Shown piece by piece: positions 1 to 64,000 of a stretch of 64,000 nucleotides of DNA (within the stretch, counting starts at the first letter, position 1; each line of letters begins with the position of its first letter). A program made the translations under genes and the position numbers. The notes under the pieces are model-generated. The model was not told where the DNA came from and did no database searches. It saw nothing but the letters and a program-made list of their open reading frames with translations. Origin of the DNA: Pelovirga terrestris (GTDB taxonomy: Bacteria > Desulfobacterota > Desulfuromonadia > Desulfuromonadales > Geopsychrobacteraceae); contig NZ_JACWUN010000002.1 of assembly GCF_014773365.1 (NCBI RefSeq), positions 1 through 64,000 of the forward strand. The letters run 5' to 3'.

Positions 1-141
1 AAGGCCGATTTTTTCTAAATCCGACATTTTTCACCCTGACGTAACGTAAAAACAGGGTATAGGCAGGAAAAAATATCTTAAAAAAGACGTCGCGACCATC
101 TATGCTTTTTCAGGTGGTGGATTTGGGCTACGGAGGACGAA

Positions 142-279
142 TTGCAACCTAATGAGCCAAATGATACCCTTATTAATCACGCCTCTGATGGAAAAACCCG
201 TCTTGATGTCCAGCTGGACCGCGAGACTGTCTGGCTGTCCCAACCGCAATTGTCAGCAAGTATGGAGTTTTTAATATGA
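142..279 (+). pseudogene. RhuM-type N-terminal fragment (45 codons)
   Basis: An open frame from a TTG at 142, preceded by a good GGAGG ribosome binding site (132-136, 5-nt spacer), gives 45 residues and stops at TGA 277-279. The centre reads DGKTRLDVQLDRETVWLSQP, which resembles the opening of RhuM/virulence-protein family members (typically 'DGKT-ievrl-e-ETVWLtQ-qmaelF'). RhuM proteins are about 330 aa, so only the extreme N-terminus remains. The stop overlaps the ATG of the next gene (ATGA), so a foreign 5' end has become a translationally coupled leader. RhuM is named from the remembered motif only; no search was run. It could still be translated as a short leader peptide. Confidence 0.55.
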
Positions 280-1862
280 CCCTGGATCAAGCACTGAATG
301 CCCTGAAGCCCTTTTCCCCGAAAGTCCCAAGAGATGCGCTGAATTTCATCCGCAATAACTGGCATGAAGCTGAGCCGGTTTTGCTGGCGGAGCTGGATCG
401 GTGCATAGATCAACCCCCATTGGACAAAGAACGGACAGCACTGTTTTTATATTCACTATTTCTGTGTGCAGAAAGGCAAAGTGACGCAGCTTTTGAACGT
501 TATGTCAGGATTCTCCGTCTGCCAAACCTGATACTAAGTGACCTGCTTGGGGACATCCTGACTGAAAACATGAAGGAGATGCTGGCGCGCACCTGCGCCG
601 GGCGGATCAACGAGATCAAATCCCTCATTGAGGATGAAACCCTTTATGAATTCGCCCGCTGCGCGTCTTTACAGGCACTCTATGTTCTGGTGGGGACAGG
701 GGGTGTCGAATTAAATGAGATGAAGCGCTATTGTCTCGATTTGCTGGAACACAGATTGGAACACAGGCCCTCCTATGTCTGGGATGACACCGTCTCACTT
801 GCGGAGGACCTGGGTCTCCACGAAGCGCTACCCTGGATTGAGCGTGCCTATCAGCGGGGGTGGGCTCATCCGGGCTCTCAAACCCTTGAAGAGGTTAAAA
901 CTGGATTGAATCGTTCTGTTGTGGAAAAACAGTTGACCCGCATTAAGGACAAATCAGAGTCTTTTAAGGCCGAGGGTGAGATGTCCTTTTTTGTCCAAAA
1001 TTGGGATAAGCAGAACGATCATCCCGATCCTGATTCTGTGGAGCTGTTGCGGGAGCCACGCGCGGCACGCCTGAAAAAATCCTTACCGAAAGCCGTTAAG
1101 ATCGGTCGTAACGAGCCCTGTCCCTGCGGGAGTGGAAAAAAATACAAGAAATGTTGTATTGATCAGCAGAATCAAGCACTTATAGAAGCTACCTCGGTAT
1201 CTGCCGAGGGGTTGGAACTAGCCGATGAATGGCTTGCTGCCGGGTATTATTACCAGGATCAGCATTGGCCGCATCGCGCCCTGGACTGCTGGTGGAATGC
1301 CTGGCAGACAGCTCAAGATTTTCTTCCCGAGGGCGTTGATGATCCTGGAAGCAGAGAATATGAAGGGCTGTTTGCAAACTGTGATTTCTTCAGTAACTGG
1401 TTGCAGGACTATCAAAGCCTGATCGAAGAAAATCTGCATCACAATCTTTTTGCTGTTAAAAATGGCCTGCAATTTTGTCGGCAGGTTATTGAACGCTTCC
1501 CGGCCATGAATCCGGTCTTGCAGAATAATTTACACGAGAGCATATTTTATCTTCTGTTGGTGCTTGGCAAATCGGACGAAGCTTTTTCACACATCCAGGA
1601 ATTCATTAAACAACATCCAGATACCGCACAGGGGTATGCGATTCTGTCGAGCGCATTGAGTTTTGACAGTCAACGCTTCAATCTTCGCCCTGATTTTCAA
1701 CGGGCACAGCAGTTGCTGGTACAAGCACTCGAAAATGCCACGGATTGTGAAGGGTGGGATATCGAGATGCGGTTGGCAGATTTGACAGAAGAGCTTGCTG
1801 CCGTTCAGGATATTCATTCCTTGGGCTTTGAGAAGAACTTCCGGCAATGCAAGCATATTTAA
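276..1862 (+). CDS. DUF1186 and SEC-C domain protein
   Basis: A 528-aa soluble protein with no signal peptide or membrane segment. Residues 1-250 are helix-rich and look like the DUF1186 family. Residues 273-292 carry a SEC-C zinc motif (GRNEPCPCGSGKKYKKCC), the same metal-binding tail found at the end of SecA. Residues 300-528 are helical and TPR-like. SEC-C modules bind zinc and dock on partners such as SecB or the ribosome; the role of this fusion is unknown. The ATG overlaps the stop of a RhuM-like fragment, so translation is probably coupled to that remnant. The flanking remnants suggest horizontally acquired DNA. Confidence 0.7.
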   Translation: MTLDQALNALKPFSPKVPRDALNFIRNNWHEAEPVLLAELDRCIDQPPLDKERTALFLYSLFLCAERQSDAAFERYVRILRLPNLILSDLLGDILTENMKEMLARTCAGRINEIKSLIEDETLYEFARCASLQALYVLVGTGGVELNEMKRYCLDLLEHRLEHRPSYVWDDTVSLAEDLGLHEALPWIERAYQRGWAHPGSQTLEEVKTGLNRSVVEKQLTRIKDKSESFKAEGEMSFFVQNWDKQNDHPDPDSVELLREPRAARLKKSLPKAVKIGRNEPCPCGSGKKYKKCCIDQQNQALIEATSVSAEGLELADEWLAAGYYYQDQHWPHRALDCWWNAWQTAQDFLPEGVDDPGSREYEGLFANCDFFSNWLQDYQSLIEENLHHNLFAVKNGLQFCRQVIERFPAMNPVLQNNLHESIFYLLLVLGKSDEAFSHIQEFIKQHPDTAQGYAILSSALSFDSQRFNLRPDFQRAQQLLVQALENATDCEGWDIEMRLADLTEELAAVQDIHSLGFEKNFRQCKHI

Positions 1863-1864
1863 AT

Positions 1865-1888
1865 CAGACGTCTCTGACGACACGTCTG
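1865..1888 (+). other. hairpin just after the SEC-C gene
   Basis: Seven-base arms CAGACGT (1865-1871) and ACGTCTG (1882-1888) flank a 10-nt loop two bases after the stop codon. No clear T tract follows, so it is only a weak terminator candidate. The remaining 200 bases up to the next gene show no supported gene. Confidence 0.3.
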
Positions 1889-2087
1889 GCGCTTTATCCG
1901 CTGGAGTGTGGGAATGACGAGAGCACAAGATAGGAATATTCGGTAGACCCACGGTGGTGTCGACTGGCAGAGGGTCAAGCCGGTACTGAAGGAATACTTT
2001 GATGAACGGTTTTATGTCATCAGCATGTGAATAGAGCTACCGAAAAATTGAATCCATCGGGACTGCATTCATAGAGAGGGTTACATC

Positions 2088-2588
2088 ATGTTTTCAGACA
2101 CCCACCCCCTCGGAACTGCGTACGCATCCCTTGACGATACGACCTTTGTTCCCCTGTTCCGGGCAGCGTGTTTTTGCGGCAGGGTTCGCTACGAGGTGAG
2201 CGCTGAGCCGGTGGATGCCAAACTCTGCCATTGCAAAGCCTGTCAAACCCTGCATGGGGCGCCGATGCAATGGGCTGCTCTCTTTCACAAACAGCATGTA
2301 CGCTTCACCGCCGGGACAGATCTGTTACGCTTTTACTATAGTGATCGGGACCTCATCGCGCGCGTGCTGCCCTGCAAGGTCAGTTGCAGCCACTGCGGAA
2401 CCCTGATAGCGGATGAGGGGCGCCGGATGTGGCTCGCTTTTCCTGCGCTGTTCGATTTTGGACAGCCGGCCACGATACCGCAAAGTTTCAAACCGACCTG
2501 CCATATTTTCTACGGCCAGCGGGTGATCGATATTGATGATGATCTGCCTAAATGGTTGGGACACAAACATCATTCTGCCCGTTGTTGA
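2088..2588 (+). CDS. GFA-family (CENP-V/GFA) zinc protein
   Basis: A 166-aa protein of the glutathione-dependent formaldehyde-activating enzyme (GFA, DUF636) fold. The zinc ligands expected for the family are present: C28-x-C30-G, C47-H-C49-x-x-C52 and C96...C100-x-x-C103-G. The first pair and the last CxxC normally hold a structural zinc and the middle triad the catalytic one. Family members have been linked to S-hydroxymethylglutathione formation, but most are uncharacterised, so the substrate is unknown. The first 25 residues precede the domain and may be an over-extended start. The upstream AGAGG is a plausible ribosome binding site. It lies in the accessory patch. Confidence 0.75.
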   Translation: MFSDTHPLGTAYASLDDTTFVPLFRAACFCGRVRYEVSAEPVDAKLCHCKACQTLHGAPMQWAALFHKQHVRFTAGTDLLRFYYSDRDLIARVLPCKVSCSHCGTLIADEGRRMWLAFPALFDFGQPATIPQSFKPTCHIFYGQRVIDIDDDLPKWLGHKHHSARC

Positions 2589-2629
2589 TCCTGTTCGTGC
2601 GGACGTTTTTCACAGTGTGTCCAAAAACA

Positions 2630-2655
2630 TTTTATCGTCAAATCTGACGATAAAA
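2630..2655. repeat. perfect 11-bp inverted repeat
   Basis: TTTTATCGTCA (2630-2640) and TGACGATAAAA (2645-2655) are exact reverse complements with a 4-nt AATC loop. It lies about 40 bases after the GFA stop codon. The T-rich arm is on the 5' side in both directions, so it is not a standard terminator. It could be an operator or a mobile-element end. Confidence 0.6.
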
Positions 2656-2766
2656 GCCTGATGAAGCCTGTAACTCGACAACTTTGACGACCTTTGTGCC
2701 TTTGTTTTGTGTATTAATTCGCTTGCTTTGGCGAAAAAAGATTTAATTCTGGGTATTATTCGCCAT

Positions 2767-2994
2767 ATGAGCGACAAGATACTTTTGGCAGATATCGGCC
2801 ATCGTCTGGGCCGCCGGCGCTGGGACCTCACCGGGCGCGTCAGCCCAGTCCGTTCGAGATCGGCAAGCAGGTGGTGGAAAACTACATATGCAATCTCTCG
2901 GAGCCCTGGCGCATGACCTTCAATATTGTCGCGCACAACCAGGATGATCATGTCAAGAATATTGCGTTTTTGATGGACAGGAAGGGGCGCTGGT
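2767..2994 (+). pseudogene. hipBA toxin-antitoxin remnant
   Basis: Two fragments in different frames. From ATG 2767 the frame gives MSDKILLADIGHRLGRRRWD, like the start of HipB-type XRE antitoxins ('dIlaelG-rLr--Rl'). From about 2841 a second frame gives residues including SPFEIGKQVVENY and FNIVAHNQDDHVKNIAFLMD, matching the HipA kinase core 'N-l--NqDdH-KNisFLmd-G-W' that contains the catalytic and metal-binding Asp/Asn region. The HipA similarity stops at GRW, where marC begins on the other strand. The N-terminal half and C-terminus of HipA and most of HipB are missing, so neither is functional. The HipA call is fairly firm from motif memory; HipB is weaker. Confidence 0.6.
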
Positions 2995-2995
2995 A

Positions 2996-3589
2996 TCAGG
3001 CCAAAAAGTTTTTAAGTCCGGTAAAAAAGATCTGGGCGGCAATCGCCGAGACAAAGAGTCCGGTCAGCTTGGTCAGGATGGTCAGGCCCTGTTGGCCGAG
3101 AACCTTTTCCAGGCGTCCGGCAATCAAGAGTAATCCTCCCAACACCACAACCGCGCTCAACAGGGCCAGTCCGGCAACAAACTTCTCGCCCAGAGTAACA
3201 AGATCAGCTCCCAAAACCAGCATGACCCCGATTGTTCCCGGACCAACGGTGATCGGTATAGCCAGGGGAACAACGGCAACATCTTCCCTTGAGGTTTGTG
3301 GTGATACTGTGGCTTTACCTTGAATCATTGAAACAGCAGAGAGAAACAGTACGGCCCCGGCACCAATACGGAAAGCGTCGAGAGTGATGCCGAAGAGGGC
3401 AAAAATGTAGGTGCCGAAGAAAAACAGGACAAAGCAGCTGATGGCAACGGCCAGGGAGATTTTGACGGCTATTCTGCGCCGTTCCGCCAGGGAGTCATCC
3501 TTGGTCAGGGACAAAAAAGCGGAAATGACGAAAAAAGGAGTAAAAATAAGAAAGACTTTAAGAAAAAGATTAATATACAAAGTTGCCAT
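2996..3589 (-). CDS. MarC-family integral membrane protein
   Basis: A 197-aa, very hydrophobic protein with about six predicted membrane segments, the usual size of the MarC/UPF0056 family. It opens with a segment ending in PFFVISAFL and has the family's central loop with PLAIPITVGPGTI. Despite the name, MarC proteins have no proven multidrug role and their substrate is unknown. On the minus strand GGGAG stands 7 nt before the ATG. Its 3' end abuts the hipA remnant with no gap, so the remnant's truncation point coincides with this gene's stop codon. Confidence 0.85.
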   Translation of the reverse strand: MATLYINLFLKVFLIFTPFFVISAFLSLTKDDSLAERRRIAVKISLAVAISCFVLFFFGTYIFALFGITLDAFRIGAGAVLFLSAVSMIQGKATVSPQTSREDVAVVPLAIPITVGPGTIGVMLVLGADLVTLGEKFVAGLALLSAVVVLGGLLLIAGRLEKVLGQQGLTILTKLTGLFVSAIAAQIFFTGLKNFLA

Positions 3590-3746
3590 TCAATAACTCC
3601 CAGCCTCTTATCAAGCTGTTACGTGAGACAAGTTCCACTTCCAACTTACCACCGTTTCAGCCAAAACAGTATCTGTTCACAATTGTTCAGCGCCGAAGCC
3701 CCAACCCTGTGGCATGGATGAGGCTGGATTGGTGACGTCGGGAACG

Positions 3747-3911
3747 TTAGGAAAGATCCGGCGAGCGCAGTGGTGTAATGACAATTCTGTTACCACAGGC
3801 CGGGCACCGGTAGATTTCACAACCAGTGCAGGCAAAACAGTTGCCGCACAGCCTTTTGAGGCTGTTACGTGGGTGTTTGGCAGAACAGTGCTTGCAGGTG
3901 ATGGTTTTCAT
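3747..3911 (-). CDS. 54-aa cysteine-rich zinc-ribbon-like protein
   Basis: The frame MKTITCKHCSAKH... carries four CxxC-type pairs (CKHC, CGNC, CTGC, CPAC) in 54 residues, as expected for two small zinc knuckles. The open frame extends upstream through tRNA-Leu, but that extension is a tRNA translation artefact, so the start is placed at ATG 3911. The ribosome binding site upstream is poor. A terminator lies just upstream, so the gene would need its own promoter, which I could not identify. No known family was recognised. Confidence 0.45.
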   Translation of the reverse strand: MKTITCKHCSAKHPRNSLKRLCGNCFACTGCEIYRCPACGNRIVITPLRSPDLS

Positions 3912-3943
3912 GGGCCGGATGGTTGTTCGCACAAAAGAGAGAT

Positions 3944-3977
3944 AAAAAAGCCCCCAACGAATCGGAGGCTTTTTTAG
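3944..3977 (-). terminator. rho-independent terminator of tRNA-Leu
   Basis: Read on the minus strand, an AAAAAAGCCTCC arm pairs with GGGGGCTTTTTT, leaving a short loop and a run of T. It lies directly downstream of tRNA-Leu and before the cysteine-rich small gene. Confidence 0.75.
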
Positions 3978-3982
3978 CAATG

Positions 3983-4067
3983 TGGTACCGAAGGCCGGAA
4001 TCGAACCGGCACGGCTCGCGCCATCGGTGTTTGAGACCGACGTGTCTACCAATTCCACCACTTCGGC
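3983..4067 (-). tRNA. tRNA-Leu (anticodon CAA)
   Basis: An 85-nt tRNA with encoded CCA. The acceptor starts GCCGAAG and pairs with CTTCGGT before ACCA; the D-arm contains the GGTAGACA typical of class II leucine tRNAs, the anticodon loop reads TCTCAAAC giving CAA, there is a variable arm, and the T-arm is GGTTCGATTCC. It decodes UUG. Confidence 0.95.
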
Positions 4068-4078
4068 ATGGTTCGACG

Positions 4079-4106
4079 ATTATAGTGAGCAGGATTTGTT
4101 TGTCAA
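4079..4106 (-). promoter_or_regulatory. sigma-70 promoter of tRNA-Leu
   Basis: On the minus strand a consensus -35 TTGACA (4101-4106) and a consensus -10 TATAAT (4079-4084) are spaced by 16 bp. The -35 box contains the TGA stop codon of pabC (4103-4105), so the tRNA promoter is embedded in the end of the upstream gene. Confidence 0.85.
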
Positions 4107-4936
4107 GGGTCTATGCGCAGGGAAATACGTTTGTAGATGTCTTTCCATAATCTTCCCCGGTTGATCGACTTACCGTCAATGGTGTTGACCGGAACCAGAT
4201 CGATCAGGGAGTTGCAGATAAATACCTCAGTTGCCTTGATGGCATCTGCCAAGGGCAGGGAGGATTCACCGCAGAGGATACCAAGTTCACCTGCTGCGTC
4301 GATCACCTGGTGGCGCATGATACCGTTCAGTACCAGATTGCCGAGGGGTGGGGTAACAAGCTGGTTGTCGATGATGGCAAAGATGTTGCTGGTTGCTCCT
4401 TCGAGCAGGTTGCCGTTGCGATCGAGAAAAAGAGCTTCTTCAACCTCTTGCTGACGGGCATGGTTGCGGGCGTAGAGGCAATCGGCGTAGTTGCCGAGTT
4501 TAAGCTGGGGTAGATGAGAAAATGGATTAACGCGTTGGTTGGGGGCAAGACAGCAGTTGAACCCTTGCACGCGGCGAGGTTCATCCATTTCGTTATAAGA
4601 AACCGCCGTGAGCAGGAACCATCCTTGCTTGTGGGCAGGGCGTACCAGGCCCTGGTATGACCCCCGGCTTAATGTCAGACGGATGCGAGAAGCCGCAGCC
4701 GTCAGGCGCATGGACAATTGTCTTATTGCTGTTGCAATGGCTGAGCGTGGGCAGGGAAACTCAAGCAACTGTGCTGATTGCTCAATCCGATCCAGGTGCT
4801 GATCAAGGAGCAGGATCTGCTGTCGGCGCGCCTTGATCGTCTCAAAAAGGCTGTCACCATAGAGAAAAGCACCATCATTGACAGCTACCCGGGCTTCTTC
4901 CTGCGAGATGAATTGTCCGTTAAGGCAGGTCAGCAT
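4103..4936 (-). CDS. pabC: aminodeoxychorismate lyase
   Basis: A 277-aa fold-type IV PLP enzyme of the PabC/branched-chain aminotransferase family. PabC converts 4-amino-4-deoxychorismate to p-aminobenzoate and pyruvate for folate synthesis. The Schiff-base lysine is K146 in LPQLKLGNY, and the cofactor-binding EGATSNIF and the N-terminal DGAFLYGDSLFETI are present. It starts 3 nt after the pabB stop, with GAGAGG 6 nt before the ATG, so the two form an operon. Branched-chain or D-amino-acid transaminase activity cannot be excluded by sequence, but the pabB neighbour argues for PabC. Confidence 0.85.
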   Translation of the reverse strand: MLTCLNGQFISQEEARVAVNDGAFLYGDSLFETIKARRQQILLLDQHLDRIEQSAQLLEFPCPRSAIATAIRQLSMRLTAAASRIRLTLSRGSYQGLVRPAHKQGWFLLTAVSYNEMDEPRRVQGFNCCLAPNQRVNPFSHLPQLKLGNYADCLYARNHARQQEVEEALFLDRNGNLLEGATSNIFAIIDNQLVTPPLGNLVLNGIMRHQVIDAAGELGILCGESSLPLADAIKATEVFICNSLIDLVPVNTIDGKSINRGRLWKDIYKRISLRIDP

Positions 4937-4939
4937 ACA

Positions 4940-6310
4940 TCACCTCTCCAGGCTATGGAGCAGGGCAGACAGGGCCTTGCCTTTGTCCAGACACTCCTGC
5001 CATTCCCGTTCAGGTACCGAGTCAGCGACAATCCCGGCGCCGGTCTGATAGCTCAGGTGGTTACCAATGCGCTGAAAGCCGCGGATCAGGATGTTTAGAT
5101 CCGCACTGCCGCAGGCGCTGATGTACCCGGCACTGCCGGTATAGCTGCCACGCCCCATCGGTTCGAGTTCATCAATGATCTCCATACAGCGTTTTTTCGG
5201 AACGCCGGTGATGGTGCCGCCGGGAAAGGTTGCCTTGAGCAGGTCAATGGCGGTGCAGTCGGGTCGTAAGGTTGCCCTGACATTGGAGACAATGTGGGTG
5301 ACATGGGAGTAGCGCTCGAGCACCATCAGTTCATCCACTACCACCGTACCGCCCTGGCAGACCTTGCCCAGGTCGTTGCGTTCCAGATCGAGCAACATGA
5401 TGTGTTCTGCTCGCTCCTTGGGATGGCCGAGAAGCTCCTTGCCCAGTTGGTGATCTTCCGGTGGAGTAAAACCACGTGGGCGGGTGCCGGCGATAGGGCG
5501 GGTCTGGGCGATGCCATCGCGCAGTGACACCAGGCGTTCCGGGGAACTGGAAATGATCTCAACTTCACCAAACTTGAGCAGGCAAGCAAAGGGCGCCGGG
5601 TTGATCTGCCGGAGGCGCCGGTAGAGTTCGCCGGCAGATCCGTCCACGACTGCATCAAAACGGCAGGAGAGGTTGACCTGGTAAATATCACCGGCGGCGA
5701 TGTAGTCCCTGGCGCGCTTAACTATGGCGATGAAATCCTGCTGCGTCATGACCCCTTGAGGTTCCTGACGCAGAGACAAGGGAGTTTCCGGTGGTGGACT
5801 GATCTGGGAAAGCAGCACCTGCTCTCGCCAGTGCTGCAGGTCGACACTGTTATCAAGGGTGGCCAGGGTCATCAGCTGCTGGTGATGGTCGTAAACCGCG
5901 GTTACATCAACCCAGTTCAGATACAGATCAGCCAGGGGCAGATCACGGGTTGCCTGATAGGGCAAGTCTTCAATTTGTCTGGCCAGGTCATAGCCGAAAA
6001 ACCCGAAAAAGCCACCGGGGAAGGGGGTTTCAGCAGAGCGTGGGCAGCGGCGTTCTGCCAATATCTGTGCCAGGGTTTTCATGGGTTGATCTGAGCTGCT
6101 TTGGCTCCCATCCGGATGCTGCCAGTGCAGTTGATGGTTGGCCAGGGTATATAGCTCTTGCCGGCGCAAGGGGACGATGGAATAACGTCCGGTTTTGGTC
6201 AGGGGGTTCAGGGATTCGAGCAAACCGGGGCCGTCCGGTACACAGCTCAGGTAGAGTGCCAGGGGATCGAAGGTTGTCAGGGTAAAGCTGGTTGTCTTCA
6301 TGGTCGACAC
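4940..6310 (-). CDS. pabB: aminodeoxychorismate synthase component I
   Basis: A 456-aa chorismate-binding enzyme. With a glutamine amidotransferase (PabA) it makes 4-amino-4-deoxychorismate from chorismate. The C-terminal core has the TrpE/PabB signatures RPIAGTRPRG, FPGGTITGVPKKRCMEII and GAGIVADSVPEREW. The PIAGT motif (rather than the TrpE form PIAGT followed by other residues) does not by itself separate PabB from TrpE, but coupling to pabC supports PabB. The start is uncertain: a GTG at 6310 or an ATG at 6301; neither has a strong ribosome binding site. No pabA is in the window. Confidence 0.85.
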   Translation of the reverse strand: MSTMKTTSFTLTTFDPLALYLSCVPDGPGLLESLNPLTKTGRYSIVPLRRQELYTLANHQLHWQHPDGSQSSSDQPMKTLAQILAERRCPRSAETPFPGGFFGFFGYDLARQIEDLPYQATRDLPLADLYLNWVDVTAVYDHHQQLMTLATLDNSVDLQHWREQVLLSQISPPPETPLSLRQEPQGVMTQQDFIAIVKRARDYIAAGDIYQVNLSCRFDAVVDGSAGELYRRLRQINPAPFACLLKFGEVEIISSSPERLVSLRDGIAQTRPIAGTRPRGFTPPEDHQLGKELLGHPKERAEHIMLLDLERNDLGKVCQGGTVVVDELMVLERYSHVTHIVSNVRATLRPDCTAIDLLKATFPGGTITGVPKKRCMEIIDELEPMGRGSYTGSAGYISACGSADLNILIRGFQRIGNHLSYQTGAGIVADSVPEREWQECLDKGKALSALLHSLER

Positions 6311-6338
6311 AGGATGCGTGGTAGAAATAAAAAAACAA

Positions 6339-6370
6339 AAAAGGGGTCAGCGTGAAAGCTGACCCCTTTT
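6339..6370 (-). terminator. bidirectional terminator after tRNA-Ala
   Basis: AAAAGGGGTCAGC (6339-6351) and GCTGACCCCTTTT (6358-6370) form a perfect 13-bp stem with a 6-nt loop. On the minus strand it ends tRNA-Ala before pabB; the A/T ends make it usable in both directions. Confidence 0.85.
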
Positions 6371-6378
6371 ACTTTTAA

Positions 6379-6454
6379 TGGTGGAGCTACGCGGGATCGA
6401 ACCGCGGACCTTTTGACTGCCAGTCAAACGCTCTCCCAACTGAGCTACAGCCCC
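6379..6454 (-). tRNA. tRNA-Ala (anticodon GGC)
   Basis: A 76-nt tRNA with encoded CCA. The acceptor GGGGCTG pairs with TAGCTCC and includes the G3-U70 wobble that identifies alanine tRNAs. The anticodon loop CTGGCAG gives GGC, and the T-arm is GGTTCGATCCC. It decodes GCC and GCU. Confidence 0.96.
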
Positions 6455-6469
6455 ATTTGAAGTGAGCGA

Positions 6470-6499
6470 GTTATAACAAACCCCGAGTTGACCTGTCAA
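6470..6499 (-). promoter_or_regulatory. sigma-70 promoter of tRNA-Ala
   Basis: On the minus strand -35 TTGACA (6494-6499) and -10 TATAAC (6470-6475) are 18 bp apart, ending 15 bases before the mature tRNA 5' end. Confidence 0.8.
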
Positions 6500-6656
6500 C
6501 AGGAAAAAACCGCTTTGCGCTAATGGCAGGCGCTACTGGTCTAGTCATCTGATTAGTGTCGTGTTAGACTCCGCTCGCAAAAAAAAGTGAATAGGTCCCT
6601 GTTAGTCGCTGCAGAACACATGCAGGTATTGATGTGATTATTACAAGGGTGAACGC

Positions 6657-8078
6657 ATGAGCGAACGACAAAATCTGTTACGACATCTCCCGGCGGTTGA
6701 TCGGGTGTTGCGTGAAGCGGAGCTGCAAGCGCTGACTGATCAATTGTCCGCTGATATTCTGGCGGAGGCCGTGCACCAGCACATTGATTATTTGCGTCGG
6801 CAGTTGCTTGGCGGCGGGGCATCAGCCGTTGCCGGTGCGGCGCTTGAACCTGCTGCCATCGCCAATGCCGCAGCTGCCTATTGTCGCGATCTGCTCAAGC
6901 CCTCCTTGCGTAAAGTGATTAATGCCACCGGGACCCTGCTGCATACCAACCTCGGGCGGGCGCCTCTGGCTCCCCAGGCCTTGCGGGCGATTCATGATGT
7001 CGCCAGCGGCTATTCCACCCTCGAAATGGACATGAGCAATGGCAAGCGCGGTGAGCGTTACCGCCATGTTGAGAGGTTGCTGTGTCGCTTGACCGGTGCC
7101 GAAGCTGCGCTGGTGGTGAATAATAATGCCGGTGCGGTGCTGTTGGCACTCACCGCCCTGGGTCGTGGTCGCGAAGCAATTGTTTCCCGTGGTGAGCTGG
7201 TGGAAATCGGTGGCGCTTTCCGGATTCCCGAGGTGATGGAGGCCGGTGGGGTGCTGTTGCGCGAGGTCGGCAGTACCAACCGTACCCATCGGCGGGATTA
7301 TGTTCAGGCTATCACGGAACAGACCGCTATTCTGCTCAAGGTTCATACCAGCAATTACCGGATAGTCGGTTTCAGTGGTGAGGTCACTTCCGCCGAACTG
7401 GTAGGGCTTGGGCGTGAACATCAGTTGATCGTTATGGAAGATCTCGGCAGCGGCCTGCTCACCGATTTAAGCTCTTATGGCCTGGCCGCTGAACCTACGG
7501 TTGGTGACGTTGTGCGCTCCGGGGTGGATGTTGTGACCTTCAGCGGGGACAAGCTGCTGGGTGGACCACAGGCGGGACTGATTGTTGGCCGCAAGGATCT
7601 CATCCGCAAGATTGCCAAACATCCACTGGCACGGGCCTTACGTATTGATAAACTGACCCTGGCCGCTCTTGAAACGACCTTGCGGCTTTATCTGCAGCCG
7701 TGTCAGGCCGCTAGGGCGGTCCCCGTGTTATCTATGTTTGCTGCCGAGCTTCAACAACAAAAAGGGCGTTGTGAAACTCTACGACAATGTTTGCTGGATG
7801 CACCGGTGGCGGCAGAAGTAACCCTGGTGGAAGATGTGGCACGGGTTGGTGGCGGGGCGATGCCCCTGACGGAGCTGGCTGATTGGGCGGTCGCTATCAG
7901 GCCTCACCATCTCAGTGTTGCCAAACTTGCGGCGCGTTTGCGCGACTATACGCCAGCGCTGATTGCCCGGATTCGTGATGATGCTCTGCTGGTAAATCTG
8001 CGGGCGGTGTTTGCCGCAGAAGATTGTCTGCTGGCCCAATTACTGGTGGCGGCGTTGGTGGGTGAGGAGTCGTGCTGA
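6657..8078 (+). CDS. selA: L-seryl-tRNA(Sec) selenium transferase
   Basis: A 473-aa PLP enzyme that converts Ser-tRNA(Sec) to Sec-tRNA(Sec) with selenophosphate. The cofactor lysine is K299 in FSGDKLLGGPQAG, matching the family motif. The length fits bacterial SelA (about 460). The N-terminal helical tRNA-binding region (residues 1-70) is followed by the family block NATGTLLHTNLGRAPL. The stop overlaps the GTG of selB by 7 nt, so translation of the two is coupled. It begins the selAB-selD set and needs a selC tRNA that is not in this window. Confidence 0.96.
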   Translation: MSERQNLLRHLPAVDRVLREAELQALTDQLSADILAEAVHQHIDYLRRQLLGGGASAVAGAALEPAAIANAAAAYCRDLLKPSLRKVINATGTLLHTNLGRAPLAPQALRAIHDVASGYSTLEMDMSNGKRGERYRHVERLLCRLTGAEAALVVNNNAGAVLLALTALGRGREAIVSRGELVEIGGAFRIPEVMEAGGVLLREVGSTNRTHRRDYVQAITEQTAILLKVHTSNYRIVGFSGEVTSAELVGLGREHQLIVMEDLGSGLLTDLSSYGLAAEPTVGDVVRSGVDVVTFSGDKLLGGPQAGLIVGRKDLIRKIAKHPLARALRIDKLTLAALETTLRLYLQPCQAARAVPVLSMFAAELQQQKGRCETLRQCLLDAPVAAEVTLVEDVARVGGGAMPLTELADWAVAIRPHHLSVAKLAARLRDYTPALIARIRDDALLVNLRAVFAAEDCLLAQLLVAALVGEESC

Positions 8079-9985
8079 ACCATCAGGGACATTATATCAT
8101 CGGTACTGCCGGCCATGTTGATCATGGTAAGACGGCGCTGATCCGGGCCTTGACCGGGGTTGAAACCGATCGCCTGAGCGAAGAGAAAAAACGGGGGATT
8201 TCCATCGAACTGGGGTTTGCCCGTCTCGATCTCGGTCATGGTCAGATTGCCGGGGTCGTCGATGTGCCCGGTCATGAAAAATTCATCCCGCAGATGCTCA
8301 GTGGCATCGCCGGTATCGATCTGGTGCTGTTGGTGGTTGATGCTAACGAAGGGGTGATGCAGCAGACCCGTGAGCATCTGCAGATCATGGAACTGCTGAC
8401 ATTGCAGAATGGCATCCTGGTGATCTCCAAATGTGATCTGGTGGAACCGGACTGGCTTGATATTGTTGAGGAAGAGATTCGTGAGCAGGTGGCTGGTACC
8501 TTTTTGGCAGAAGCTCCCTGCTGTCGCGTTTCGGCCCTGGCCGGAGAGGGGCTGGACGCGTTGCTGGAAACCATCCGCCGGCAATTGCGCCGGGTTGAGC
8601 CGCGCGACAACAGCGGTGCCGTGCGTTTGCCGGTCGACCGTTGTTTCAGTATCAGTGGTTTTGGTACGGTTGTAACCGGCACCCTGACTAGTGGCACCAT
8701 TGCAACCGGTGACAATCTTGAAATCCAGCCGGCCGGAGTCACCGCGCGGGTGCGTGAAGCCCAGGTGCATGACCAGCAGGTCAGCCAGGTATTTGCCGGT
8801 CAGCGGGTGGCCCTGAATCTGGCCGGGATCAACCGCGAGCAGGTGCCGCGTGGATCGGTGCTGGGCACTCCGGGGTTGTTTCGCGCGACCCAACGCATCG
8901 ATGTCCAGCTGCAGTTGTTGCCCGAAGTCCCATGGCCACTGAAATTTCGTGACCAGGTTCACTTTCATCTGGGCACCGGACGCAGTGTTGCCCGGGTGGT
9001 GCTGCTGGACCGGGAAAAGATGGAGGGTGGCGAGCAAGCTCTGGTCCAGTTGACTCTCGATCAACCGGTTCTGGCGCATCGGGGTGACCGCTTTATTATC
9101 CGTTCCTATTCCCCCATGTACACCATCGGCGGTGGTGTCGTCATTGATGCTGAGCCGCAGAAGCACAAACGTTTTCGTCCTGAGGTCACCCAGCGTTTGC
9201 AGGAACTGTTGTCCGGAGACCTGGGGTTCTGGCTCCAGAAACTCGATGAACTGCAACTGGCGCGCCTTAAAGAGTTGGAAAAGCAGACCGGGACCGGTCG
9301 GGATCAACTGCTGGCGGGGTTGGAAACATTGCGCGAGCAGGGGCGCGTCGAACCGTTGGCCGAGCAGTGGGTGAGCAGTGAACGCTTGCGTAGCTGGAAG
9401 CAGCAAGTGCCGGACATCGTCAGTCATTATCACCGTCAACATCCTTTGCGCCATGGCATGCCACGAGCAACGCTGCAGGCACAGCTTTCAGCCAAACTGG
9501 CACCCAAGGGTTTTGAGGTCTTGCTGCAATGGGCGTTTGATGAGAAGCTGCTGACACCATGTCGTGATGTGATTGCCACGCCCGGTTGGCAACCACAGTT
9601 GCAACCGGAGCAACAACAGATTGTCGCGCGCATTGAAGCCTATTTTCGTTCGACGGGGTTTGACGTCAAGAACAATCAGGAAGTACTGTTGCAGCTGGGC
9701 TATGAGGATATCGACGCAGAGGCTTATTTTTCCTTTCTGTATCTGGAAGGCATGTTGGTGCGTTTGAACCAGGAGAGCTCCCTGCACAGGGAGCATTACC
9801 GTCAGGCCGAAGAGTTGTTGGCCAAGCATTTTAACCAGCAACCCACCCTGACCCTGGCGCAGTTTCGTGACCAACTCGGCAGTGGTCGTAAGCTGACCCA
9901 GGCGTTGCTGGAACTGTTCGACAGCCTGAAATTCACCCGCCGCATTGATGACCATCGGGTGGCCTGGCAGTTGCCTGAAGTGTAG
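8072..9985 (+). CDS. selB: selenocysteine-specific elongation factor
   Basis: A 637-aa SelB, which delivers Sec-tRNA to UGA codons that carry a SECIS hairpin. The GTPase domain has GTAGHVDHGKT (residues 11-21), DVPGHE and SKCD. The C-terminal third contains the winged-helix repeats that bind SECIS RNA. It starts at GTG 8072 with GAGGAG at 8064-8069 inside the end of selA. The family is usually 580-640 aa, so it is complete. Its presence supports decoding the in-frame TGA in the downstream selD. Confidence 0.96.
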   Translation: MLNHQGHYIIGTAGHVDHGKTALIRALTGVETDRLSEEKKRGISIELGFARLDLGHGQIAGVVDVPGHEKFIPQMLSGIAGIDLVLLVVDANEGVMQQTREHLQIMELLTLQNGILVISKCDLVEPDWLDIVEEEIREQVAGTFLAEAPCCRVSALAGEGLDALLETIRRQLRRVEPRDNSGAVRLPVDRCFSISGFGTVVTGTLTSGTIATGDNLEIQPAGVTARVREAQVHDQQVSQVFAGQRVALNLAGINREQVPRGSVLGTPGLFRATQRIDVQLQLLPEVPWPLKFRDQVHFHLGTGRSVARVVLLDREKMEGGEQALVQLTLDQPVLAHRGDRFIIRSYSPMYTIGGGVVIDAEPQKHKRFRPEVTQRLQELLSGDLGFWLQKLDELQLARLKELEKQTGTGRDQLLAGLETLREQGRVEPLAEQWVSSERLRSWKQQVPDIVSHYHRQHPLRHGMPRATLQAQLSAKLAPKGFEVLLQWAFDEKLLTPCRDVIATPGWQPQLQPEQQQIVARIEAYFRSTGFDVKNNQEVLLQLGYEDIDAEAYFSFLYLEGMLVRLNQESSLHREHYRQAEELLAKHFNQQPTLTLAQFRDQLGSGRKLTQALLELFDSLKFTRRIDDHRVAWQLPEV

Positions 9986-9992
9986 GTTCATG

Positions 9993-10094
9993 GTAGTGGG
10001 TAGTGGGTAGTGGGTAGTGGGTAGTGGGTAGTGGGTAGTGGGTAGTGGGTAGTGGGTAGTGGGTAGTGGGTAGTGGGTAGTGGGTAGTGGGTAG
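9993..10094 (+). repeat. 7-bp tandem repeat, 14 copies
   Basis: Fourteen exact copies of GTAGTGG (9993-10090) plus a partial GTAG fill the gap between selB and selD, starting 7 bases after the selB stop. Seven is not a multiple of three, so every frame on the plus strand meets TAG stops. Copy number should vary by slippage and would change the distance between the selB stop and the selD ribosome binding site. It is too short and lacks spacers, so it is not a CRISPR. Confidence 0.97.
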
Positions 10095-10119
10095 AACTGA
10101 AATGATTTAAGGGATGAAC

Positions 10120-11157
10120 ATGAGTATTCGACTGACCTCCTTGTCGCGCAGTTCCGGTTGAGCGGCAAAAATAGGTCCTGAGACCCTGACCCAGGTACTG
10201 AGTCAGCTCCCCCAGAGTGAACATCCTGCATTACTGTCGCAGGAAATTCCGTTTGCCGATGCGGCTATTTATCGTCTCAGTGAGTCGCTGGCACTGGTGC
10301 AATCGGTCGACTTCTTTACTCCGGTCGTTGATGATCCTTATCGTTACGGCCAGATCGCCGCCGCCAACTCCCTTTCGGATATCTACGCCATGGGTGCCAA
10401 GCCGTTGACGGCGATGAATGTCGTCTGCTTTCCGATCGGTTGCCTGGACCAGAGCATTCTTGTTCAGATCCTCTGTGGAGGGGCCGAGCGCGTTCATGCG
10501 GCCGGGGCAGTGGTGGCAGGTGGTCACTCGATTGAAGATGATGAACCTAAATACGGTTTAAGTGTCACTGGTACGGTTGATCCGGCACGCATGGTGACCA
10601 CTTGCGGAGCCGGAGTCGGCGATCAGCTGGTGTTAACCAAACCCCTGGGTACCGGCTTGTTAACCACCGCGTTAAAAGGAGAGGTGCTGTCCGAGGTCGA
10701 TCTTGTTGCTGCGATTGACGGCATGGTGGCACTCAATAAGGATGCTTCTGAAGTAATGGTGGCGGTTGGTGCTTCTGCCGCTACCGATATCACCGGTTTC
10801 GGCCTGGTGGGTCATGCCGCCGAAATGGCTGAAGCCAGTCGGGTCGGTTTACGCCTGTTTGCTTCGCGTCTTCCCGCTTATCCTCATGCTCTGGAGATGG
10901 CGGAAATCGGGCTGGTGCCCGTCGGTTCGCACCGTAATCAGAAGTTTTATCTGCCGCGCTGCCGCCAACCGCGCCCGCTTGATCCGTTGTTGATTGATCT
11001 GTTGTGTGATCCTCAGACCTCTGGCGGTTTACTGTTGGCGCTGGCTCCTGAGAAACTGGATGGGTGTCTTGAGGGCCTGCAGCAGCGTGGAATCATGGCC
11101 TGGCATATTGGTGAAGTGATGGACCAACGCGCCGGTTTACTGGAACTGGAGGTCTGA
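10120..11157 (+). CDS. selD: selenide, water dikinase (Sec-containing)
   Basis: A 345-residue protein if TGA 10159-10161 is read as selenocysteine. SelD makes selenophosphate from selenide and ATP. The frame opens MSIRLTSLSRSSG-U-AAKIG; U14 and K17 match the spacing of catalytic Cys17 and Lys20 of E. coli SelD. Downstream blocks include SLSDIYAMGAKP, GGHSIEDDEPKYG, TDITGFGLVGH and CDPQTSGGLL. The start is ATG 10120, 6 nt after AAGGG (10109-10113); ATG 10114 directly abuts that site and is less likely. A naive gene call starts at 10297 and loses the active site. A candidate SECIS hairpin lies at 10174-10191. The stop shares a base with a TatA-like gene. Confidence 0.93.
10174..10191 (+). promoter_or_regulatory. 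candidate bacterial SECIS element of selD
   Basis: GGTC at 10174-10177 can pair with GACC at 10182-10185 (4-nt loop) or 10188-10191 (10-nt loop). The loop begins about 17 nt after the Sec TGA, inside the 16-37 nt range of bacterial SECIS elements. The stem is short, so only the position and the Sec context support it. Confidence 0.5.
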
Positions 11158-11321
11158 TGATTCTGGGCTTGGGGATATGGGAGCTGGTGCTGTTAGGAGG
11201 CGTCTTTGTGGCGCTGTTTGGCCTCGGCCGGGTCCCGCAGGTGGCACTGCAGCTGGGGCGTATCCACGGCCTGGTTCAGCGGGTGCGCGGGTTGTTGCGC
11301 AATCCTTTCCGGTTTCTCTAG
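11157..11321 (+). CDS. TatA/TatE-like small membrane protein (54 aa)
   Basis: Starts MILGLGIWELVLLGGVFVAL and continues FGLGRVPQVALQLGR. This is the TatA/B/E layout: a short periplasmic start, a membrane helix of about 16 residues, an FG hinge, and an amphipathic helix in which a Pro follows the hinge. TatA-family proteins form the Tat export pore; this one is short (TatA is usually 55-90 aa) and lacks the charged tail. The ATG overlaps the selD stop as TGATG, so it is translationally coupled to selD. No tatC is nearby. It could be a diverged paralogue rather than a working TatA. Confidence 0.6.
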   Translation: MILGLGIWELVLLGGVFVALFGLGRVPQVALQLGRIHGLVQRVRGLLRNPFRFL

Positions 11322-11355
11322 GGTCTTTTTCGCTGGAATACTACAGGATCAACCC

Positions 11356-13509
11356 TTAATAGGCTACCTTAGCATATTGTGATTGGGCCGAGGCGGCAAT
11401 GGCGTCCGACAGGGTGTAGATTTCGTGGGCTTCCAACAGCGGGATCAATTTAAGCAGCACCTCAGCGGTAACGATGGAATCGCCCAGGGCGGTGTGCCGA
11501 CCGACGATAGTGACGTTGAAGCGCTTGGCCAGATCATCGAGGGAGTGATTGCCCTGGTTGGGGTGAATGATCGATGACAGGAGCAGGGTGTCCAGCACCG
11601 GGTTGGTCAAGGTGATACCGCTGCGCTCTTCCTGAATCTGCAGAAACCGCATGTCGAATGCAGCATTATGGGCCACCAGAACAGAGTTTTCCGAAAACTT
11701 CTGAAAGTGTGGCAATACCTTGTCGATGGTTGGCTGCCCTTTGAGCAGATGGGGCTGGATGCCATGAATGGCGACCGATTCCGCCGGCACCGTACGTTGT
11801 GGATCGATCAACTGATCGATGATTTCGCGGTAGAGAATATTGCCATTAACAATCCGGATAGCACCAAGTTGAATAATTTCGTCACCCTGGGTTGGATTAA
11901 GCCCGGTGGTTTCGGTATCGAAGACCACATAGGTTAATTTTCGTAACGGGGTCTGCCCCAATTCCTCCCACTCCTCACCACGATTAAACAGATCAAACTC
12001 ATAGGAAATTGGACGATGTTCGATGTCACTCTGCACCGCCAGGCGACATTCCTGGTCGACCGGTGGCAGGGTGATCAGGATGCCACAGGCTTGTTTTTCA
12101 TGGTCCAGCAAGATGTCGATGGCGCCCGAGGCCTTTTCAATGGTGTCAGTAAAACTCAGCAATTTACCATTGGTATCGGCGATCAGGGGGGTCTGCTGCC
12201 AGTTTGTCAAAAGGCGCGGGTCGGCATGTTGTCCCGGCCAGCTGATGACGATCTCGATCTGCTGTTGTTCATTGATCGTCAAGGTCAGAACAACATCCTT
12301 CAAGCTCGAATGTTTGCTGAGTTGGCCGGCTAAATGGGAAAAAGCCTGGACCATGGAATAGCTGTCAATTTCCAGCCATATACCCTGGGGGGCGAGGTTG
12401 ATAATCTGCAGGTCGAAGCGCTCGGATATATTCTGACTGATAACCTCAAGCAGGTTTTCGGCCAGCACATTTTCGGTTTTGCTTAAGGCATGAAGGTGCA
12501 GGGCATAGTTGGCGCGCGCTTCGACCACCTTTTCCTGCAATGCCCTGGAGGCGCGGTCAATCACCCTTCGGTATTCCTGCAGTTGCTCGGGGTCGTGCTG
12601 CGGTTTGGCGAGGATGGAGGTGATCGAGCTGCGAATTTCTTCAAGGTCTTTTTGCTGCTCATCGATCAGCGATTGAATCAGTATGTCGCGGCGGCTGTCA
12701 GCTTCTATCTGGCGGGTCATGTCTTCAAGGGTGAGAACAAAACCGGAGATGAGGTGCTTTTCTTCCTGCTCAAGGAAAAATGGCGCCATGTTGACCCGCA
12801 GGCAGGCCCCGTTGCGCAGCGTCATCATTGAATTATTGATCAGCTTGGAGTGTCCGGTCGCATGGCAGCGGTTGAGCATTTCAAGGCCGTGGGCAATCTG
12901 ATCGCGGTCGAGGATGCCGAAGATCGAGCGCCCTAGACCGAGGAGCCCTTGCGCGTTCTGCTTGCTGCCGGAGTTGTTGTTGATCAATTCCTGCGCCTGC
13001 TGATTGTAAAGGAGAACCTGGCCGTCACCGTTGCACACGATAACGCCATGGGGCAGTTCCGACATGAGAGCGGCGAGGCGAGTCCGCTCCTCGTTGATTG
13101 CGGCCTGGGCTGAGGCTACCCGGGCATCGACATTTTTTTGCAGGGCGGCATAGGCATCTGCCGATTGGTTGATGATTTTAGCCAGATATTCAATCTCTTT
13201 GGAGGCGGCCTTCAGTTCGATGCGGTGCTCGGGGTTGACCGTGGTGATAATGCGTGAACTTTCTGCCATTTTCAGAATCGGCATGATGTAATCATTAAAC
13301 AACAGGTTTATCAGGGCCCCGATAATAAACAGAATGGTAATGGAGCCGAGCAAGGGGAAGGGGACCAGTTTGGGCAGCATTTCCTGCAGCGCCAGCTGTT
13401 GTGACTCATTAATGCTGGCCCAGGAACCAATCAGGCTGGCGGCCATGATACTGATGACCGCAAAGTAGATGGCAACCAGAAAAATCCAATATTTAAAACT
13501 AGGTTTCAT
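11356..13509 (-). CDS. membrane PAS/kinase-like protein with DnaQ exonuclease
   Basis: A 717-aa fusion. Two membrane helices lie near residues 8-30 and 50-72, then a HAMP-like linker, a PAS domain (about 145-260), a helical and degenerate histidine-kinase-like region (about 270-510), and a C-terminal DEDDh 3'-5' exonuclease of the DnaQ/Pol III epsilon type (about 525-700). The exonuclease residues are all visible: D531 and E533 (FDTETTG), D619 (NAAFD), H672 and D677 (GRHTALGDS). No clear phospho-acceptor SHE-P motif was seen in the kinase-like part. The protein probably couples a membrane or cytosolic signal to nuclease activity; the substrate is unknown. It is transcribed alone, convergent with the sel genes. 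Confidence 0.8.
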   Translation of the reverse strand: MKPSFKYWIFLVAIYFAVISIMAASLIGSWASINESQQLALQEMLPKLVPFPLLGSITILFIIGALINLLFNDYIMPILKMAESSRIITTVNPEHRIELKAASKEIEYLAKIINQSADAYAALQKNVDARVASAQAAINEERTRLAALMSELPHGVIVCNGDGQVLLYNQQAQELINNNSGSKQNAQGLLGLGRSIFGILDRDQIAHGLEMLNRCHATGHSKLINNSMMTLRNGACLRVNMAPFFLEQEEKHLISGFVLTLEDMTRQIEADSRRDILIQSLIDEQQKDLEEIRSSITSILAKPQHDPEQLQEYRRVIDRASRALQEKVVEARANYALHLHALSKTENVLAENLLEVISQNISERFDLQIINLAPQGIWLEIDSYSMVQAFSHLAGQLSKHSSLKDVVLTLTINEQQQIEIVISWPGQHADPRLLTNWQQTPLIADTNGKLLSFTDTIEKASGAIDILLDHEKQACGILITLPPVDQECRLAVQSDIEHRPISYEFDLFNRGEEWEELGQTPLRKLTYVVFDTETTGLNPTQGDEIIQLGAIRIVNGNILYREIIDQLIDPQRTVPAESVAIHGIQPHLLKGQPTIDKVLPHFQKFSENSVLVAHNAAFDMRFLQIQEERSGITLTNPVLDTLLLSSIIHPNQGNHSLDDLAKRFNVTIVGRHTALGDSIVTAEVLLKLIPLLEAHEIYTLSDAIAASAQSQYAKVAY

Positions 13510-13730
13510 AGATAATAAAGCACACCCGGATCAAGAGTAGTTGATGTGGTTCAGGGTGATGTGGCCGCGGTTGAAGTACGTTTTAAATAATTCAAAAAAA
13601 CCGGGTTGATCTTATAGAAACGCGGTTTCCGTGCACGTGGCAATGAAACCCAAGTTATTTATCGTGAAATATAAGATAAATGAACGTAGATGGCAAACGT
13701 TGTTAGTGCAAAAGTTCACATTGCCGATAA

Positions 13731-13775
13731 AAAAACCAGGCCGCACCCGATGAGAGCAGGGTTGCGGCCTGGTTG
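13731..13775 (-). terminator. terminator of the ppiD-purC operon
   Basis: On the minus strand CAACCAGGCCGCA pairs with TGCGGCCTGGTT, extended by CCC/GGG with one mismatch, followed by a run of T. It starts about 17 bases after the purC stop. The rest of the 13510-13791 gap shows nothing else. Confidence 0.9.
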
Positions 13776-13791
13776 AAAAACAATGTTGTAT

Positions 13792-14673
13792 CTAACAGGT
13801 GAGGCGTTTTAAGGCTTCGAGGTATTTCTCGCCGGTTTTCGTGACGATCTCCCCGGGCAGCTTGGGCGGCGGCGCCTGCTTACCCCAGTCAAGAGTTTCA
13901 AGGTAATCACGCAGGAATTGTTTGTCGAAACTTGGCTGGGCGCTCCCTGGAGCATACAGGTCTTTGGGCCAGAAGCGCGAGGAGTCGGGGGTCAGGGCCT
14001 CATCGATCCAGATCAGTTCCCCCTGGTGGACACCGAACTCAAATTTTGTGTCAGCAATAATGATGCCCTTTTTGTCGGCCACGTTGCGTGCCCGTTCGTA
14101 AATGGCAATGCTGATATCGCGGACCTTTTCTGCCATCTCGCGCCCGCACAACTCGGCGGCCTGATCAAAGGAGATATTTTCGTCGTGCTCACCAAGCTCT
14201 GCCTTGGTTGAAGGGGTAAACAGGGTTTGCGGTAACTTGTCGCTCTCTTTCAGCCCGGCCGGCAAGGGGATGCTGCAAACCGATCCGGACTTTTTGTATT
14301 CTTTCCAGCCGCTGCCTGAAAGATAGCCGCGCACGATACATTCGATGGGAAGGGGCTGGGCCTTGCGGGCGAGCATGCTGCGTCCCTCAAGCTGATCCCG
14401 GTACTGGTGGGTGATCGCGGGGAACTCGTCAATATTGGTAGAAACCAGATGGTTGGGAATCAGGTCGGTCATCTGATCAAACCAGAATCGTGAAATGGCG
14501 GTGAGGACATAGCCTTTTTGTGGGATTCCTTCATCCATAATGACATCGAAGGCGGAAATACGATCAGTAGCAACGATCAACAGATGCTCGCCAAGATCAT
14601 AAATGTCGCGCACCTTGCCGCGGTTGATCAGTTTTAACTCCGGACAGTTGGTTGTAGTGATGACTGCAGTCAT
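13792..14673 (-). CDS. purC: SAICAR synthetase
   Basis: A 293-aa phosphoribosylaminoimidazole-succinocarboxamide synthase, which joins aspartate to CAIR in purine synthesis. Family motifs seen: [11 protein letters not shown] near the N-terminus (ATP loop), [41 protein letters not shown] and [13 protein letters not shown]. At 293 aa it is the longer form, like the yeast enzyme, rather than the 237-aa E. coli type. AGAGG lies 7 nt before the ATG. It starts 11 nt after ppiD and is the last gene of that operon. Confidence 0.95.
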
Positions 14674-14684
14674 GGTGAAAACCT

Positions 14685-16628
14685 CTAGTTTTGAAAGGCC
14701 GTTATAAGTTCGGGAGCAATGATTTCTATCTGTGCCTGCTGGTACAATTCGTCCAGGGTGTCAGAGACTGCTTGTTCTTTTTTCTCAAGTAATAAGCGCT
14801 CACGCAGTTGAGCGATGTCGACATCATTAAGGGCAGAAAAATCGGCACGCCTGGCAGTTTTGAGGGCAGCTACCAGATAGCGGTTGTCGAAGGTGAAAAT
14901 GTTGTCGATAACCGGATCGGCCTCCGTCAATGTAAAAGCGGCGTCGGCCAATTCCTGGGAAGACCCGATCCGGGGAATAAAGTAGCCGGAGCTGCGACTG
15001 AAATCGCCGGTGTTGTCGATCCGCAGGTCAAGCTGATCCGCTGCGGCAGCAAGATTCTGTTGCTCGCGGGCAAGCTCAAGGAGCTTCCGGGCCAGTTCAA
15101 AGGCCAGGGATTGGGCCTGCTCTTCACGGTAGGCCTTTTCAACCGAGGTTTTTACCTCAGCCAATTCGGGCAGGCGGCTGGGTTGCTGATCTTTCAGGGC
15201 AATAAGTAAGACTCCATTGGTGGTCATGATGGGGCGAGCCAGTTCGCCGGGCTGGAGTGAAAATGCCGCAGCAGCGATTTCTTCGACCCGACCGAGCCCA
15301 TTAATGGGCTCGTCAACCGCAAAAAAACCGGTTTCCTTGATGCCCAGATCATTCTCTTTGGCTGCGGCGTCCAGGTCCCCGCCGCGTCGGTTTATATTAA
15401 AGGCATCCATGGCTTTTTCGTAAGCCATCTGCCGGGACTCTTCGATTGTCAGCCCCGCTTTGATCCTATCCGTCACATCAACCAGCGGTTTAAAGCCCGC
15501 AGCAATATAGTCGGTCACTTTGATAATGTGGAATCCGAAAGGGGTCTGAACCACATCGCTGATCTGCCCGGGGCGTAAGGCAAAGGCCGCGGTTTCAAAC
15601 TCACTGACCATTATGCCACGGCCGAAGTAGCCCAGGTCCCCGCCATCAGCAGCATTGGCGGCATCGTCGGAGTGACGTTTTGCAAGCTGGGCAAAGTCAG
15701 CGCCCTCGCGCAGCTGTTGTCGGATATCCTGGGCCAGTTCACGGCGTTTGTTAATCGTGTCGGGATCACTGTTCTGGCCAAGCTGCAGCAGGATGTGGGC
15801 AGCTTTAACCTGTTCCTCGACCTCAAACAATTCAAGATTGCGGCGATAATAGCGATCCATATCGGCCTCGCTGAAGGTACCCAGTTCGGCCTCATAACGA
15901 GCCGGATCAAACAGCAGATAGCGCAGGGAAACCCGCTGGGGGATACGAAAATCCTCCTGGTTGGCGTTGAAGTACTCCTCAAGGGCGATATCGTTCACTT
16001 GAACTTTCGATTCGACCAGGGCCGCCGTTAACCAGGCATAATCCAGATTGATCGTGTCGTTTTCGCGGTGAAAGAAAGCAATAACGTCGTCCTGCGTGGT
16101 GGCAACCTGCTGCTGGAGATGTTCACGCACTTTTTGGGTTAGCAGCTCGCGGCGCTGTGATGCTTCAAACTGTTCTGGTGAAATACGTTGATAGCTGAGC
16201 ACTTCCACATAGCGATCACGGTTGAATTGGCCATTGACCTGAAAAGCATCGTAGGCGGCGATACTGTTGACCAGTTCCTGATTAGTGACACGAAGGTTGA
16301 GTTTTTCAGCCATCTGGACCAGCAGTTGTTCTTCAATCAGCTGTTGCATCGCCTGGCGCGGTAGATTCAACTGACGCTCCAGATTGGCATCAAAAGCCCC
16401 CTGATAAATGCTCTGATAGAGACTGTACAGATTGCTGTAAACGTTTTGGTAGGCGGCAAAGCTGATGACATCGCCATTGACCCTCGCGGCTACGTCACGA
16501 CTGCGATCAGAACGCTGATCGGTCGGTGCGGTCAGCATGGTATAGCCGATAACAAAACTCAAAATAATAACTACAAAGGCAATCTTGATCAGAAAGGACT
16601 TCTGTTTGGACCGGACAATATCAAGCAT
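14685..16628 (-). CDS. ppiD: PpiD/SurA-type membrane peptidyl-prolyl isomerase
   Basis: A 647-aa protein anchored by one N-terminal helix (about residues 13-33, [18 protein letters not shown]), which places the rest in the periplasm. Residues 40-210 form a SurA_N/PpiD chaperone region; a parvulin-type rotamase domain (about 270-370) contains [20 protein letters not shown] and GFHIIKV. E. coli PpiD is 623 aa with the same layout. It helps newly exported proteins leave the Sec channel. AAGGAGC is 11 nt before the ATG. Divergent from mreB. Confidence 0.9.
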
Positions 16629-16737
16629 TATTTATATAGCTCCTTCAGCAAAATTTCTGAGGTTTATCTAAAAAATAAACCCGAACAATAGAACAGAAAA
16701 TTGCCTGAATGCAATGAAATTTTTGCTCTCATAACCC

Positions 16738-16766
16738 TTGCCTAATGAAATCTCTTTTGCTAGAGT
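16738..16766 (+). promoter_or_regulatory. candidate promoter of the mre operon
   Basis: -35 TTGCCT (16738-16743) and -10 TAGAGT (16761-16766) with 17-bp spacing, about 68 bases before the mreB ATG. Confidence 0.5.
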
Positions 16767-16833
16767 GGCGAGGTTTTTCAACGTTTTTAAGTAACTCATC
16801 CCTCCTGCGCCGGTGGCGCTTACAGGACAATAA

Positions 16834-17880
16834 ATGATTAACATATTTGACGCATTTTTAGGTTTGTTTTCGAACGATCTGGCCATTGATTTAGGTACCG
16901 CCAACACCCTGGTTTTTATGCGCGGCAAAGGGATTGTTGTCAGTGAACCCTCGGTTGTTGCCGTTCAGACCGGCGCCGCCGGGCAGCGCCGGGTGTTGGC
17001 CGTGGGCAAGGATGCCAAGGAAATGCTCGGGCGGACGCCCGGCAGCATCGTTGCCATCCGGCCGATGAAGGATGGGGTTATTGCTGACTTCGACTATGCC
17101 GAAGAGATGTTGCGCTATTTTATCCGCAAGGTCCATAATCGTAAGAATCTCGTGCGTCCGCGCATTGTTATTTGCGTCCCTTCCGGCATTACCCAGGTAG
17201 AAAAACGTGCGGTACGTGAATCAGCGGAGTCTGCCGGCGCCCGTGAGGTGTATCTTATCGAAGAGCCGATGGCAGCGGCGATTGGTGCCGGTTTACCGAT
17301 CACCGAGGCGTCAGGGAACCTGATTGTCGATATTGGTGGCGGCACTACCGAGGTTGCGGTGATCTCGCTGGCCGGTATTGTCCATGCACAAAGTGTTCGG
17401 GTCGGCGGCGATAAACTCGACGAGGCGATTGTTCAATATGTCAAGCGCAAGTACAATCTGCTGATTGGTGAACGTACCGCGGAGCAGGTCAAGATCGGCA
17501 TTGGTAGTGTCTACTCCACTGGAGATGATCTTCAGACCATGGAAGTCAAAGGGCGAGATCTGGTCAGCGGTATCCCTAAAACCCTCGAAGTCAATTCGGA
17601 TGAGATTCGTGAAGCCATGTCGGAACCGATCAGCACGATCATTGAAGCGGTGCGGATCTCCCTCGAACGGACCCCACCGGAACTGGCAGCGGATATCGTC
17701 GATAAAGGGATCGTTCTCGCCGGTGGCGGCGCTTATCTGAAAAATCTTGATTTGTTGTTGCGCGAAGAAACCGGACTTCCGGTGCTGATCGCCGAAGATC
17801 CCCTGTCCTGTGTTGTCCTTGGCTCCGGCGCCGTTCTTGATCAGCTCGACCTGCTACGACAGGTTTCAGTTTCCTCCTGA
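16834..17880 (+). CDS. mreB: rod-shape determining protein MreB
   Basis: A 348-aa actin-family protein that forms membrane-bound filaments steering lateral wall synthesis. Phosphate loop 1 (DLGTANTLV, near residue 14), [13 protein letters not shown] and [15 protein letters not shown] are present. The N-terminal amphipathic start [12 protein letters not shown] fits membrane attachment. AGGA lies 6 nt before the ATG. First gene of the cluster, but followed by a strong hairpin that may uncouple it from mreC. Confidence 0.97.
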
Positions 17881-17921
17881 GGCTGTGTGCTGACATCTTT
17901 GGTTTATCTTAGTAGCGGCGG

Positions 17922-17955
17922 CGGGGAGGATCCTTTGATCCTCCCCGTTTGTTTG
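17922..17955 (+). terminator. terminator or attenuator between mreB and mreC
   Basis: CGGGGAGGATC (17922-17932) and GATCCTCCCCG (17937-17947) form a perfect 11-bp stem with a CTTT loop, then TTTGTTTG. It lies between two genes of one operon, so it should lower mreC-rodA expression relative to mreB. Confidence 0.8.
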
Positions 17956-17989
17956 CCGTCTGTTACCGCCTTTTTTCGATGGGCATCTG

Positions 17990-18808
17990 ATGCGTGATCT
18001 GTTTAATCGCTATCGTTTTTACCTGTTGGCGATGATCTTATTACTCGCAACGCTGATCCTCTACTCGTACAATATTCGTCAGAAATCGGTCACCACCTTT
18101 TTTGAACGTGCGGTGCTATCCGTTACTGCCCCTTTTCAATTGGGCATTGACGGTGCAGTGAGTGGTGTTGTCGGTGTCTGGCGCAACTACCTGTGGCTGA
18201 TTGACACGCGTCAGCGCAATCTGGAATTGACGGCGGAAAACCAACAGTTGCGCGCCCGCCTCAATCAGATTGATGAAGTCACTTTGCAGAATCAGCGTCT
18301 GCGCAAACTGCTGGCCTTTGTTGACGACCTCGATCGCGCAGCCCTTCCGGCCCAGGTGATTGGTGAGGATGTTACCCCGTGGGCCCGTACTATCGTTATT
18401 GACAAAGGGACCCGGTCAGGATTGCGTCATGGGCTTGCCGTGGTGGCTGCTGAGGGAGTTGTCGGCAGGGTGATAAAAACGTCTCCCCACAGCTCGCGGG
18501 TTCTGCTGATTACCGATCCCTCTTCTGCCGTTGCTGCGTTGATCCAGAGTACCCGCTCTCGCGGGATTTTGCGCGGTCACGGTGAACGCTTAAGTGTCGA
18601 ATATATGGAGAATAACGCCACAGTTCAGCCTGGTGATCTGCTGGTAACCTCCGGCATGGGCGGTGTTTTCCCGAAGGGACTGCCACTGGCACGCGTGGTC
18701 TCTATGTCTCAGGATGACTTTGACCTGTTTCAGCGCATTGAGGCCCTTCCCGCCGCTGATTTCAGCCGTTTGGAAGAGGTACTTGTCATTTTAGGTGAAG
18801 ATCGATGA
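17990..18808 (+). CDS. mreC: rod-shape determining protein MreC
   Basis: A 272-aa inner-membrane protein with one N-terminal helix (residues 8-26), a coiled coil (about 66-105, rich in Gln/Leu/Arg) and the periplasmic beta domain ending near GEDR. It links MreB to the wall synthases RodA and PBP2. The stop overlaps mreD (ATGA), so the downstream genes are coupled. Length fits the family (about 270-360). Confidence 0.95.
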   Translation: MRDLFNRYRFYLLAMILLLATLILYSYNIRQKSVTTFFERAVLSVTAPFQLGIDGAVSGVVGVWRNYLWLIDTRQRNLELTAENQQLRARLNQIDEVTLQNQRLRKLLAFVDDLDRAALPAQVIGEDVTPWARTIVIDKGTRSGLRHGLAVVAAEGVVGRVIKTSPHSSRVLLITDPSSAVAALIQSTRSRGILRGHGERLSVEYMENNATVQPGDLLVTSGMGGVFPKGLPLARVVSMSQDDFDLFQRIEALPAADFSRLEEVLVILGEDR

Positions 18809-19332
18809 AGCGCTGCATGCTCTATCTGATGACTGCCTTCATGTTTTTGTTGCTGCAGAGTACGTTTTTCCCCCTGTTTCTTGAGGCGCGCTGGCGTCCC
18901 AACCTGATTCTGATTCTGGTTCTGCTGCTTGCCGTTCGTGAAAAGCCGGTGCCGGCCATGCTGACCGTGATGCTGCTGGGAGCCTTGCTCGACAGTTTGA
19001 GCGGGACAACCATCGGATTACACATTGCTGCCTGTCTGGTGGTGTTTATTATGATTCGCCTGATGGCTGAAAAGCTTAATGTTGAAAGCCCGGCGTTACT
19101 GGTGCTGATCCTGATCGGCGTCATCTTTGTTCACGGCCTGCTGGTTGCTTTTATCATGACAACCTACAGTGATCTCGCCACCATTTTTTATCTGCTGATT
19201 GCCACCTTGCCACAGCAGGCACTGAGTACTCTTTTTGTGTTTTTCATGATGATCATGGTTTTTCCGCACCGGCTTCTGGACGATTCAGGTCGCTCAGATC
19301 ATAGCGGCATGTTCCGCGGAGATTTGTCGTGA
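18805..19332 (+). CDS. mreD: rod-shape determining protein MreD
   Basis: A 175-aa protein with about five membrane segments, typical of MreD, and the motif RPNLILILVLLLAVRE near residue 30. It completes the elongasome membrane complex with MreC. It overlaps mreC (ATGA) and mrdA (4 nt). Confidence 0.92.
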   Translation: MKRCMLYLMTAFMFLLLQSTFFPLFLEARWRPNLILILVLLLAVREKPVPAMLTVMLLGALLDSLSGTTIGLHIAACLVVFIMIRLMAEKLNVESPALLVLILIGVIFVHGLLVAFIMTTYSDLATIFYLLIATLPQQALSTLFVFFMMIMVFPHRLLDDSGRSDHSGMFRGDLS

Positions 19333-21167
19333 ATCTCAAAATTAAATGGATTGATCTGCCCATTGTCAAGCAGCGGTTTTATCTCTACACCCTCGCCGCA
19401 GTACTGGTTTTTTTGTTGTTGCTGCTGCGTCTCTGGTATCTGCAGGTGATCAGCTACGAAGATTTGTTTGAGCGTTCTGTCCGCAACCGCACCCGGATGC
19501 TGATCACCGAAGCACCGCGAGGGCCGATCTATGATCGACATGGCGTGTTGCTGGTTGATAATCGTCCTGCTTTTCAGATTTCCGTGATGCGGCAGGATAT
19601 TGTCCAGCGTGATGAGTTGTTTGAACGTTTGTCCGGTTTGCTCCATGTCAATGTCGAACTGCTCGAAATGCGCTGGCAGGAAGGGCGGCGCTTGCCGGTA
19701 TATCGTCCGGTTCCCTTGCTGCTGGATGTCGATCGTGAACTGGTCGAACGGGTGCAGGAAAACAGCATCGATCTGCCGGGAGTGTTGATTGAGGTGCGCC
19801 CGATTCGCGACTATCCCGAACCTGATGCGGTCGCCCATGTGATTGGTTACCTGGGGGAAATCACCGAGAAAGAACTTAGGGCCACGCGTGCCGGGGAGTC
19901 CCGCGGTGGGGATCTGGTCGGTAAGGTGGCTCTGGAGCGTGCCTATGATGACAGCCTGCGGGGCAACAAGGGGCAGCAACTGATTGAGGTTGATGTGCAG
20001 GGGCGATTGTTGCGGATGTTGCGGGCCGAGGCTCCCGCGCCAGGTAAAAAAATCCATCTGACGGTAGACCTGGAATTACAGAAAGCTGCGGTGACCGCTT
20101 TTGGTGAGCGCGCCGGCGCAGCGGTTGTGCTGAATATTCATACTGGTGAAGTTCTGGCCATGGTCAGTTTGCCAACCTACAATCCAGCCATGTTTGCCCG
20201 GGGAATCAATCCTGGCGAGTGGCGCGACCTGCTGGGCAATCGTCGTAATCCTTTACAGAACAAGGCGATTACCGGTCTTTACCCACCTGCGTCGACCTTT
20301 AAGATGATTGTTGCTCTGGCCGCCTTGCGTGAAGGCATCGCTACGCCGGATCGGGTCATTCAGTGCGATGGTGATCTGGTCGTCGGGGATTCGCGCTTTC
20401 GCTGCTGGAAGCGCACCGGCCATGGCCCTACCGATCTGAAAAAGGCGTTAAGGGAAAGTTGTGATGTCTGGTTTTACCAGGTTGGACTCGAGCTTGGCAT
20501 TGACAAACTGGCCGCTGCCGCTAAAGAGTTTGGTCTTGGCTCGAGTCTGGGATTTTCGTTGCCGGGAGAGCGGGCCGGTACCATGCCGACACGGGAATGG
20601 AAGCGCCTGCAGATGAACGAGCCCTGGTACGCTGGTGAAACGGTTATTGCTGCTATTGGTCAGGGGTATGTGTTGACTACTCCTCTGCAGCTCGCGGTAA
20701 TGACGGCGGCTCTGGCAAATGGTGGCAAGGTCCTCAAGCCGCAAATTATCAGCCGCATTGAGGACTGGAACAACCAGAATACCCACCTTTTTGAGCCGGA
20801 ACTGATTCATCAGCTTGACTACTCTGCCGCTCATGTGCAAGCGATAAATGAGGGAATGGTTGCTGTTGTTAATGAACCGCGGGGCACTGGCCGACATGCC
20901 GAGCTTGAGGACGTCATGGTCGCCGGTAAGACCGGTACGTCACAGGTGGTGCGGCGTTTAAGCGACGAAGAAGAAGATCTGCTCACCGGTGATGAACATA
21001 TCCCCTATCACCGGCGCTCTCACGGTTTGTTTGTCGCCTATGCTCCTGCTGAAAACCCCGAGATTGCCGTAGCGGTCGTGGTTGAACATGGTCAGTCGGG
21101 AGGTGGTGTTGCCGCACCCATCGCGCGTGAGATCATCAGCCGTTATTTTCAAAACCGGGGTGAATAA
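19329..21167 (+). CDS. mrdA: penicillin-binding protein 2
   Basis: A 612-aa class B transpeptidase of the elongasome. One membrane helix lies at about residues 17-39, followed by the dimerisation domain (APRGPIYDRHG) and the transpeptidase domain. The catalytic serine is S322 in STFK; the second motif is SCD in LRESCDVWFYQVG; the third is K534-T-G in AGKTGTSQ. It crosslinks peptidoglycan made by RodA, encoded next. Length matches the family (about 600-630). Confidence 0.96.
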   Translation: MNLKIKWIDLPIVKQRFYLYTLAAVLVFLLLLLRLWYLQVISYEDLFERSVRNRTRMLITEAPRGPIYDRHGVLLVDNRPAFQISVMRQDIVQRDELFERLSGLLHVNVELLEMRWQEGRRLPVYRPVPLLLDVDRELVERVQENSIDLPGVLIEVRPIRDYPEPDAVAHVIGYLGEITEKELRATRAGESRGGDLVGKVALERAYDDSLRGNKGQQLIEVDVQGRLLRMLRAEAPAPGKKIHLTVDLELQKAAVTAFGERAGAAVVLNIHTGEVLAMVSLPTYNPAMFARGINPGEWRDLLGNRRNPLQNKAITGLYPPASTFKMIVALAALREGIATPDRVIQCDGDLVVGDSRFRCWKRTGHGPTDLKKALRESCDVWFYQVGLELGIDKLAAAAKEFGLGSSLGFSLPGERAGTMPTREWKRLQMNEPWYAGETVIAAIGQGYVLTTPLQLAVMTAALANGGKVLKPQIISRIEDWNNQNTHLFEPELIHQLDYSAAHVQAINEGMVAVVNEPRGTGRHAELEDVMVAGKTGTSQVVRRLSDEEEDLLTGDEHIPYHRRSHGLFVAYAPAENPEIAVAVVVEHGQSGGGVAAPIAREIISRYFQNRGE

Positions 21168-21178
21168 GGATTTTCACA

Positions 21179-22276
21179 ATGTTTGATCGCCGTCTTGTTT
21201 ATCATTTTGACTGGGTTTTGTTGTTGACGGTTCTGCTGCTTGCGGGGGTTGGGATTGTCAATCTCTACAGCGCTACAACCAACTGGCCGCAAGGGGCGAC
21301 CCCGATTTATCTGAAACAGGCCATATGGTTGGGGAGTGGGTTGCTTATTGCTGCACTGGTCTGCCTGTTCGACTATCGTCATCTGCAGTATCTGGCTGTT
21401 CATGCCTATCTTGTCGGGATCGGCTTGCTGGTTGTTGTCGCCTTTCACGGTCGTGCGACCATGGGGGCTACTCGTTGGATAAATCTTGGATTTATTAATA
21501 TTCAGCCGAGTGAAGCGATCAAGGTGGCCATCATTCTGCTGTTTGCCCGCTTGCTGTCAAAGATATCGGTGCCCCAGGGTTTTGCCATCAAAGATTTGTG
21601 GCGTCCGGCTTTCTGGCTGCTGGTGCCAACTCTACTGATTCTTAAGCAGCCCGACCTTGGCACCACCGTGATGGTTGTACTGATCGCTTTAACCATGCTC
21701 GTATTTGCCGGGCTACAGCGCGCCACAATTATCTGGCTGGCAATTCTGGCCCTGGTGACCGGGGCTCTGGGGTGGTTTGGACTCCATGAATATCAGCGTG
21801 TCCGGATTCGGACGTTTCTTAACCCCGAGGCCGATCCCTTAGGCAGTGGCTATCACATTATTCAGTCAAAGATCGCCGTTGGCAGCGGCGGCTTTTTTGG
21901 TAAAGGTTTTCTCGAGGGCTCCCAGTCTCAGTTGTCTTTTCTGCCTGAGCGCCATACCGATTTTGCATTCTCGGTTTTTGCCGAAGAGTGGGGTTTTATC
22001 GGATGCCTGTTGTTGTTACTCTTATATCTTTTTCTCATCGCCTGGGGGCTTTATATTGCCAGACGCGCCAGCGATCCCTTCGGGTTGTTTCTGGCCATCG
22101 GTGTTACCGCCATGTTCTTCTGGCACATTGTGGTGAACCTTGCCATGGTGATCGGCCTGCTGCCGGTGGTTGGGGTTCCTCTGCCGTTGTTTTCCTATGG
22201 TGGCACCAGCATGGTGACCATGATGATTGGGGTGGGGTTGTTGATGAATGTGAGTATGCGGCGTTTCATGTTTTGA
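21179..22276 (+). CDS. rodA: RodA peptidoglycan polymerase
   Basis: A 365-aa SEDS-family glycosyltransferase with about ten membrane segments that polymerises lipid II together with PBP2. Visible family blocks include GATRWINLGFINIQPSE, GSGYHIIQSKIAVGSGG, FLPERHTDFAFSVFAEEWGF and LFSYGGTSM. It begins 11 nt after mrdA and ends the mre cluster. Confidence 0.96.
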   Translation: MFDRRLVYHFDWVLLLTVLLLAGVGIVNLYSATTNWPQGATPIYLKQAIWLGSGLLIAALVCLFDYRHLQYLAVHAYLVGIGLLVVVAFHGRATMGATRWINLGFINIQPSEAIKVAIILLFARLLSKISVPQGFAIKDLWRPAFWLLVPTLLILKQPDLGTTVMVVLIALTMLVFAGLQRATIIWLAILALVTGALGWFGLHEYQRVRIRTFLNPEADPLGSGYHIIQSKIAVGSGGFFGKGFLEGSQSQLSFLPERHTDFAFSVFAEEWGFIGCLLLLLLYLFLIAWGLYIARRASDPFGLFLAIGVTAMFFWHIVVNLAMVIGLLPVVGVPLPLFSYGGTSMVTMMIGVGLLMNVSMRRFMF

Positions 22277-22283
22277 TGGCGCC

Positions 22284-22425
22284 GCAAAAACTCACCAACT
22301 GCTGCGTTGCCGCCATCGTTTCACTGCTTCGACGTACATAAGTACGCCTCATTGCTCAACAATGGCGCTCCTTGCATTTGGCGCTTTTTGCATTGCCATC
22401 CAAGTAAGATGCTGTTTGCGAAAGC
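22284..22425. repeat. dyad-symmetric intergenic repeat between rodA and rarA
   Basis: Between two convergent genes lies a stretch with arms GCCGCCATCGTT and AACAATGGCGC around a central CGTAC-ATAA-GTACG palindrome. It looks like the REP-type intergenic elements found in many Proteobacteria. Only this copy was seen in the window, so its repeat status is inferred. Confidence 0.4.
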
Positions 22426-22426
22426 A

Positions 22427-23737
22427 TCAGGTTTTAGTCTTCCGCAGCTGTCTCAGATGTTCCAGACGCTCGCCGATGAGCTTCTCATAGCCACGATCGG
22501 TTGGTTGATAATATTGCCGGCCTGCCAGTTGGTCGGGGAGATGCTGCTGATCACTTACGGCACCGTTATAGTCATGGGCGTACTGGTAGTCTTTGCCGTA
22601 GTCGAGGGATTTCAGCAATGAGGTCGGTGCATTGCGCAGGTGTTTGGGTACCGGCAGGGCGCCAGACTTGCGTACTTCTGCCAGGGCTTGGCCGATGGCG
22701 ACATAGCTGGCGTTGCTTTTGGGAGCACCTGCCAGGTAGGTGACCGCCTGGGCCAGGCAGATGCGTGCTTCGGGCATGCCGACAAAGTGAACAGCCTGCT
22801 GGGTCGCTATGGCTATCTGCAGGGCTCGCGGATCGGCGTTGCCGACATCTTCCGAAGCAAAGACGACCATCCGCCGGACAATAAACAGGGGGTCTTCGCC
22901 GGCGTCAAGCATCCGCGCCAGCCAGTAGATGGCGCCATCCGGGTCAGAGCCGCGCAGGCTTTTGATAAAGGCGGAGATCACATTGTAGTGTTCTTCCCCC
23001 CCCTTGTCATAAGCCAGAGCGCGGGTTTGCAGCGCTTCGGCAATACGGGTCAGGTCAATTTCCCCGGTTCCACCGGACAGGGCTGCGTTTTCGATTGCAC
23101 CAAGAGCAATACGCGCGTCACCACCGGCTTTTTCAGCTAAAAAATCCAGCGCTTCAGTCGTCATCTCGAGCTGGTAGTCGGCCAGTCCCTCCGTGCTGGT
23201 CAGGGCTCTGTTGACCAGGGCTTTAATGGCGATGGGAGGTAGCGCCTCGAGGACAAAGACGCGTGATCGGGAGAGCAGGGCCGAGTTGATTTCAAAACTG
23301 GGATTTTCCGTTGTCGCCCCAATGAGGATAATGTCCCCGGTTTCTACCGCGGGCAAAAAAGCATCCTGCTGGGCTTTGTTGAAACGGTGGATCTCATCGA
23401 CAAAAAGCAGGGTTTTGCGCCGGTGATAAGCGCGTTGCCGGCGCGCCTCGGCAAGGATCTCTCTGACGTCCTTCAAGCTGCCCATCACCGCAGAGAAAAA
23501 GACAAAACGGCTGGCAGTGCGCCTGGCAATCAGGTGGCCGAGGGTGGTTTTACCGGTGCCCGGTGGTCCCCAGAAAATGGCTGAGGTCAGTTGATCAGCT
23601 TCGATCAGCCGGCGCAGCAGTTTGCCTGGTCCGAGCAATTGCTCCTGACCGACAAAGCCTTCGAGATCCCGGGGTCGCATCCGCTCCGCCAGAGGGGCAA
23701 AGCGATCCTCTGCGACACTGTGCTCAAACAGATCCAT
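22427..23737 (-). CDS. rarA: replication-associated recombination protein RarA
   Basis: A 436-aa AAA+ ATPase of the RarA/MgsA/Mgs1 clamp-loader-like family that acts at stalled forks. It has GQEQLLG near the start, Walker [13 protein letters not shown], Walker [13 protein letters not shown] and sensor [12 protein letters not shown], then the C-terminal oligomerisation region. The frame stays open to 23776, but the ATG at 23737 ([20 protein letters not shown]) has AAGGA just upstream and matches the usual family start. Converges with rodA; divergent from nadK. Confidence 0.93.
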
Positions 23738-23816
23738 AATGTCCTTCGTGACTGTCAGTAGGTTTGCGCTGCTCACTCTAGCATGCTGGACACTTGTTCA
23801 CAACAGGCGCAACGGC

Positions 23817-23845
23817 TTGGCTGGTTCATGGAAAGGGGATAGACT
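23817..23845 (+). promoter_or_regulatory. candidate promoter for nadK
   Basis: -35 TTGGCT (23817-23822) and -10 TAGACT (23840-23845) spaced 17 bp, about 100 bases before the preferred nadK start. Confidence 0.4.
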
Positions 23846-23946
23846 AATGCCGGATTTCATGGTAGTTGTGCAGGCTTGTTTGTCCTTTAATAATGACAGG
23901 AAACTCAGAAGGTTATAGTGAATTTAAAGGCTTGGGAGTCCACGTT

Positions 23947-24807
23947 GTGAAGCTGAAAAAAGTTGGTATTTATGCCAAAAAAAGCCACCCTGAGGTTGAG
24001 CAGATTGCCATGTTTGCTGCCCAGCGTTTTGCTGCCGCCGGCATCGAGGTTTTGCTTGAAGATGGCTTGGCCGAGCAAATTGGGCAGTTAGCCGGTTACG
24101 CCGGCGACGAGATTCCCGCGCTGGTTGACTTGATTCTGGTGCTTGGTGGAGACGGGACCCTGATATCGGTCGCCAGGCAGGTTGGGAGCAAACAGGTTCC
24201 GATTGTCGGTGTGAACCTGGGGCAGCTGGGTTTTCTGACCGAAATCACCCGGGAAGAGATGCCTGACATGCTTGATAAGTTGATTGCCGGTGATTACAAA
24301 ATATCTGAGCGGATGATGATCGATGCCCTGATTCATCGCGATGGCAAGGTCGTCGGTGAATATACCGTGCTGAACGATGCGGTCATCAATAAAGGGGCTC
24401 TGGCGCGCATCATTGATTTGGAAACCTATGTTGATGGCCGGCATTTGAGCACCTACAAAGCGGACGGGCTGATTGTCTCGACGCCGACCGGTTCAACCGG
24501 CTACAGCCTGGCAGCCGGCGGACCGATCATTTATCCCGAGATCAACAGCCTGTTGATCACCCCTATCTGTCCGCACATGTTGACCAACCGCCCGATCATC
24601 ATCTGGAGTCGTTCGATTATTGAAATTGAGGTCAAGTTTCAGGATGATGTGGTCTTTTTTACTGCCGATGGCCAGGTCGGGCATAAGTTGCTGTCCGGCG
24701 ATCGGGTTGAGGTGCGCCGTTCTGAAACCCGTGCACGCCTGGTGATCAGCCCCTATCGTGAGTACTTTCAGATCCTGCGTACCAAACTGAGCTGGGGCGA
24801 GCGTTAG
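23947..24807 (+). CDS. nadK: NAD kinase
   Basis: A 286-aa enzyme that phosphorylates NAD to NADP. The GGDGTLI motif, the NDAVINKG block and the TPTGSTGYSLAAGGPI substrate loop are present. The frame extends 27 codons upstream, but GTG 23947 (VKLKKVGIYAKKSHPE) has GGGAG 8 nt before it and gives the usual length (E. coli 292). It precedes recN by 32 nt, the same order as in many bacteria. Confidence 0.94.
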   Translation: MKLKKVGIYAKKSHPEVEQIAMFAAQRFAAAGIEVLLEDGLAEQIGQLAGYAGDEIPALVDLILVLGGDGTLISVARQVGSKQVPIVGVNLGQLGFLTEITREEMPDMLDKLIAGDYKISERMMIDALIHRDGKVVGEYTVLNDAVINKGALARIIDLETYVDGRHLSTYKADGLIVSTPTGSTGYSLAAGGPIIYPEINSLLITPICPHMLTNRPIIIWSRSIIEIEVKFQDDVVFFTADGQVGHKLLSGDRVEVRRSETRARLVISPYREYFQILRTKLSWGER

Positions 24808-24839
24808 CACAACCTTCACTGCGGAGACAGTTTACACAG

Positions 24840-26516
24840 ATGATGACAGACCTGATCATCAAAAATTTCGCAATTATTGATCACCTGCATGTCACCTTTG
24901 AGTCGGGCTTTACCGTGCTGACGGGTGAAACCGGAGCCGGCAAGTCGATCATTATTGATGCGGTGAATCTGTTGCTGGGTGGTCGTGCGCGCGGTGACGT
25001 GATCCGCACCGATGCCGAAAGTGCTTCGGTGGAAGCGGTGTTCGCTCTAGCGCCGCAGGCGCCGCTGCGGCAACGCTTGAGTGCCGCTGAATTGCCGGTG
25101 GATGATGAACTGGTGGTGCGCCGTACCCTCTCTCGATCAGGAAAGAATCGCGCTTTTGTCAATGGGTCGTTGGTACCGGTAGGGCAGCTGCGTGAGCTGA
25201 TCGGTGATCTGGTGAACATCTACGGTCAGCATGAACATCAAACCCTGCAGCGCCCGGAGTTGCACCTGGCCCTGCTCGATGAGTTCGCCGGACTGGCACC
25301 GGAGCTGGCGACCTATCAATGGGTCTATAAAGACTATAGCCAGCTCCAGGACGACCTGGCCCGTTTTGAGATCGCCCTGCGCGAGCGGCGGCAGCGTATC
25401 GACTATCTGTCTTTTGTTCAACATGAACTCGCTGAAGCCCGGCTGCAAGCGGCAGAGGATGTCGAGCTGGAACAGGAGCGGCGGTTGCTGCAGCACGCCG
25501 AGAAACTGACCCTGGCCAGTAGCGGAGGCTATGCTTCCCTTTATGGTAACGAACAGTCCGTCTGTGAACAGGTGGGCGCAGTGGCTGATCAGCTGGATGA
25601 TCTGCGTACCATTGACCCGGGGCTGGGCGGATTGTCGGAGCGCTTGCGCGAAAGTCTCTATAACCTTGAGGATGTTGCCCTGCAGTTGCGCGACTATGGC
25701 GAAAAGCTCGAATTTGAACCGCATCGCCAGGAACAGGTCGAAGAACGCCTGGCGCTACTTGAGCGGCTTAAACGTAAATACGCTCCCTCATTGGTGGAAT
25801 TGATAGACTTTGAGCAACGCATCGGGCAGGAATTAGAGGACTTGAACTCCGGGGAATCTCGACGCGAGGATCTGCAGCGCCGTTGTGATGAAAAAAAACA
25901 GGCCCTTACTGCCGCGGCCAAAGTCCTGAGTCATCAACGTCAGCAGGCGGCACAGAAATTGGCCGCAGCGGTCGAAGCCCAGTTAGCAGAACTGGCGATG
26001 CCCCGTGCGCGTTTTGAAATGCGCTTGAACACGCTGGCGCAGCCGGGGCCTGATGGCGTTGAGCGCGGGGAGTTCTATCTTGCAGCTAACCCGGGTGAAC
26101 AGGCGCAGCCCCTGTCAAAAATTGCCTCCGGCGGCGAGCTGTCACGGATTATGCTGGCGTTACGGCGCTGTGCGCCGGTAGGGGATGACTTGATCACCTT
26201 GATTTTTGACGAGGTCGATGCCGGTATCGGAGGGGAAGCTGCCACTGCCGTTGGGGAAAAAATCCGGCGCACCGGTCGTGATCTGCAGGTGTTGTGTGTG
26301 ACCCATTTGCCCCAGGTCGCCGCCTTTGCCGATCACCATTGCCGGGTCAGTAAAACCACTTCGTCCGAGCGCACAACCACCCTGGTTGAAGCTCTTGGGG
26401 ATGCGCAGCGAGAACATGAAATTGCCCGTATGCTTGGTGGCTCCCACATTGGTGAGCAGGCGCAAATTCATGCCCGTGAGTTAATCAGCCTGTCGCAGCG
26501 GCCAATTGCCGGCTGA
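24840..26516 (+). CDS. recN: DNA repair protein RecN
   Basis: A 558-aa SMC-like ATPase for double-strand break repair. Walker A is GETGAGKS (about residues 28-35). A long coiled coil spans about 150-380. The signature KIASGGELSRIMLALR and Walker B LIFDEVDAGIGGEAA close the ATPase, then CVTHLPQVAAFADHH. Start may be ATG 24840 or 24843. E. coli RecN is 553 aa. Confidence 0.96.
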   Translation: MMTDLIIKNFAIIDHLHVTFESGFTVLTGETGAGKSIIIDAVNLLLGGRARGDVIRTDAESASVEAVFALAPQAPLRQRLSAAELPVDDELVVRRTLSRSGKNRAFVNGSLVPVGQLRELIGDLVNIYGQHEHQTLQRPELHLALLDEFAGLAPELATYQWVYKDYSQLQDDLARFEIALRERRQRIDYLSFVQHELAEARLQAAEDVELEQERRLLQHAEKLTLASSGGYASLYGNEQSVCEQVGAVADQLDDLRTIDPGLGGLSERLRESLYNLEDVALQLRDYGEKLEFEPHRQEQVEERLALLERLKRKYAPSLVELIDFEQRIGQELEDLNSGESRREDLQRRCDEKKQALTAAAKVLSHQRQQAAQKLAAAVEAQLAELAMPRARFEMRLNTLAQPGPDGVERGEFYLAANPGEQAQPLSKIASGGELSRIMLALRRCAPVGDDLITLIFDEVDAGIGGEAATAVGEKIRRTGRDLQVLCVTHLPQVAAFADHHCRVSKTTSSERTTTLVEALGDAQREHEIARMLGGSHIGEQAQIHARELISLSQRPIAG

Positions 26517-26606
26517 TTTTTCGACATGATCGATTGTCGTCCCCGGCGCAACATTGCTGACCCGGCACCTAAAAGATATCAGGAAAACAGTTCTTAGGAG
26601 TTGAAA

Positions 26607-27065
26607 ATGATCCGTCCTGCCCGTATCCCCGATGCGCGAATAATCCATCAATTATTGCTGACCTACGCCAAAGATGGGCAACTGCTCGGACGCTCGTTGG
26701 CGGCCATTTACGACAGTATACGTGATTTCTACGTTTACGAAGAGGATGGGAAGATTCTCGGTATCGGTGCCCTGGCTATCTGCTGGGCAGATCTGGCCGA
26801 GGTTCGTTCGCTGGCGGTGGTTCCGGGGCAGCATGGCAAGGGGATTGGTCGACAAATTGTTGAGAGATGCCTGCAGGAAGCCAGGGAGCTCGGTTTACAG
26901 AGGGTTTTTGCCCTGACTTACCAGCCTGAATTTTTTCAGAAACTAGGGTTTACCGAGATCGATAAAGCCCAATTGCCACAAAAAGTTTGGGGAGATTGCA
27001 TCAACTGTGTTAAGTTTCCCGATTGCGATGAATTTGCCTTGGCAATAAATATCTTGAATGCCTGA
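26607..27065 (+). CDS. GNAT acetyltransferase, N-acetylglutamate synthase-like
   Basis: A 152-aa GNAT protein. The acetyl-CoA loop is VVPGQHGKGIGRQIV. The tail KVWGDCINCVKFPDCDEFAL contains the Cys cluster seen in the short, kinase-less N-acetylglutamate synthases that start arginine synthesis in many bacteria. The start is ATG 26607, six nt after TAGGAG; a TTG at 26601 abuts that site and is unlikely. argJ lies further down the window and could recycle acetyl groups in the same pathway. Substrate is inferred, not proven. Confidence 0.7.
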   Translation: MIRPARIPDARIIHQLLLTYAKDGQLLGRSLAAIYDSIRDFYVYEEDGKILGIGALAICWADLAEVRSLAVVPGQHGKGIGRQIVERCLQEARELGLQRVFALTYQPEFFQKLGFTEIDKAQLPQKVWGDCINCVKFPDCDEFALAINILNA

Positions 27066-27142
27066 CGTCTTTGTGGTATTGGTGCGCTATAATTATTAGC
27101 GAGGCCCAATAAGCGGTATGGCCAAAGACAGTAAGGAAGCGA

Positions 27143-28012
27143 ATGTCCACATCCAGATATTTAAAGTTGATCCTTGTTTCTGCCTCGGGAAGCAGGATGA
27201 GATCGTTACGAATCAGAAAAACCTTTCTGGGCTTGACCCTTTGTTCTCTGCTCCTGGGGGGGATGCTATTTTCGTTTTTTGCCTGGGACTATGTGTCCCA
27301 CCGGATTGAGTTTCAGGAGTTGCAGCGGTTACGCATAGAAGCCAGTGATCAGCGCCAGAATATGCAGCGTCTGGTCCTCGATGTGGAACGGCTGCAGCAG
27401 GAACTTGCCTCTCTGGCAATGACTGAAGCACGTATTCGCCAACTGGCCAACCTCGAAGACGATGGTCGTTTGATCCCGGTAGCGATGGGTGGGCAGCCGG
27501 ATGAGGACAATTTTTCGCTGAACGAAATTCAACAACAGATCAATGCCCTTCAGATCGACATTGAGTTGCGTCGTCAGGCCCAACAGGATGTTCGCAACCT
27601 GCTCAACGATCAGATCTCCATCAGCCGCTCGACCCCCAAGGGGTGGCCGACCCGCGGTTGGCTTTCTTCCTATTTCGGCAAGCGTAAATCCCCTTTTACC
27701 GGACGCACAGTGATGCATGAAGGGCTGGACATTGCTGCCAATACCGGCACCCCGGTGGTTGCCCCGGCTGACGGAATTGTTGCGCGGGTGACATATTCAT
27801 CGACCTATGGCAACAAGGTGGTTATCGATCATGGTTATGGCTATCAGACCCTCTATGCCCACAACTCAAGGATCCTGGTCAAAGTAGGTCAGCGGGTCAC
27901 GCGTGGGGAGCGCATTGCCCAGGTTGGTAACACCGGTGTTTCTACCGGCCCTCACCTACATTATGAGGTCCATCTCAACGGGGTCCCCATTGACCCCCGG
28001 GCTTTTCTGTAG
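27143..28012 (+). CDS. M23 (LytM-type) peptidoglycan peptidase
   Basis: A 289-aa protein with one N-terminal membrane helix (about residues 25-50), a coiled coil (about 60-105) and a C-terminal M23 domain (about 185-289). The zinc ligands are visible as H-x-G-L-D (MHEGLDIAA) and HLHYEV. It is likely a periplasmic endopeptidase that opens crosslinks during growth, or activates other hydrolases. AAGGAAGCGA precedes the ATG. It sits directly upstream of secA, as in Geobacter. Confidence 0.88.
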   Translation: MSTSRYLKLILVSASGSRMRSLRIRKTFLGLTLCSLLLGGMLFSFFAWDYVSHRIEFQELQRLRIEASDQRQNMQRLVLDVERLQQELASLAMTEARIRQLANLEDDGRLIPVAMGGQPDEDNFSLNEIQQQINALQIDIELRRQAQQDVRNLLNDQISISRSTPKGWPTRGWLSSYFGKRKSPFTGRTVMHEGLDIAANTGTPVVAPADGIVARVTYSSTYGNKVVIDHGYGYQTLYAHNSRILVKVGQRVTRGERIAQVGNTGVSTGPHLHYEVHLNGVPIDPRAFL

Positions 28013-28074
28013 AACTCCCATTATTTTATCGTTTTTTTAGTAACCATCCCCCTCTTTATATGACTCATTAGTGC

Positions 28075-28104
28075 TTGTGAGCCTTTCTCGCCATGTGGTA
28101 CTAT
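28075..28104 (+). promoter_or_regulatory. candidate secA promoter
   Basis: -35 TTGTGA (28075-28080) and -10 TACTAT (28099-28104) spaced 18 bp. A 9-bp hairpin (28105-28126) begins immediately after the -10 and would form the 5' end of the secA mRNA. Confidence 0.45.
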
Positions 28105-28201
28105 GCCGCCGTTCAGCAACGGTGGCGTCCCTTTATGCCTCCTTTATGAATCAATTTTTTTCGCATCATTTTTTTGATGTTTATTGGAGCACCTACCTCA
28201 C

Positions 28202-30892
<2,691 letters not shown>

Positions 30893-30916
30893 GCTCTTTT
30901 GTTGAAAGATGCTGTG

Positions 30917-32638
30917 ATGAAAATGGCTGATAAGGGGCGCAAAAATACGACTGATCTACCGGCTATTCTGCTCGTTAGTGGCGCGGCACAAACGGTTCAG
31001 TATCTCCAGGACATCCTGGCAGAAATCGACTGTCCGTTGCTCTGCCTTGACCGTGGTACCGGGATCGCTGGTTTTCTTGATCACCATCATGTCGCCATGG
31101 TCTTCTGTGATCTGACCCTGCCGGATATCAGCGGCATGGAGGTATTGCGGATCACCCGTCAACACAGTGCCGCGGTACAGGTGGTGATGTTTTCTGAATC
31201 ACAGGATTTCAAAACCCTGCGCGAGGTGCTGCGTGAACGCGCCCTTGATTACCTGACCCAGCCTTTCTCCCCCGATGAAGTTCTGGCGAGTGCCAGGCAG
31301 GGGATCAGCTCCTATTACCATTATCTCCATCAGGATGAGGCCCGACGTGAAGCTCAACGGCGGATGGCCGATCTGGTGCTGCTCAAAAAAGTTGGTGAAA
31401 CCGCAAGCAGCGGTGGCGACCTGCAACAGCTGTTTGACCAGATTCTTGATTCTATCGTTCAGTCTGCCGGCGTTGAACTGGCCTCTTTGATGTTGCTTGA
31501 AGAAGATGGAATGCTTCATATCGCTTCGGCTCGTGGCCTTGATGCGGACGTTGCCAATCGGGTGCGGGTTGCCTCGGGGGAAGGGATCTCGGGACATGTT
31601 GTGGCAACCAAAGAGCCGGTGTTGATTACCAACATTGATAAGGATCGTCGTTTTACCAGCCTGGATGCCGGTCATAAATACAAAAACCAGTCGCTGCTTT
31701 CTGTACCGATTTTTATTCGTGATGCCCTCGTTGGTGTTATCAACGTCAACAATAAGGTTTCCGGTGCGCCTTTCGATCTGGATGATCAGAGTCTGCTCAT
31801 GACAATTGCCAGTCAGGTTGCTCTGGCGATGGAAAACTTTGATCTGGTGCATCATCTGCGTCGACAAACCACGGCCCTTGAACGTACCAATGAAGACCTG
31901 GTCAGATTAAATCGTGCCCGCACCCGTTTGGTCTGTAATCTTTCCCATGAACTGAAAACCCCGCTTACCTCCATTATGGGGTATATCGACCTTTCTCTGT
32001 CTTTTTATGAGAAGCTCAGTGACGCGGAGCTACAGGAAAATCTTAAGCAAGTGCGCGAAGAAGGGCAGCGCCTTGACCGCCTGGTCACCGGGATGTTGCG
32101 GCTGTTTTCCATCGAATCGGAACGGGAAATCTGGCGTTGGAAGGCCTTTGGGGTTCCCTGGTCCATCGCCGATGCCTTTCAGTATTTCTGTAACCGCATG
32201 ACGGCTCTGGGGCTGGAGATTGAAATCGATATTGATGAGGATATGCCCGATATCTACGCCGATCAGGAAAAGTTCGGTATGGCCTTTCATGCCATGATTG
32301 ATAATGCGGTCAAGTTTAACCGTCCTGGCGGACGGTTGCGGGTGCGAGCACGCCCGTGTCAGCAGGAGGGTCTTGAATACGTCTATGTGCAGATTTACAA
32401 TGATGGTCGCAAGATTCCCATTACCGCACTTGACAGTGTTTTCAGTTCTTATACTCAATTGGGTAACATCGACACAGAAAAACCGCATGGTGTCGGCATC
32501 GGATTGGCGTTGACCAAGGTTGTTATTGATCGGATGCTGGGCGATATTTTTCTTGAAGAAGTCAGCGAAGAAGGTACCAGTTTCGGCATGCTGCTGCCAA
32601 CGGAACAGACCTATAATATCCTCAAGGGGGATTCATGA
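30917..32638 (+). CDS. receiver-GAF-histidine kinase hybrid
   Basis: About 573 aa, soluble. An N-terminal receiver domain (about 10-130; phospho-Asp in FCDLTLPDISG), a GAF sensor (about 165-310), then HisKA with H344 in NLSHELKTPLTS and a HATPase domain (DNAVKFN; GVGIGLAL). The G1 box reads NDGRKIP rather than the usual D-x-G-x-G, so ATP binding may be altered. The order receiver first, kinase last suggests it is controlled by another kinase and passes the signal on; no partner regulator is adjacent. Start uncertain: ATG 30917, ATG 30923 or a TTG at 30899. It overlaps argJ by ATGA. Confidence 0.85.
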   Translation: MKMADKGRKNTTDLPAILLVSGAAQTVQYLQDILAEIDCPLLCLDRGTGIAGFLDHHHVAMVFCDLTLPDISGMEVLRITRQHSAAVQVVMFSESQDFKTLREVLRERALDYLTQPFSPDEVLASARQGISSYYHYLHQDEARREAQRRMADLVLLKKVGETASSGGDLQQLFDQILDSIVQSAGVELASLMLLEEDGMLHIASARGLDADVANRVRVASGEGISGHVVATKEPVLITNIDKDRRFTSLDAGHKYKNQSLLSVPIFIRDALVGVINVNNKVSGAPFDLDDQSLLMTIASQVALAMENFDLVHHLRRQTTALERTNEDLVRLNRARTRLVCNLSHELKTPLTSIMGYIDLSLSFYEKLSDAELQENLKQVREEGQRLDRLVTGMLRLFSIESEREIWRWKAFGVPWSIADAFQYFCNRMTALGLEIEIDIDEDMPDIYADQEKFGMAFHAMIDNAVKFNRPGGRLRVRARPCQQEGLEYVYVQIYNDGRKIPITALDSVFSSYTQLGNIDTEKPHGVGIGLALTKVVIDRMLGDIFLEEVSEEGTSFGMLLPTEQTYNILKGDS

Positions 32639-33825
32639 CGGATCATGTGTTGCCTGCTGGTTATCGTTTTTCTGCTGTCGCCAGTGGTATCAAGAAATCG
32701 AAAAAACCGGATATGGCACTGATTGTTTCCGACTGCGCTGCCAGCTGTGCCGGGGTTTTTACCCGCAATCAGGTTATTGCCGCTCCGTTAGTGGTGACGC
32801 GTCCGCGTATAGCCACCGGGCGGTGTCAGGCGATTCTGGTGAACAGTGGCAACGCGAACGCTTGCACCGGCCCGGAGGGGATCCAGTGTGCTGAGCAAAC
32901 GGTGGCGTTAACCGCAGCGGCGCTCGGGATTGAAAAAGATCTGGTGGCCGTCTCTTCCACCGGCGTTATCGGTGTGCCCTTGCCTTTGCCTCCGTTTGAA
33001 CGTTCGATTCCCCAGCTCGTTGCAGAGTTGCAGCCGGGATCGGCCGAAGCGGTTGCTCGGGCCATGATGACGACCGATGCCTTTACCAAAATTGCCGGCG
33101 CTAAAGAATCGGGTGATAACCCGTATGGCATCCTTGGTATTGCCAAGGGCGCCGGAATGATTCATCCCGATATGGCGACCATGTTGTGCTTTGTCTTGAC
33201 GGATGCCCGAATCGACAGTGACTTTCTGCAGGAATTGCTGCATCGCGCGGTAGCGGACAGTTTTAATTCCATTACCGTCGATGGCGATACCTCTACCAAC
33301 GATACGGTGCTGGTGCTTGCCAATGGCGCTGCCGGTGGTAACCTGATCTGTCCAGGAACGGCAGCAGCAGCAGTTTTTGCTGATCATCTGAACAGGGTGA
33401 TGCTGGATCTGGCAAAAATGATTGTCAGTGATGGCGAAGGTGCAACCAAAATGGTACAGATCAGAGTCATCGGGGCTAAAGATGTCGATGATGCTCGCGC
33501 GGCGGCCCGCTCGGTGGCTACCTCCTCCCTGGTAAAAACCGCCTTTTTCGGTGAGGATGCGAACTGGGGGAGGATTATCGCCGCGGTCGGTTATTCCGGC
33601 ATCACGCTTGATCAGGATCGTATCGATATCAGTTTTGACAGCATTCCAATTGTGGCTTCCGGGGTCGCAATCGGCCCTGAGCATGAGGCCCAAGCCGGCA
33701 ATGTGCTGAAAAAAGAAACCTTCGTTGTCACTATCAATCTGCATCTGGGAGAAGGGGAAGCCAGCTACTATACCTCCGATCTCAATTATGACTACGTCAA
33801 AATCAATGCCGATTACCGAACCTGA
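32635..33825 (+). CDS. argJ: ornithine acetyltransferase ArgJ
   Basis: A 396-aa self-cleaving enzyme that moves acetyl from N-acetylornithine to glutamate and can also use acetyl-CoA in bifunctional forms. The autocleavage site is Ala-Thr with nucleophile T182 in GMIHPDMATML. The oxyanion motif VSSTGVIG and the C-terminal LNYDYVKINADYRT are present. It is coupled to the upstream kinase gene by an ATGA overlap and overlaps deoC. Confidence 0.95.
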   Translation: MTDHVLPAGYRFSAVASGIKKSKKPDMALIVSDCAASCAGVFTRNQVIAAPLVVTRPRIATGRCQAILVNSGNANACTGPEGIQCAEQTVALTAAALGIEKDLVAVSSTGVIGVPLPLPPFERSIPQLVAELQPGSAEAVARAMMTTDAFTKIAGAKESGDNPYGILGIAKGAGMIHPDMATMLCFVLTDARIDSDFLQELLHRAVADSFNSITVDGDTSTNDTVLVLANGAAGGNLICPGTAAAAVFADHLNRVMLDLAKMIVSDGEGATKMVQIRVIGAKDVDDARAAARSVATSSLVKTAFFGEDANWGRIIAAVGYSGITLDQDRIDISFDSIPIVASGVAIGPEHEAQAGNVLKKETFVVTINLHLGEGEASYYTSDLNYDYVKINADYRT

Positions 33826-34501
33826 CCACCACCCGGCAGCGGCTCTGGCCGCGATGATTGATCATACCCTGCTGACTCCTACTGCGACCTCGGAGCAGAT
33901 TATTACTCTGTGTGAAGAGGCCGTAGAGTTTGGTTTTGCCTCTGTTTGTGTTCCTCCCTTACACGTTCCCCTTGCGGTGCAGCGTCTTTACGGCTCACAG
34001 GTGAAGGTCGGCAGTGTGGTCGGTTTTCCCTGTGGTTACAACAGCCTGCGTCAGAAAGTCCAGGAAACAGCTGATCTGGTAACGGCCGGCGCTGAAGAAA
34101 TAGATATGGTGCCGGCACTGAGTCATCTGCTGGAAAACCGTCTTGATCGCTTTGAAGAAGAAATTGTCCAGCTGGTGATGGCAGCCCGGACAGCCCGGGT
34201 CAAGGTGATTATTGAATGTTGTTATCTTGACCGGACTCAGAAAGTTGCCGCCACTCGAATCATCATGCGGGCCGGAGCCGCCTTTGTTAAAACCTCGACC
34301 GGGTTTGGTCCCTCCGGCGCCCTAGCTGAAGATGTTCTGCTGTTGGCGCAAACAGTGCAGACCCGGATTGGGGTCAAGGCCGCTGGAGGCATCCGCTCCT
34401 TGCAGCGCTGCCGGGAGATGATTGCTGCAGGGGCAACGCGCATCGGCACCAGTTCGGGGGTGACGATTGTTGGAGAAATTGCCACGGCACAGATCTTATA
34501 G
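33806..34501 (+). CDS. deoC: deoxyribose-phosphate aldolase
   Basis: A 231-aa class I aldolase that splits deoxyribose-5-phosphate into acetaldehyde and glyceraldehyde-3-phosphate. The Schiff-base lysine is K162 in FVKTSTGFGPSGA; the second lysine is in KVIIECCYL; AGGIRS is also present. The start is uncertain (ATG 33788 or 33806); both lie in argJ and neither has a clear ribosome binding site, so translation may depend on argJ. It precedes deoB by 10 nt, giving a nucleoside salvage pair. Confidence 0.9.
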   Translation: MPITEPDHHPAAALAAMIDHTLLTPTATSEQIITLCEEAVEFGFASVCVPPLHVPLAVQRLYGSQVKVGSVVGFPCGYNSLRQKVQETADLVTAGAEEIDMVPALSHLLENRLDRFEEEIVQLVMAARTARVKVIIECCYLDRTQKVAATRIIMRAGAAFVKTSTGFGPSGALAEDVLLLAQTVQTRIGVKAAGGIRSLQRCREMIAAGATRIGTSSGVTIVGEIATAQIL

Positions 34502-34511
34502 GGGGGGGATT

Positions 34512-35681
34512 ATGTACAAGCGGGTCGTGGTTATTGTTCTCGATGGTGTCGGCGTTGGTGCTCTCCCGGATGCTGCTGCTTATGGTGATGAAGATGCCGC
34601 CACCCTGCAACATGTCGTTGCCGGGGTCGGAGGGATACCCTTGCCGCAGTTAGAGCGCTTGGGGCTTGGCAATATTGTCCCCCTCGTCGGCGTAGCTCCG
34701 GTTCAGCGGCCGCTGGCAAGCTGGGGGAAGATGGCGGAGCAAAGTGCCGGCAAGGACTCGGTTACCGGACATTGGGAGCTGACCGGGATTATTCTGCAGC
34801 GCTCTTTTGCTACTTATCCTGCTGGTTTTCCAGTAGAAATCGTCGATCTTTTTACCTCTATCACCGGGGTGAGGCCCCTGGGCAACATTGCCGCCAGTGG
34901 TACTGATATCCTGCGCGATCTTGGTGAAGAACATCTGCGCAGCAAGCGTCCCATCGTTTATACCAGTACCGACTCGGTATTTCAGATTGCCGCCCACGAG
35001 GATATTATTCCCCCGGCCCAGCTTTACGAGCTCTGCCGTGCCACCTTTGACGCCCTGCGCCCTTATAACATCTGTCGGGTGATCGCCCGCCCGTTTCGCG
35101 GTGAGAGTTCAGCGACCTTTTATCGAACCAGTGGGCGTCACGATTTTTCCTGTCTGCCTCCGGACGATACCCTGTTTGATCGGTTGCACAAAAAGGGGAT
35201 TCCAACCTGCGGCATCGGTAAAATTGGGGATCTTTTCGCCGACAGAGGCTTGGCTCAGAGTATTCCAACTAGCGACAACAGGATGGGGATGACGAAAATC
35301 CTTGCTGCTTTAGATCACATTTCTACCGGCCTGATTATGGCAAACCTGGTCGATTTTGATATGGTCTATGGCCATCGGCTGGATGTGGCAGGTTTTGCTG
35401 CTGCTCTGGTCGAGGTTGATGGTTGGTTAGCCCAATTGTTGCCGCGGCTGGAAGCTGATGATCTGCTGGTAATTACCGCTGATCATGGCTGCGATCCGAC
35501 AACCCCTGGAACTGACCATACGCGTGAATATGTGCCCTTGCTGGTATATTCACCGGCTTTGAGCAAAACCAAAGATCTGGGGATACGTGATAGTTTTGCT
35601 GATCTCGCCGCTACTCTGGCTGAGAATTTTGGGCTGGAATGCCGGACAGGTAGAAGTTTTCTGGCTACTCTCGGAGCTTGA
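34512..35681 (+). CDS. deoB: phosphopentomutase
   Basis: A 389-aa alkaline-phosphatase-superfamily enzyme that interconverts (deoxy)ribose-1- and 5-phosphate. Metal and active-site motifs: VLDGVGVGALPDA at the start, GKDSVTGHWE, YTSTDSVFQIAAHE, and TADHGCDPTTPGTDHTRE near the end. The ATG 34512 follows a run of eight G that serves as the ribosome binding site. E. coli DeoB is 407 aa. It supplies substrate to DeoC. Confidence 0.95.
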   Translation: MYKRVVVIVLDGVGVGALPDAAAYGDEDAATLQHVVAGVGGIPLPQLERLGLGNIVPLVGVAPVQRPLASWGKMAEQSAGKDSVTGHWELTGIILQRSFATYPAGFPVEIVDLFTSITGVRPLGNIAASGTDILRDLGEEHLRSKRPIVYTSTDSVFQIAAHEDIIPPAQLYELCRATFDALRPYNICRVIARPFRGESSATFYRTSGRHDFSCLPPDDTLFDRLHKKGIPTCGIGKIGDLFADRGLAQSIPTSDNRMGMTKILAALDHISTGLIMANLVDFDMVYGHRLDVAGFAAALVEVDGWLAQLLPRLEADDLLVITADHGCDPTTPGTDHTREYVPLLVYSPALSKTKDLGIRDSFADLAATLAENFGLECRTGRSFLATLGA

Positions 35682-35727
35682 CCTGTCTATCCAAATGACC
35701 AGTTTTAACATCCAAGGGGCTTAATTT

Positions 35728-36111
35728 ATGTTTAGTAAACTATGTTTATTCGTGATTTGTTGTGCCGTTGCGTTTTCAGTTCAGGCAGCGGACATTCAGG
35801 TTGTCGATGTCTCCATTACCAGCGCCATCGAAAACCGCATGCCGGTCGACAACCTGGAGGTTTATCCAGCTGACTACGGAAAGCTGTACTGTTTTACCCG
35901 GATTGTTGGAGCCGAGGGTGAGACACAGGTCACCCACGTGTGGTTTTATGAAGATCAGGAAATGGCGCGGGTCACCCTGCCGGTCCAGTCGGCCGACTGG
36001 CGCACCTTTTCTTCAAAGCGTTTTCTGCCGCAGTGGATCGGACAGTGGTCGGTGGTCATCGAGGACCAGCAGGGTTCATCCCTGGCCCAGGTGATGTTTC
36101 GCCTTGAATAG
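35728..36111 (+). CDS. DUF2914 family exported protein
   Basis: A 127-aa protein with a signal peptide (about residues 1-20, cleaved near VQAA-D). The mature part matches the DUF2914 layout: LYCFTRIVG, THVWFYEDQEMARVTLPV, W-RTFSSK and GQWSVVIEDQQGS. These small beta-rich domains occur in Deltaproteobacteria and have no known function. Located after deoB and convergent with a MucR-like gene. Confidence 0.7.
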   Translation: MFSKLCLFVICCAVAFSVQAADIQVVDVSITSAIENRMPVDNLEVYPADYGKLYCFTRIVGAEGETQVTHVWFYEDQEMARVTLPVQSADWRTFSSKRFLPQWIGQWSVVIEDQQGSSLAQVMFRLE

Positions 36112-36127
36112 GGCGAAACTGCAGTAG

Positions 36128-36166
36128 CAGCCACCGGGGATAGGTTGTCCGTCCTCCCCGGTGCTG
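36128..36166. terminator. hairpin between convergent genes
   Basis: CACCGGGGA (36132-36140) pairs with TCCCCGGTG (36155-36163), extended by CAG/CTG with one bulged base. There is no T run directly after on the plus strand, so termination is likely but not certain; it could serve both directions. Confidence 0.5.
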
Positions 36167-36176
36167 AACAGAGACA

Positions 36177-36599
36177 TTATTTTTTGCTGCGACTGGCTCG
36201 TGCCTTGGCCAGGTTGTCGGCAAGGCCCCGATCAACTGCCATTTTGCGCCGGCTTTCGGAATAATTTTTTGCTGCCAGCGATTGCGCACGAGGAATGTCA
36301 TAGGCTTTGCGATACTCTCCGGCTGTCATGCCATGGGCGGTTTTCAAGTGGCGCGAAAGGGTTTTAAATCCTTTACCGCAGATCATGCAGTAAATAGCCT
36401 CTTTGCCAAAGGCCTTCTTGCGACTGACCACGGGGGTTGCTTCATCGCTTGGCTCAGGTGCAACGTTTTCCCCTTTTTCCAGCGCCACCAGGGCGGCATG
36501 GATATCGGTCAGCTCGGCGATCAGTTCTTCCTTGGTCATTGGTGTTGTTGATGCATGCGCCGCTATAATATCAGCCGCCATTTTCATGATACTGGACAT
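36177..36599 (-). CDS. MucR/Ros-family zinc-finger regulator
   Basis: A 140-aa protein with the prokaryotic Cys2His2 zinc finger CMICGKGFKTLSRHLKTAH followed by GMTAGEYRKAYDIP, the MucR/Ros signature. Family members bind AT-rich DNA and repress exopolysaccharide, virulence or motility genes. The N-terminal 45 residues are likely for oligomerisation. The upstream gap (36600-36853) is AT-rich and could be an autoregulatory region. No nearby target is obvious. Confidence 0.88.
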   Translation of the reverse strand: MSSIMKMAADIIAAHASTTPMTKEELIAELTDIHAALVALEKGENVAPEPSDEATPVVSRKKAFGKEAIYCMICGKGFKTLSRHLKTAHGMTAGEYRKAYDIPRAQSLAAKNYSESRRKMAVDRGLADNLAKARASRSKK

Positions 36600-36853
36600 C
36601 TTTTTTCTAGCCTCCTTCTTTGTTTGTTGGGGTAAGGATCTATTTTTTTTGTGATGTGTTTTTCGGAAATAAAAATAGACGCTGATCTTAACTAGAACAT
36701 CCTGTACTAAAAAATCAAGAGGGAATGATTATTTCTATTCGATTAATCTATCGTCGGTCAATTTTTGGATCTTTGTTGTGATTATAACAAACTGCAACTG
36801 AAGTCACCGTGATAATAGCTGATACCATCGATATTCATCAGATCAAGGCCTAT

Positions 36854-37891
36854 ATGAACATAAGAGAAAAACAAGAAAAGAATGAGATGGAACATCTAGC
36901 TCAGGGCGCCTGTTTAAGTGTCAACAGTAAAGGTCGTTTGTGTGCCGGTAAGGTATGTTCTATCCGCACGGCTTTTCAGCATGATCGTGATCGGATTCTT
37001 CACAGTAAGGCATTTCGTCGATTAAAGTATAAGACCCAGGTTTTTCTTTCTCCACAGGGGGACCATTATCGTACGCGCATGACCCATACGCTGGAAGTAG
37101 CACAAGTGGCGCGGACAGTGGCACGCGCGCTGGAGTTGAATGAGGATCTTACTGAAGCGATTGCTCTGGCTCATGATCTCGGTCATACCCCCTTTGGCCA
37201 TGCCGGCGAGCGGGTACTCCATGAGCTGGTGCCGGGCGGTTTTCATCATGTCAGGCAAAGTCTGCGCGTTGTGGATGTCCTTGAAAACGACGGCGCCGGA
37301 TTGAATCTGACCTTTGAGGTACGGGACGGCATCCTTCATCATTCAAAAGGACAGGGGGGCTCCCTTTCGGCATCGATAACGCAGCGGGCACAGACACTTG
37401 AAGGGCAGATTGTGCGTCTGGCAGATATTATTGCCTATGTCAGTCACGATCTTGATGATGCGATCCGGGGCGGAATTATCAATAACAAGGACGTTCCTAA
37501 AGAAATCGTCGCGGTAGTTGGTGCACGACATTCGCTCCGAATCAATCACATGGTGACCGATCTGATCCAACAGTCTGTGCCGGCTGAACGCCTTATTCAG
37601 TTGTCGCCGGATATGGATCAGGCTGTCTGTGCCTTGCGCAGCTGGTTGTTCGAACATGTCTATCAGGCCCCTTGTGTGCAGGCTGAATTCGACAAGGCCG
37701 CTGCCGTGTTGCGCCAACTCTTCGGCCACTTTATGGACAACCAGACGGTTTTCCTTGCCTGTGGCGGTCATCAGTATCCGGGCGACAGTCTTGCCGTTTC
37801 GGTTGCTGATTTTATTGCAGGGATGACCGATCGGTTTGCCCTGTCATTACATGGTCAACTGTTTTTGCCGCAACCGTGGCGGGTTATGTGA
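36854..37891 (+). CDS. dgt: dGTPase-like HD phosphohydrolase
   Basis: A 345-aa HD-domain protein of the deoxyguanosinetriphosphate triphosphohydrolase-like family. The metal site is visible as RMTHTLEVAQVAR, HDLGHTPFGHAGE and HSKGQ, with DIIAYVSHDLDDA near residue 205. Such enzymes release triphosphate from dNTPs and can set dNTP pools or limit phage. The frame opens at GTG 36809, but ATG 36854 has AAGG five nt upstream and is preferred. This is the shorter family-2 type, not E. coli Dgt (505 aa). Confidence 0.88.
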   Translation: MNIREKQEKNEMEHLAQGACLSVNSKGRLCAGKVCSIRTAFQHDRDRILHSKAFRRLKYKTQVFLSPQGDHYRTRMTHTLEVAQVARTVARALELNEDLTEAIALAHDLGHTPFGHAGERVLHELVPGGFHHVRQSLRVVDVLENDGAGLNLTFEVRDGILHHSKGQGGSLSASITQRAQTLEGQIVRLADIIAYVSHDLDDAIRGGIINNKDVPKEIVAVVGARHSLRINHMVTDLIQQSVPAERLIQLSPDMDQAVCALRSWLFEHVYQAPCVQAEFDKAAAVLRQLFGHFMDNQTVFLACGGHQYPGDSLAVSVADFIAGMTDRFALSLHGQLFLPQPWRVM

Positions 37892-37910
37892 AGAACCATT
37901 AGTTAATAGC

Positions 37911-37939
37911 TTGACACTTTCTAATCTTTATGCTAGCGT
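37911..37939 (+). promoter_or_regulatory. candidate promoter of the CheW-CheW-RomR cluster
   Basis: -35 TTGACA (37911-37916) and -10 TAGCGT (37934-37939) with 17-bp spacing, 49 bases before the first cheW-like ATG. Confidence 0.6.
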
Positions 37940-37987
37940 CGCTGCAGTTTGAATAACATATCAACATGTTTGAACCTTTGAGGGAAC

Positions 37988-38440
37988 ATGATAAAAGCTG
38001 ATGGAAAGATGCTGATATTTGTCCTGGCAGACATCCGCTTTGTTCTTGATCTGGATCATGTTGTTGAAGTTCTGGAGCCGTTGTCGGGGCGGCTTGACGT
38101 GCAGCGCAGCGATCTGCGCCAGGGGATTGTCGCCGCATTGGAATTTCGTCACACCGCCATTCCGGTCATTGATCCGACGCTTTCGCTCGGGTTAGTGTCC
38201 GATCTTGGCCTGACCCAGCGTAGTGCCCTGGTGTTGCGCGGCACAGAGGGCAACTGGGCGATTCTGGTTGATCGGGTCGACGGGCTTGCCCCGGGCTCCC
38301 TGTTCAGCAGGGCAGAAATTCCGGCGTTGCTCCGCGCTGCACCGGGCTGTGCTGATTGTCAGGTTCTGCTGGTTGAGGATGCGCCACTTATGGTATTTGA
38401 ACCGGAACGATTTTACGGAATTAATCGAGCACAGGTATGA
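37988..38440 (+). CDS. CheW-like domain protein 1
   Basis: A 150-aa single-domain protein with the CheW pattern: FVLADIRFVLDLDHVVEVLEPL at the start, the AIPVIDPTLSLGL strand, and WAILVDRVDGL. CheW proteins couple receptors to CheA. No cheA or receptor gene is in the window, so it may serve another chemosensory array or a polarity complex with the linked response regulator. AGGG AAC precedes the ATG and it overlaps the next gene by ATGA. Confidence 0.7.
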   Translation: MIKADGKMLIFVLADIRFVLDLDHVVEVLEPLSGRLDVQRSDLRQGIVAALEFRHTAIPVIDPTLSLGLVSDLGLTQRSALVLRGTEGNWAILVDRVDGLAPGSLFSRAEIPALLRAAPGCADCQVLLVEDAPLMVFEPERFYGINRAQV

Positions 38441-38919
38441 CCGCATTTGGTCTTTTCCAAACCGGTAAACTTGATTATGCTGTGCCTTTGATTCACATTC
38501 GCAGAATTATCCAGGGCCATACCATTTATCCGTTGCCGCTCTTGCCGGCTGGCGTTGATTATGTCCTGGTTCATGAGTCGACCTTGGTCCCCATCGTATT
38601 TTTTGGTCAAGGACGCGATCGGTTGACAGGGTCTCCGGAGTCGGAATGCTTCGTGCTGGTTGATTCTGAATATGGATCTTTGGCCTTTGCCAGCCAACCC
38701 AACAGCCGTATTATTGCAGATCATAAAGGAACCTTGTCAGTTCCGCGCCAAAGGGACGCGCCTTGGCAGGTTGGTACTTTCTATTATCAAGAACGAACCT
38801 ATCACATTCTGGATGTGGACGTGTTGGCCATGGAAATAACCCGGGGGAACGGTTCAATTTGCCTGACACTGTCAGGTTCAAGGAGGCTCAATGAAGAAGA
38901 AGCTGCTGCTCGCCGATGA
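38437..38919 (+). CDS. CheW-like domain protein 2, diverged
   Basis: A 160-aa protein that looks like a second, more diverged CheW fold: LDYAVPLIHIRRIIQGHTIYPLPLLPAGV, then VPIVFFG and CFVLVDSEYGSLAFAS. It overlaps the first CheW-like gene by 4 nt and the response regulator by 29 nt, so all three are translated together. The weak match means it could bind a different partner. Confidence 0.55.
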   Translation: MTAFGLFQTGKLDYAVPLIHIRRIIQGHTIYPLPLLPAGVDYVLVHESTLVPIVFFGQGRDRLTGSPESECFVLVDSEYGSLAFASQPNSRIIADHKGTLSVPRQRDAPWQVGTFYYQERTYHILDVDVLAMEITRGNGSICLTLSGSRRLNEEEAAARR

Positions 38920-40528
38920 CAGTATTACCATACAGAAAGTTGTCGGTATCATTTTTGCGACGGAAGATTATGAGCTGTTAACCGCCAGCGACGGTGACAA
39001 AGCTTTTGAGCTGGCACTGGTTCACAAGCCCGACCTGGTGATTGCCGACATCTTTATGCCTGGAAAAAACGGCTTCGACCTCTGTCGGGAGATCAAAAGT
39101 CATCCTGACCTCGGAGTAACCTCCGTATTATTGCTACCCGGCGCGTTTGAGGAATTTGATGAAGCCAGAGCGGTGGAGGTCTGTGCTGATGGCTGGCTGA
39201 TCAAACCTTTTGAGTCCCAGGCGTTGATTGACAAAGTAACGGCCCTGGTTGAGATGCCACCCTTACGCCTGGCGGTCACCGCCGCTACCAGTGACGTTGC
39301 TGATGAAACTCCTGAGACAATTGATTTTGCAGGACAATCAGCTGATTCGGATACCGACACCTCCTTCGCCACCGAACAAGAGGTCTCTTTCGCTCCGCAA
39401 GAGCCGATCATTGATCTTGTTGAAGAAGAGATTGAAACCACTGACGCCAGTGAAGATGCTGACGGTGAGTTGTGGGGTGAGGTTTCTTTTGAGGAAGAAG
39501 ATCTCAAACCACAGGAGCTGCTTGCTGCCAGTGATCAGGATGAAGAGGACGCGGCTGACGCTTCCGCCGACGAAAGTGATTTATATGAGCCGGACCAGGG
39601 TCTGACCCCCGAACAGCTTTCCCCTTATGCCTCTGCCCCGGAATCTGCTGCGCCATCAAAAGATCTGGATGCGCCGGAGTTTGATGAAGCCAAAGAGGAA
39701 TTCGAGTTGGTCAGCGATCAACCGGTCGGCGAAGAAGTTGTCGAAATAGACCATCTTGTTGCCGGCCCTACGGCCAATGGGGATGATGAGCTGGAGTTGA
39801 TGGAGGAAACTCTTGATCAAGAGGAAGAGCTGATCGAGGATTCCACAACCTTCATTGATTTGACGGAGGCTGAGGAGGCAACGGCGGAACCTGTTTCTAC
39901 GGATGGCGAAGTTTTTACCTTTGAGGCAGATGAAAACCCGGATGATGATGAGATCCTTGATCTGACCGAAGGTGACGTGCTTGAAGAAGAGGCTGTGGTT
40001 GCTGCCCCTGCTGACTCCTTTGCGGCAGAAGCACCAACTCAGGCGCATGATAATCTTTTCGTTGCCCCTCAGGATCAGACTGCTGATAAGGAAGATGCCG
40101 CTGAAGGATCATACCGCCGGCGTGACGACAACCTTTTCACTGACGTGGACGAGAGTTTAGCCGCCACCGAGGACGATATTGAATCCATGACCAGCACAAC
40201 TGCCGATTATGAGGCCGAGTTTGAAGCGTCAGATCTGGTTGAGGTAGAACCTGAGGAAATGGCCGCGGAGGTTGATCCGTCCGAGTCGCCGACGTTCGAA
40301 CCAGCGCTTGCCGGCGCCGATCCCCAGCCCTCCAGCGAGATGGTCGAAGAGCAGCTTCGCCAGTTGCCTGAGGAGGAGGTTGCCCGGATTGTCGAAAAGG
40401 TCGCTGGACCGCTGATCGAGCGCCTGGCGCGTGAAATGCTGGAGCAGACCGTCTGGGAGGTGGTTCCCGATCTGGCAGAAACGATGATCCGTGCTGAAAT
40501 CGAAAAAATCAAGCGCGGAGAATCCTGA
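38891..40528 (+). CDS. RomR-like acidic response regulator
   Basis: A 545-aa protein in three parts: an N-terminal receiver (residues 1-120; LLADDSITIQKVV, phospho-Asp in VIADIFMPGKNG, Lys in IKPF), a very acidic, low-complexity middle (about 140-440, mostly Glu/Asp), and a C-terminal helical module (about 480-545) with VARIVEKVAGPLIERLAREM and VWEVVPDLAETMI. This is the layout of Myxococcus RomR, a polarity regulator acting with MglA/MglB. GAFEEFDE in the receiver is also typical of that group. Likely a polar scaffold controlled by phosphorylation. The middle evolves fast, so only the ends are diagnostic. Confidence 0.7.
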   Translation: MKKKLLLADDSITIQKVVGIIFATEDYELLTASDGDKAFELALVHKPDLVIADIFMPGKNGFDLCREIKSHPDLGVTSVLLLPGAFEEFDEARAVEVCADGWLIKPFESQALIDKVTALVEMPPLRLAVTAATSDVADETPETIDFAGQSADSDTDTSFATEQEVSFAPQEPIIDLVEEEIETTDASEDADGELWGEVSFEEEDLKPQELLAASDQDEEDAADASADESDLYEPDQGLTPEQLSPYASAPESAAPSKDLDAPEFDEAKEEFELVSDQPVGEEVVEIDHLVAGPTANGDDELELMEETLDQEEELIEDSTTFIDLTEAEEATAEPVSTDGEVFTFEADENPDDDEILDLTEGDVLEEEAVVAAPADSFAAEAPTQAHDNLFVAPQDQTADKEDAAEGSYRRRDDNLFTDVDESLAATEDDIESMTSTTADYEAEFEASDLVEVEPEEMAAEVDPSESPTFEPALAGADPQPSSEMVEEQLRQLPEEEVARIVEKVAGPLIERLAREMLEQTVWEVVPDLAETMIRAEIEKIKRGES

Positions 40529-40575
40529 ACCACGGCTCATTTAGCCAGGTTATCCGGAAAATCAGTAAAACTCCC

Positions 40576-40623
40576 GCGGGGAGGCAAAGGAGGTCTTGAC
40601 ATCTTTTGCCTCCCCGCTTTATT
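40576..40623 (+). terminator. terminator after the RomR-like gene
   Basis: GCGGGGAGGCAAA (40576-40588) pairs with TTTGCCTCCCCGC (40605-40617), a 13-bp stem followed by TTTATT. It separates the cluster from valS. Confidence 0.85.
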
Positions 40624-40694
40624 GTCCCCGGCGTAAGTACCCCTCCTTAAAAAAATCATATCACCTTTAATGCAGGAAAAAGGACGTAGATACA

Positions 40695-43364
40695 ATGAGC
40701 ATGTCATTGCCCAAGGCTTACGATCCGGCGCAGATAGAACAAAAATGGTTTGATATCTGGGAACAGCGCGGTGATTTCTGCGCCCACGACGATTCGCCGC
40801 GGCCGGCTTATTCCATCGTTATTCCGCCCCCCAATGTTACCGGTGTCCTGCATATGGGGCACGCCCTGAATAACAGTCTGCAGGATATCCTGTGCCGCTG
40901 GAAGCGCATGTGTGGCTATGAAGTGCTGTGGATGCCGGGTACCGACCATGCCGGTATTGCAACCCAGAATGTAGTGGAAAAGCAATTAGCTGCCGAAGGG
41001 TTGGATCGCCACCAACTCGGTCGTGAAGCCTTTGTCGAGCGGGTGTGGCAATGGCGACAGACGTCCGGCGGGCAGATTATCAACCAGCTCAAGCGCCTTG
41101 GCGCGTCCTGTGACTGGCAGCGCGAACGTTTCACCATGGACGAGGGCTTATCAAAGGCGGTCCGTGAAGTTTTTGTCCGCCTTTACCAGGATGGCCTGAT
41201 TTACCGGGATAACCGCCTGATCAACTGGTGCCCGCGCTGTCATACCGCCCTGTCTGATCTGGAAGTGGAGCATGATGACAAGAAGGGGCACCTCTGGCAT
41301 TTGCGTTATCCGGTTATCGGTAGCGATCACCATCTAGTCGTAGCAACTACGCGGCCGGAAACCATGCTGGGCGATTCAGCGGTTGCCGTTGCCGCTGACG
41401 ATGAACGTTATCGTGACCTGATCGGTAAAACCGTGATGCTGCCGCTGGTCAATCGTGAAATTCCCATCATCGCTGATGAGTATGTTGATAAAGAGTTTGG
41501 CAGCGGTGCCGTCAAGATGACTCCGGCTCACGACTTCAATGACTTTGCCGTGGGCAAGCGCCACGACCTGGAATTTATTAATGTGCTCGATGAGTCGGGC
41601 TGCATCAATGAAAACGGCGGGGTTTATCAGGGCTTGTCGGCGGCCGAGGCGCGCCAGCAGGTTGTTGCAGATCTCGATGCCCTGGGCTTGCTTGCCAAGG
41701 TTGAGGATCATACCCACGCAGTGGGGGAGTGTTATCGCTGCCATGCCGTGATTGAGCCCTATATGAGCAAGCAGTGGTATGTGGCGGTCCAGCCCCTTGC
41801 CGAACAGGCCATTGCTGCAGTTGAAAACGGGCAAACGGCGATTATCCCGCGTCAGTGGGAGAAAACCTATTTTGAATGGATGTACAATATCCAGGACTGG
41901 TGTATCAGTCGCCAGATCTGGTGGGGGCACCGCATCCCGGCGTGGTTCTGCTCAGACTGTGACCAGATCAGTGTGTCCATTGAGGATATCAGCGCCTGCC
42001 GGCATTGTGGCAGTACCGCCATCGTGCAGGAAACCGATGTCCTCGATACCTGGTTTTCGTCAGCACTCTGGCCTTTCTCTACCATGGGCTGGCCGGACAA
42101 AACGTTGGCCCTGGATAAATTTTACCCCACCAGTTGCCTGGTCACCGGTTTTGATATCCTGTTTTTCTGGGTTGCACGCATGATGATGATGGGACTGCGC
42201 TTCATGGATGAAGTTCCCTTCAAGGAGGTCTACATCCATGCCTTGGTGCGCGATGCCCAGGGGCAGAAAATGAGCAAGAGCAAGGGCAATGTGATTGATC
42301 CCTTGATCGTGATTGATGAATATGGGGCCGACGCCTTCCGCTTTACCCTCTGTGCCTTTGCTGCTATGGGGCGTGATATTCGCCTGTCGACCGATCGGAT
42401 CAGCGGTTACCGGCACTTTGTCAACAAATTATGGAATGCCAGTCGCTTTGCGCTGCTCAATCTGGAAGACTTTGATCCGGCAACCAGCGACTTGTCCGTA
42501 GCGCATCTCGCCCCGGCCGAACAGTGGATTCTGCACCGTTTCAATCAGACCGCTACGCAGATGAATCAGGCCCTGGCAGATTATCGATTCAACGAAGCCG
42601 CTTCGATACTGTATACCTTTACCTGGCACGAATTTTGTGACTGGTACGTCGAGCTCAGTAAACAACCTCTCAACGGAGACGACCCGTTGGCAAGGCGGCA
42701 AACCCAGATGGTGCTCTTTACCGTTCTCGAAGGGTTGTTACGGCTGGCCCATCCGATTCTCCCCTTTGTCACCGAAGAAATCTGGCAGGCTCTGCCCGGA
42801 CAACGTCCCAATAAGTCGATCATGATGGCCGCCTACCCCAGTGGCAGCGGTGTTGTCACCGATGCCGGAGCGGTCGCTCAGATGGAACTGATCATGGCGA
42901 TTGTTTCAGCCATCCGTAATGTGCGTGGCGAACTGGACGTATCGCCGGGACAAAAGATCAAGGTGCTGCTCGATTGTAACGATGCGGCCACCGTCCAGCT
43001 GATTCGCGCCGGCGAGGCCGCCATCGGCAGCCTGGCGCGGGTTGAAGATCTGGTGGTCGGAGTCGCGATCGAGCGTCCCGAGGATGTGGCAACCCAGGTC
43101 GCCGGTAACGTCGAGGTGCTCATCCCGCTGAGCGGGTTGATTGATCTTGCAGAGGAAGCCACCCGCCTGAAAAAAGAAATCGAGAAGATTCAGAAGGATG
43201 TTGATTTTTTCACCCGCAAGTTGGGCAACGAAAAGTTCGTCAGCAACGCTCCGGCTGCGGTGCTTGAAAAAGATCGGGCGAAGTTGCTGGCGGCGCAACA
43301 GAAGTGCGAGATATTAACCCAGGGGCTCGATAAGATTGTTGCCCTACAGCAATCAACCTGTTAA
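40695..43364 (+). CDS. valS: valyl-tRNA synthetase
   Basis: An 889-aa class I synthetase. HIGH-type motif HMGHALN in PPNVTGVLHMGH, KMSKS motif in GQKMSKSKGNVIDP, and the editing domain (about 190-390) are present. The C-terminal coiled-coil arm (about 825-889) that contacts tRNA(Val) is there. AGGAC lies about 10 nt before the ATG. Complete, typical length (880-950). Confidence 0.97.
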   Translation: MSMSLPKAYDPAQIEQKWFDIWEQRGDFCAHDDSPRPAYSIVIPPPNVTGVLHMGHALNNSLQDILCRWKRMCGYEVLWMPGTDHAGIATQNVVEKQLAAEGLDRHQLGREAFVERVWQWRQTSGGQIINQLKRLGASCDWQRERFTMDEGLSKAVREVFVRLYQDGLIYRDNRLINWCPRCHTALSDLEVEHDDKKGHLWHLRYPVIGSDHHLVVATTRPETMLGDSAVAVAADDERYRDLIGKTVMLPLVNREIPIIADEYVDKEFGSGAVKMTPAHDFNDFAVGKRHDLEFINVLDESGCINENGGVYQGLSAAEARQQVVADLDALGLLAKVEDHTHAVGECYRCHAVIEPYMSKQWYVAVQPLAEQAIAAVENGQTAIIPRQWEKTYFEWMYNIQDWCISRQIWWGHRIPAWFCSDCDQISVSIEDISACRHCGSTAIVQETDVLDTWFSSALWPFSTMGWPDKTLALDKFYPTSCLVTGFDILFFWVARMMMMGLRFMDEVPFKEVYIHALVRDAQGQKMSKSKGNVIDPLIVIDEYGADAFRFTLCAFAAMGRDIRLSTDRISGYRHFVNKLWNASRFALLNLEDFDPATSDLSVAHLAPAEQWILHRFNQTATQMNQALADYRFNEAASILYTFTWHEFCDWYVELSKQPLNGDDPLARRQTQMVLFTVLEGLLRLAHPILPFVTEEIWQALPGQRPNKSIMMAAYPSGSGVVTDAGAVAQMELIMAIVSAIRNVRGELDVSPGQKIKVLLDCNDAATVQLIRAGEAAIGSLARVEDLVVGVAIERPEDVATQVAGNVEVLIPLSGLIDLAEEATRLKKEIEKIQKDVDFFTRKLGNEKFVSNAPAAVLEKDRAKLLAAQQKCEILTQGLDKIVALQQSTC

Positions 43365-43749
43365 TTCACCCTGGTGATTCAGATATCTTTTTTTGCCCTG
43401 GGACCAGTTTCTGCAATTACGCTGATTGGTGTTGCCATTAGATTTTGCCAAACTACCGTTTTTTTTGTTTAAATTTATAACAATGTTTAGTATACAGTAT
43501 ACTGTTTGCACGTGCCGCCCTGAATCTGGTTCAGGGCTTTGCAATGTATTGGACGACACCGAAGGGATGTCAGCATGGACAGGAGGATTGATTCCTGGCG
43601 TGCACCGCCGGGGCACTGGTACAGGGCTTGTTTTCAGGAGGAGAGAAGGGCCGGGCCTGACCGGTAAACGCAGGAGCTGAACAACGCTGATTGAAATTGG
43701 AACAAAACCTTTCATTGGCAATCATTCACACTCTCGAGGGAAAAGAACT
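43365..43749 (+). other. 385-base leader of the frdCAB operon
   Basis: No standard gene. It contains a TATAAC box (43476-43481), a 15-bp palindrome (43489-43503), and a hairpin GCCCTGAA/TTCAGGGC (43517-43537). A 30-codon ORF (43575-43667) has GAAGGGA 7 nt before its ATG but no recognisable product; it may be a leader peptide or chance. The leader is long, which allows control by attenuation or a small RNA, but no riboswitch was recognised. Confidence 0.5.
43489..43503. promoter_or_regulatory. 15-bp palindromic operator candidate upstream of frdCAB
   Basis: AGTATACAGTATACT is a perfect dyad around a central A, starting 8 bases after a TATAAC -10-like box. Repeated GTATAC half-sites of this kind are typical of FadR/GntR-family operators, and the position would let a repressor block transcription. 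The factor is inferred. Confidence 0.55.
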
Positions 43750-44424
43750 ATGAATTTTTTGACGAACACAGTGGGAAGAAAGATTTTGATGGCTGTAACC
43801 GGTCTGTTACTGATCGCGTTTGTTACAGTCCATCTGATCGGCAATCTGTCGGTTTTTGCAGGCCCCGACAGCATTAATGCCTACGCCAAAGCGCTGCAAG
43901 ATCTGGGCCCCCTGGTCTGGATATTCCGTTTGGGTATGGTGGCTCTGTTTGCCATTCATATCACCTTCGGTATTCAACTGTATTTTGAGAACAAAGCAGC
44001 GACACCTGATCCCTACGCCATTGAAAAAACCCTGGTCACCAGTTTTTCTGCCAAGACTATGATCTTTACCGGTTTGATTATCCTGGCGTTTTTGCTCTAC
44101 CACCTGTTGCACTTCACCATTCAGGTCACTAACCCGTCGATTTCGGCGGCTAATCTTCCCCTTGATGCGGCCTCACGGCTCGATGTTTATACCATGATGG
44201 TTCTGAGTTTCCAGAAGGTCTTTATCTCGCTGATTTACATTATTGCGATGATCGCCCTGCTGTTGCATCTGGCCCATGGTATTTCAAGCTGGGTTCAGAC
44301 CTTCGGCTTGAGCACTGGACCGAGCCAGGACAAGGTGATCTCCATCGGTAAGGTACTGGCTATCGTGTATGGTCTGGCGTATATCGCCATTCCTTTATTA
44401 ATTCTCGCTCGCATTGTGAAATAG
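43750..44424 (+). CDS. frdC: fumarate reductase/succinate dehydrogenase cytochrome b subunit
   Basis: A 224-aa membrane subunit with five predicted helices, the type-B (Wolinella-like) single-peptide, dihaem form. Candidate haem histidines lie in [23 protein letters not shown] and LLHLAHG. It passes electrons between menaquinone and FrdAB. In Geobacter a single FrdCAB works both as fumarate reductase and succinate dehydrogenase, so direction depends on growth mode. GAGGG precedes the ATG. First gene of the operon. Confidence 0.93.
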
Positions 44425-44434
44425 GGGGCTTATT

Positions 44435-46350
<1,916 letters not shown>

Positions 46351-46351
<1 letters not shown>

Positions 46352-47103
46352 TGAAACTTACATTGCATGTATGGCGCCAGCAGGGGCCGGAAGACAGTGG
46401 CAAACTGGAGACCTATAAGGCTGACAATGTCAGCCCCGATCAATCGTTCCTCGAAATGCTGGATGAGGTGAATGATGATTTGATCAAGACCGGAAAAGAT
46501 CCCATCGCCTTTGACCATGATTGTCGCGAAGGAATCTGCGGCATGTGTTCACAAGTGATTAATGGCCGTCCTCACGGTCAGCAGGAATTGACGACTGTTT
46601 GTCAATTGCACATGCGCCAGTTTAAAGATGGTGATGAAATTTTTATTGAGCCCTGGCGTGCCAGAGCGTTCCCGATCCTCAGGGACCTGATCGTTGACCG
46701 TACCTCCCTCGATGTGGTCATGCAGGCTGGTGGTTACACCTCATGCCATACCGGCGGGGTTGCCGACGGTAATGCCCTGCTGGTTGGCAAGCCGGTGGCT
46801 GACTATGCCATGGATGCGGCCGAGTGCATCGGCTGTGGTGCCTGTGTAGCTGCCTGTCCCAACAGTTCAGCCATGCTGTTCACCAGCGCCAAAGTGGCTC
46901 AACTTGCGGTACTGCCGCAAGGTAAACCGGAAGCAAAGCGCCGGGTCAAGGCCATGACTGAAGCGATTCTGTCAGAAGGTTTCGGTAACTGCACCAACCA
47001 CTATGAATGTGAAGCGGCCTGTCCCAAAGGAATCAGTGTCAAGTTTATCGCCAAGCTTAATCGTGAGTACATAAAGTCGATGATTCCCAGTTCAACTGAG
47101 TAA
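46351..47103 (+). CDS. frdB: fumarate reductase/succinate dehydrogenase iron-sulfur subunit
   Basis: A 250-aa protein that wires the flavin to the haems. The [2Fe-2S] ligands are C58, C63, C66 and C84 (DCREGICGMC ... TTVC). The [4Fe-4S] motif is CIGCGACVAACP, and the [3Fe-4S]/[4Fe-4S] region is NCTNHYECEAACPKG. Followed by a strong terminator, so it ends the operon. Confidence 0.96.
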
Positions 47104-47128
47104 ATATCTCATTATATTCGGTATTTCA

Positions 47129-47162
47129 GGGCGAATCGGCAACGGTTCGCCCTTTTTTTTTC
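47129..47162 (+). terminator. terminator of frdCAB
   Basis: GGGCGAA (47129-47135) and TTCGCCC (47146-47152) plus three inner pairs form a 10-bp stem closed by a GCAA tetraloop, then eight T. It lies 26 bases after the frdB stop. Confidence 0.93.
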
Positions 47163-47255
47163 AGGTTGATTCGATTTAGCCCTTGTCTCTGACGGCACAC
47201 AATCGGTACTATCCAAGACACTGTTATTGTTGAAATTTAGAGGCAGGCCTGTATT

Positions 47256-48221
47256 GTGATTATCATTGACTCCCTGACCCGTATCCCTGATGACTTTGCC
47301 CCGAGCGTAGTCACCCTTGGTAACTTTGATGGTGTGCATCTGGGTCATCGAGCCCTGTTTCGGCGTTTGACTTCCATTGCCCGAACCGAGCAACTCCAGT
47401 CGGTTGTCTGTACTTTTTATCCCCATCCCCTCAAGGTCCTTGCTCCCGATAATGCGCCGTTACTGCTCAACACCAGGGAAGAGCGGCGCCGCCTGATCGC
47501 CGCTTCTCATGTTGATTGGCTGATTGAAATCCCGTTTGACCGATCCTTTGCCCAGCAATCACCGGCAGAATTTGTCGATAAGGTTTTACTCAACCGCCTG
47601 GCAGCACAGAAACTTGTTGTTGGTTACGATTACGCCTTTGGCCAAGGGCGCAGCGGCACTCCGGCATTTCTGCGTGACTTTTGTGCCGGCAAGGGGGTTG
47701 CCGTCGACATCGTAGAACCGGTCAGCGCAGCCGGAACTCCGTACAGTTCTACCCGCATTCGTCAATTGATCAGTGCCGGTCGGGTCGCTGATGTTCTGCC
47801 TTTGCTGGGACGCCATTATAATCTCTACGGCGAGGTGGTCAGTGGCTTCCAACGCGGCCGCGAACTGGGTTTTCCGACAGCCAATATCAGCACAGAGAAA
47901 GAATTGATTCCGGCTCCTGGTGTCTATGTGGTGAAGGTACGCCATGGTGATCTTGAATATGGAGGGGTCGTCAATGTCGGCTACTGTCCAACCTTTGGTT
48001 GTCATGACTTAAGCATTGAAGTTCATCTGCTCGATTATAGCGGTGAAATTTATGGCGAAAAATTACGAGTCTACTTTATCGAGCGGTTGCGGGATGAAAC
48101 CGCCTTCGCCAATGTGAATGAATTGACGGTGGCTATAGCAGAAGATGTATTAAAGGCGCGGCAAATCCTGCAACGGGTACAGGTGGTTCAGTATTCTGAA
48201 TACCTGCCCTCCAATGCTTAG
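47256..48221 (+). CDS. ribF: bifunctional riboflavin kinase/FAD synthetase
   Basis: A 321-aa enzyme that makes FMN and FAD. The N-terminal adenylyltransferase has GNFDGVHLGHRALF and GYDYAFGQGRSG, ending in SSTRIRQLI; the C-terminal kinase domain (about 185-310) has GFQRGRELGFPTANI. It starts at GTG 47256 with a weak ribosome binding site. Its position after the flavoprotein operon is consistent with FAD supply to FrdA, though the terminator separates them. aroE follows 17 nt later. Confidence 0.94.
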   Translation: MIIIDSLTRIPDDFAPSVVTLGNFDGVHLGHRALFRRLTSIARTEQLQSVVCTFYPHPLKVLAPDNAPLLLNTREERRRLIAASHVDWLIEIPFDRSFAQQSPAEFVDKVLLNRLAAQKLVVGYDYAFGQGRSGTPAFLRDFCAGKGVAVDIVEPVSAAGTPYSSTRIRQLISAGRVADVLPLLGRHYNLYGEVVSGFQRGRELGFPTANISTEKELIPAPGVYVVKVRHGDLEYGGVVNVGYCPTFGCHDLSIEVHLLDYSGEIYGEKLRVYFIERLRDETAFANVNELTVAIAEDVLKARQILQRVQVVQYSEYLPSNA

Positions 48222-48238
48222 GCTCAGGGAGGCCAGGA

Positions 48239-49102
48239 ATGATGCAGATTGTAACAGGCAATTCAACAGTCTACGGCATATTTGGCGATCCGATTGCCCA
48301 TTCGTTGTCTCCGTTGATGCAGAATGCGGCCTTTGTTCATTGTGCCATTGATGCCGTCTATGTTCCCTTTCAGGTAACAGCAGATTCCCTCGCTGCCGCT
48401 GTCGCTGCAGTGAAAGCCCTCGATATTAAGGGAATTAATGTCACAATCCCGCACAAAGAAGCTATTATCCCATTGCTGGACCATGTTGACCCAACCGCCA
48501 GGCAGATTGGTGCGGTGAATACGGTGGTGAATGACCATGGCCGGTTGATTGGCTACAATACGGACAGCAGTGGTTTTATCCGCTCCGCCATCGACGATCT
48601 AGGGTTTTCTCCCCATGGTAAAAAAGTGCTGTTGCTGGGTGCGGGCGGTGCCTGTCGCGCAGCAGTTCAGGCGTTGATGACGGCCCAGGTAGAACAGATA
48701 ACCGTCGCCAATCGCCATGTTGAGCGGGCGTCCGACCTGATTACGGCCTTTACGTCTGATCCCGGGCAGCCCTATCTGGTTGCTGTGCCCTATGCTTCTC
48801 CCGAGTTTTTACAGGCAGTTACAGCGGCAGATTTATTGGTGAATACCACTTCTGTCGGCTTGCACGGTGAATCCCTCGATTTTCTTCCATTGGAGAATAT
48901 TAAAGGTAGCGCATTAATATTTGATATGGTATATTCCAAAACCGGCACAGCATTGGTTCACTCTGCCCAACGCCACGGCTTAACCTGTGTGGACGGTTTG
49001 AGTCTGCTCGCTGCGCAGGGGACAGACGCGTTTTATATCTGGACGGAAAAGCGTTTGCCGCATGGTTTTATGCGCCAAACGCTGGTGGATTATTTGGCCT
49101 AA
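48239..49102 (+). CDS. aroE: shikimate dehydrogenase
   Basis: A 287-aa NADP-dependent enzyme reducing 3-dehydroshikimate. SHSLSPLMQNAAF binds shikimate, NVTIPHKEA carries the catalytic lysine, and GAGGACRAAV is the NADP loop. It directly precedes pilB, as in Geobacter. Confidence 0.95.
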   Translation: MMQIVTGNSTVYGIFGDPIAHSLSPLMQNAAFVHCAIDAVYVPFQVTADSLAAAVAAVKALDIKGINVTIPHKEAIIPLLDHVDPTARQIGAVNTVVNDHGRLIGYNTDSSGFIRSAIDDLGFSPHGKKVLLLGAGGACRAAVQALMTAQVEQITVANRHVERASDLITAFTSDPGQPYLVAVPYASPEFLQAVTAADLLVNTTSVGLHGESLDFLPLENIKGSALIFDMVYSKTGTALVHSAQRHGLTCVDGLSLLAAQGTDAFYIWTEKRLPHGFMRQTLVDYLA

Positions 49103-49123
49103 ATGGGAAAGGAATAGCGGCAT

Positions 49124-50824
49124 ATGAGCGTCAGCCGGCTGGGTGAATTACTGATCAGAAACCAGATGATTTCTGATGATCAACTGGCAAAAGCCATTTC
49201 TGAGCAGAAAACCGAGGGGATCCGTCTTGGTGCGGCACTGATTAAGTTGGGCTACGTTCAGGAACATGATCTGGCGACCTTTCTTTCCAAACACTACGGT
49301 GTTCCTTCCATCGATCTGAAAGAGTTTGAAGTTGATCCTGCCGTTATCAAGCTGGTGCCGGCAGCAGTCGCTCAAAAATATCAATTGCTGCCGATCAATC
49401 GAGCCGGTGCGACCCTGATTGTTGCCATGTCCGACCCTTCCAATATCTTCGCTATCGACGATATTAAATTTATGACCGGCTACAATGTTGAGGTGGTTGT
49501 TGCTGCCGAAGCGGCCGTCAAGGAGGCGATCGACATCTACTATGATCAGTCAGCCACCATGGCCGATGCCTTAAGCGAATTTGATGATGTTGATCTGGAG
49601 TTGGTTGGTGACGACGAACTCGAGAATATTAATGAACTGGAAAAGGCCAGTGAAGATGCACCGGTTGTCAAACTGGTTAATCTGATCCTTACTGATGCGA
49701 TCAAAAAGAAGGCATCAGATATCCATATTGAGCCTTATGAGCATATGTTCCGGGTCCGTTATCGGATCGATGGTGTCCTTTATGAGGTGATGAAGCCGCC
49801 GCGTAAACTGAAAAACGCTATCACCTCCCGCTTGAAAATCATGGCTAACCTCGACATCGCCGAGCGGCGCCTGCCGCAGGATGGACGTATCAAAATCAAG
49901 CTGGCTCGTAATCAGGAAATGGATTATCGGGTGAACTGCCTACCGACCCTGTTTGGTGAAAAAGTCGTTTTGCGTCTGCTCGATAAAAGTAATCTGCAGT
50001 TGGACATGACCAAGCTTGGCTATGAGGAACAGTCCCTGAAGTGGTTCAAACATGAAATTCACAAGCCCTTTGGCATGGTGCTGGTTACCGGACCAACCGG
50101 TAGTGGTAAGACCGTTTCCCTCTATTCAGCCTTGTCGGAACTGAACAAGGTCAGTGAAAATATCTCGACCGCAGAGGATCCGGTCGAATTTAACTTTGCC
50201 GGCATCAATCAGGTTCAGATGCACGAGGAAATCGGCCTGAACTTTGCTGCTGCCCTGCGCGCCTTCTTGCGCCAGGATCCGGATATCATCATGATTGGTG
50301 AGATTCGTGATTTTGAAACCGCTGAGATTGGCGTCAAAGCGGCCCTTACCGGTCACCTGGTGCTGTCAACCCTGCATACCAACGATGCCCCGAGTACGGT
50401 CAATCGACTCTTGAATATGGGGATTGAGCCGTTCCTGGTCGCTTCAGCAGTCAATCTGATTTCTGCCCAGCGTCTTGGTCGGAGGGTTTGTGCCGCCTGT
50501 AAAGAACCGGTCAAACATCCCCTCGAAGCTCTTGTCACCGCCGGGATCCCCGAGGATGAAGCTGGTAAAATCATCGTGTACAAAGGACGTGGCTGCGCTG
50601 AGTGTAATGATACCGGTTATCGTGGGCGGGTTGGTTTCTATCAGGTTATGCCGATGTTTGAACCGATCCGTGAAGCGATTCTCGCCGGTGCTAATACCGC
50701 AGAAATCAAAGAGGAATCGATGCGGCTTGGGGTTAAAACCATGCGTCAGGCAGCGCTGACCAAAATGGCGGAAGGGGTTACCACCTTGGAAGAGGTGTTA
50801 AGGACGACGATTGCGGATGATTAA
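49124..50824 (+). CDS. pilB: type IV pilus extension ATPase PilB
   Basis: A 566-aa GspE/PilB ATPase that drives pilus assembly. The N-terminal MshEN/T2SSE_N domain spans about 1-150. Walker A GPTGSGKT is at residues 323-330, Walker B is DIIMIGEIRD, and a tetracysteine zinc site (CAACKEP ... CAECNDTGY) is near residue 470. AAAGGA precedes the ATG. It starts the pilBTCSR group. Confidence 0.96.
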   Translation: MSVSRLGELLIRNQMISDDQLAKAISEQKTEGIRLGAALIKLGYVQEHDLATFLSKHYGVPSIDLKEFEVDPAVIKLVPAAVAQKYQLLPINRAGATLIVAMSDPSNIFAIDDIKFMTGYNVEVVVAAEAAVKEAIDIYYDQSATMADALSEFDDVDLELVGDDELENINELEKASEDAPVVKLVNLILTDAIKKKASDIHIEPYEHMFRVRYRIDGVLYEVMKPPRKLKNAITSRLKIMANLDIAERRLPQDGRIKIKLARNQEMDYRVNCLPTLFGEKVVLRLLDKSNLQLDMTKLGYEEQSLKWFKHEIHKPFGMVLVTGPTGSGKTVSLYSALSELNKVSENISTAEDPVEFNFAGINQVQMHEEIGLNFAAALRAFLRQDPDIIMIGEIRDFETAEIGVKAALTGHLVLSTLHTNDAPSTVNRLLNMGIEPFLVASAVNLISAQRLGRRVCAACKEPVKHPLEALVTAGIPEDEAGKIIVYKGRGCAECNDTGYRGRVGFYQVMPMFEPIREAILAGANTAEIKEESMRLGVKTMRQAALTKMAEGVTTLEEVLRTTIADD

Positions 50825-50871
50825 TTTTTGGAACCAGGAAGTAAGAACCAGGAATAACGGGGGTTAGCTGT

Positions 50872-51984
50872 ATGGCGAACATGCACCAGTTACTGAAAAC
50901 GATGATCGAGCAGGGGGCCTCTGACCTCCATGTGTCGACCGGGACCGCACCACAGATCCGCATCGACGGTAAAATGCAGCCGCTCGATGCACCAAAAATG
51001 ACGGCAGCTGATACCAAACAGCTCTGCTACAGTGTCTTGACCGATGCCCAGAAGCGTCGTTTTGAAGAGGAAAACGAGCTGGATCTGTCTTTCGGCGTTA
51101 AGGGGTTATCGCGCTTTCGTGGTAATATTTTTGTCCAGCGTGGGGCGGTAGCCGGAGCATTTCGCGCTATTCCTTTTGAGATCAAAACCTCTGATGAGCT
51201 CGGCCTGCCGCCGGTAGTCAAGAGTCTGTCGAAAAAACCGCGAGGACTGGTTCTGGTGACCGGACCGACCGGTAGTGGTAAAACCACGACCCTGGCGGCG
51301 ATCATTGATGCGATCAACTCTGAGCGCAGCGAACATATCATCACCATTGAAGATCCGATTGAATATATCCATTCGCACAAAAAGTGTCTGGTCAATCAAC
51401 GCGAAGTCGGGGCCGACACCAGTACCTTCAAAAAAGCCCTTAAATACATTCTACGCCAGGACCCCGATGTGGTACTGCTTGGAGAATTACGCGATATCGA
51501 AACCATTGAGGCCGCACTGACGATTGCTGAAACCGGGCACTTGTGCTTTGCCACCCTGCACACCAACTCCTGTGTGCAGACCATGAACCGGATTATCGAT
51601 GTCTTTCCCACCAACCAGCAGGCGCAGGTCCGGACTCAGCTGTCATTCGTGCTTGAAGGGGTCCTGTCCCAGGCCTTGATCCCCAATGCAAACGGTAAGG
51701 GGCGCTGCATGGCCCTGGAGGTCATGGTCCCCAATGCGGCCATTCGTAACCTGATCCGTGAGGACAAGATCCATCAGATTTATTCCCAGATGCAGATCGG
51801 TCAGGACAAGTTTGCCATGCAGACGATGAACCAGTCGCTGTTTTTACTGGCCCACAGTCGCCAGATCAGTGAGGATGATGCCTTGACCCGTTCGCATGAT
51901 CCTGATGAGCTGCGCCAGATATTCGCCAATCCGCAGGCGGTGTTAAGTCGCAAGCGTACCATCAGTCCCGATCGGATGATGTAA
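50872..51984 (+). CDS. pilT: twitching-motility ATPase PilT
   Basis: A 370-aa retraction ATPase. Walker A GPTGSGKTTT is at about residues 131-140, Walker B is PDVVLLGELRD, and the PilT-specific AIRNLIREDKIHQ stands in place of the AIRNLIRE motif needed for retraction. Immediately upstream, 50828-50855, is a small imperfect direct repeat of AACCAGGAA. Geobacter has several PilT paralogues; this one matches the operon-linked copy. Confidence 0.95.
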   Translation: MANMHQLLKTMIEQGASDLHVSTGTAPQIRIDGKMQPLDAPKMTAADTKQLCYSVLTDAQKRRFEEENELDLSFGVKGLSRFRGNIFVQRGAVAGAFRAIPFEIKTSDELGLPPVVKSLSKKPRGLVLVTGPTGSGKTTTLAAIIDAINSERSEHIITIEDPIEYIHSHKKCLVNQREVGADTSTFKKALKYILRQDPDVVLLGELRDIETIEAALTIAETGHLCFATLHTNSCVQTMNRIIDVFPTNQQAQVRTQLSFVLEGVLSQALIPNANGKGRCMALEVMVPNAAIRNLIREDKIHQIYSQMQIGQDKFAMQTMNQSLFLLAHSRQISEDDALTRSHDPDELRQIFANPQAVLSRKRTISPDRMM

Positions 51985-52032
51985 CAGATCACTGTTAAGG
52001 CCCGTAAAAGCCAAATGTGAAAGGGGAGGACC

Positions 52033-53241
52033 ATGCCGAAGTTCAGCTGGACAGGCCGGTCGAAAGACGGAAAAACTCATAAAGGAACCATGGAAGCGGT
52101 CAGCGAAGGGGCAGTAACGGCCAGTCTGCGGCGCCAGGGGATCCAGGCGACCAAGGTCAAGGGGGCTGGGGGCCTGAATGCCGAGATTAATATCAGTTTT
52201 CTGCAGCCGAAGATAACCACCAAGGATATCGTCGTCTTTACCCGCCAGTTTGCCACCATGATCGATGCCGGCCTGCCGCTGGTGCAGTGTCTCGATATTC
52301 TGTCGAATCAGCAGCCCAATAAAACCTTCAAGGAGGTGCTGCTGAAAGTGAAGTCGGATGTTGAATCCGGTTCGACCTTTGCCGATGCCTTGAGCAAACA
52401 CCCCAAGGCGTTTAATGACCTTTACGTCAATCTGGTTGCTGCCGGTGAGGTTGGTGGTATCCTTGATACGATCCTCAACCGCCTGGCGGTTTATATTGAA
52501 AAAGCGCTCAAGCTCAAGAAAAAAGTCAAAAGTGCCATGACCTATCCAACCACGATTGTCGGTATTGCGGTGGTGGTTATTGCGGTTATCCTGATTTTCG
52601 TTATCCCGGCCTTCGAGAAAATCTTTGCCGATTTTGGCGGTGCGTTGCCGGCACCAACCCAGATTGTTATTAACCTAAGTAACCTGATCCAGAATTATAT
52701 TGTCATTATTATTGCGTTGATATTTCTGTCGATTTTTGCCTTCAAAAAAATCTATGCCACTGACAAGGGGCGGCGGGCTTTTGATCGCTGGGCGTTGAAG
52801 CTGCCGGTTTTCGGGATGTTGATTCGCAAGGTTGCCGTGGCCAAGTTTGCTCGCACCCTGTCGACCATGATCTCCAGTGGCGTGCCGATCCTCGATGGTC
52901 TTGATATTGTCGCCAAGACCGCCGGTAACCGCACGGTTGAAGATGCCATCAAAAAGGTGCGTACCAGTATCAGCGAAGGTAAAACCATCGCCGAACCCCT
53001 CAAGGAGTCAGGTGTCTTCCCGCCGATGGTCTGTCAGATGATCGAAGTCGGTGAGCAGGCCGGTGCCCTTGATACCATGCTTGCCAAGATCGCAGATTTT
53101 TATGATGATGAGGTGGATGACGCTGTCAACAATCTGACCGCGATGATGGAACCTCTGTTGATGCTGTTCCTTGGAACCACCGTTGGCGGTCTGGTTATCG
53201 CCATGTACCTGCCGATTTTCCAGATGGCCGGGAATGTTTAG
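52033..53241 (+). CDS. pilC: inner-membrane platform protein PilC
   Basis: A 402-aa protein with two GspF/T2SSF domains (about 65-190 and 270-390) and three membrane segments (near 170, 220 and 375). It anchors the pilus motor and is turned by PilB or PilT. GGGGAGG lies 5 nt before the ATG. Contains the family blocks FTRQFATMIDAGLPL and FARTLSTMISSGVPILDGL. Confidence 0.96.
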   Translation: MPKFSWTGRSKDGKTHKGTMEAVSEGAVTASLRRQGIQATKVKGAGGLNAEINISFLQPKITTKDIVVFTRQFATMIDAGLPLVQCLDILSNQQPNKTFKEVLLKVKSDVESGSTFADALSKHPKAFNDLYVNLVAAGEVGGILDTILNRLAVYIEKALKLKKKVKSAMTYPTTIVGIAVVVIAVILIFVIPAFEKIFADFGGALPAPTQIVINLSNLIQNYIVIIIALIFLSIFAFKKIYATDKGRRAFDRWALKLPVFGMLIRKVAVAKFARTLSTMISSGVPILDGLDIVAKTAGNRTVEDAIKKVRTSISEGKTIAEPLKESGVFPPMVCQMIEVGEQAGALDTMLAKIADFYDDEVDDAVNNLTAMMEPLLMLFLGTTVGGLVIAMYLPIFQMAGNV

Positions 53242-53247
53242 CGGTTA

Positions 53248-54894
53248 ATGTCAGCGGGAGAACCAAGCGCAAAACAAGTGACACAAGCAGGACATCGCAG
53301 CCTGATCTGGTATCTGGTCTGCCGGACTGCGGTGATCACCCTGGTTCTGGGTGGCGCGGCATTTTTCTATCTCCACGGCAACCTCGCCTATTCAGTCACC
53401 CCGCTGTTTTTTCTGGTTGGCATCTCCTATGTCCATGCGATTGTTGTCGCTCTGATCCTGCCGCGGCTGAACAATCTCTGGATTTTAAATCAGGCACAGA
53501 TCGTCTGGGATCTGCTCCTGGTGTCGGCGCTGATTCTCACCACCGGCGCGGTGGAGAGCATTTTTTCGTTCTTTTATCTGCTGGTCATCATCTCGGCCAG
53601 CTTTCTTCTATCCCGGCGTTTGACGATCCTTGCTGCCGCCAGTTCTTCCATTCTGTTTGGCGGCATCCTGCTGTTGCAGTTTTATCAGTTGCTCGGCCCT
53701 TTTCAGGTTCCCACTGCCACCGCCGATGCCGTTTTCCTGAATTCCCTGTTTGTTCATCTGGTCGCTTTTTTCCTGACCGCTATGTTAAGTGGGACCCTGG
53801 CAGAACGCTGGCGCCAGAGCGAAGCCCTCTATCAGCGCAAGAGCATTGATTTCTCCGAGCTGGAGCGGATGAACCGGCTGATTCTGTCCCATATCAGCAG
53901 CGGTGTGATGCTGATCAACCCGCAGGGACGGATCCGTGCGTTCAACCTTGCCGCCAGCGACATTACCGGATTCTCCCTGCAGCAGGTGTACGATGCCCCG
54001 GCGGCTGAATTGTTTCCTGAGTTCAACAAGATCGTCACTCCTGACACGGAGCCGGTTAACCGCGCCGAGGGGTTTTTTGCCCACCCGTCCGGGGAACGCC
54101 TTTCTTTCGGATATGCGACAACCCTGGTGAAGGGAAATCATGGTGAACCCCTGGGAACCCTCGTGACCTTCCAGGACTTAACCCAGCTCAAAAAGATTGA
54201 AGAACAACTCAAACGTTCTGATCGCCTTGCCGCCATCGGCCGGTTATCGGCCGGCCTGGCCCATGAAATCCGCAACCCGCTGGCTTCCATCAGCGGTTCA
54301 GCTCAACTGCTTGGTGAAAATGAACAATTAAGTGCTGAGGATAAGCATCTGCTGACCATCATGGTCAAGGAAGCGGATCGGCTGAACCATCTGCTCACCG
54401 ATTTTCTGGCCTTTGCCCGACCCCATCGCCCACAGAAAACCGTCGTTGATATGGCTGTCATGATCGCTGAATTAGGCCGCATGCTCCAGCGTGATCTGCG
54501 CTTTCAAGAGATTGATGTGCAGATGAACGCAGCGCCACCCTGTCAGGTCTCCCTCGATCGTAGCCAGATCTGGCAGGTGTTGTGGGATCTGTCAATTAAC
54601 GCGGCCGAGGCAATGAAAGGGCAGGGAACGCTGCTGATAACCTATGCCCACGGGAATCCCTGGACCTTAACCATTGAAGATAGCGGCCCCGGCATTGCAC
54701 CCGAGATCAGGGAGCGGATTTTTGAGCCGTTTTTTTCAACCAAGGACAAAGGTACCGGCCTGGGGCTGTCGACCGTTTACTCGATTATTGAAGCCCACGG
54801 TGGGACCATTCGTGCTGAAAGATCAACCTTGGGGGGCGAACGCTTCATTATGAGTTTTCCGCATGCAGCAGGGGGAGAAGATGACCAACCATAG
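53248..54894 (+). CDS. pilS: sensor histidine kinase PilS
   Basis: A 548-aa kinase with about six N-terminal membrane helices (residues 15-185), a PAS domain (about 205-320), HisKA with H339 in GLAHEIRNPLAS, and a HATPase domain ending in DKGTGLGLSTVYSIIEAHGG. PilS senses pilin levels in the membrane in other bacteria and controls PilR. Its stop overlaps pilR. Confidence 0.93.
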   Translation: MSAGEPSAKQVTQAGHRSLIWYLVCRTAVITLVLGGAAFFYLHGNLAYSVTPLFFLVGISYVHAIVVALILPRLNNLWILNQAQIVWDLLLVSALILTTGAVESIFSFFYLLVIISASFLLSRRLTILAAASSSILFGGILLLQFYQLLGPFQVPTATADAVFLNSLFVHLVAFFLTAMLSGTLAERWRQSEALYQRKSIDFSELERMNRLILSHISSGVMLINPQGRIRAFNLAASDITGFSLQQVYDAPAAELFPEFNKIVTPDTEPVNRAEGFFAHPSGERLSFGYATTLVKGNHGEPLGTLVTFQDLTQLKKIEEQLKRSDRLAAIGRLSAGLAHEIRNPLASISGSAQLLGENEQLSAEDKHLLTIMVKEADRLNHLLTDFLAFARPHRPQKTVVDMAVMIAELGRMLQRDLRFQEIDVQMNAAPPCQVSLDRSQIWQVLWDLSINAAEAMKGQGTLLITYAHGNPWTLTIEDSGPGIAPEIRERIFEPFFSTKDKGTGLGLSTVYSIIEAHGGTIRAERSTLGGERFIMSFPHAAGGEDDQP

Positions 54895-56257
54895 CTCACG
54901 CATCCTGATCGTCGATGATGAACAAAGTTTACGTGACATGCTGACGGTGTTATTGCAGCGCGAGGGGTATCAGATTGATCAGGCGGTCAATGGGGAAGAT
55001 GCCCTCACAAAGATGGCAGAGAACACCGTTGATCTGATCATCAGTGACATCAAGATGCCGCGCTTGACCGGTATTGATCTGTTGCGGCGTTTGCGTGAGC
55101 AGGAGAATGATACCACCATGATCATGATAACCGCTTTTTCTTCCACCGAAGAGGCGGTAGAGGCAATGAAGCTCGGGGCTTACGACTATATCACCAAGCC
55201 ATTTAAAAATGATGAAATCCGACTGGTGGTCAAAAATGCCCTGGAACGCCGTCAGTTACAACGCGAAAATCTTCAGCTCAAACGCCAGCTCAAAGAACGC
55301 TTTTCCTTCAAAAACCTGATTGGGGAGAGTGATGAAATGACTCGGCTGATTGCTCTGCTTGAGCGGGTTGCGCCGAGTCGGGCCAATGTGTTGATCACCG
55401 GCGAGAGTGGTACCGGCAAGGAGCTGGTCGCCCAGGCCTTGCATCTGGGTAGCGAGCGTAAAAACCACCCCTTTGTCGCCATTAACTGCGGGGCAATCCC
55501 TGAAAACCTGCTGGAAAGTGAACTCTTTGGTCATGAGCGCGGCGCTTTTACCGGAGCTGACAAAAAAAAGCAGGGGTTGTTCGAAAGCGCCCATTTAGGA
55601 ACCCTGTTTCTTGATGAAATCGGCGAACTGCCTATGGGAATGCAGGTCAAGCTGTTGCGGGTATTGCAGGAGCGCGAATTCCGACGGGTGGGCGGAACCA
55701 GCAACATTCCCCTCGATATCCGCCTGATTGCTGCCACCAATCAGGATCTGTCAGCCAATATCACGCAAGGAACCTTTCGTGAGGATCTCTATTATCGTCT
55801 CAACGTCGTGACCATCGAGCTGCCCCCCTTGCGTGAACGGCGCAGTGATATTCCTTTGCTGATTCAGAACTTTTACCACCAGAAAACCGGTAGTGACAAC
55901 AACTACCAGATTGATAAGCACGCCCTGGAATTGCTGCTCAACTACGACTGGCCCGGTAACGTGCGTGAGCTCGAAAATCTGGTCGAGCGTTGTCTGGTGT
56001 TAGGTGATCAGCAAGTGCTCACCGTCGACTCTCTGCCGCCGCAACTGCAGAAAAAGAGATCGTCCAGCCCGACCGAACTGCACGAGATACCGGCAGGATT
56101 CAAGATGGAAGAGTGGCTGGAGGACCAGGAACGTCAGATTATTCTCGCCGCCCTGCAGCAGGCCGATGGCGTACGCACCAGGGCCGCTGAACTGCTCGGC
56201 ATCAGCTTTCGCCAGATCCGTTATCGCCTTGATAAGCTTGGTATCGGCGATGGTTGA
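54881..56257 (+). CDS. pilR: sigma-54 response regulator PilR
   Basis: About 458 aa: receiver (phospho-Asp in [11 protein letters not shown]), AAA+ domain with Walker A GESGTGKE and the sigma-54 contact GAFTGA (in [13 protein letters not shown]), and a Fis-type helix-turn-helix ([19 protein letters not shown]). The ATG 54881 has GGGGGAG just upstream; an in-frame ATG at 54863 is less likely. It overlaps pilS by 14 nt. It should activate sigma-54 promoters of pilin genes; one candidate lies at 58693. Confidence 0.95.
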
Positions 56258-56699
56258 AAAGCATCACTTGCGATTCAAAAGATTTCGACGCGGTACAAGT
56301 CAACGGCGAAAAAATTTCCCCAAGTCCACTACCTAGTACCCAGTTCATGGTGTTGAGGCATTTGACACCGCGTATGATTTAAAGGTTTTCAACGCGACAA
56401 AGAGGTTCTGGTGATTGCTGTTATCAGCCCTTCATAGATTCTGATAGCGGCTAAAAGAACTTCAAAAGACGATTGGCCGCGATGAAAATCTATCAGAATC
56501 GGTTGAAACCCCAAAGGCTTCTCGACACGACGGGGGAGCGGTCTTATTTTACGACTAAAAATCGTTGGTTTGATCGCTAGAAGGCACTACCCCGCCTCTG
56601 TCCCCCTTGCTTGTGTGGTTGCCGCCGGCGATTTACCGTTGCTCCTAACCACCATCATCGCTATGATGATCCGTCACATCAACACCCCGGAGGGAACCC
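56258..56699 (+). other. 442-base gap after pilR
   Basis: The major pilin gene pilA would be expected here by comparison with Geobacter but no frame contains a type IV pilin start (FTLIELLIV-type). It holds an 11-bp inverted repeat (56437-56500) and, from about 56655, the leader of the coiled-coil array. No gene is supported. Confidence 0.6.
56437..56500. repeat. 11-bp inverted repeat with nested GCGGC/GCCGC
   Basis: GATTCTGATAG (56437-56447) and CTATCAGAATC (56490-56500) are exact complements 42 bases apart, with GCGGC (56447-56451) and GCCGC (56476-56480) nested inside. The whole could fold as a cruciform or long hairpin. Confidence 0.7.
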
Positions 56700-56960
56700 A
56701 TGGTAAAAGACCACCTGCAGATCATTCCGGAAGATATCAACAGCAAGTTCAATGTTGTCATTGAATGCTACAATGCCCTTGATCGCAAAATTGACAACCT
56801 CGAAAAGCGCCACGATGAACGCTTTGACCTGCTCGATTTCAAGATCGAGACCGTCAATAATCATCTATCGAAAAAAATCGACGCCGTCGCCGCCGATCTC
56901 AAAGCCCACCGTGCCGACACCGAAGCCCATGGGAACATTTATCGGGTGAGGGAATCGTAG
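56700..56960 (+). CDS. coiled-coil array protein 1 (86 aa)
   Basis: An all-helical, highly charged, cytosolic small protein starting MVKDHLQIIPEDINSKFN. A heptad-patterned coiled coil runs from about residue 20 to 75, with KKIDAVAADL. The C-terminal signature AHRADTEAHGNIYRV is shared by all three genes. No catalytic motif or known domain was recognised. GGAGGG precedes the ATG. It is the shortest member of the array and may be a subunit of an oligomeric bundle. Similar small hypothetical proteins with this tail are believed to occur in related bacteria; this is from memory, not checked. Confidence 0.65.
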   Translation: MVKDHLQIIPEDINSKFNVVIECYNALDRKIDNLEKRHDERFDLLDFKIETVNNHLSKKIDAVAADLKAHRADTEAHGNIYRVRES

Positions 56961-57060
56961 TCAACAGCGGCGGGCGGTGCCATTAACCGGTCGATGGGTC
57001 GGCTCCCAGCAACCATCATCAATATGATGGACCGTCACATCAACACCCCGGAGGGAAACC

Positions 57061-57363
57061 ATGCAAAAAGACCACCTTGAAGTGATTCTCGAAAACATGG
57101 ATAAAAAATTAGATATTATTATCGAGGGTTATAATGCCCTTGATCGTAAAATTGATTCTGTTCGTGATGAACTCAAGCAGGATATTTCTTTGCTCGATTT
57201 CAAGATCGACACGGTCAACAATCATCTTTCGAAAAAAATCGATGCCGTTACCGCAGACCTGAAAATCACGGACGCAAAGGTTGATGGCGTAGCCGCCGAC
57301 CTGAAGGCCCACCGCGCCGACACCGAAGCCCACGGGAACATCTATCGGGTGAAGGAATCGTAG
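57061..57363 (+). CDS. coiled-coil array protein 2 (100 aa)
   Basis: Starts MQKDHLEVILENMDKKLDII, with the same layout as the preceding gene. Compared with that protein it has an extra 14-residue (two-heptad) insert KITDAKVDGVAADL before the shared AHRADTEAHGNIYRVKE tail. The spacer before it is about 96% identical to the one before the third gene, showing recent duplication. Function unknown. Confidence 0.65.
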   Translation: MQKDHLEVILENMDKKLDIIIEGYNALDRKIDSVRDELKQDISLLDFKIDTVNNHLSKKIDAVTADLKITDAKVDGVAADLKAHRADTEAHGNIYRVKES

Positions 57364-57462
57364 TCAACAGCGGCGGGCGGTGCCATTAACCGGTCGATGG
57401 GTCGTCTCCCAGCAACCATCATCAATATGATGGACTGTCACATCAACACCTGGAGGGAAACC

Positions 57463-57852
57463 GTGCAAAAAGACCACCTTGAAGTGATTCTCGAAAGTAT
57501 CGACAGCAAATTCAATCTGGTTCTCGAGGGCCATGATGCCCTACGTCGTGAGATCCGTGAAGAGGCTGAAAAAAACGAAGAGCGTTTCAAGTTGCTCGAT
57601 TTCAAGGTCGATACCGTCAATGATCATCTTTCGAAAAAAATCGATGCTGTAGCAGCTGATCTGAACGCCACAGATAAGCGGCTAAACAACAAGATTGACT
57701 CCGTTGAGGAGCGCCTGACGAAAAAAATCGATGCCGTTACCGCAGACCTGAAAATCACGGACGCAAAGGTCGATGGCGTAGCCGCCGACCTGAAAGCCCA
57801 CCGCGCTGACACCGAAGCCCATGGAAACATTTATCGGGTGAAGGAGGGGTAG
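57463..57852 (+). CDS. coiled-coil array protein 3 (129 aa)
   Basis: Starts at GTG (VQKDHLEVILESIDSKFNLV) by alignment with its neighbours; the open frame reaches 57397 but that extension is leader. The coiled coil is longest here, with an additional segment of about 29 residues (DLNATDKRLNNKIDSVEERL...). The last about 45 codons are nearly identical in DNA to those of the second gene, implying recent duplication or gene conversion. The start codon change ATG to GTG may lower its translation. Function unknown. Confidence 0.65.
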   Translation: MQKDHLEVILESIDSKFNLVLEGHDALRREIREEAEKNEERFKLLDFKVDTVNDHLSKKIDAVAADLNATDKRLNNKIDSVEERLTKKIDAVTADLKITDAKVDGVAADLKAHRADTEAHGNIYRVKEG

Positions 57853-57857
57853 CCGCC

Positions 57858-57886
57858 GGGGACTGGCTCCGTAGGTGCCTGTCCCC
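57858..57886. repeat. REP-like palindrome after the coiled-coil array
   Basis: GGGGAC (57858-57863) pairs with GTCCCC (57881-57886), with GGC/GCC nested inside. Elements of this form are widespread in intergenic DNA of many bacteria. It may also end transcription of the array, although no T run follows. Confidence 0.5.
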
Positions 57887-58036
57887 ATGTTTGCTGCCCT
57901 GACGACCCGATGACCTCGGAGAATGGCAAAACCCGGGCGCAATGAATTGCTCCCCTACAGTTGATATACAATATTCCGATTTTCTCCGCGCCTCTCCGTT
58001 AAGTCTTTCTCCTGTATTCTGAATTCCTCCCCGATA

Positions 58037-58543
58037 TCATTTCCAATCCCCACTACCCGTAGCGTCACGATGAATCACCGGGCGGCCGATTTTAGCAACG
58101 GACGTGCCGGCGCGAAACCTGACGACGGAATCAGGGTCGATGGTGCAGATGTATAGGGTATTGGATGTGCCGTTGGGGTTGAACTGGATGCGCCGCTGGC
58201 CGCTACTGGAAGTGCAGTTCGCCAGCGCTCGCATGATAATCCCCCCTTGATGCTCTTCAAAGTGGCGGACAACCTCCCAGGTGGTGCTGTTGTCAGCAAG
58301 GTTGCCACGTTCCAGCCAGTAACGCTGGGTATCGAGATCAAACGCCACCTGATACTCGATATTCTCCGTCACCGCCTGGGTGCGGGCATGACGCAGCGCC
58401 AGCATGATACTGCGGGCCGCATCCTTTTGCTGTGCGTTTTTGCGCATGGCGAAAAAGTTAGGTGTCGAAATGGCCACGAGAATCGAAAAGATTGCCAGAC
58501 AAATAATCAGCTCCAGCAGACTGAAGCCTCCCCCCCTCTTCAT
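58037..58543 (-). CDS. GspH/FimT-like prepilin (minus strand)
   Basis: A 168-aa prepilin. The PilD cleavage site and N-terminal helix are GGGFSLLELIICLAIFSILV, with cleavage after Gly and Glu at +5. The C-terminal globular part resembles GspH/FimT minor pilins. ATG 58543 is preferred because GAGGGGGGA lies 6 nt upstream; the upstream ATG at 58558 overlaps that site. It is the only pilin of the cluster on the minus strand, divergent from the second FimT-like gene. Confidence 0.82.
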   Translation of the reverse strand: MKRGGGFSLLELIICLAIFSILVAISTPNFFAMRKNAQQKDAARSIMLALRHARTQAVTENIEYQVAFDLDTQRYWLERGNLADNSTTWEVVRHFEEHQGGIIMRALANCTSSSGQRRIQFNPNGTSNTLYICTIDPDSVVRFRAGTSVAKIGRPVIHRDATGSGDWK

Positions 58544-58813
58544 GAGTTCCCCCCTCATTGATGTGGTCCCGTTGCAGCAAATAGGAATATTCTACACCAC
58601 CCATCTGACAAAAATCTGACTGACAATGCTTCGCGGGAAAAAGTGTGCAAAATTTTCACATACTACTGACATTTTTTTCATAAAAAATGCGGTGGCGTCA
58701 GTAAAGCATAAACAGAAGCTCATATTTCATCGGAGTTTAGCTTGCGGCATGAATTGTGCTTAATGATGAGGAAGCAGAAAATACACAACATCTTTTTTCG
58801 CTAGAGAAAGGTC
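58544..58813. other. intergenic region between divergent fimT-like genes
   Basis: 270 bases, AT-rich, with a sigma-54-like element at 58693. No gene is supported in it. Confidence 0.5.
58693..58707 (+). promoter_or_regulatory. sigma-54-like promoter for the minor pilins
   Basis: TGGCGTCAGTAAAGC keeps GG and GC in the required GG-N10-GC spacing, with partial match to TGGCAC-N5-TTGC. It is 107 bases before the first plus-strand prepilin, and pilR (a sigma-54 activator) is nearby. Confidence 0.35.
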
Positions 58814-59242
58814 ATGCCTGTGAAGCCAGTAACAAACCAGCGCGGATTTACCTTGATTGAAATAATTATTGCTATGGCAATATTTGCCATTTTGGCAGCG
58901 ATTGCAGTGCCGAATTTTAACGTGTGGAGGCAGAACTCTCAACTCAGATCCGACGTTCGTTTGATTTTAGGTGCGCTACAACAGGCGCGGGTTGAAGCAA
59001 TAACGCGTAATCAGCCTGTTACTATTACCTTCGATAACAGTTGGGGTTTGAAAGGTGATTTTACTAATATCCAATTTATCGATGAAAAAGTCACTTTTTC
59101 CGCGCGTGGTTTTGCCGATTTTTTTGGATCTGACGATAAAAAATGTGTCAGTTTCACCAGCAGTGCGGGTACGCGCACTGTCATTCTCAAGGCCGCCGGT
59201 CATGCCAGCATCCTTCCAGTAGGGAGTACTGAATGCGATTAA
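58814..59242 (+). CDS. GspH/FimT-like prepilin (plus strand)
   Basis: A 142-aa prepilin with cleavage motif NQRGFTLIEIIIAMAIFAIL (cleavage after Gly, Glu at +5) and a GspH-type body (LQQARVEAITRNQPVTITF, then a C-terminal Cys pair, KKCVSF and STECD, that may form a disulfide). Minor pilins of this class prime pilus assembly. Overlaps the next gene by 10 nt. Confidence 0.85.
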   Translation: MPVKPVTNQRGFTLIEIIIAMAIFAILAAIAVPNFNVWRQNSQLRSDVRLILGALQQARVEAITRNQPVTITFDNSWGLKGDFTNIQFIDEKVTFSARGFADFFGSDDKKCVSFTSSAGTRTVILKAAGHASILPVGSTECD

Positions 59243-59748
59243 AATATATCAAACAAAACAAAGCATCAGGCTTCACCCTGATTGAACTCCTGATTGCGAT
59301 GGTGGTCTTTGCGATTATTGTTGCTGCCATGTATGGCGTGTTGATCAATTCGAATCGTAACTATGCCATCCAGAATGAAGTTGTTGATGCGCAGAACAAT
59401 CTGCGGGCGGCTGTTGGTTTGCTGAGTCGTGAGTTGAGGATGGCGGGGTATAATGTCACTCCTGGTAATGTCACTCCTGGTTTTGTCACCCAGCCAGTAG
59501 GACCTACTGTTGCAAGTCCCTTACAGTTCAATACTGATTTAGGTCTGATTGAATATAGGCTTGACGGCACTAACTTACAACGAAGAGAACCTGGAGGGGG
59601 CTTTCAGACAATTGCTGAAAACATCGAAAGCTTTGTGATTGATTATGATGACCTCCCCAATGTGATCTTTACCATTAGGGCATTTACGCCAAACTTCGAT
59701 CGTAATCGTGAAGCGACTGTCACCGTAAAAGTTAGGAATCCGCTATGA
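59233..59748 (+). CDS. PilW-like minor pilin
   Basis: A 171-aa prepilin: ASGFTLIELLIAMVVFAII, then NNLRAAVGLLSRELRMAGYN, the PilW pattern. AGGGAG lies 6 nt before the ATG. Overlaps the next gene (ATGA). Together with the PilV- and PilX-like genes it forms the initiating minor-pilin complex at the pilus tip. Confidence 0.8.
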   Translation: MRLKYIKQNKASGFTLIELLIAMVVFAIIVAAMYGVLINSNRNYAIQNEVVDAQNNLRAAVGLLSRELRMAGYNVTPGNVTPGFVTQPVGPTVASPLQFNTDLGLIEYRLDGTNLQRREPGGGFQTIAENIESFVIDYDDLPNVIFTIRAFTPNFDRNREATVTVKVRNPL

Positions 59749-60140
59749 TAAATAAACTTAATAAATTACGCAGCGATAAAGGTTTTTCACTGATCGAAAT
59801 GCTCATCGCTATCACCATTTTTGCAGTCGGGCTGCTGGCCATGGCTCAATTGCAGACCCATGCCATCGTCTATAACGCTCAGGCACAGCGCCATACCGTG
59901 GCAACTATTCATGCCCAAAATATAATAGATGAATTAAGGGCTATGGATTTTGACCTTTTGATTGATGAAAATAATAAGACTGTGCCCATAGATGGGTACA
60001 CAATTACAACCAAAGTGACACCTGATGAACCCGATCCTAGTGACACGGCAATACAAACTATTGATATTGAGGTAATGTGGACCTATAAGGGGGCTAAAAG
60101 CTACACGCTAACCACAGCTATTGCCAAATATACCAAATAA
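59745..60140 (+). CDS. PilV-like minor pilin
   Basis: A 131-aa prepilin with KGFSLIEMLIAITIFAVGLL and the PilV block LAMAQLQTHAIVYNAQAQ. It starts at ATG 59745 overlapping the PilW-like stop. The PilX-like gene follows after 13 nt. Confidence 0.8.
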   Translation: MINKLNKLRSDKGFSLIEMLIAITIFAVGLLAMAQLQTHAIVYNAQAQRHTVATIHAQNIIDELRAMDFDLLIDENNKTVPIDGYTITTKVTPDEPDPSDTAIQTIDIEVMWTYKGAKSYTLTTAIAKYTK

Positions 60141-60153
60141 TCAGGAGCTCCAT

Positions 60154-62124
60154 ATGATGAAAAAAATATTGCTAAACAATCAAAGAGGCGCAGCCTTAGT
60201 AACATCATTAATGATCATGTCGCTCTTGACAGTTCTGGGCTTTTCAGCTCTTAACAACAGTGATATTGAGCTGAAAATTTCCGGTAATGAGCGTGTGTCT
60301 GCCCAAGCTTTTGCTTCAGCTGAAGCCGGAGTTGACATGGCCATCGCATGGCTGAGGGGCTTTCAACTGAACGATACAGACCCAAATCTAAATCAAGTTT
60401 GGAAAGAAGCATATGATGCTTATGATGTGAAATTCAATATGGATTTAATGCCCCTTGACAAAGATAACCCTACTGGAATTAAAGAAGAGGGTTTTGCCGA
60501 GGGCACAATTGGCAATGGAAATTGGACTTACGCAATTTTTGACAACTCTACTACTGATGCGAACAAAGCTTTTATCGCATCAACCGGCAGGGCGGGGAGT
60601 GATCGTAGTGTCAGAAATCTGTTGGTTGAGGTCTCAATAGATAAAGCAAAGAGTATCCTCGATTATGCCCTTTTTGCTAAAGATGATCTGGATCTTAAAA
60701 ACAAAGCCAGTGTTTATAGTTATAATTCAGACAAGATTCTTCACTTGACGACAGACACTGATGCTTCGGGTACCTATGACGCAGAAACCATCGAAGCTGA
60801 TATAGGTTCGAACGTTCAGATTACATTAGGTAGCCAAACTTACGTTGCTGGTAATATTTACCTCGGCGCAGACGATTCTGGGAATGATGCTGAAATTAAA
60901 ACAAAGGGGGGGGGGAAAAATATCGTTGTTTTAGGCGGTAACGCCTACACTACAGCTGATGGTGGTCTTGCTTTGGATGAAGACGCATCGATAGGGAATG
61001 TTGATGTGGGTGAACTTTTTACCGACGGTGGCCTTGTTGCACGATCGGTATCCTGGTTGGCGACTGAAGGCAATACCAATATCAATACCTTTATCCCCAC
61101 GATTGACTATGAGGGTACCATCACCGCTACAGAAATTACTAAGGCCGCAGATAACACTACTTTTGGTGTAGCCACTACTGGTGTGACTTACTTTGATGAT
61201 GCAGGTGTTCAGCAATTAAAAAGTGGTTTTAAAATCAAGAATATTGATTTAAAAGGGAAAGACGCGAACACACCGGAAATCTTGACCATAGATAATAACT
61301 CTGATGAGATTAACCTTTATGTTTATCACTATACCCAAGGTCAAACCGATTATTCACTTGAGTTACAAAGTGCTACCATCAATATAGAAACTGAGGTGAT
61401 TCCTGAGGAATTTGTAGATGATGCAAGCCAAGGCTATGTCAAGGATCAGTTTAGCGATATTCCGATTTTGTATGACAGCCCAGATGCAAATGGGCATCTC
61501 TTGGAAAAGGTTGGTGATGTTTATTACCGGATCGATGAAAGCGGGGTTAGGACTGACTCCATTACAGATGAAGCTGGAACTGTAACCGATGTGCCCTATA
61601 CTGGCCGGGTTTTTAGCATGCTGACCAGTAGCACTGGTAACTTAATTATTAAAGATGGCAATCCTGTTTTGCTCGATCAAATATTTTATATCGAGGGCAG
61701 CAACGTGGCCTATTCGGCAATCAAAGTAGTTGGTGGTGGAGTAAGAATGTATACCACTGGTGATGTAAACTTTGGTACTTCCACTGAATTGAATAATAGA
61801 ATTTATGTCAAAGAAAATGGTGCAATAAAATATCTCGTGACCGCTACTGGAAAAGAAGTCGAAGGCCCCCCCACAGTTTTTTCCCTATATTCCACAACAA
61901 CCGGATTGATTAATATTGGTACAAAAACAGCATTTTCGGGCATGATATACGCACCAAATGCTAATATTGTAATACAAAATCAAGGAGATTTTCGTGGTTC
62001 AGCTATTGGTAAAACCGTAGAAATGAAAAACACTGGCTCCGTTATTTATGACTCTGCAATGAGACCAAAAGATGCCGAGCGTAAATTTGTAAAAATTGAC
62101 GTTCTTTCTTGGCGAGAACTGTAG
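60154..62124 (+). CDS. PilX-like minor pilin with a very long C-terminal region
   Basis: 656 aa. The N-terminus is PilX_N type: NNQRGAALVTSLMIMSLLTV and SGNERVSAQAFASAEAGVDM. PilX proteins are usually 160-220 aa, so about 450 extra residues follow, beta-rich and Asp/Thr-rich (about 170-640), resembling a surface adhesin or tip domain. ATG 60154 has AGGAG 6 nt upstream and is preferred over the longer open frame. Base composition is more AT-rich than the neighbours, hinting at separate origin. It likely sits at the pilus tip. Confidence 0.75.
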   Translation: MMKKILLNNQRGAALVTSLMIMSLLTVLGFSALNNSDIELKISGNERVSAQAFASAEAGVDMAIAWLRGFQLNDTDPNLNQVWKEAYDAYDVKFNMDLMPLDKDNPTGIKEEGFAEGTIGNGNWTYAIFDNSTTDANKAFIASTGRAGSDRSVRNLLVEVSIDKAKSILDYALFAKDDLDLKNKASVYSYNSDKILHLTTDTDASGTYDAETIEADIGSNVQITLGSQTYVAGNIYLGADDSGNDAEIKTKGGGKNIVVLGGNAYTTADGGLALDEDASIGNVDVGELFTDGGLVARSVSWLATEGNTNINTFIPTIDYEGTITATEITKAADNTTFGVATTGVTYFDDAGVQQLKSGFKIKNIDLKGKDANTPEILTIDNNSDEINLYVYHYTQGQTDYSLELQSATINIETEVIPEEFVDDASQGYVKDQFSDIPILYDSPDANGHLLEKVGDVYYRIDESGVRTDSITDEAGTVTDVPYTGRVFSMLTSSTGNLIIKDGNPVLLDQIFYIEGSNVAYSAIKVVGGGVRMYTTGDVNFGTSTELNNRIYVKENGAIKYLVTATGKEVEGPPTVFSLYSTTTGLINIGTKTAFSGMIYAPNANIVIQNQGDFRGSAIGKTVEMKNTGSVIYDSAMRPKDAERKFVKIDVLSWREL

Positions 62125-62754
62125 ATGTTACGCGACAACATGAGATATCACCATATACTTAAAATTCTACTGATGGTTCCACTGGTTGTGGTTTGTAATG
62201 TTTCTTATGCCGGCGCAATCATTCAGTCGGTAGGGGTCGTGCCGGCACCTTTTGATGTGACAACGGGAGTCAAGGTTGTCCCTGTTGTGAAGAAACCAGA
62301 GGCAAATATCGAGTTCGAATACCGATGGTTTGTGAATGGAAACGAAGATTTTTTTGAAAAAACCAATCACTACCCCGGGTTAGGACTCAAGCGTGGGGAT
62401 ATCCTCAGTGTCGAAATTACCCCTGTGAATGAACAGCAGCAACGTTTGACACCATATTCTGTAACGACATTGAACACAGAAAATGCTCGCCCAGTGGTTA
62501 CTGAACCGGTATCCGAGCTTCTGACAGAGCGAGGTTACAGTCTTCAGATTTCTGCCAGTGATCCAGATGGTGATAACCTCATCTATAAACTCGAACAGGC
62601 CCCCGATGGAATGACCATTAATTCATCGACTGGAGAAATTGCCTGGCCATTTGAATCTATTCCGATAGGTGCTTTCCCAGTAAAAGTTATTGTCGATGAT
62701 GGGCACGGGGGAAAAGTTACCCAGGAATTTGTCTTGAACTTGTCGGAAGAATAA
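62125..62754 (+). CDS. secreted Ig-like domain protein
   Basis: A 209-aa protein with a signal peptide (about residues 5-30, cleaved near SYAGA). Residues 125-209 match the putative-Ig/cadherin-like pattern: LQISASDPDGDNLIYKLEQAPDGM, TINSSTGEIAW and VDDGHGGKVTQEFVLNL. The first ATG directly follows the PilX-like stop; a second ATG at 62140 is possible. Linkage suggests a pilus-associated or surface protein; no pilY1 is seen before the window's end. Confidence 0.7.
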   Translation: MLRDNMRYHHILKILLMVPLVVVCNVSYAGAIIQSVGVVPAPFDVTTGVKVVPVVKKPEANIEFEYRWFVNGNEDFFEKTNHYPGLGLKRGDILSVEITPVNEQQQRLTPYSVTTLNTENARPVVTEPVSELLTERGYSLQISASDPDGDNLIYKLEQAPDGMTINSSTGEIAWPFESIPIGAFPVKVIVDDGHGGKVTQEFVLNLSEE

Positions 62755-62795
62755 GACCAGGATTTGCTCGGGGTTAAAATTCTTGGGTATGAATA

Positions 62796-63186
62796 ACAAA
62801 GCCGGGGTCAAGTCTTGTAACAAAGCCGTAACCAAAACCGGGATTCGGGGACATAATACCGATTAAAGGATGGTCGGATTTATAAACCAGCCCCACAACC
62901 GGCGGGTCGCGTCCCGCCAGACGTCATCCTTTTGATAGGCGTCAAAAGGATGCAAAAACGCCTCCACTGGCGTGGGGCGACGTGAGCTAGTCGGTTATGG
63001 CGCGTTCTTCCAGCGAACATCGAGGAGACGGCTATCGTCAGCAAATCAACATGTTCAACCTGGTCGCCCTGCGCGCAAGCGCTGAGGGGCCTATGACGGA
63101 TGGCCTCAGCGTCAATTTTTCTGATGGTGATACCGCTCTTTTTTGCAGAAAATCTCCGGGCCTTGACCACCGAAAGTACGGGCTGC
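62796..63186 (+). repeat. direct repeat copy A (~390 bp)
   Basis: Begins ACAAAGCCGGGGTCAAGTCT and ends CGGGCTGC. It matches the second copy at 63467-63852 over its length, with most differences in the first 100 bases. Inside are stem GGCGGG/CCCGCC (near 62901-62918), an 11-bp stem (62925-62952), and TCCACTGGCGTGGGGCGAC (62963-62981). Confidence 0.9.
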
Positions 63187-63289
63187 ATCCCCTGGCGAGC
63201 GCAGCGAGAGGGGGCGCCTGTCGCCTTTCGTGAAAAGAGGTAGTGACCAGCCAATCTCATCTGCTACTAAGAGGAGTCCCTCTCTCGGC

Positions 63290-63395
63290 GCACCACAAGT
63301 CGCCCCACGCCAGTGGAAAGCTCTTTTGCTGACTTTTGGAGCGCTTGCTAAAAGTCAGGCGGCGGGTGGGGCCGCGACCCCGCGGTTCTGTTGTT
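63290..63395 (-). repeat. inverted, diverged third element
   Basis: Read on the minus strand it has the order of the two direct copies: a GC-rich stem with a TCGCG loop, a second stem (CTGACTTTT/AAAAGTCAG, 63329-63358), then TCCACTGGCGTGGGGCGAC (63299-63317). The stems differ in sequence from those of the other copies but still pair. Confidence 0.75.
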
Positions 63396-63466
63396 GAAAT
63401 CGGGGTAGAGTAGAGAGCAGGTCTGCTCGGCTTATCCATTTCCACCCCTTTCGTCTGACGGTGCCT

Positions 63467-63852
63467 ACAAAGCCGGGGTCAAGTCTTGCAATTCAACAAA
63501 ATTTAGGTATTCGGGAGTCATAATACCGATTAAAAGATGATCGGATTTTAAACCAACTCCACAACCGGCGGGTCGCGTCCCGCCAGACGTCATCCTTTTG
63601 ATAGGCGTCAAAAGGATGCAAAAACGCCTCCACTGGCGTGGGGCGACGTGAGCTAGTCGTTTATAGCGCGTTCTTCCAGCAACCATCGAGGTGACGGCTA
63701 TCGTCAGCAAATCACCATGTTCAACCTGGTCGCCCTGCGCGCAAGCGCTGAGGGGCCTATGACGGAGGACCGCAGCGTCGATTTTTCTGATGGTGATACC
63801 GTTCTTTTTTGCAGAAAATCTCCGGGCCTTGACCACCGAACGTACGGGCTGC
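63467..63852 (+). repeat. direct repeat copy B (~386 bp)
   Basis: Same orientation as copy A, with the same 11-bp stem at 63591-63618 and the 19-mer at 63629-63647. Its right end continues into a 22-bp inverted repeat. Confidence 0.9.
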
Positions 63853-63897
63853 GCTCGCCAGGGGGTGCCGCGCGAACGTTCGGTGGTAAAGGCCCGG
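63822..63897. repeat. 22-bp inverted repeat
   Basis: 63822-63843 and 63876-63897 are reverse complements with one mismatch, around a 32-nt GC-rich loop. The loop start (63849-63864) is the reverse complement of copy A flank 63189-63204, as if a segment had been inverted. Confidence 0.8.
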
Positions 63898-63931
63898 ACC
63901 CGTTGACATGACGGTTTTTTTCTTCGGCGTC

Positions 63932-63951
63932 ATTCCCGCACAGGCGGGAAT
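63932..63951. repeat. dRS3-like 20-mer
   Basis: ATTCCCGCACAGGCGGGAAT fits the neisserial dRS3 form ATTCCC-N8-GGGAAT and is a perfect 8-bp palindrome with a 4-nt loop. Such elements are targets for prophages and repeats in other bacteria. Confidence 0.75.
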
Positions 63952-64000
63952 CTAGCAGGTTTTAACGAAAGGTTCGTCACCCACCACCAGCCAAATCGTC

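Follow-up and report, generated by a model that had tools for sequence, protein, structure and literature searches.

A tandem array of coiled-coil genes between pilR and the minor-pilin genes of Pelovirga terrestris, probably derived from a mobile cassette of toxin–antitoxin islands

The window analysed here, a stretch of 64,000 nucleotides of Pelovirga terrestris (contig NZ_JACWUN010000002.1, positions 1 to 64,000), contains three head-to-tail tandem open reading frames on the forward strand, downstream of pilR (54881-56257, + strand), which is the left neighbour of the insertion site and lies outside the element. Gene 1 (56700-56960, +) encodes 86 residues, gene 2 (57061-57363, +) 100 residues and gene 3 (57463-57852, +) 129 residues; the first two start with ATG, whereas a GTG start was assigned to gene 3 at 57463, its mechanical open reading frame opening upstream at 57397. 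The open reading frames and the alignment agree with the original prediction of three adjacent genes with a common start, body and tail, except that the start motif given there, QKDHLEVI, does not describe gene 1, which reads MVKDHLQII instead. The common elements are a start xKDHLxxI, a body LLDFKxxTVNxHLSKKIDA and a tail AHRADTEAHGNIYRV[RK]E; the conserved C-terminal tail of gene 3 (AHRADTEAHGNIYRVKE(G)) is encoded at 57796-57849 (+), and the same tail is found at 56904-56957 in gene 1 and at 57307-57360 in gene 2 (both +). In the alignment, gene 1 is 70% identical to gene 2 and 69% identical to gene 3, and the three differ by two gaps only, one of 14 residues (present in genes 2 and 3) and one of 29 more (gene 3). 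The spacer between genes 1 and 2 (56961-57060, +) is 96% identical over 104 bp to that between genes 2 and 3 (57364-57462), indicating that the array results from tandem duplication and not from chance. Pairwise dN/dS values are 0.17-0.47 among genes 1-3 and 0.09-0.25 among three paralogues on contig C3, showing that the proteins of this family are under purifying selection.

An upstream block with a -10-like TATGAT box and a GGAGGG ribosome-binding site (56641-56699, +, ACCATCATCGCTATGATG...CACATCAACACCCCGGAGGGAA for gene 1) is found in similar form before genes 1, 2 and 3 and before a paralogue on contig C4. We regard it as a putative promoter, with candidate boxes proposed solely from their conservation, so that each gene would carry its own; a sigma-70 consensus scan gave no call above chance, this block included. 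Two dispersed repeats flank the array, a small one downstream of gene 3 (57922-57966, GGGCGCAATGAATTGC...), also present near two paralogue loci (L027 and L028), and a hairpin-forming one upstream (56430-56510, core GCCGCGATGAAAATCTATCA at 56476-56495), to which we return below. No Rfam model matched positions 56200-58100.

The gene products are predicted to be coiled-coil rods, as had been proposed. AlphaFold2 modelled gene 3 (single chain, 49 sequences) as one continuous helix from residue 3 to 119 with a mean pLDDT of 93, and this helix, together with the 7/11-residue periodicity of the motif spacings, is what characterizes a coiled coil. The final 10 residues fall outside the helix with low confidence: in the model, the helix stops around HRADTEAH and is followed by a disordered but conserved YRVKE tail. 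Across 49 members, one Lys in the N-terminal cap and the H-R-x-D-T-E-A-H stretch at the C-terminal end are invariant, and the His, Thr and His of the latter appear to occupy core positions of the coiled-coil register. The highest 19-residue hydropathy among 75 members is 0.89, and no hydrophobic segment is present. Each product would be a soluble rod of about 11-17 nm, which may self-associate in parallel through polar cap layers, proposed to be His/Gln near the N-terminal end and His-Thr-His at the C-terminal end, and the flexible RVKE tail could serve as a docking peptide for a partner. The pattern is similar to that of the trimeric stalks Lpp, YadA and AtaA, with weak matches to solved chains (E 0.02-0.3), but the homology is not significant, and the present family lacks a hydrophobic signal segment and has the HRxDTEAH end.

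The distance between the two caps, taken from the E of the EG/EC motif to the H of HRADTEAH, is 48 residues in gene 1, 62 in gene 2 and 91 in gene 3. The suggestion that the genes grow by whole heptads holds for the first step, since the 14 residues that gene 2 has in addition to gene 1 (57247-57288, +, VTADLKITDAKVDG) correspond in the alignment to 2 x 7 residues and keep the register. It does not hold for the insert that lengthens gene 3 over gene 2 (57649-57735, +, from alignment and motif spacing), whose 29 residues are no multiple of seven: its KIDAV, KIDSV and KIDAV motifs are spaced by 18 + 11 residues, that is 7+11+11. The seam of a coiled coil is maintained by two lengths, the heptad and the hendecad. 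In the 75 members, 161 distances separate one [KR][IVLM]Dx[VLIFM] motif from the next, and all of them are sums of 7 and 11, against 41% in shuffled sequences, and the same is true when each spacing length is counted once per protein (105/105 of the form 7a+11b). The commonest spacing is 11 (62 cases), followed by 7 (40), 14 (26) and 18 (10), so that hendecads prevail and inserts in other genomes are not confined to multiples of seven, which goes against growth by heptads alone. Near-perfect 11-residue arrays are found at L109, L113, L099 and L097 and in a 185-residue paralogue at L028, other members have repeats of 7, 14, 15, 18 or 25 residues, and two members of one array (L081) differ by a single 11-residue unit. 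Between two fixed ends, the middle of these proteins therefore changes in coiled-coil register units of 7 and 11 residues; such changes would arise by recombination between 33-bp and 21-bp repeats. At two loci (L092, 104-611; L106, 5715-6306) the repeats lie instead on the N-terminal side, in 15-residue (LKLDDQSKDFQHKLD) and 22-residue units.

The family extends well beyond this locus. The genome of the window carries six more family genes at four other places, all away from the pil genes, giving nine copies at five places in total; of 136 genomes from the order, an alignment search showed 32 to be carriers. In a sample of the phylum, 67 of 395 genomes gave a match at E <= 0.001, the weakest of which are probably coiled-coil noise, and an alignment scan placed 62 family loci in named genomes, including Geobacter, Citrifermentans (Citrifermentans bremense) and Geomonas. 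In line with the earlier view that no known domain is present, no Pfam or NCBIfam model matched the window proteins above its curated cut-off, and searches of Pfam, NCBIfam, PHROGs and PADLOC with these and other members returned coiled-coil noise only. No PDB chain matched by sequence below E 0.02, a Foldseek search of the predicted helix against the PDB gave no match, no relative was found in viral contigs and phage collections, and tblastn of gene 2 found none on plasmids apart from Borrelia. The plasmid matches (H1-H20) are Borrelia Bdr proteins, which share 39-50% identity with the coil; their 11-residue KID repeats apparently account for the likeness. A tree of the caps (65 columns, calculated without support values) separates two subfamilies, of MEKDHLE and EDFQHKLDLVVEGHQ type, which occur mixed within the arrays of L079 and L081. 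Many fragments and stop-bearing copies also exist, as expected for genes that are gained and lost. In a genome of the same genus (G001, locus L042), a coil gene decayed by stop codons adjoins intact-looking MNT and HEPN genes.

The upstream hairpin repeat lies 205 bp before gene 1 and occurs once in the window, where none is expected. Genome-wide, its core is present in 11 copies (at most one mismatch), and each of the 11 has a coil, MNT or ParE gene no more than about 410 bp away, although the 500-bp surroundings of such genes make up only 1.4% of the genome. This ties the array to toxin–antitoxin (TA) islands. The full copies are imperfect palindromes of 100-111 bp. The same palindromic repeat separates the genes of a dense island at L168 (positions 1-4400, genome G000, contig C12), which contains Phd-RelE, RHH-RelE, MazEF-like and DUF-type small genes. 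Evidence for movement comes from genome G079, where two islands 1.4 Mb apart share blocks that are 96-99.8% identical but in reshuffled order, including a 464-bp block that contains only a coil gene, is 99.4% identical in both islands, and has sharp ends with a dispersed repeat at its start. A dispersed repeat of about 185-213 bp in this genome borders TA and coil blocks (L134, 9300-9512; L135) and differs in sequence from that in the genome of the window. The arrangement is reminiscent of integron arrays, in which single genes and TA cassettes are likewise interspersed with palindromic hairpin repeats of about 100 bp (attC); here, however, the repeat ends (GCCGCGAT.../...ATTGCGGC) are by inspection not the attC cores RYYYAAC/GTTRRRY, and the coil cassettes carry their own upstream blocks.

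The paralogue loci are rich in TA genes, comprising MNT-HEPN pairs, RHH-RelE/ParE, HicA-like, HipBA and PDDEXK_3 (GxxExxY) genes. In eight genomes, picked for carrying coil genes, a 5-kb distance from the coil genes takes in 21 of 61 MNT genes (0.59 expected), 7 of 70 ParE genes (0.76 expected) and 4 of 18 PDDEXK_3 genes (0.15 expected), but none of 70 control glycosyltransferase genes (0.58 expected). Since the clustering of genes makes single-gene p-values too small, the safer figure is that for coil clusters, 12 of 20 of which have a neighbour of a tested TA family, against 1.5 expected. Around the remaining 8 clusters, none of the tested TA families is represented within 5 kb; the same applies to the array in the window, which is tied to the islands only by its flanking repeat and by the equivalent site in relatives. 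Other copies lie between flagellar genes, in a methylmalonyl-CoA operon and near polysaccharide genes. Overall, the family combines a patchy distribution (32/136 genomes) with clustering in TA islands, as judged from the MNT, ParE and PDDEXK_3 enrichment and from the movement of blocks.

The site after pilR was compared with that of relatives, with gene names assigned by reading of the translations. In the sister genome G003 (PilR 86% identical), pilR is followed by a Phd-type antitoxin gene, a transposase gene, a PDDEXK_3 gene and a PIN toxin gene; in G006 it is followed by Phd-PIN and FitAB-like modules and then, about 3.4 kb downstream, by pilA; and in G008 pilA comes directly after pilR. 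As a location, the array thus occupies the pilA site, as had been noted, and the TA genes in G003 and G006 identify the gap between pilR and pilA as an insertion spot for TA-type genes. Position in this gap is uninformative on pilus function.

We consider it probable that the array arose by local duplication of a solo, mobile cassette of TA islands inserted between pilR and the minor-pilin genes. Genes of the family are copied around chromosomes one at a time, into the small islands that also house TA genes. What the element is and how it moves and grows are well supported. For the product, a self-assembling rod is the best reading of sequence and model, and its biochemical role is a proposal: the likeliest function, which we put forward tentatively, is that of a protein acting on its own, in an accessory role or one of stress/defence type. 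Its rod would cluster or display the tail, and the gene would be kept in the way TA modules are, by gain and loss, and not by serving the neighbouring operon. TA association by itself assigns no function. Islands and cassettes of multiple TA pairs have been described (PMC2701414), and these, like the solo Uma2 family found among them, resemble the present genes in being small, mobile and patchy, in clustering with unrelated TA pairs and in forming tandem paralogues. The coil gene differs from them in that it is not part of a two-gene pair and encodes a pure coiled coil, with no nuclease, nucleotidyltransferase or DNA-binding domain. The word "coiled" does not occur in that work, and in the open-access literature searched we found neither a description of this family nor of a coiled-coil resident of TA islands.

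A possible, though doubtful, alternative is that the rod is itself a solo or third component of TA systems, with an addictive or regulatory role as a toxin-like or antitoxin-like protein or as a scaffold that clusters TA proteins. The very close placement beside several TA types speaks for this, as does the resemblance of the tandem paralogue cassettes to the solo Uma2 family (PMC2701414). However, the genes do not form the two-gene operons of type II TA systems, being single genes or tandem paralogues with their own upstream blocks; they have no constant partner, adjoining MNT-HEPN, RelE/ParE, HicAB or none; the products have no catalytic or DNA-binding domain; and the adjoining MNT-HEPN, HicAB and RHH-RelE pairs look complete without the coil gene.

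It is unlikely that the lengths form a code, under which unequal lengths among co-resident copies would restrict each rod to pairing with its own kind, with both caps in register. The nine copies in the genome do all have different cap-to-cap distances, from 44 to 125 residues, and both ends are polar and conserved, but across all genomes equal lengths within a genome occur at chance level (4 of 85 pairs, permutation mean 3.9). Co-resident copies thus avoid equal lengths no more than by chance, which leaves the code without positive support. Quite unlikely, in our view, is the broader proposal that TA islands have in the coil genes a novel class of element, solo or third-component, which encodes rods that recognise themselves and carry a conserved tail for regulating or clustering TA proteins. 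In this proposal, the genes would travel together with TA modules through a cassette system not yet recognised, with the roughly 100-bp palindromic repeat as its recombination site.

A role in the pilus is not expected. That the graded coils serve the type IV pilus machinery encoded at the locus, as its ruler or scaffold, could be argued from their position between pilR and the minor pilins and from the pilA gene of G008, but we judge it very improbable: there is no pilin N-terminus, PF07963 (N_methyl) matching nearby only at the neighbours at 58466, 58835, 59257 and 59769, the 75 members have no hydrophobic segment, six of the nine copies in the genome, at four of the five places, lie away from pil genes, and TA genes are found at the site in the sister species G003, which gave no family match. 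Kinship with the Borrelia Bdr proteins is equally improbable: both are multigene families, the 11-residue coiled-coil repeats here look like the KID type of Bdr, only Bdr genes were matched on plasmids (E 5e-8, 45% identity) and, of 49 members compared with the Pfam model PF02524 (KID repeat), 4 gave a match at E <= 0.01 (best E 6e-8), but the resemblance lies in the KID-type coil, and the present family, found in Desulfuromonadales and neighbours, is chromosomal, lacks a C-terminal membrane segment and appears to have different conserved ends. The likeness is probably due to convergence between coiled-coil repeats of 11 residues.

Accounts of TA islands usually present them as toxin and antitoxin pairs. 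On the reading of the array as duplicates of a mobile cassette, a non-enzymatic rod would be a recurring third resident of such islands that moves alone, and the gene with its palindromic repeat offers a marker for finding how these islands are built. The family evolves in length strictly as coiled-coil geometry allows, combining steps of 7 and 11 residues. For the study of coiled-coil assembly, it provides a set of natural rods that differ in length while their ends stay constant.

Elsewhere in the window, positions 9992-10094 hold 14.7 perfect copies of the heptamer GGTAGTG between selB-like and selD-like genes; by eye, the frame of the latter appears to start upstream with an in-frame TGA, as in a selenocysteine-type SelD.
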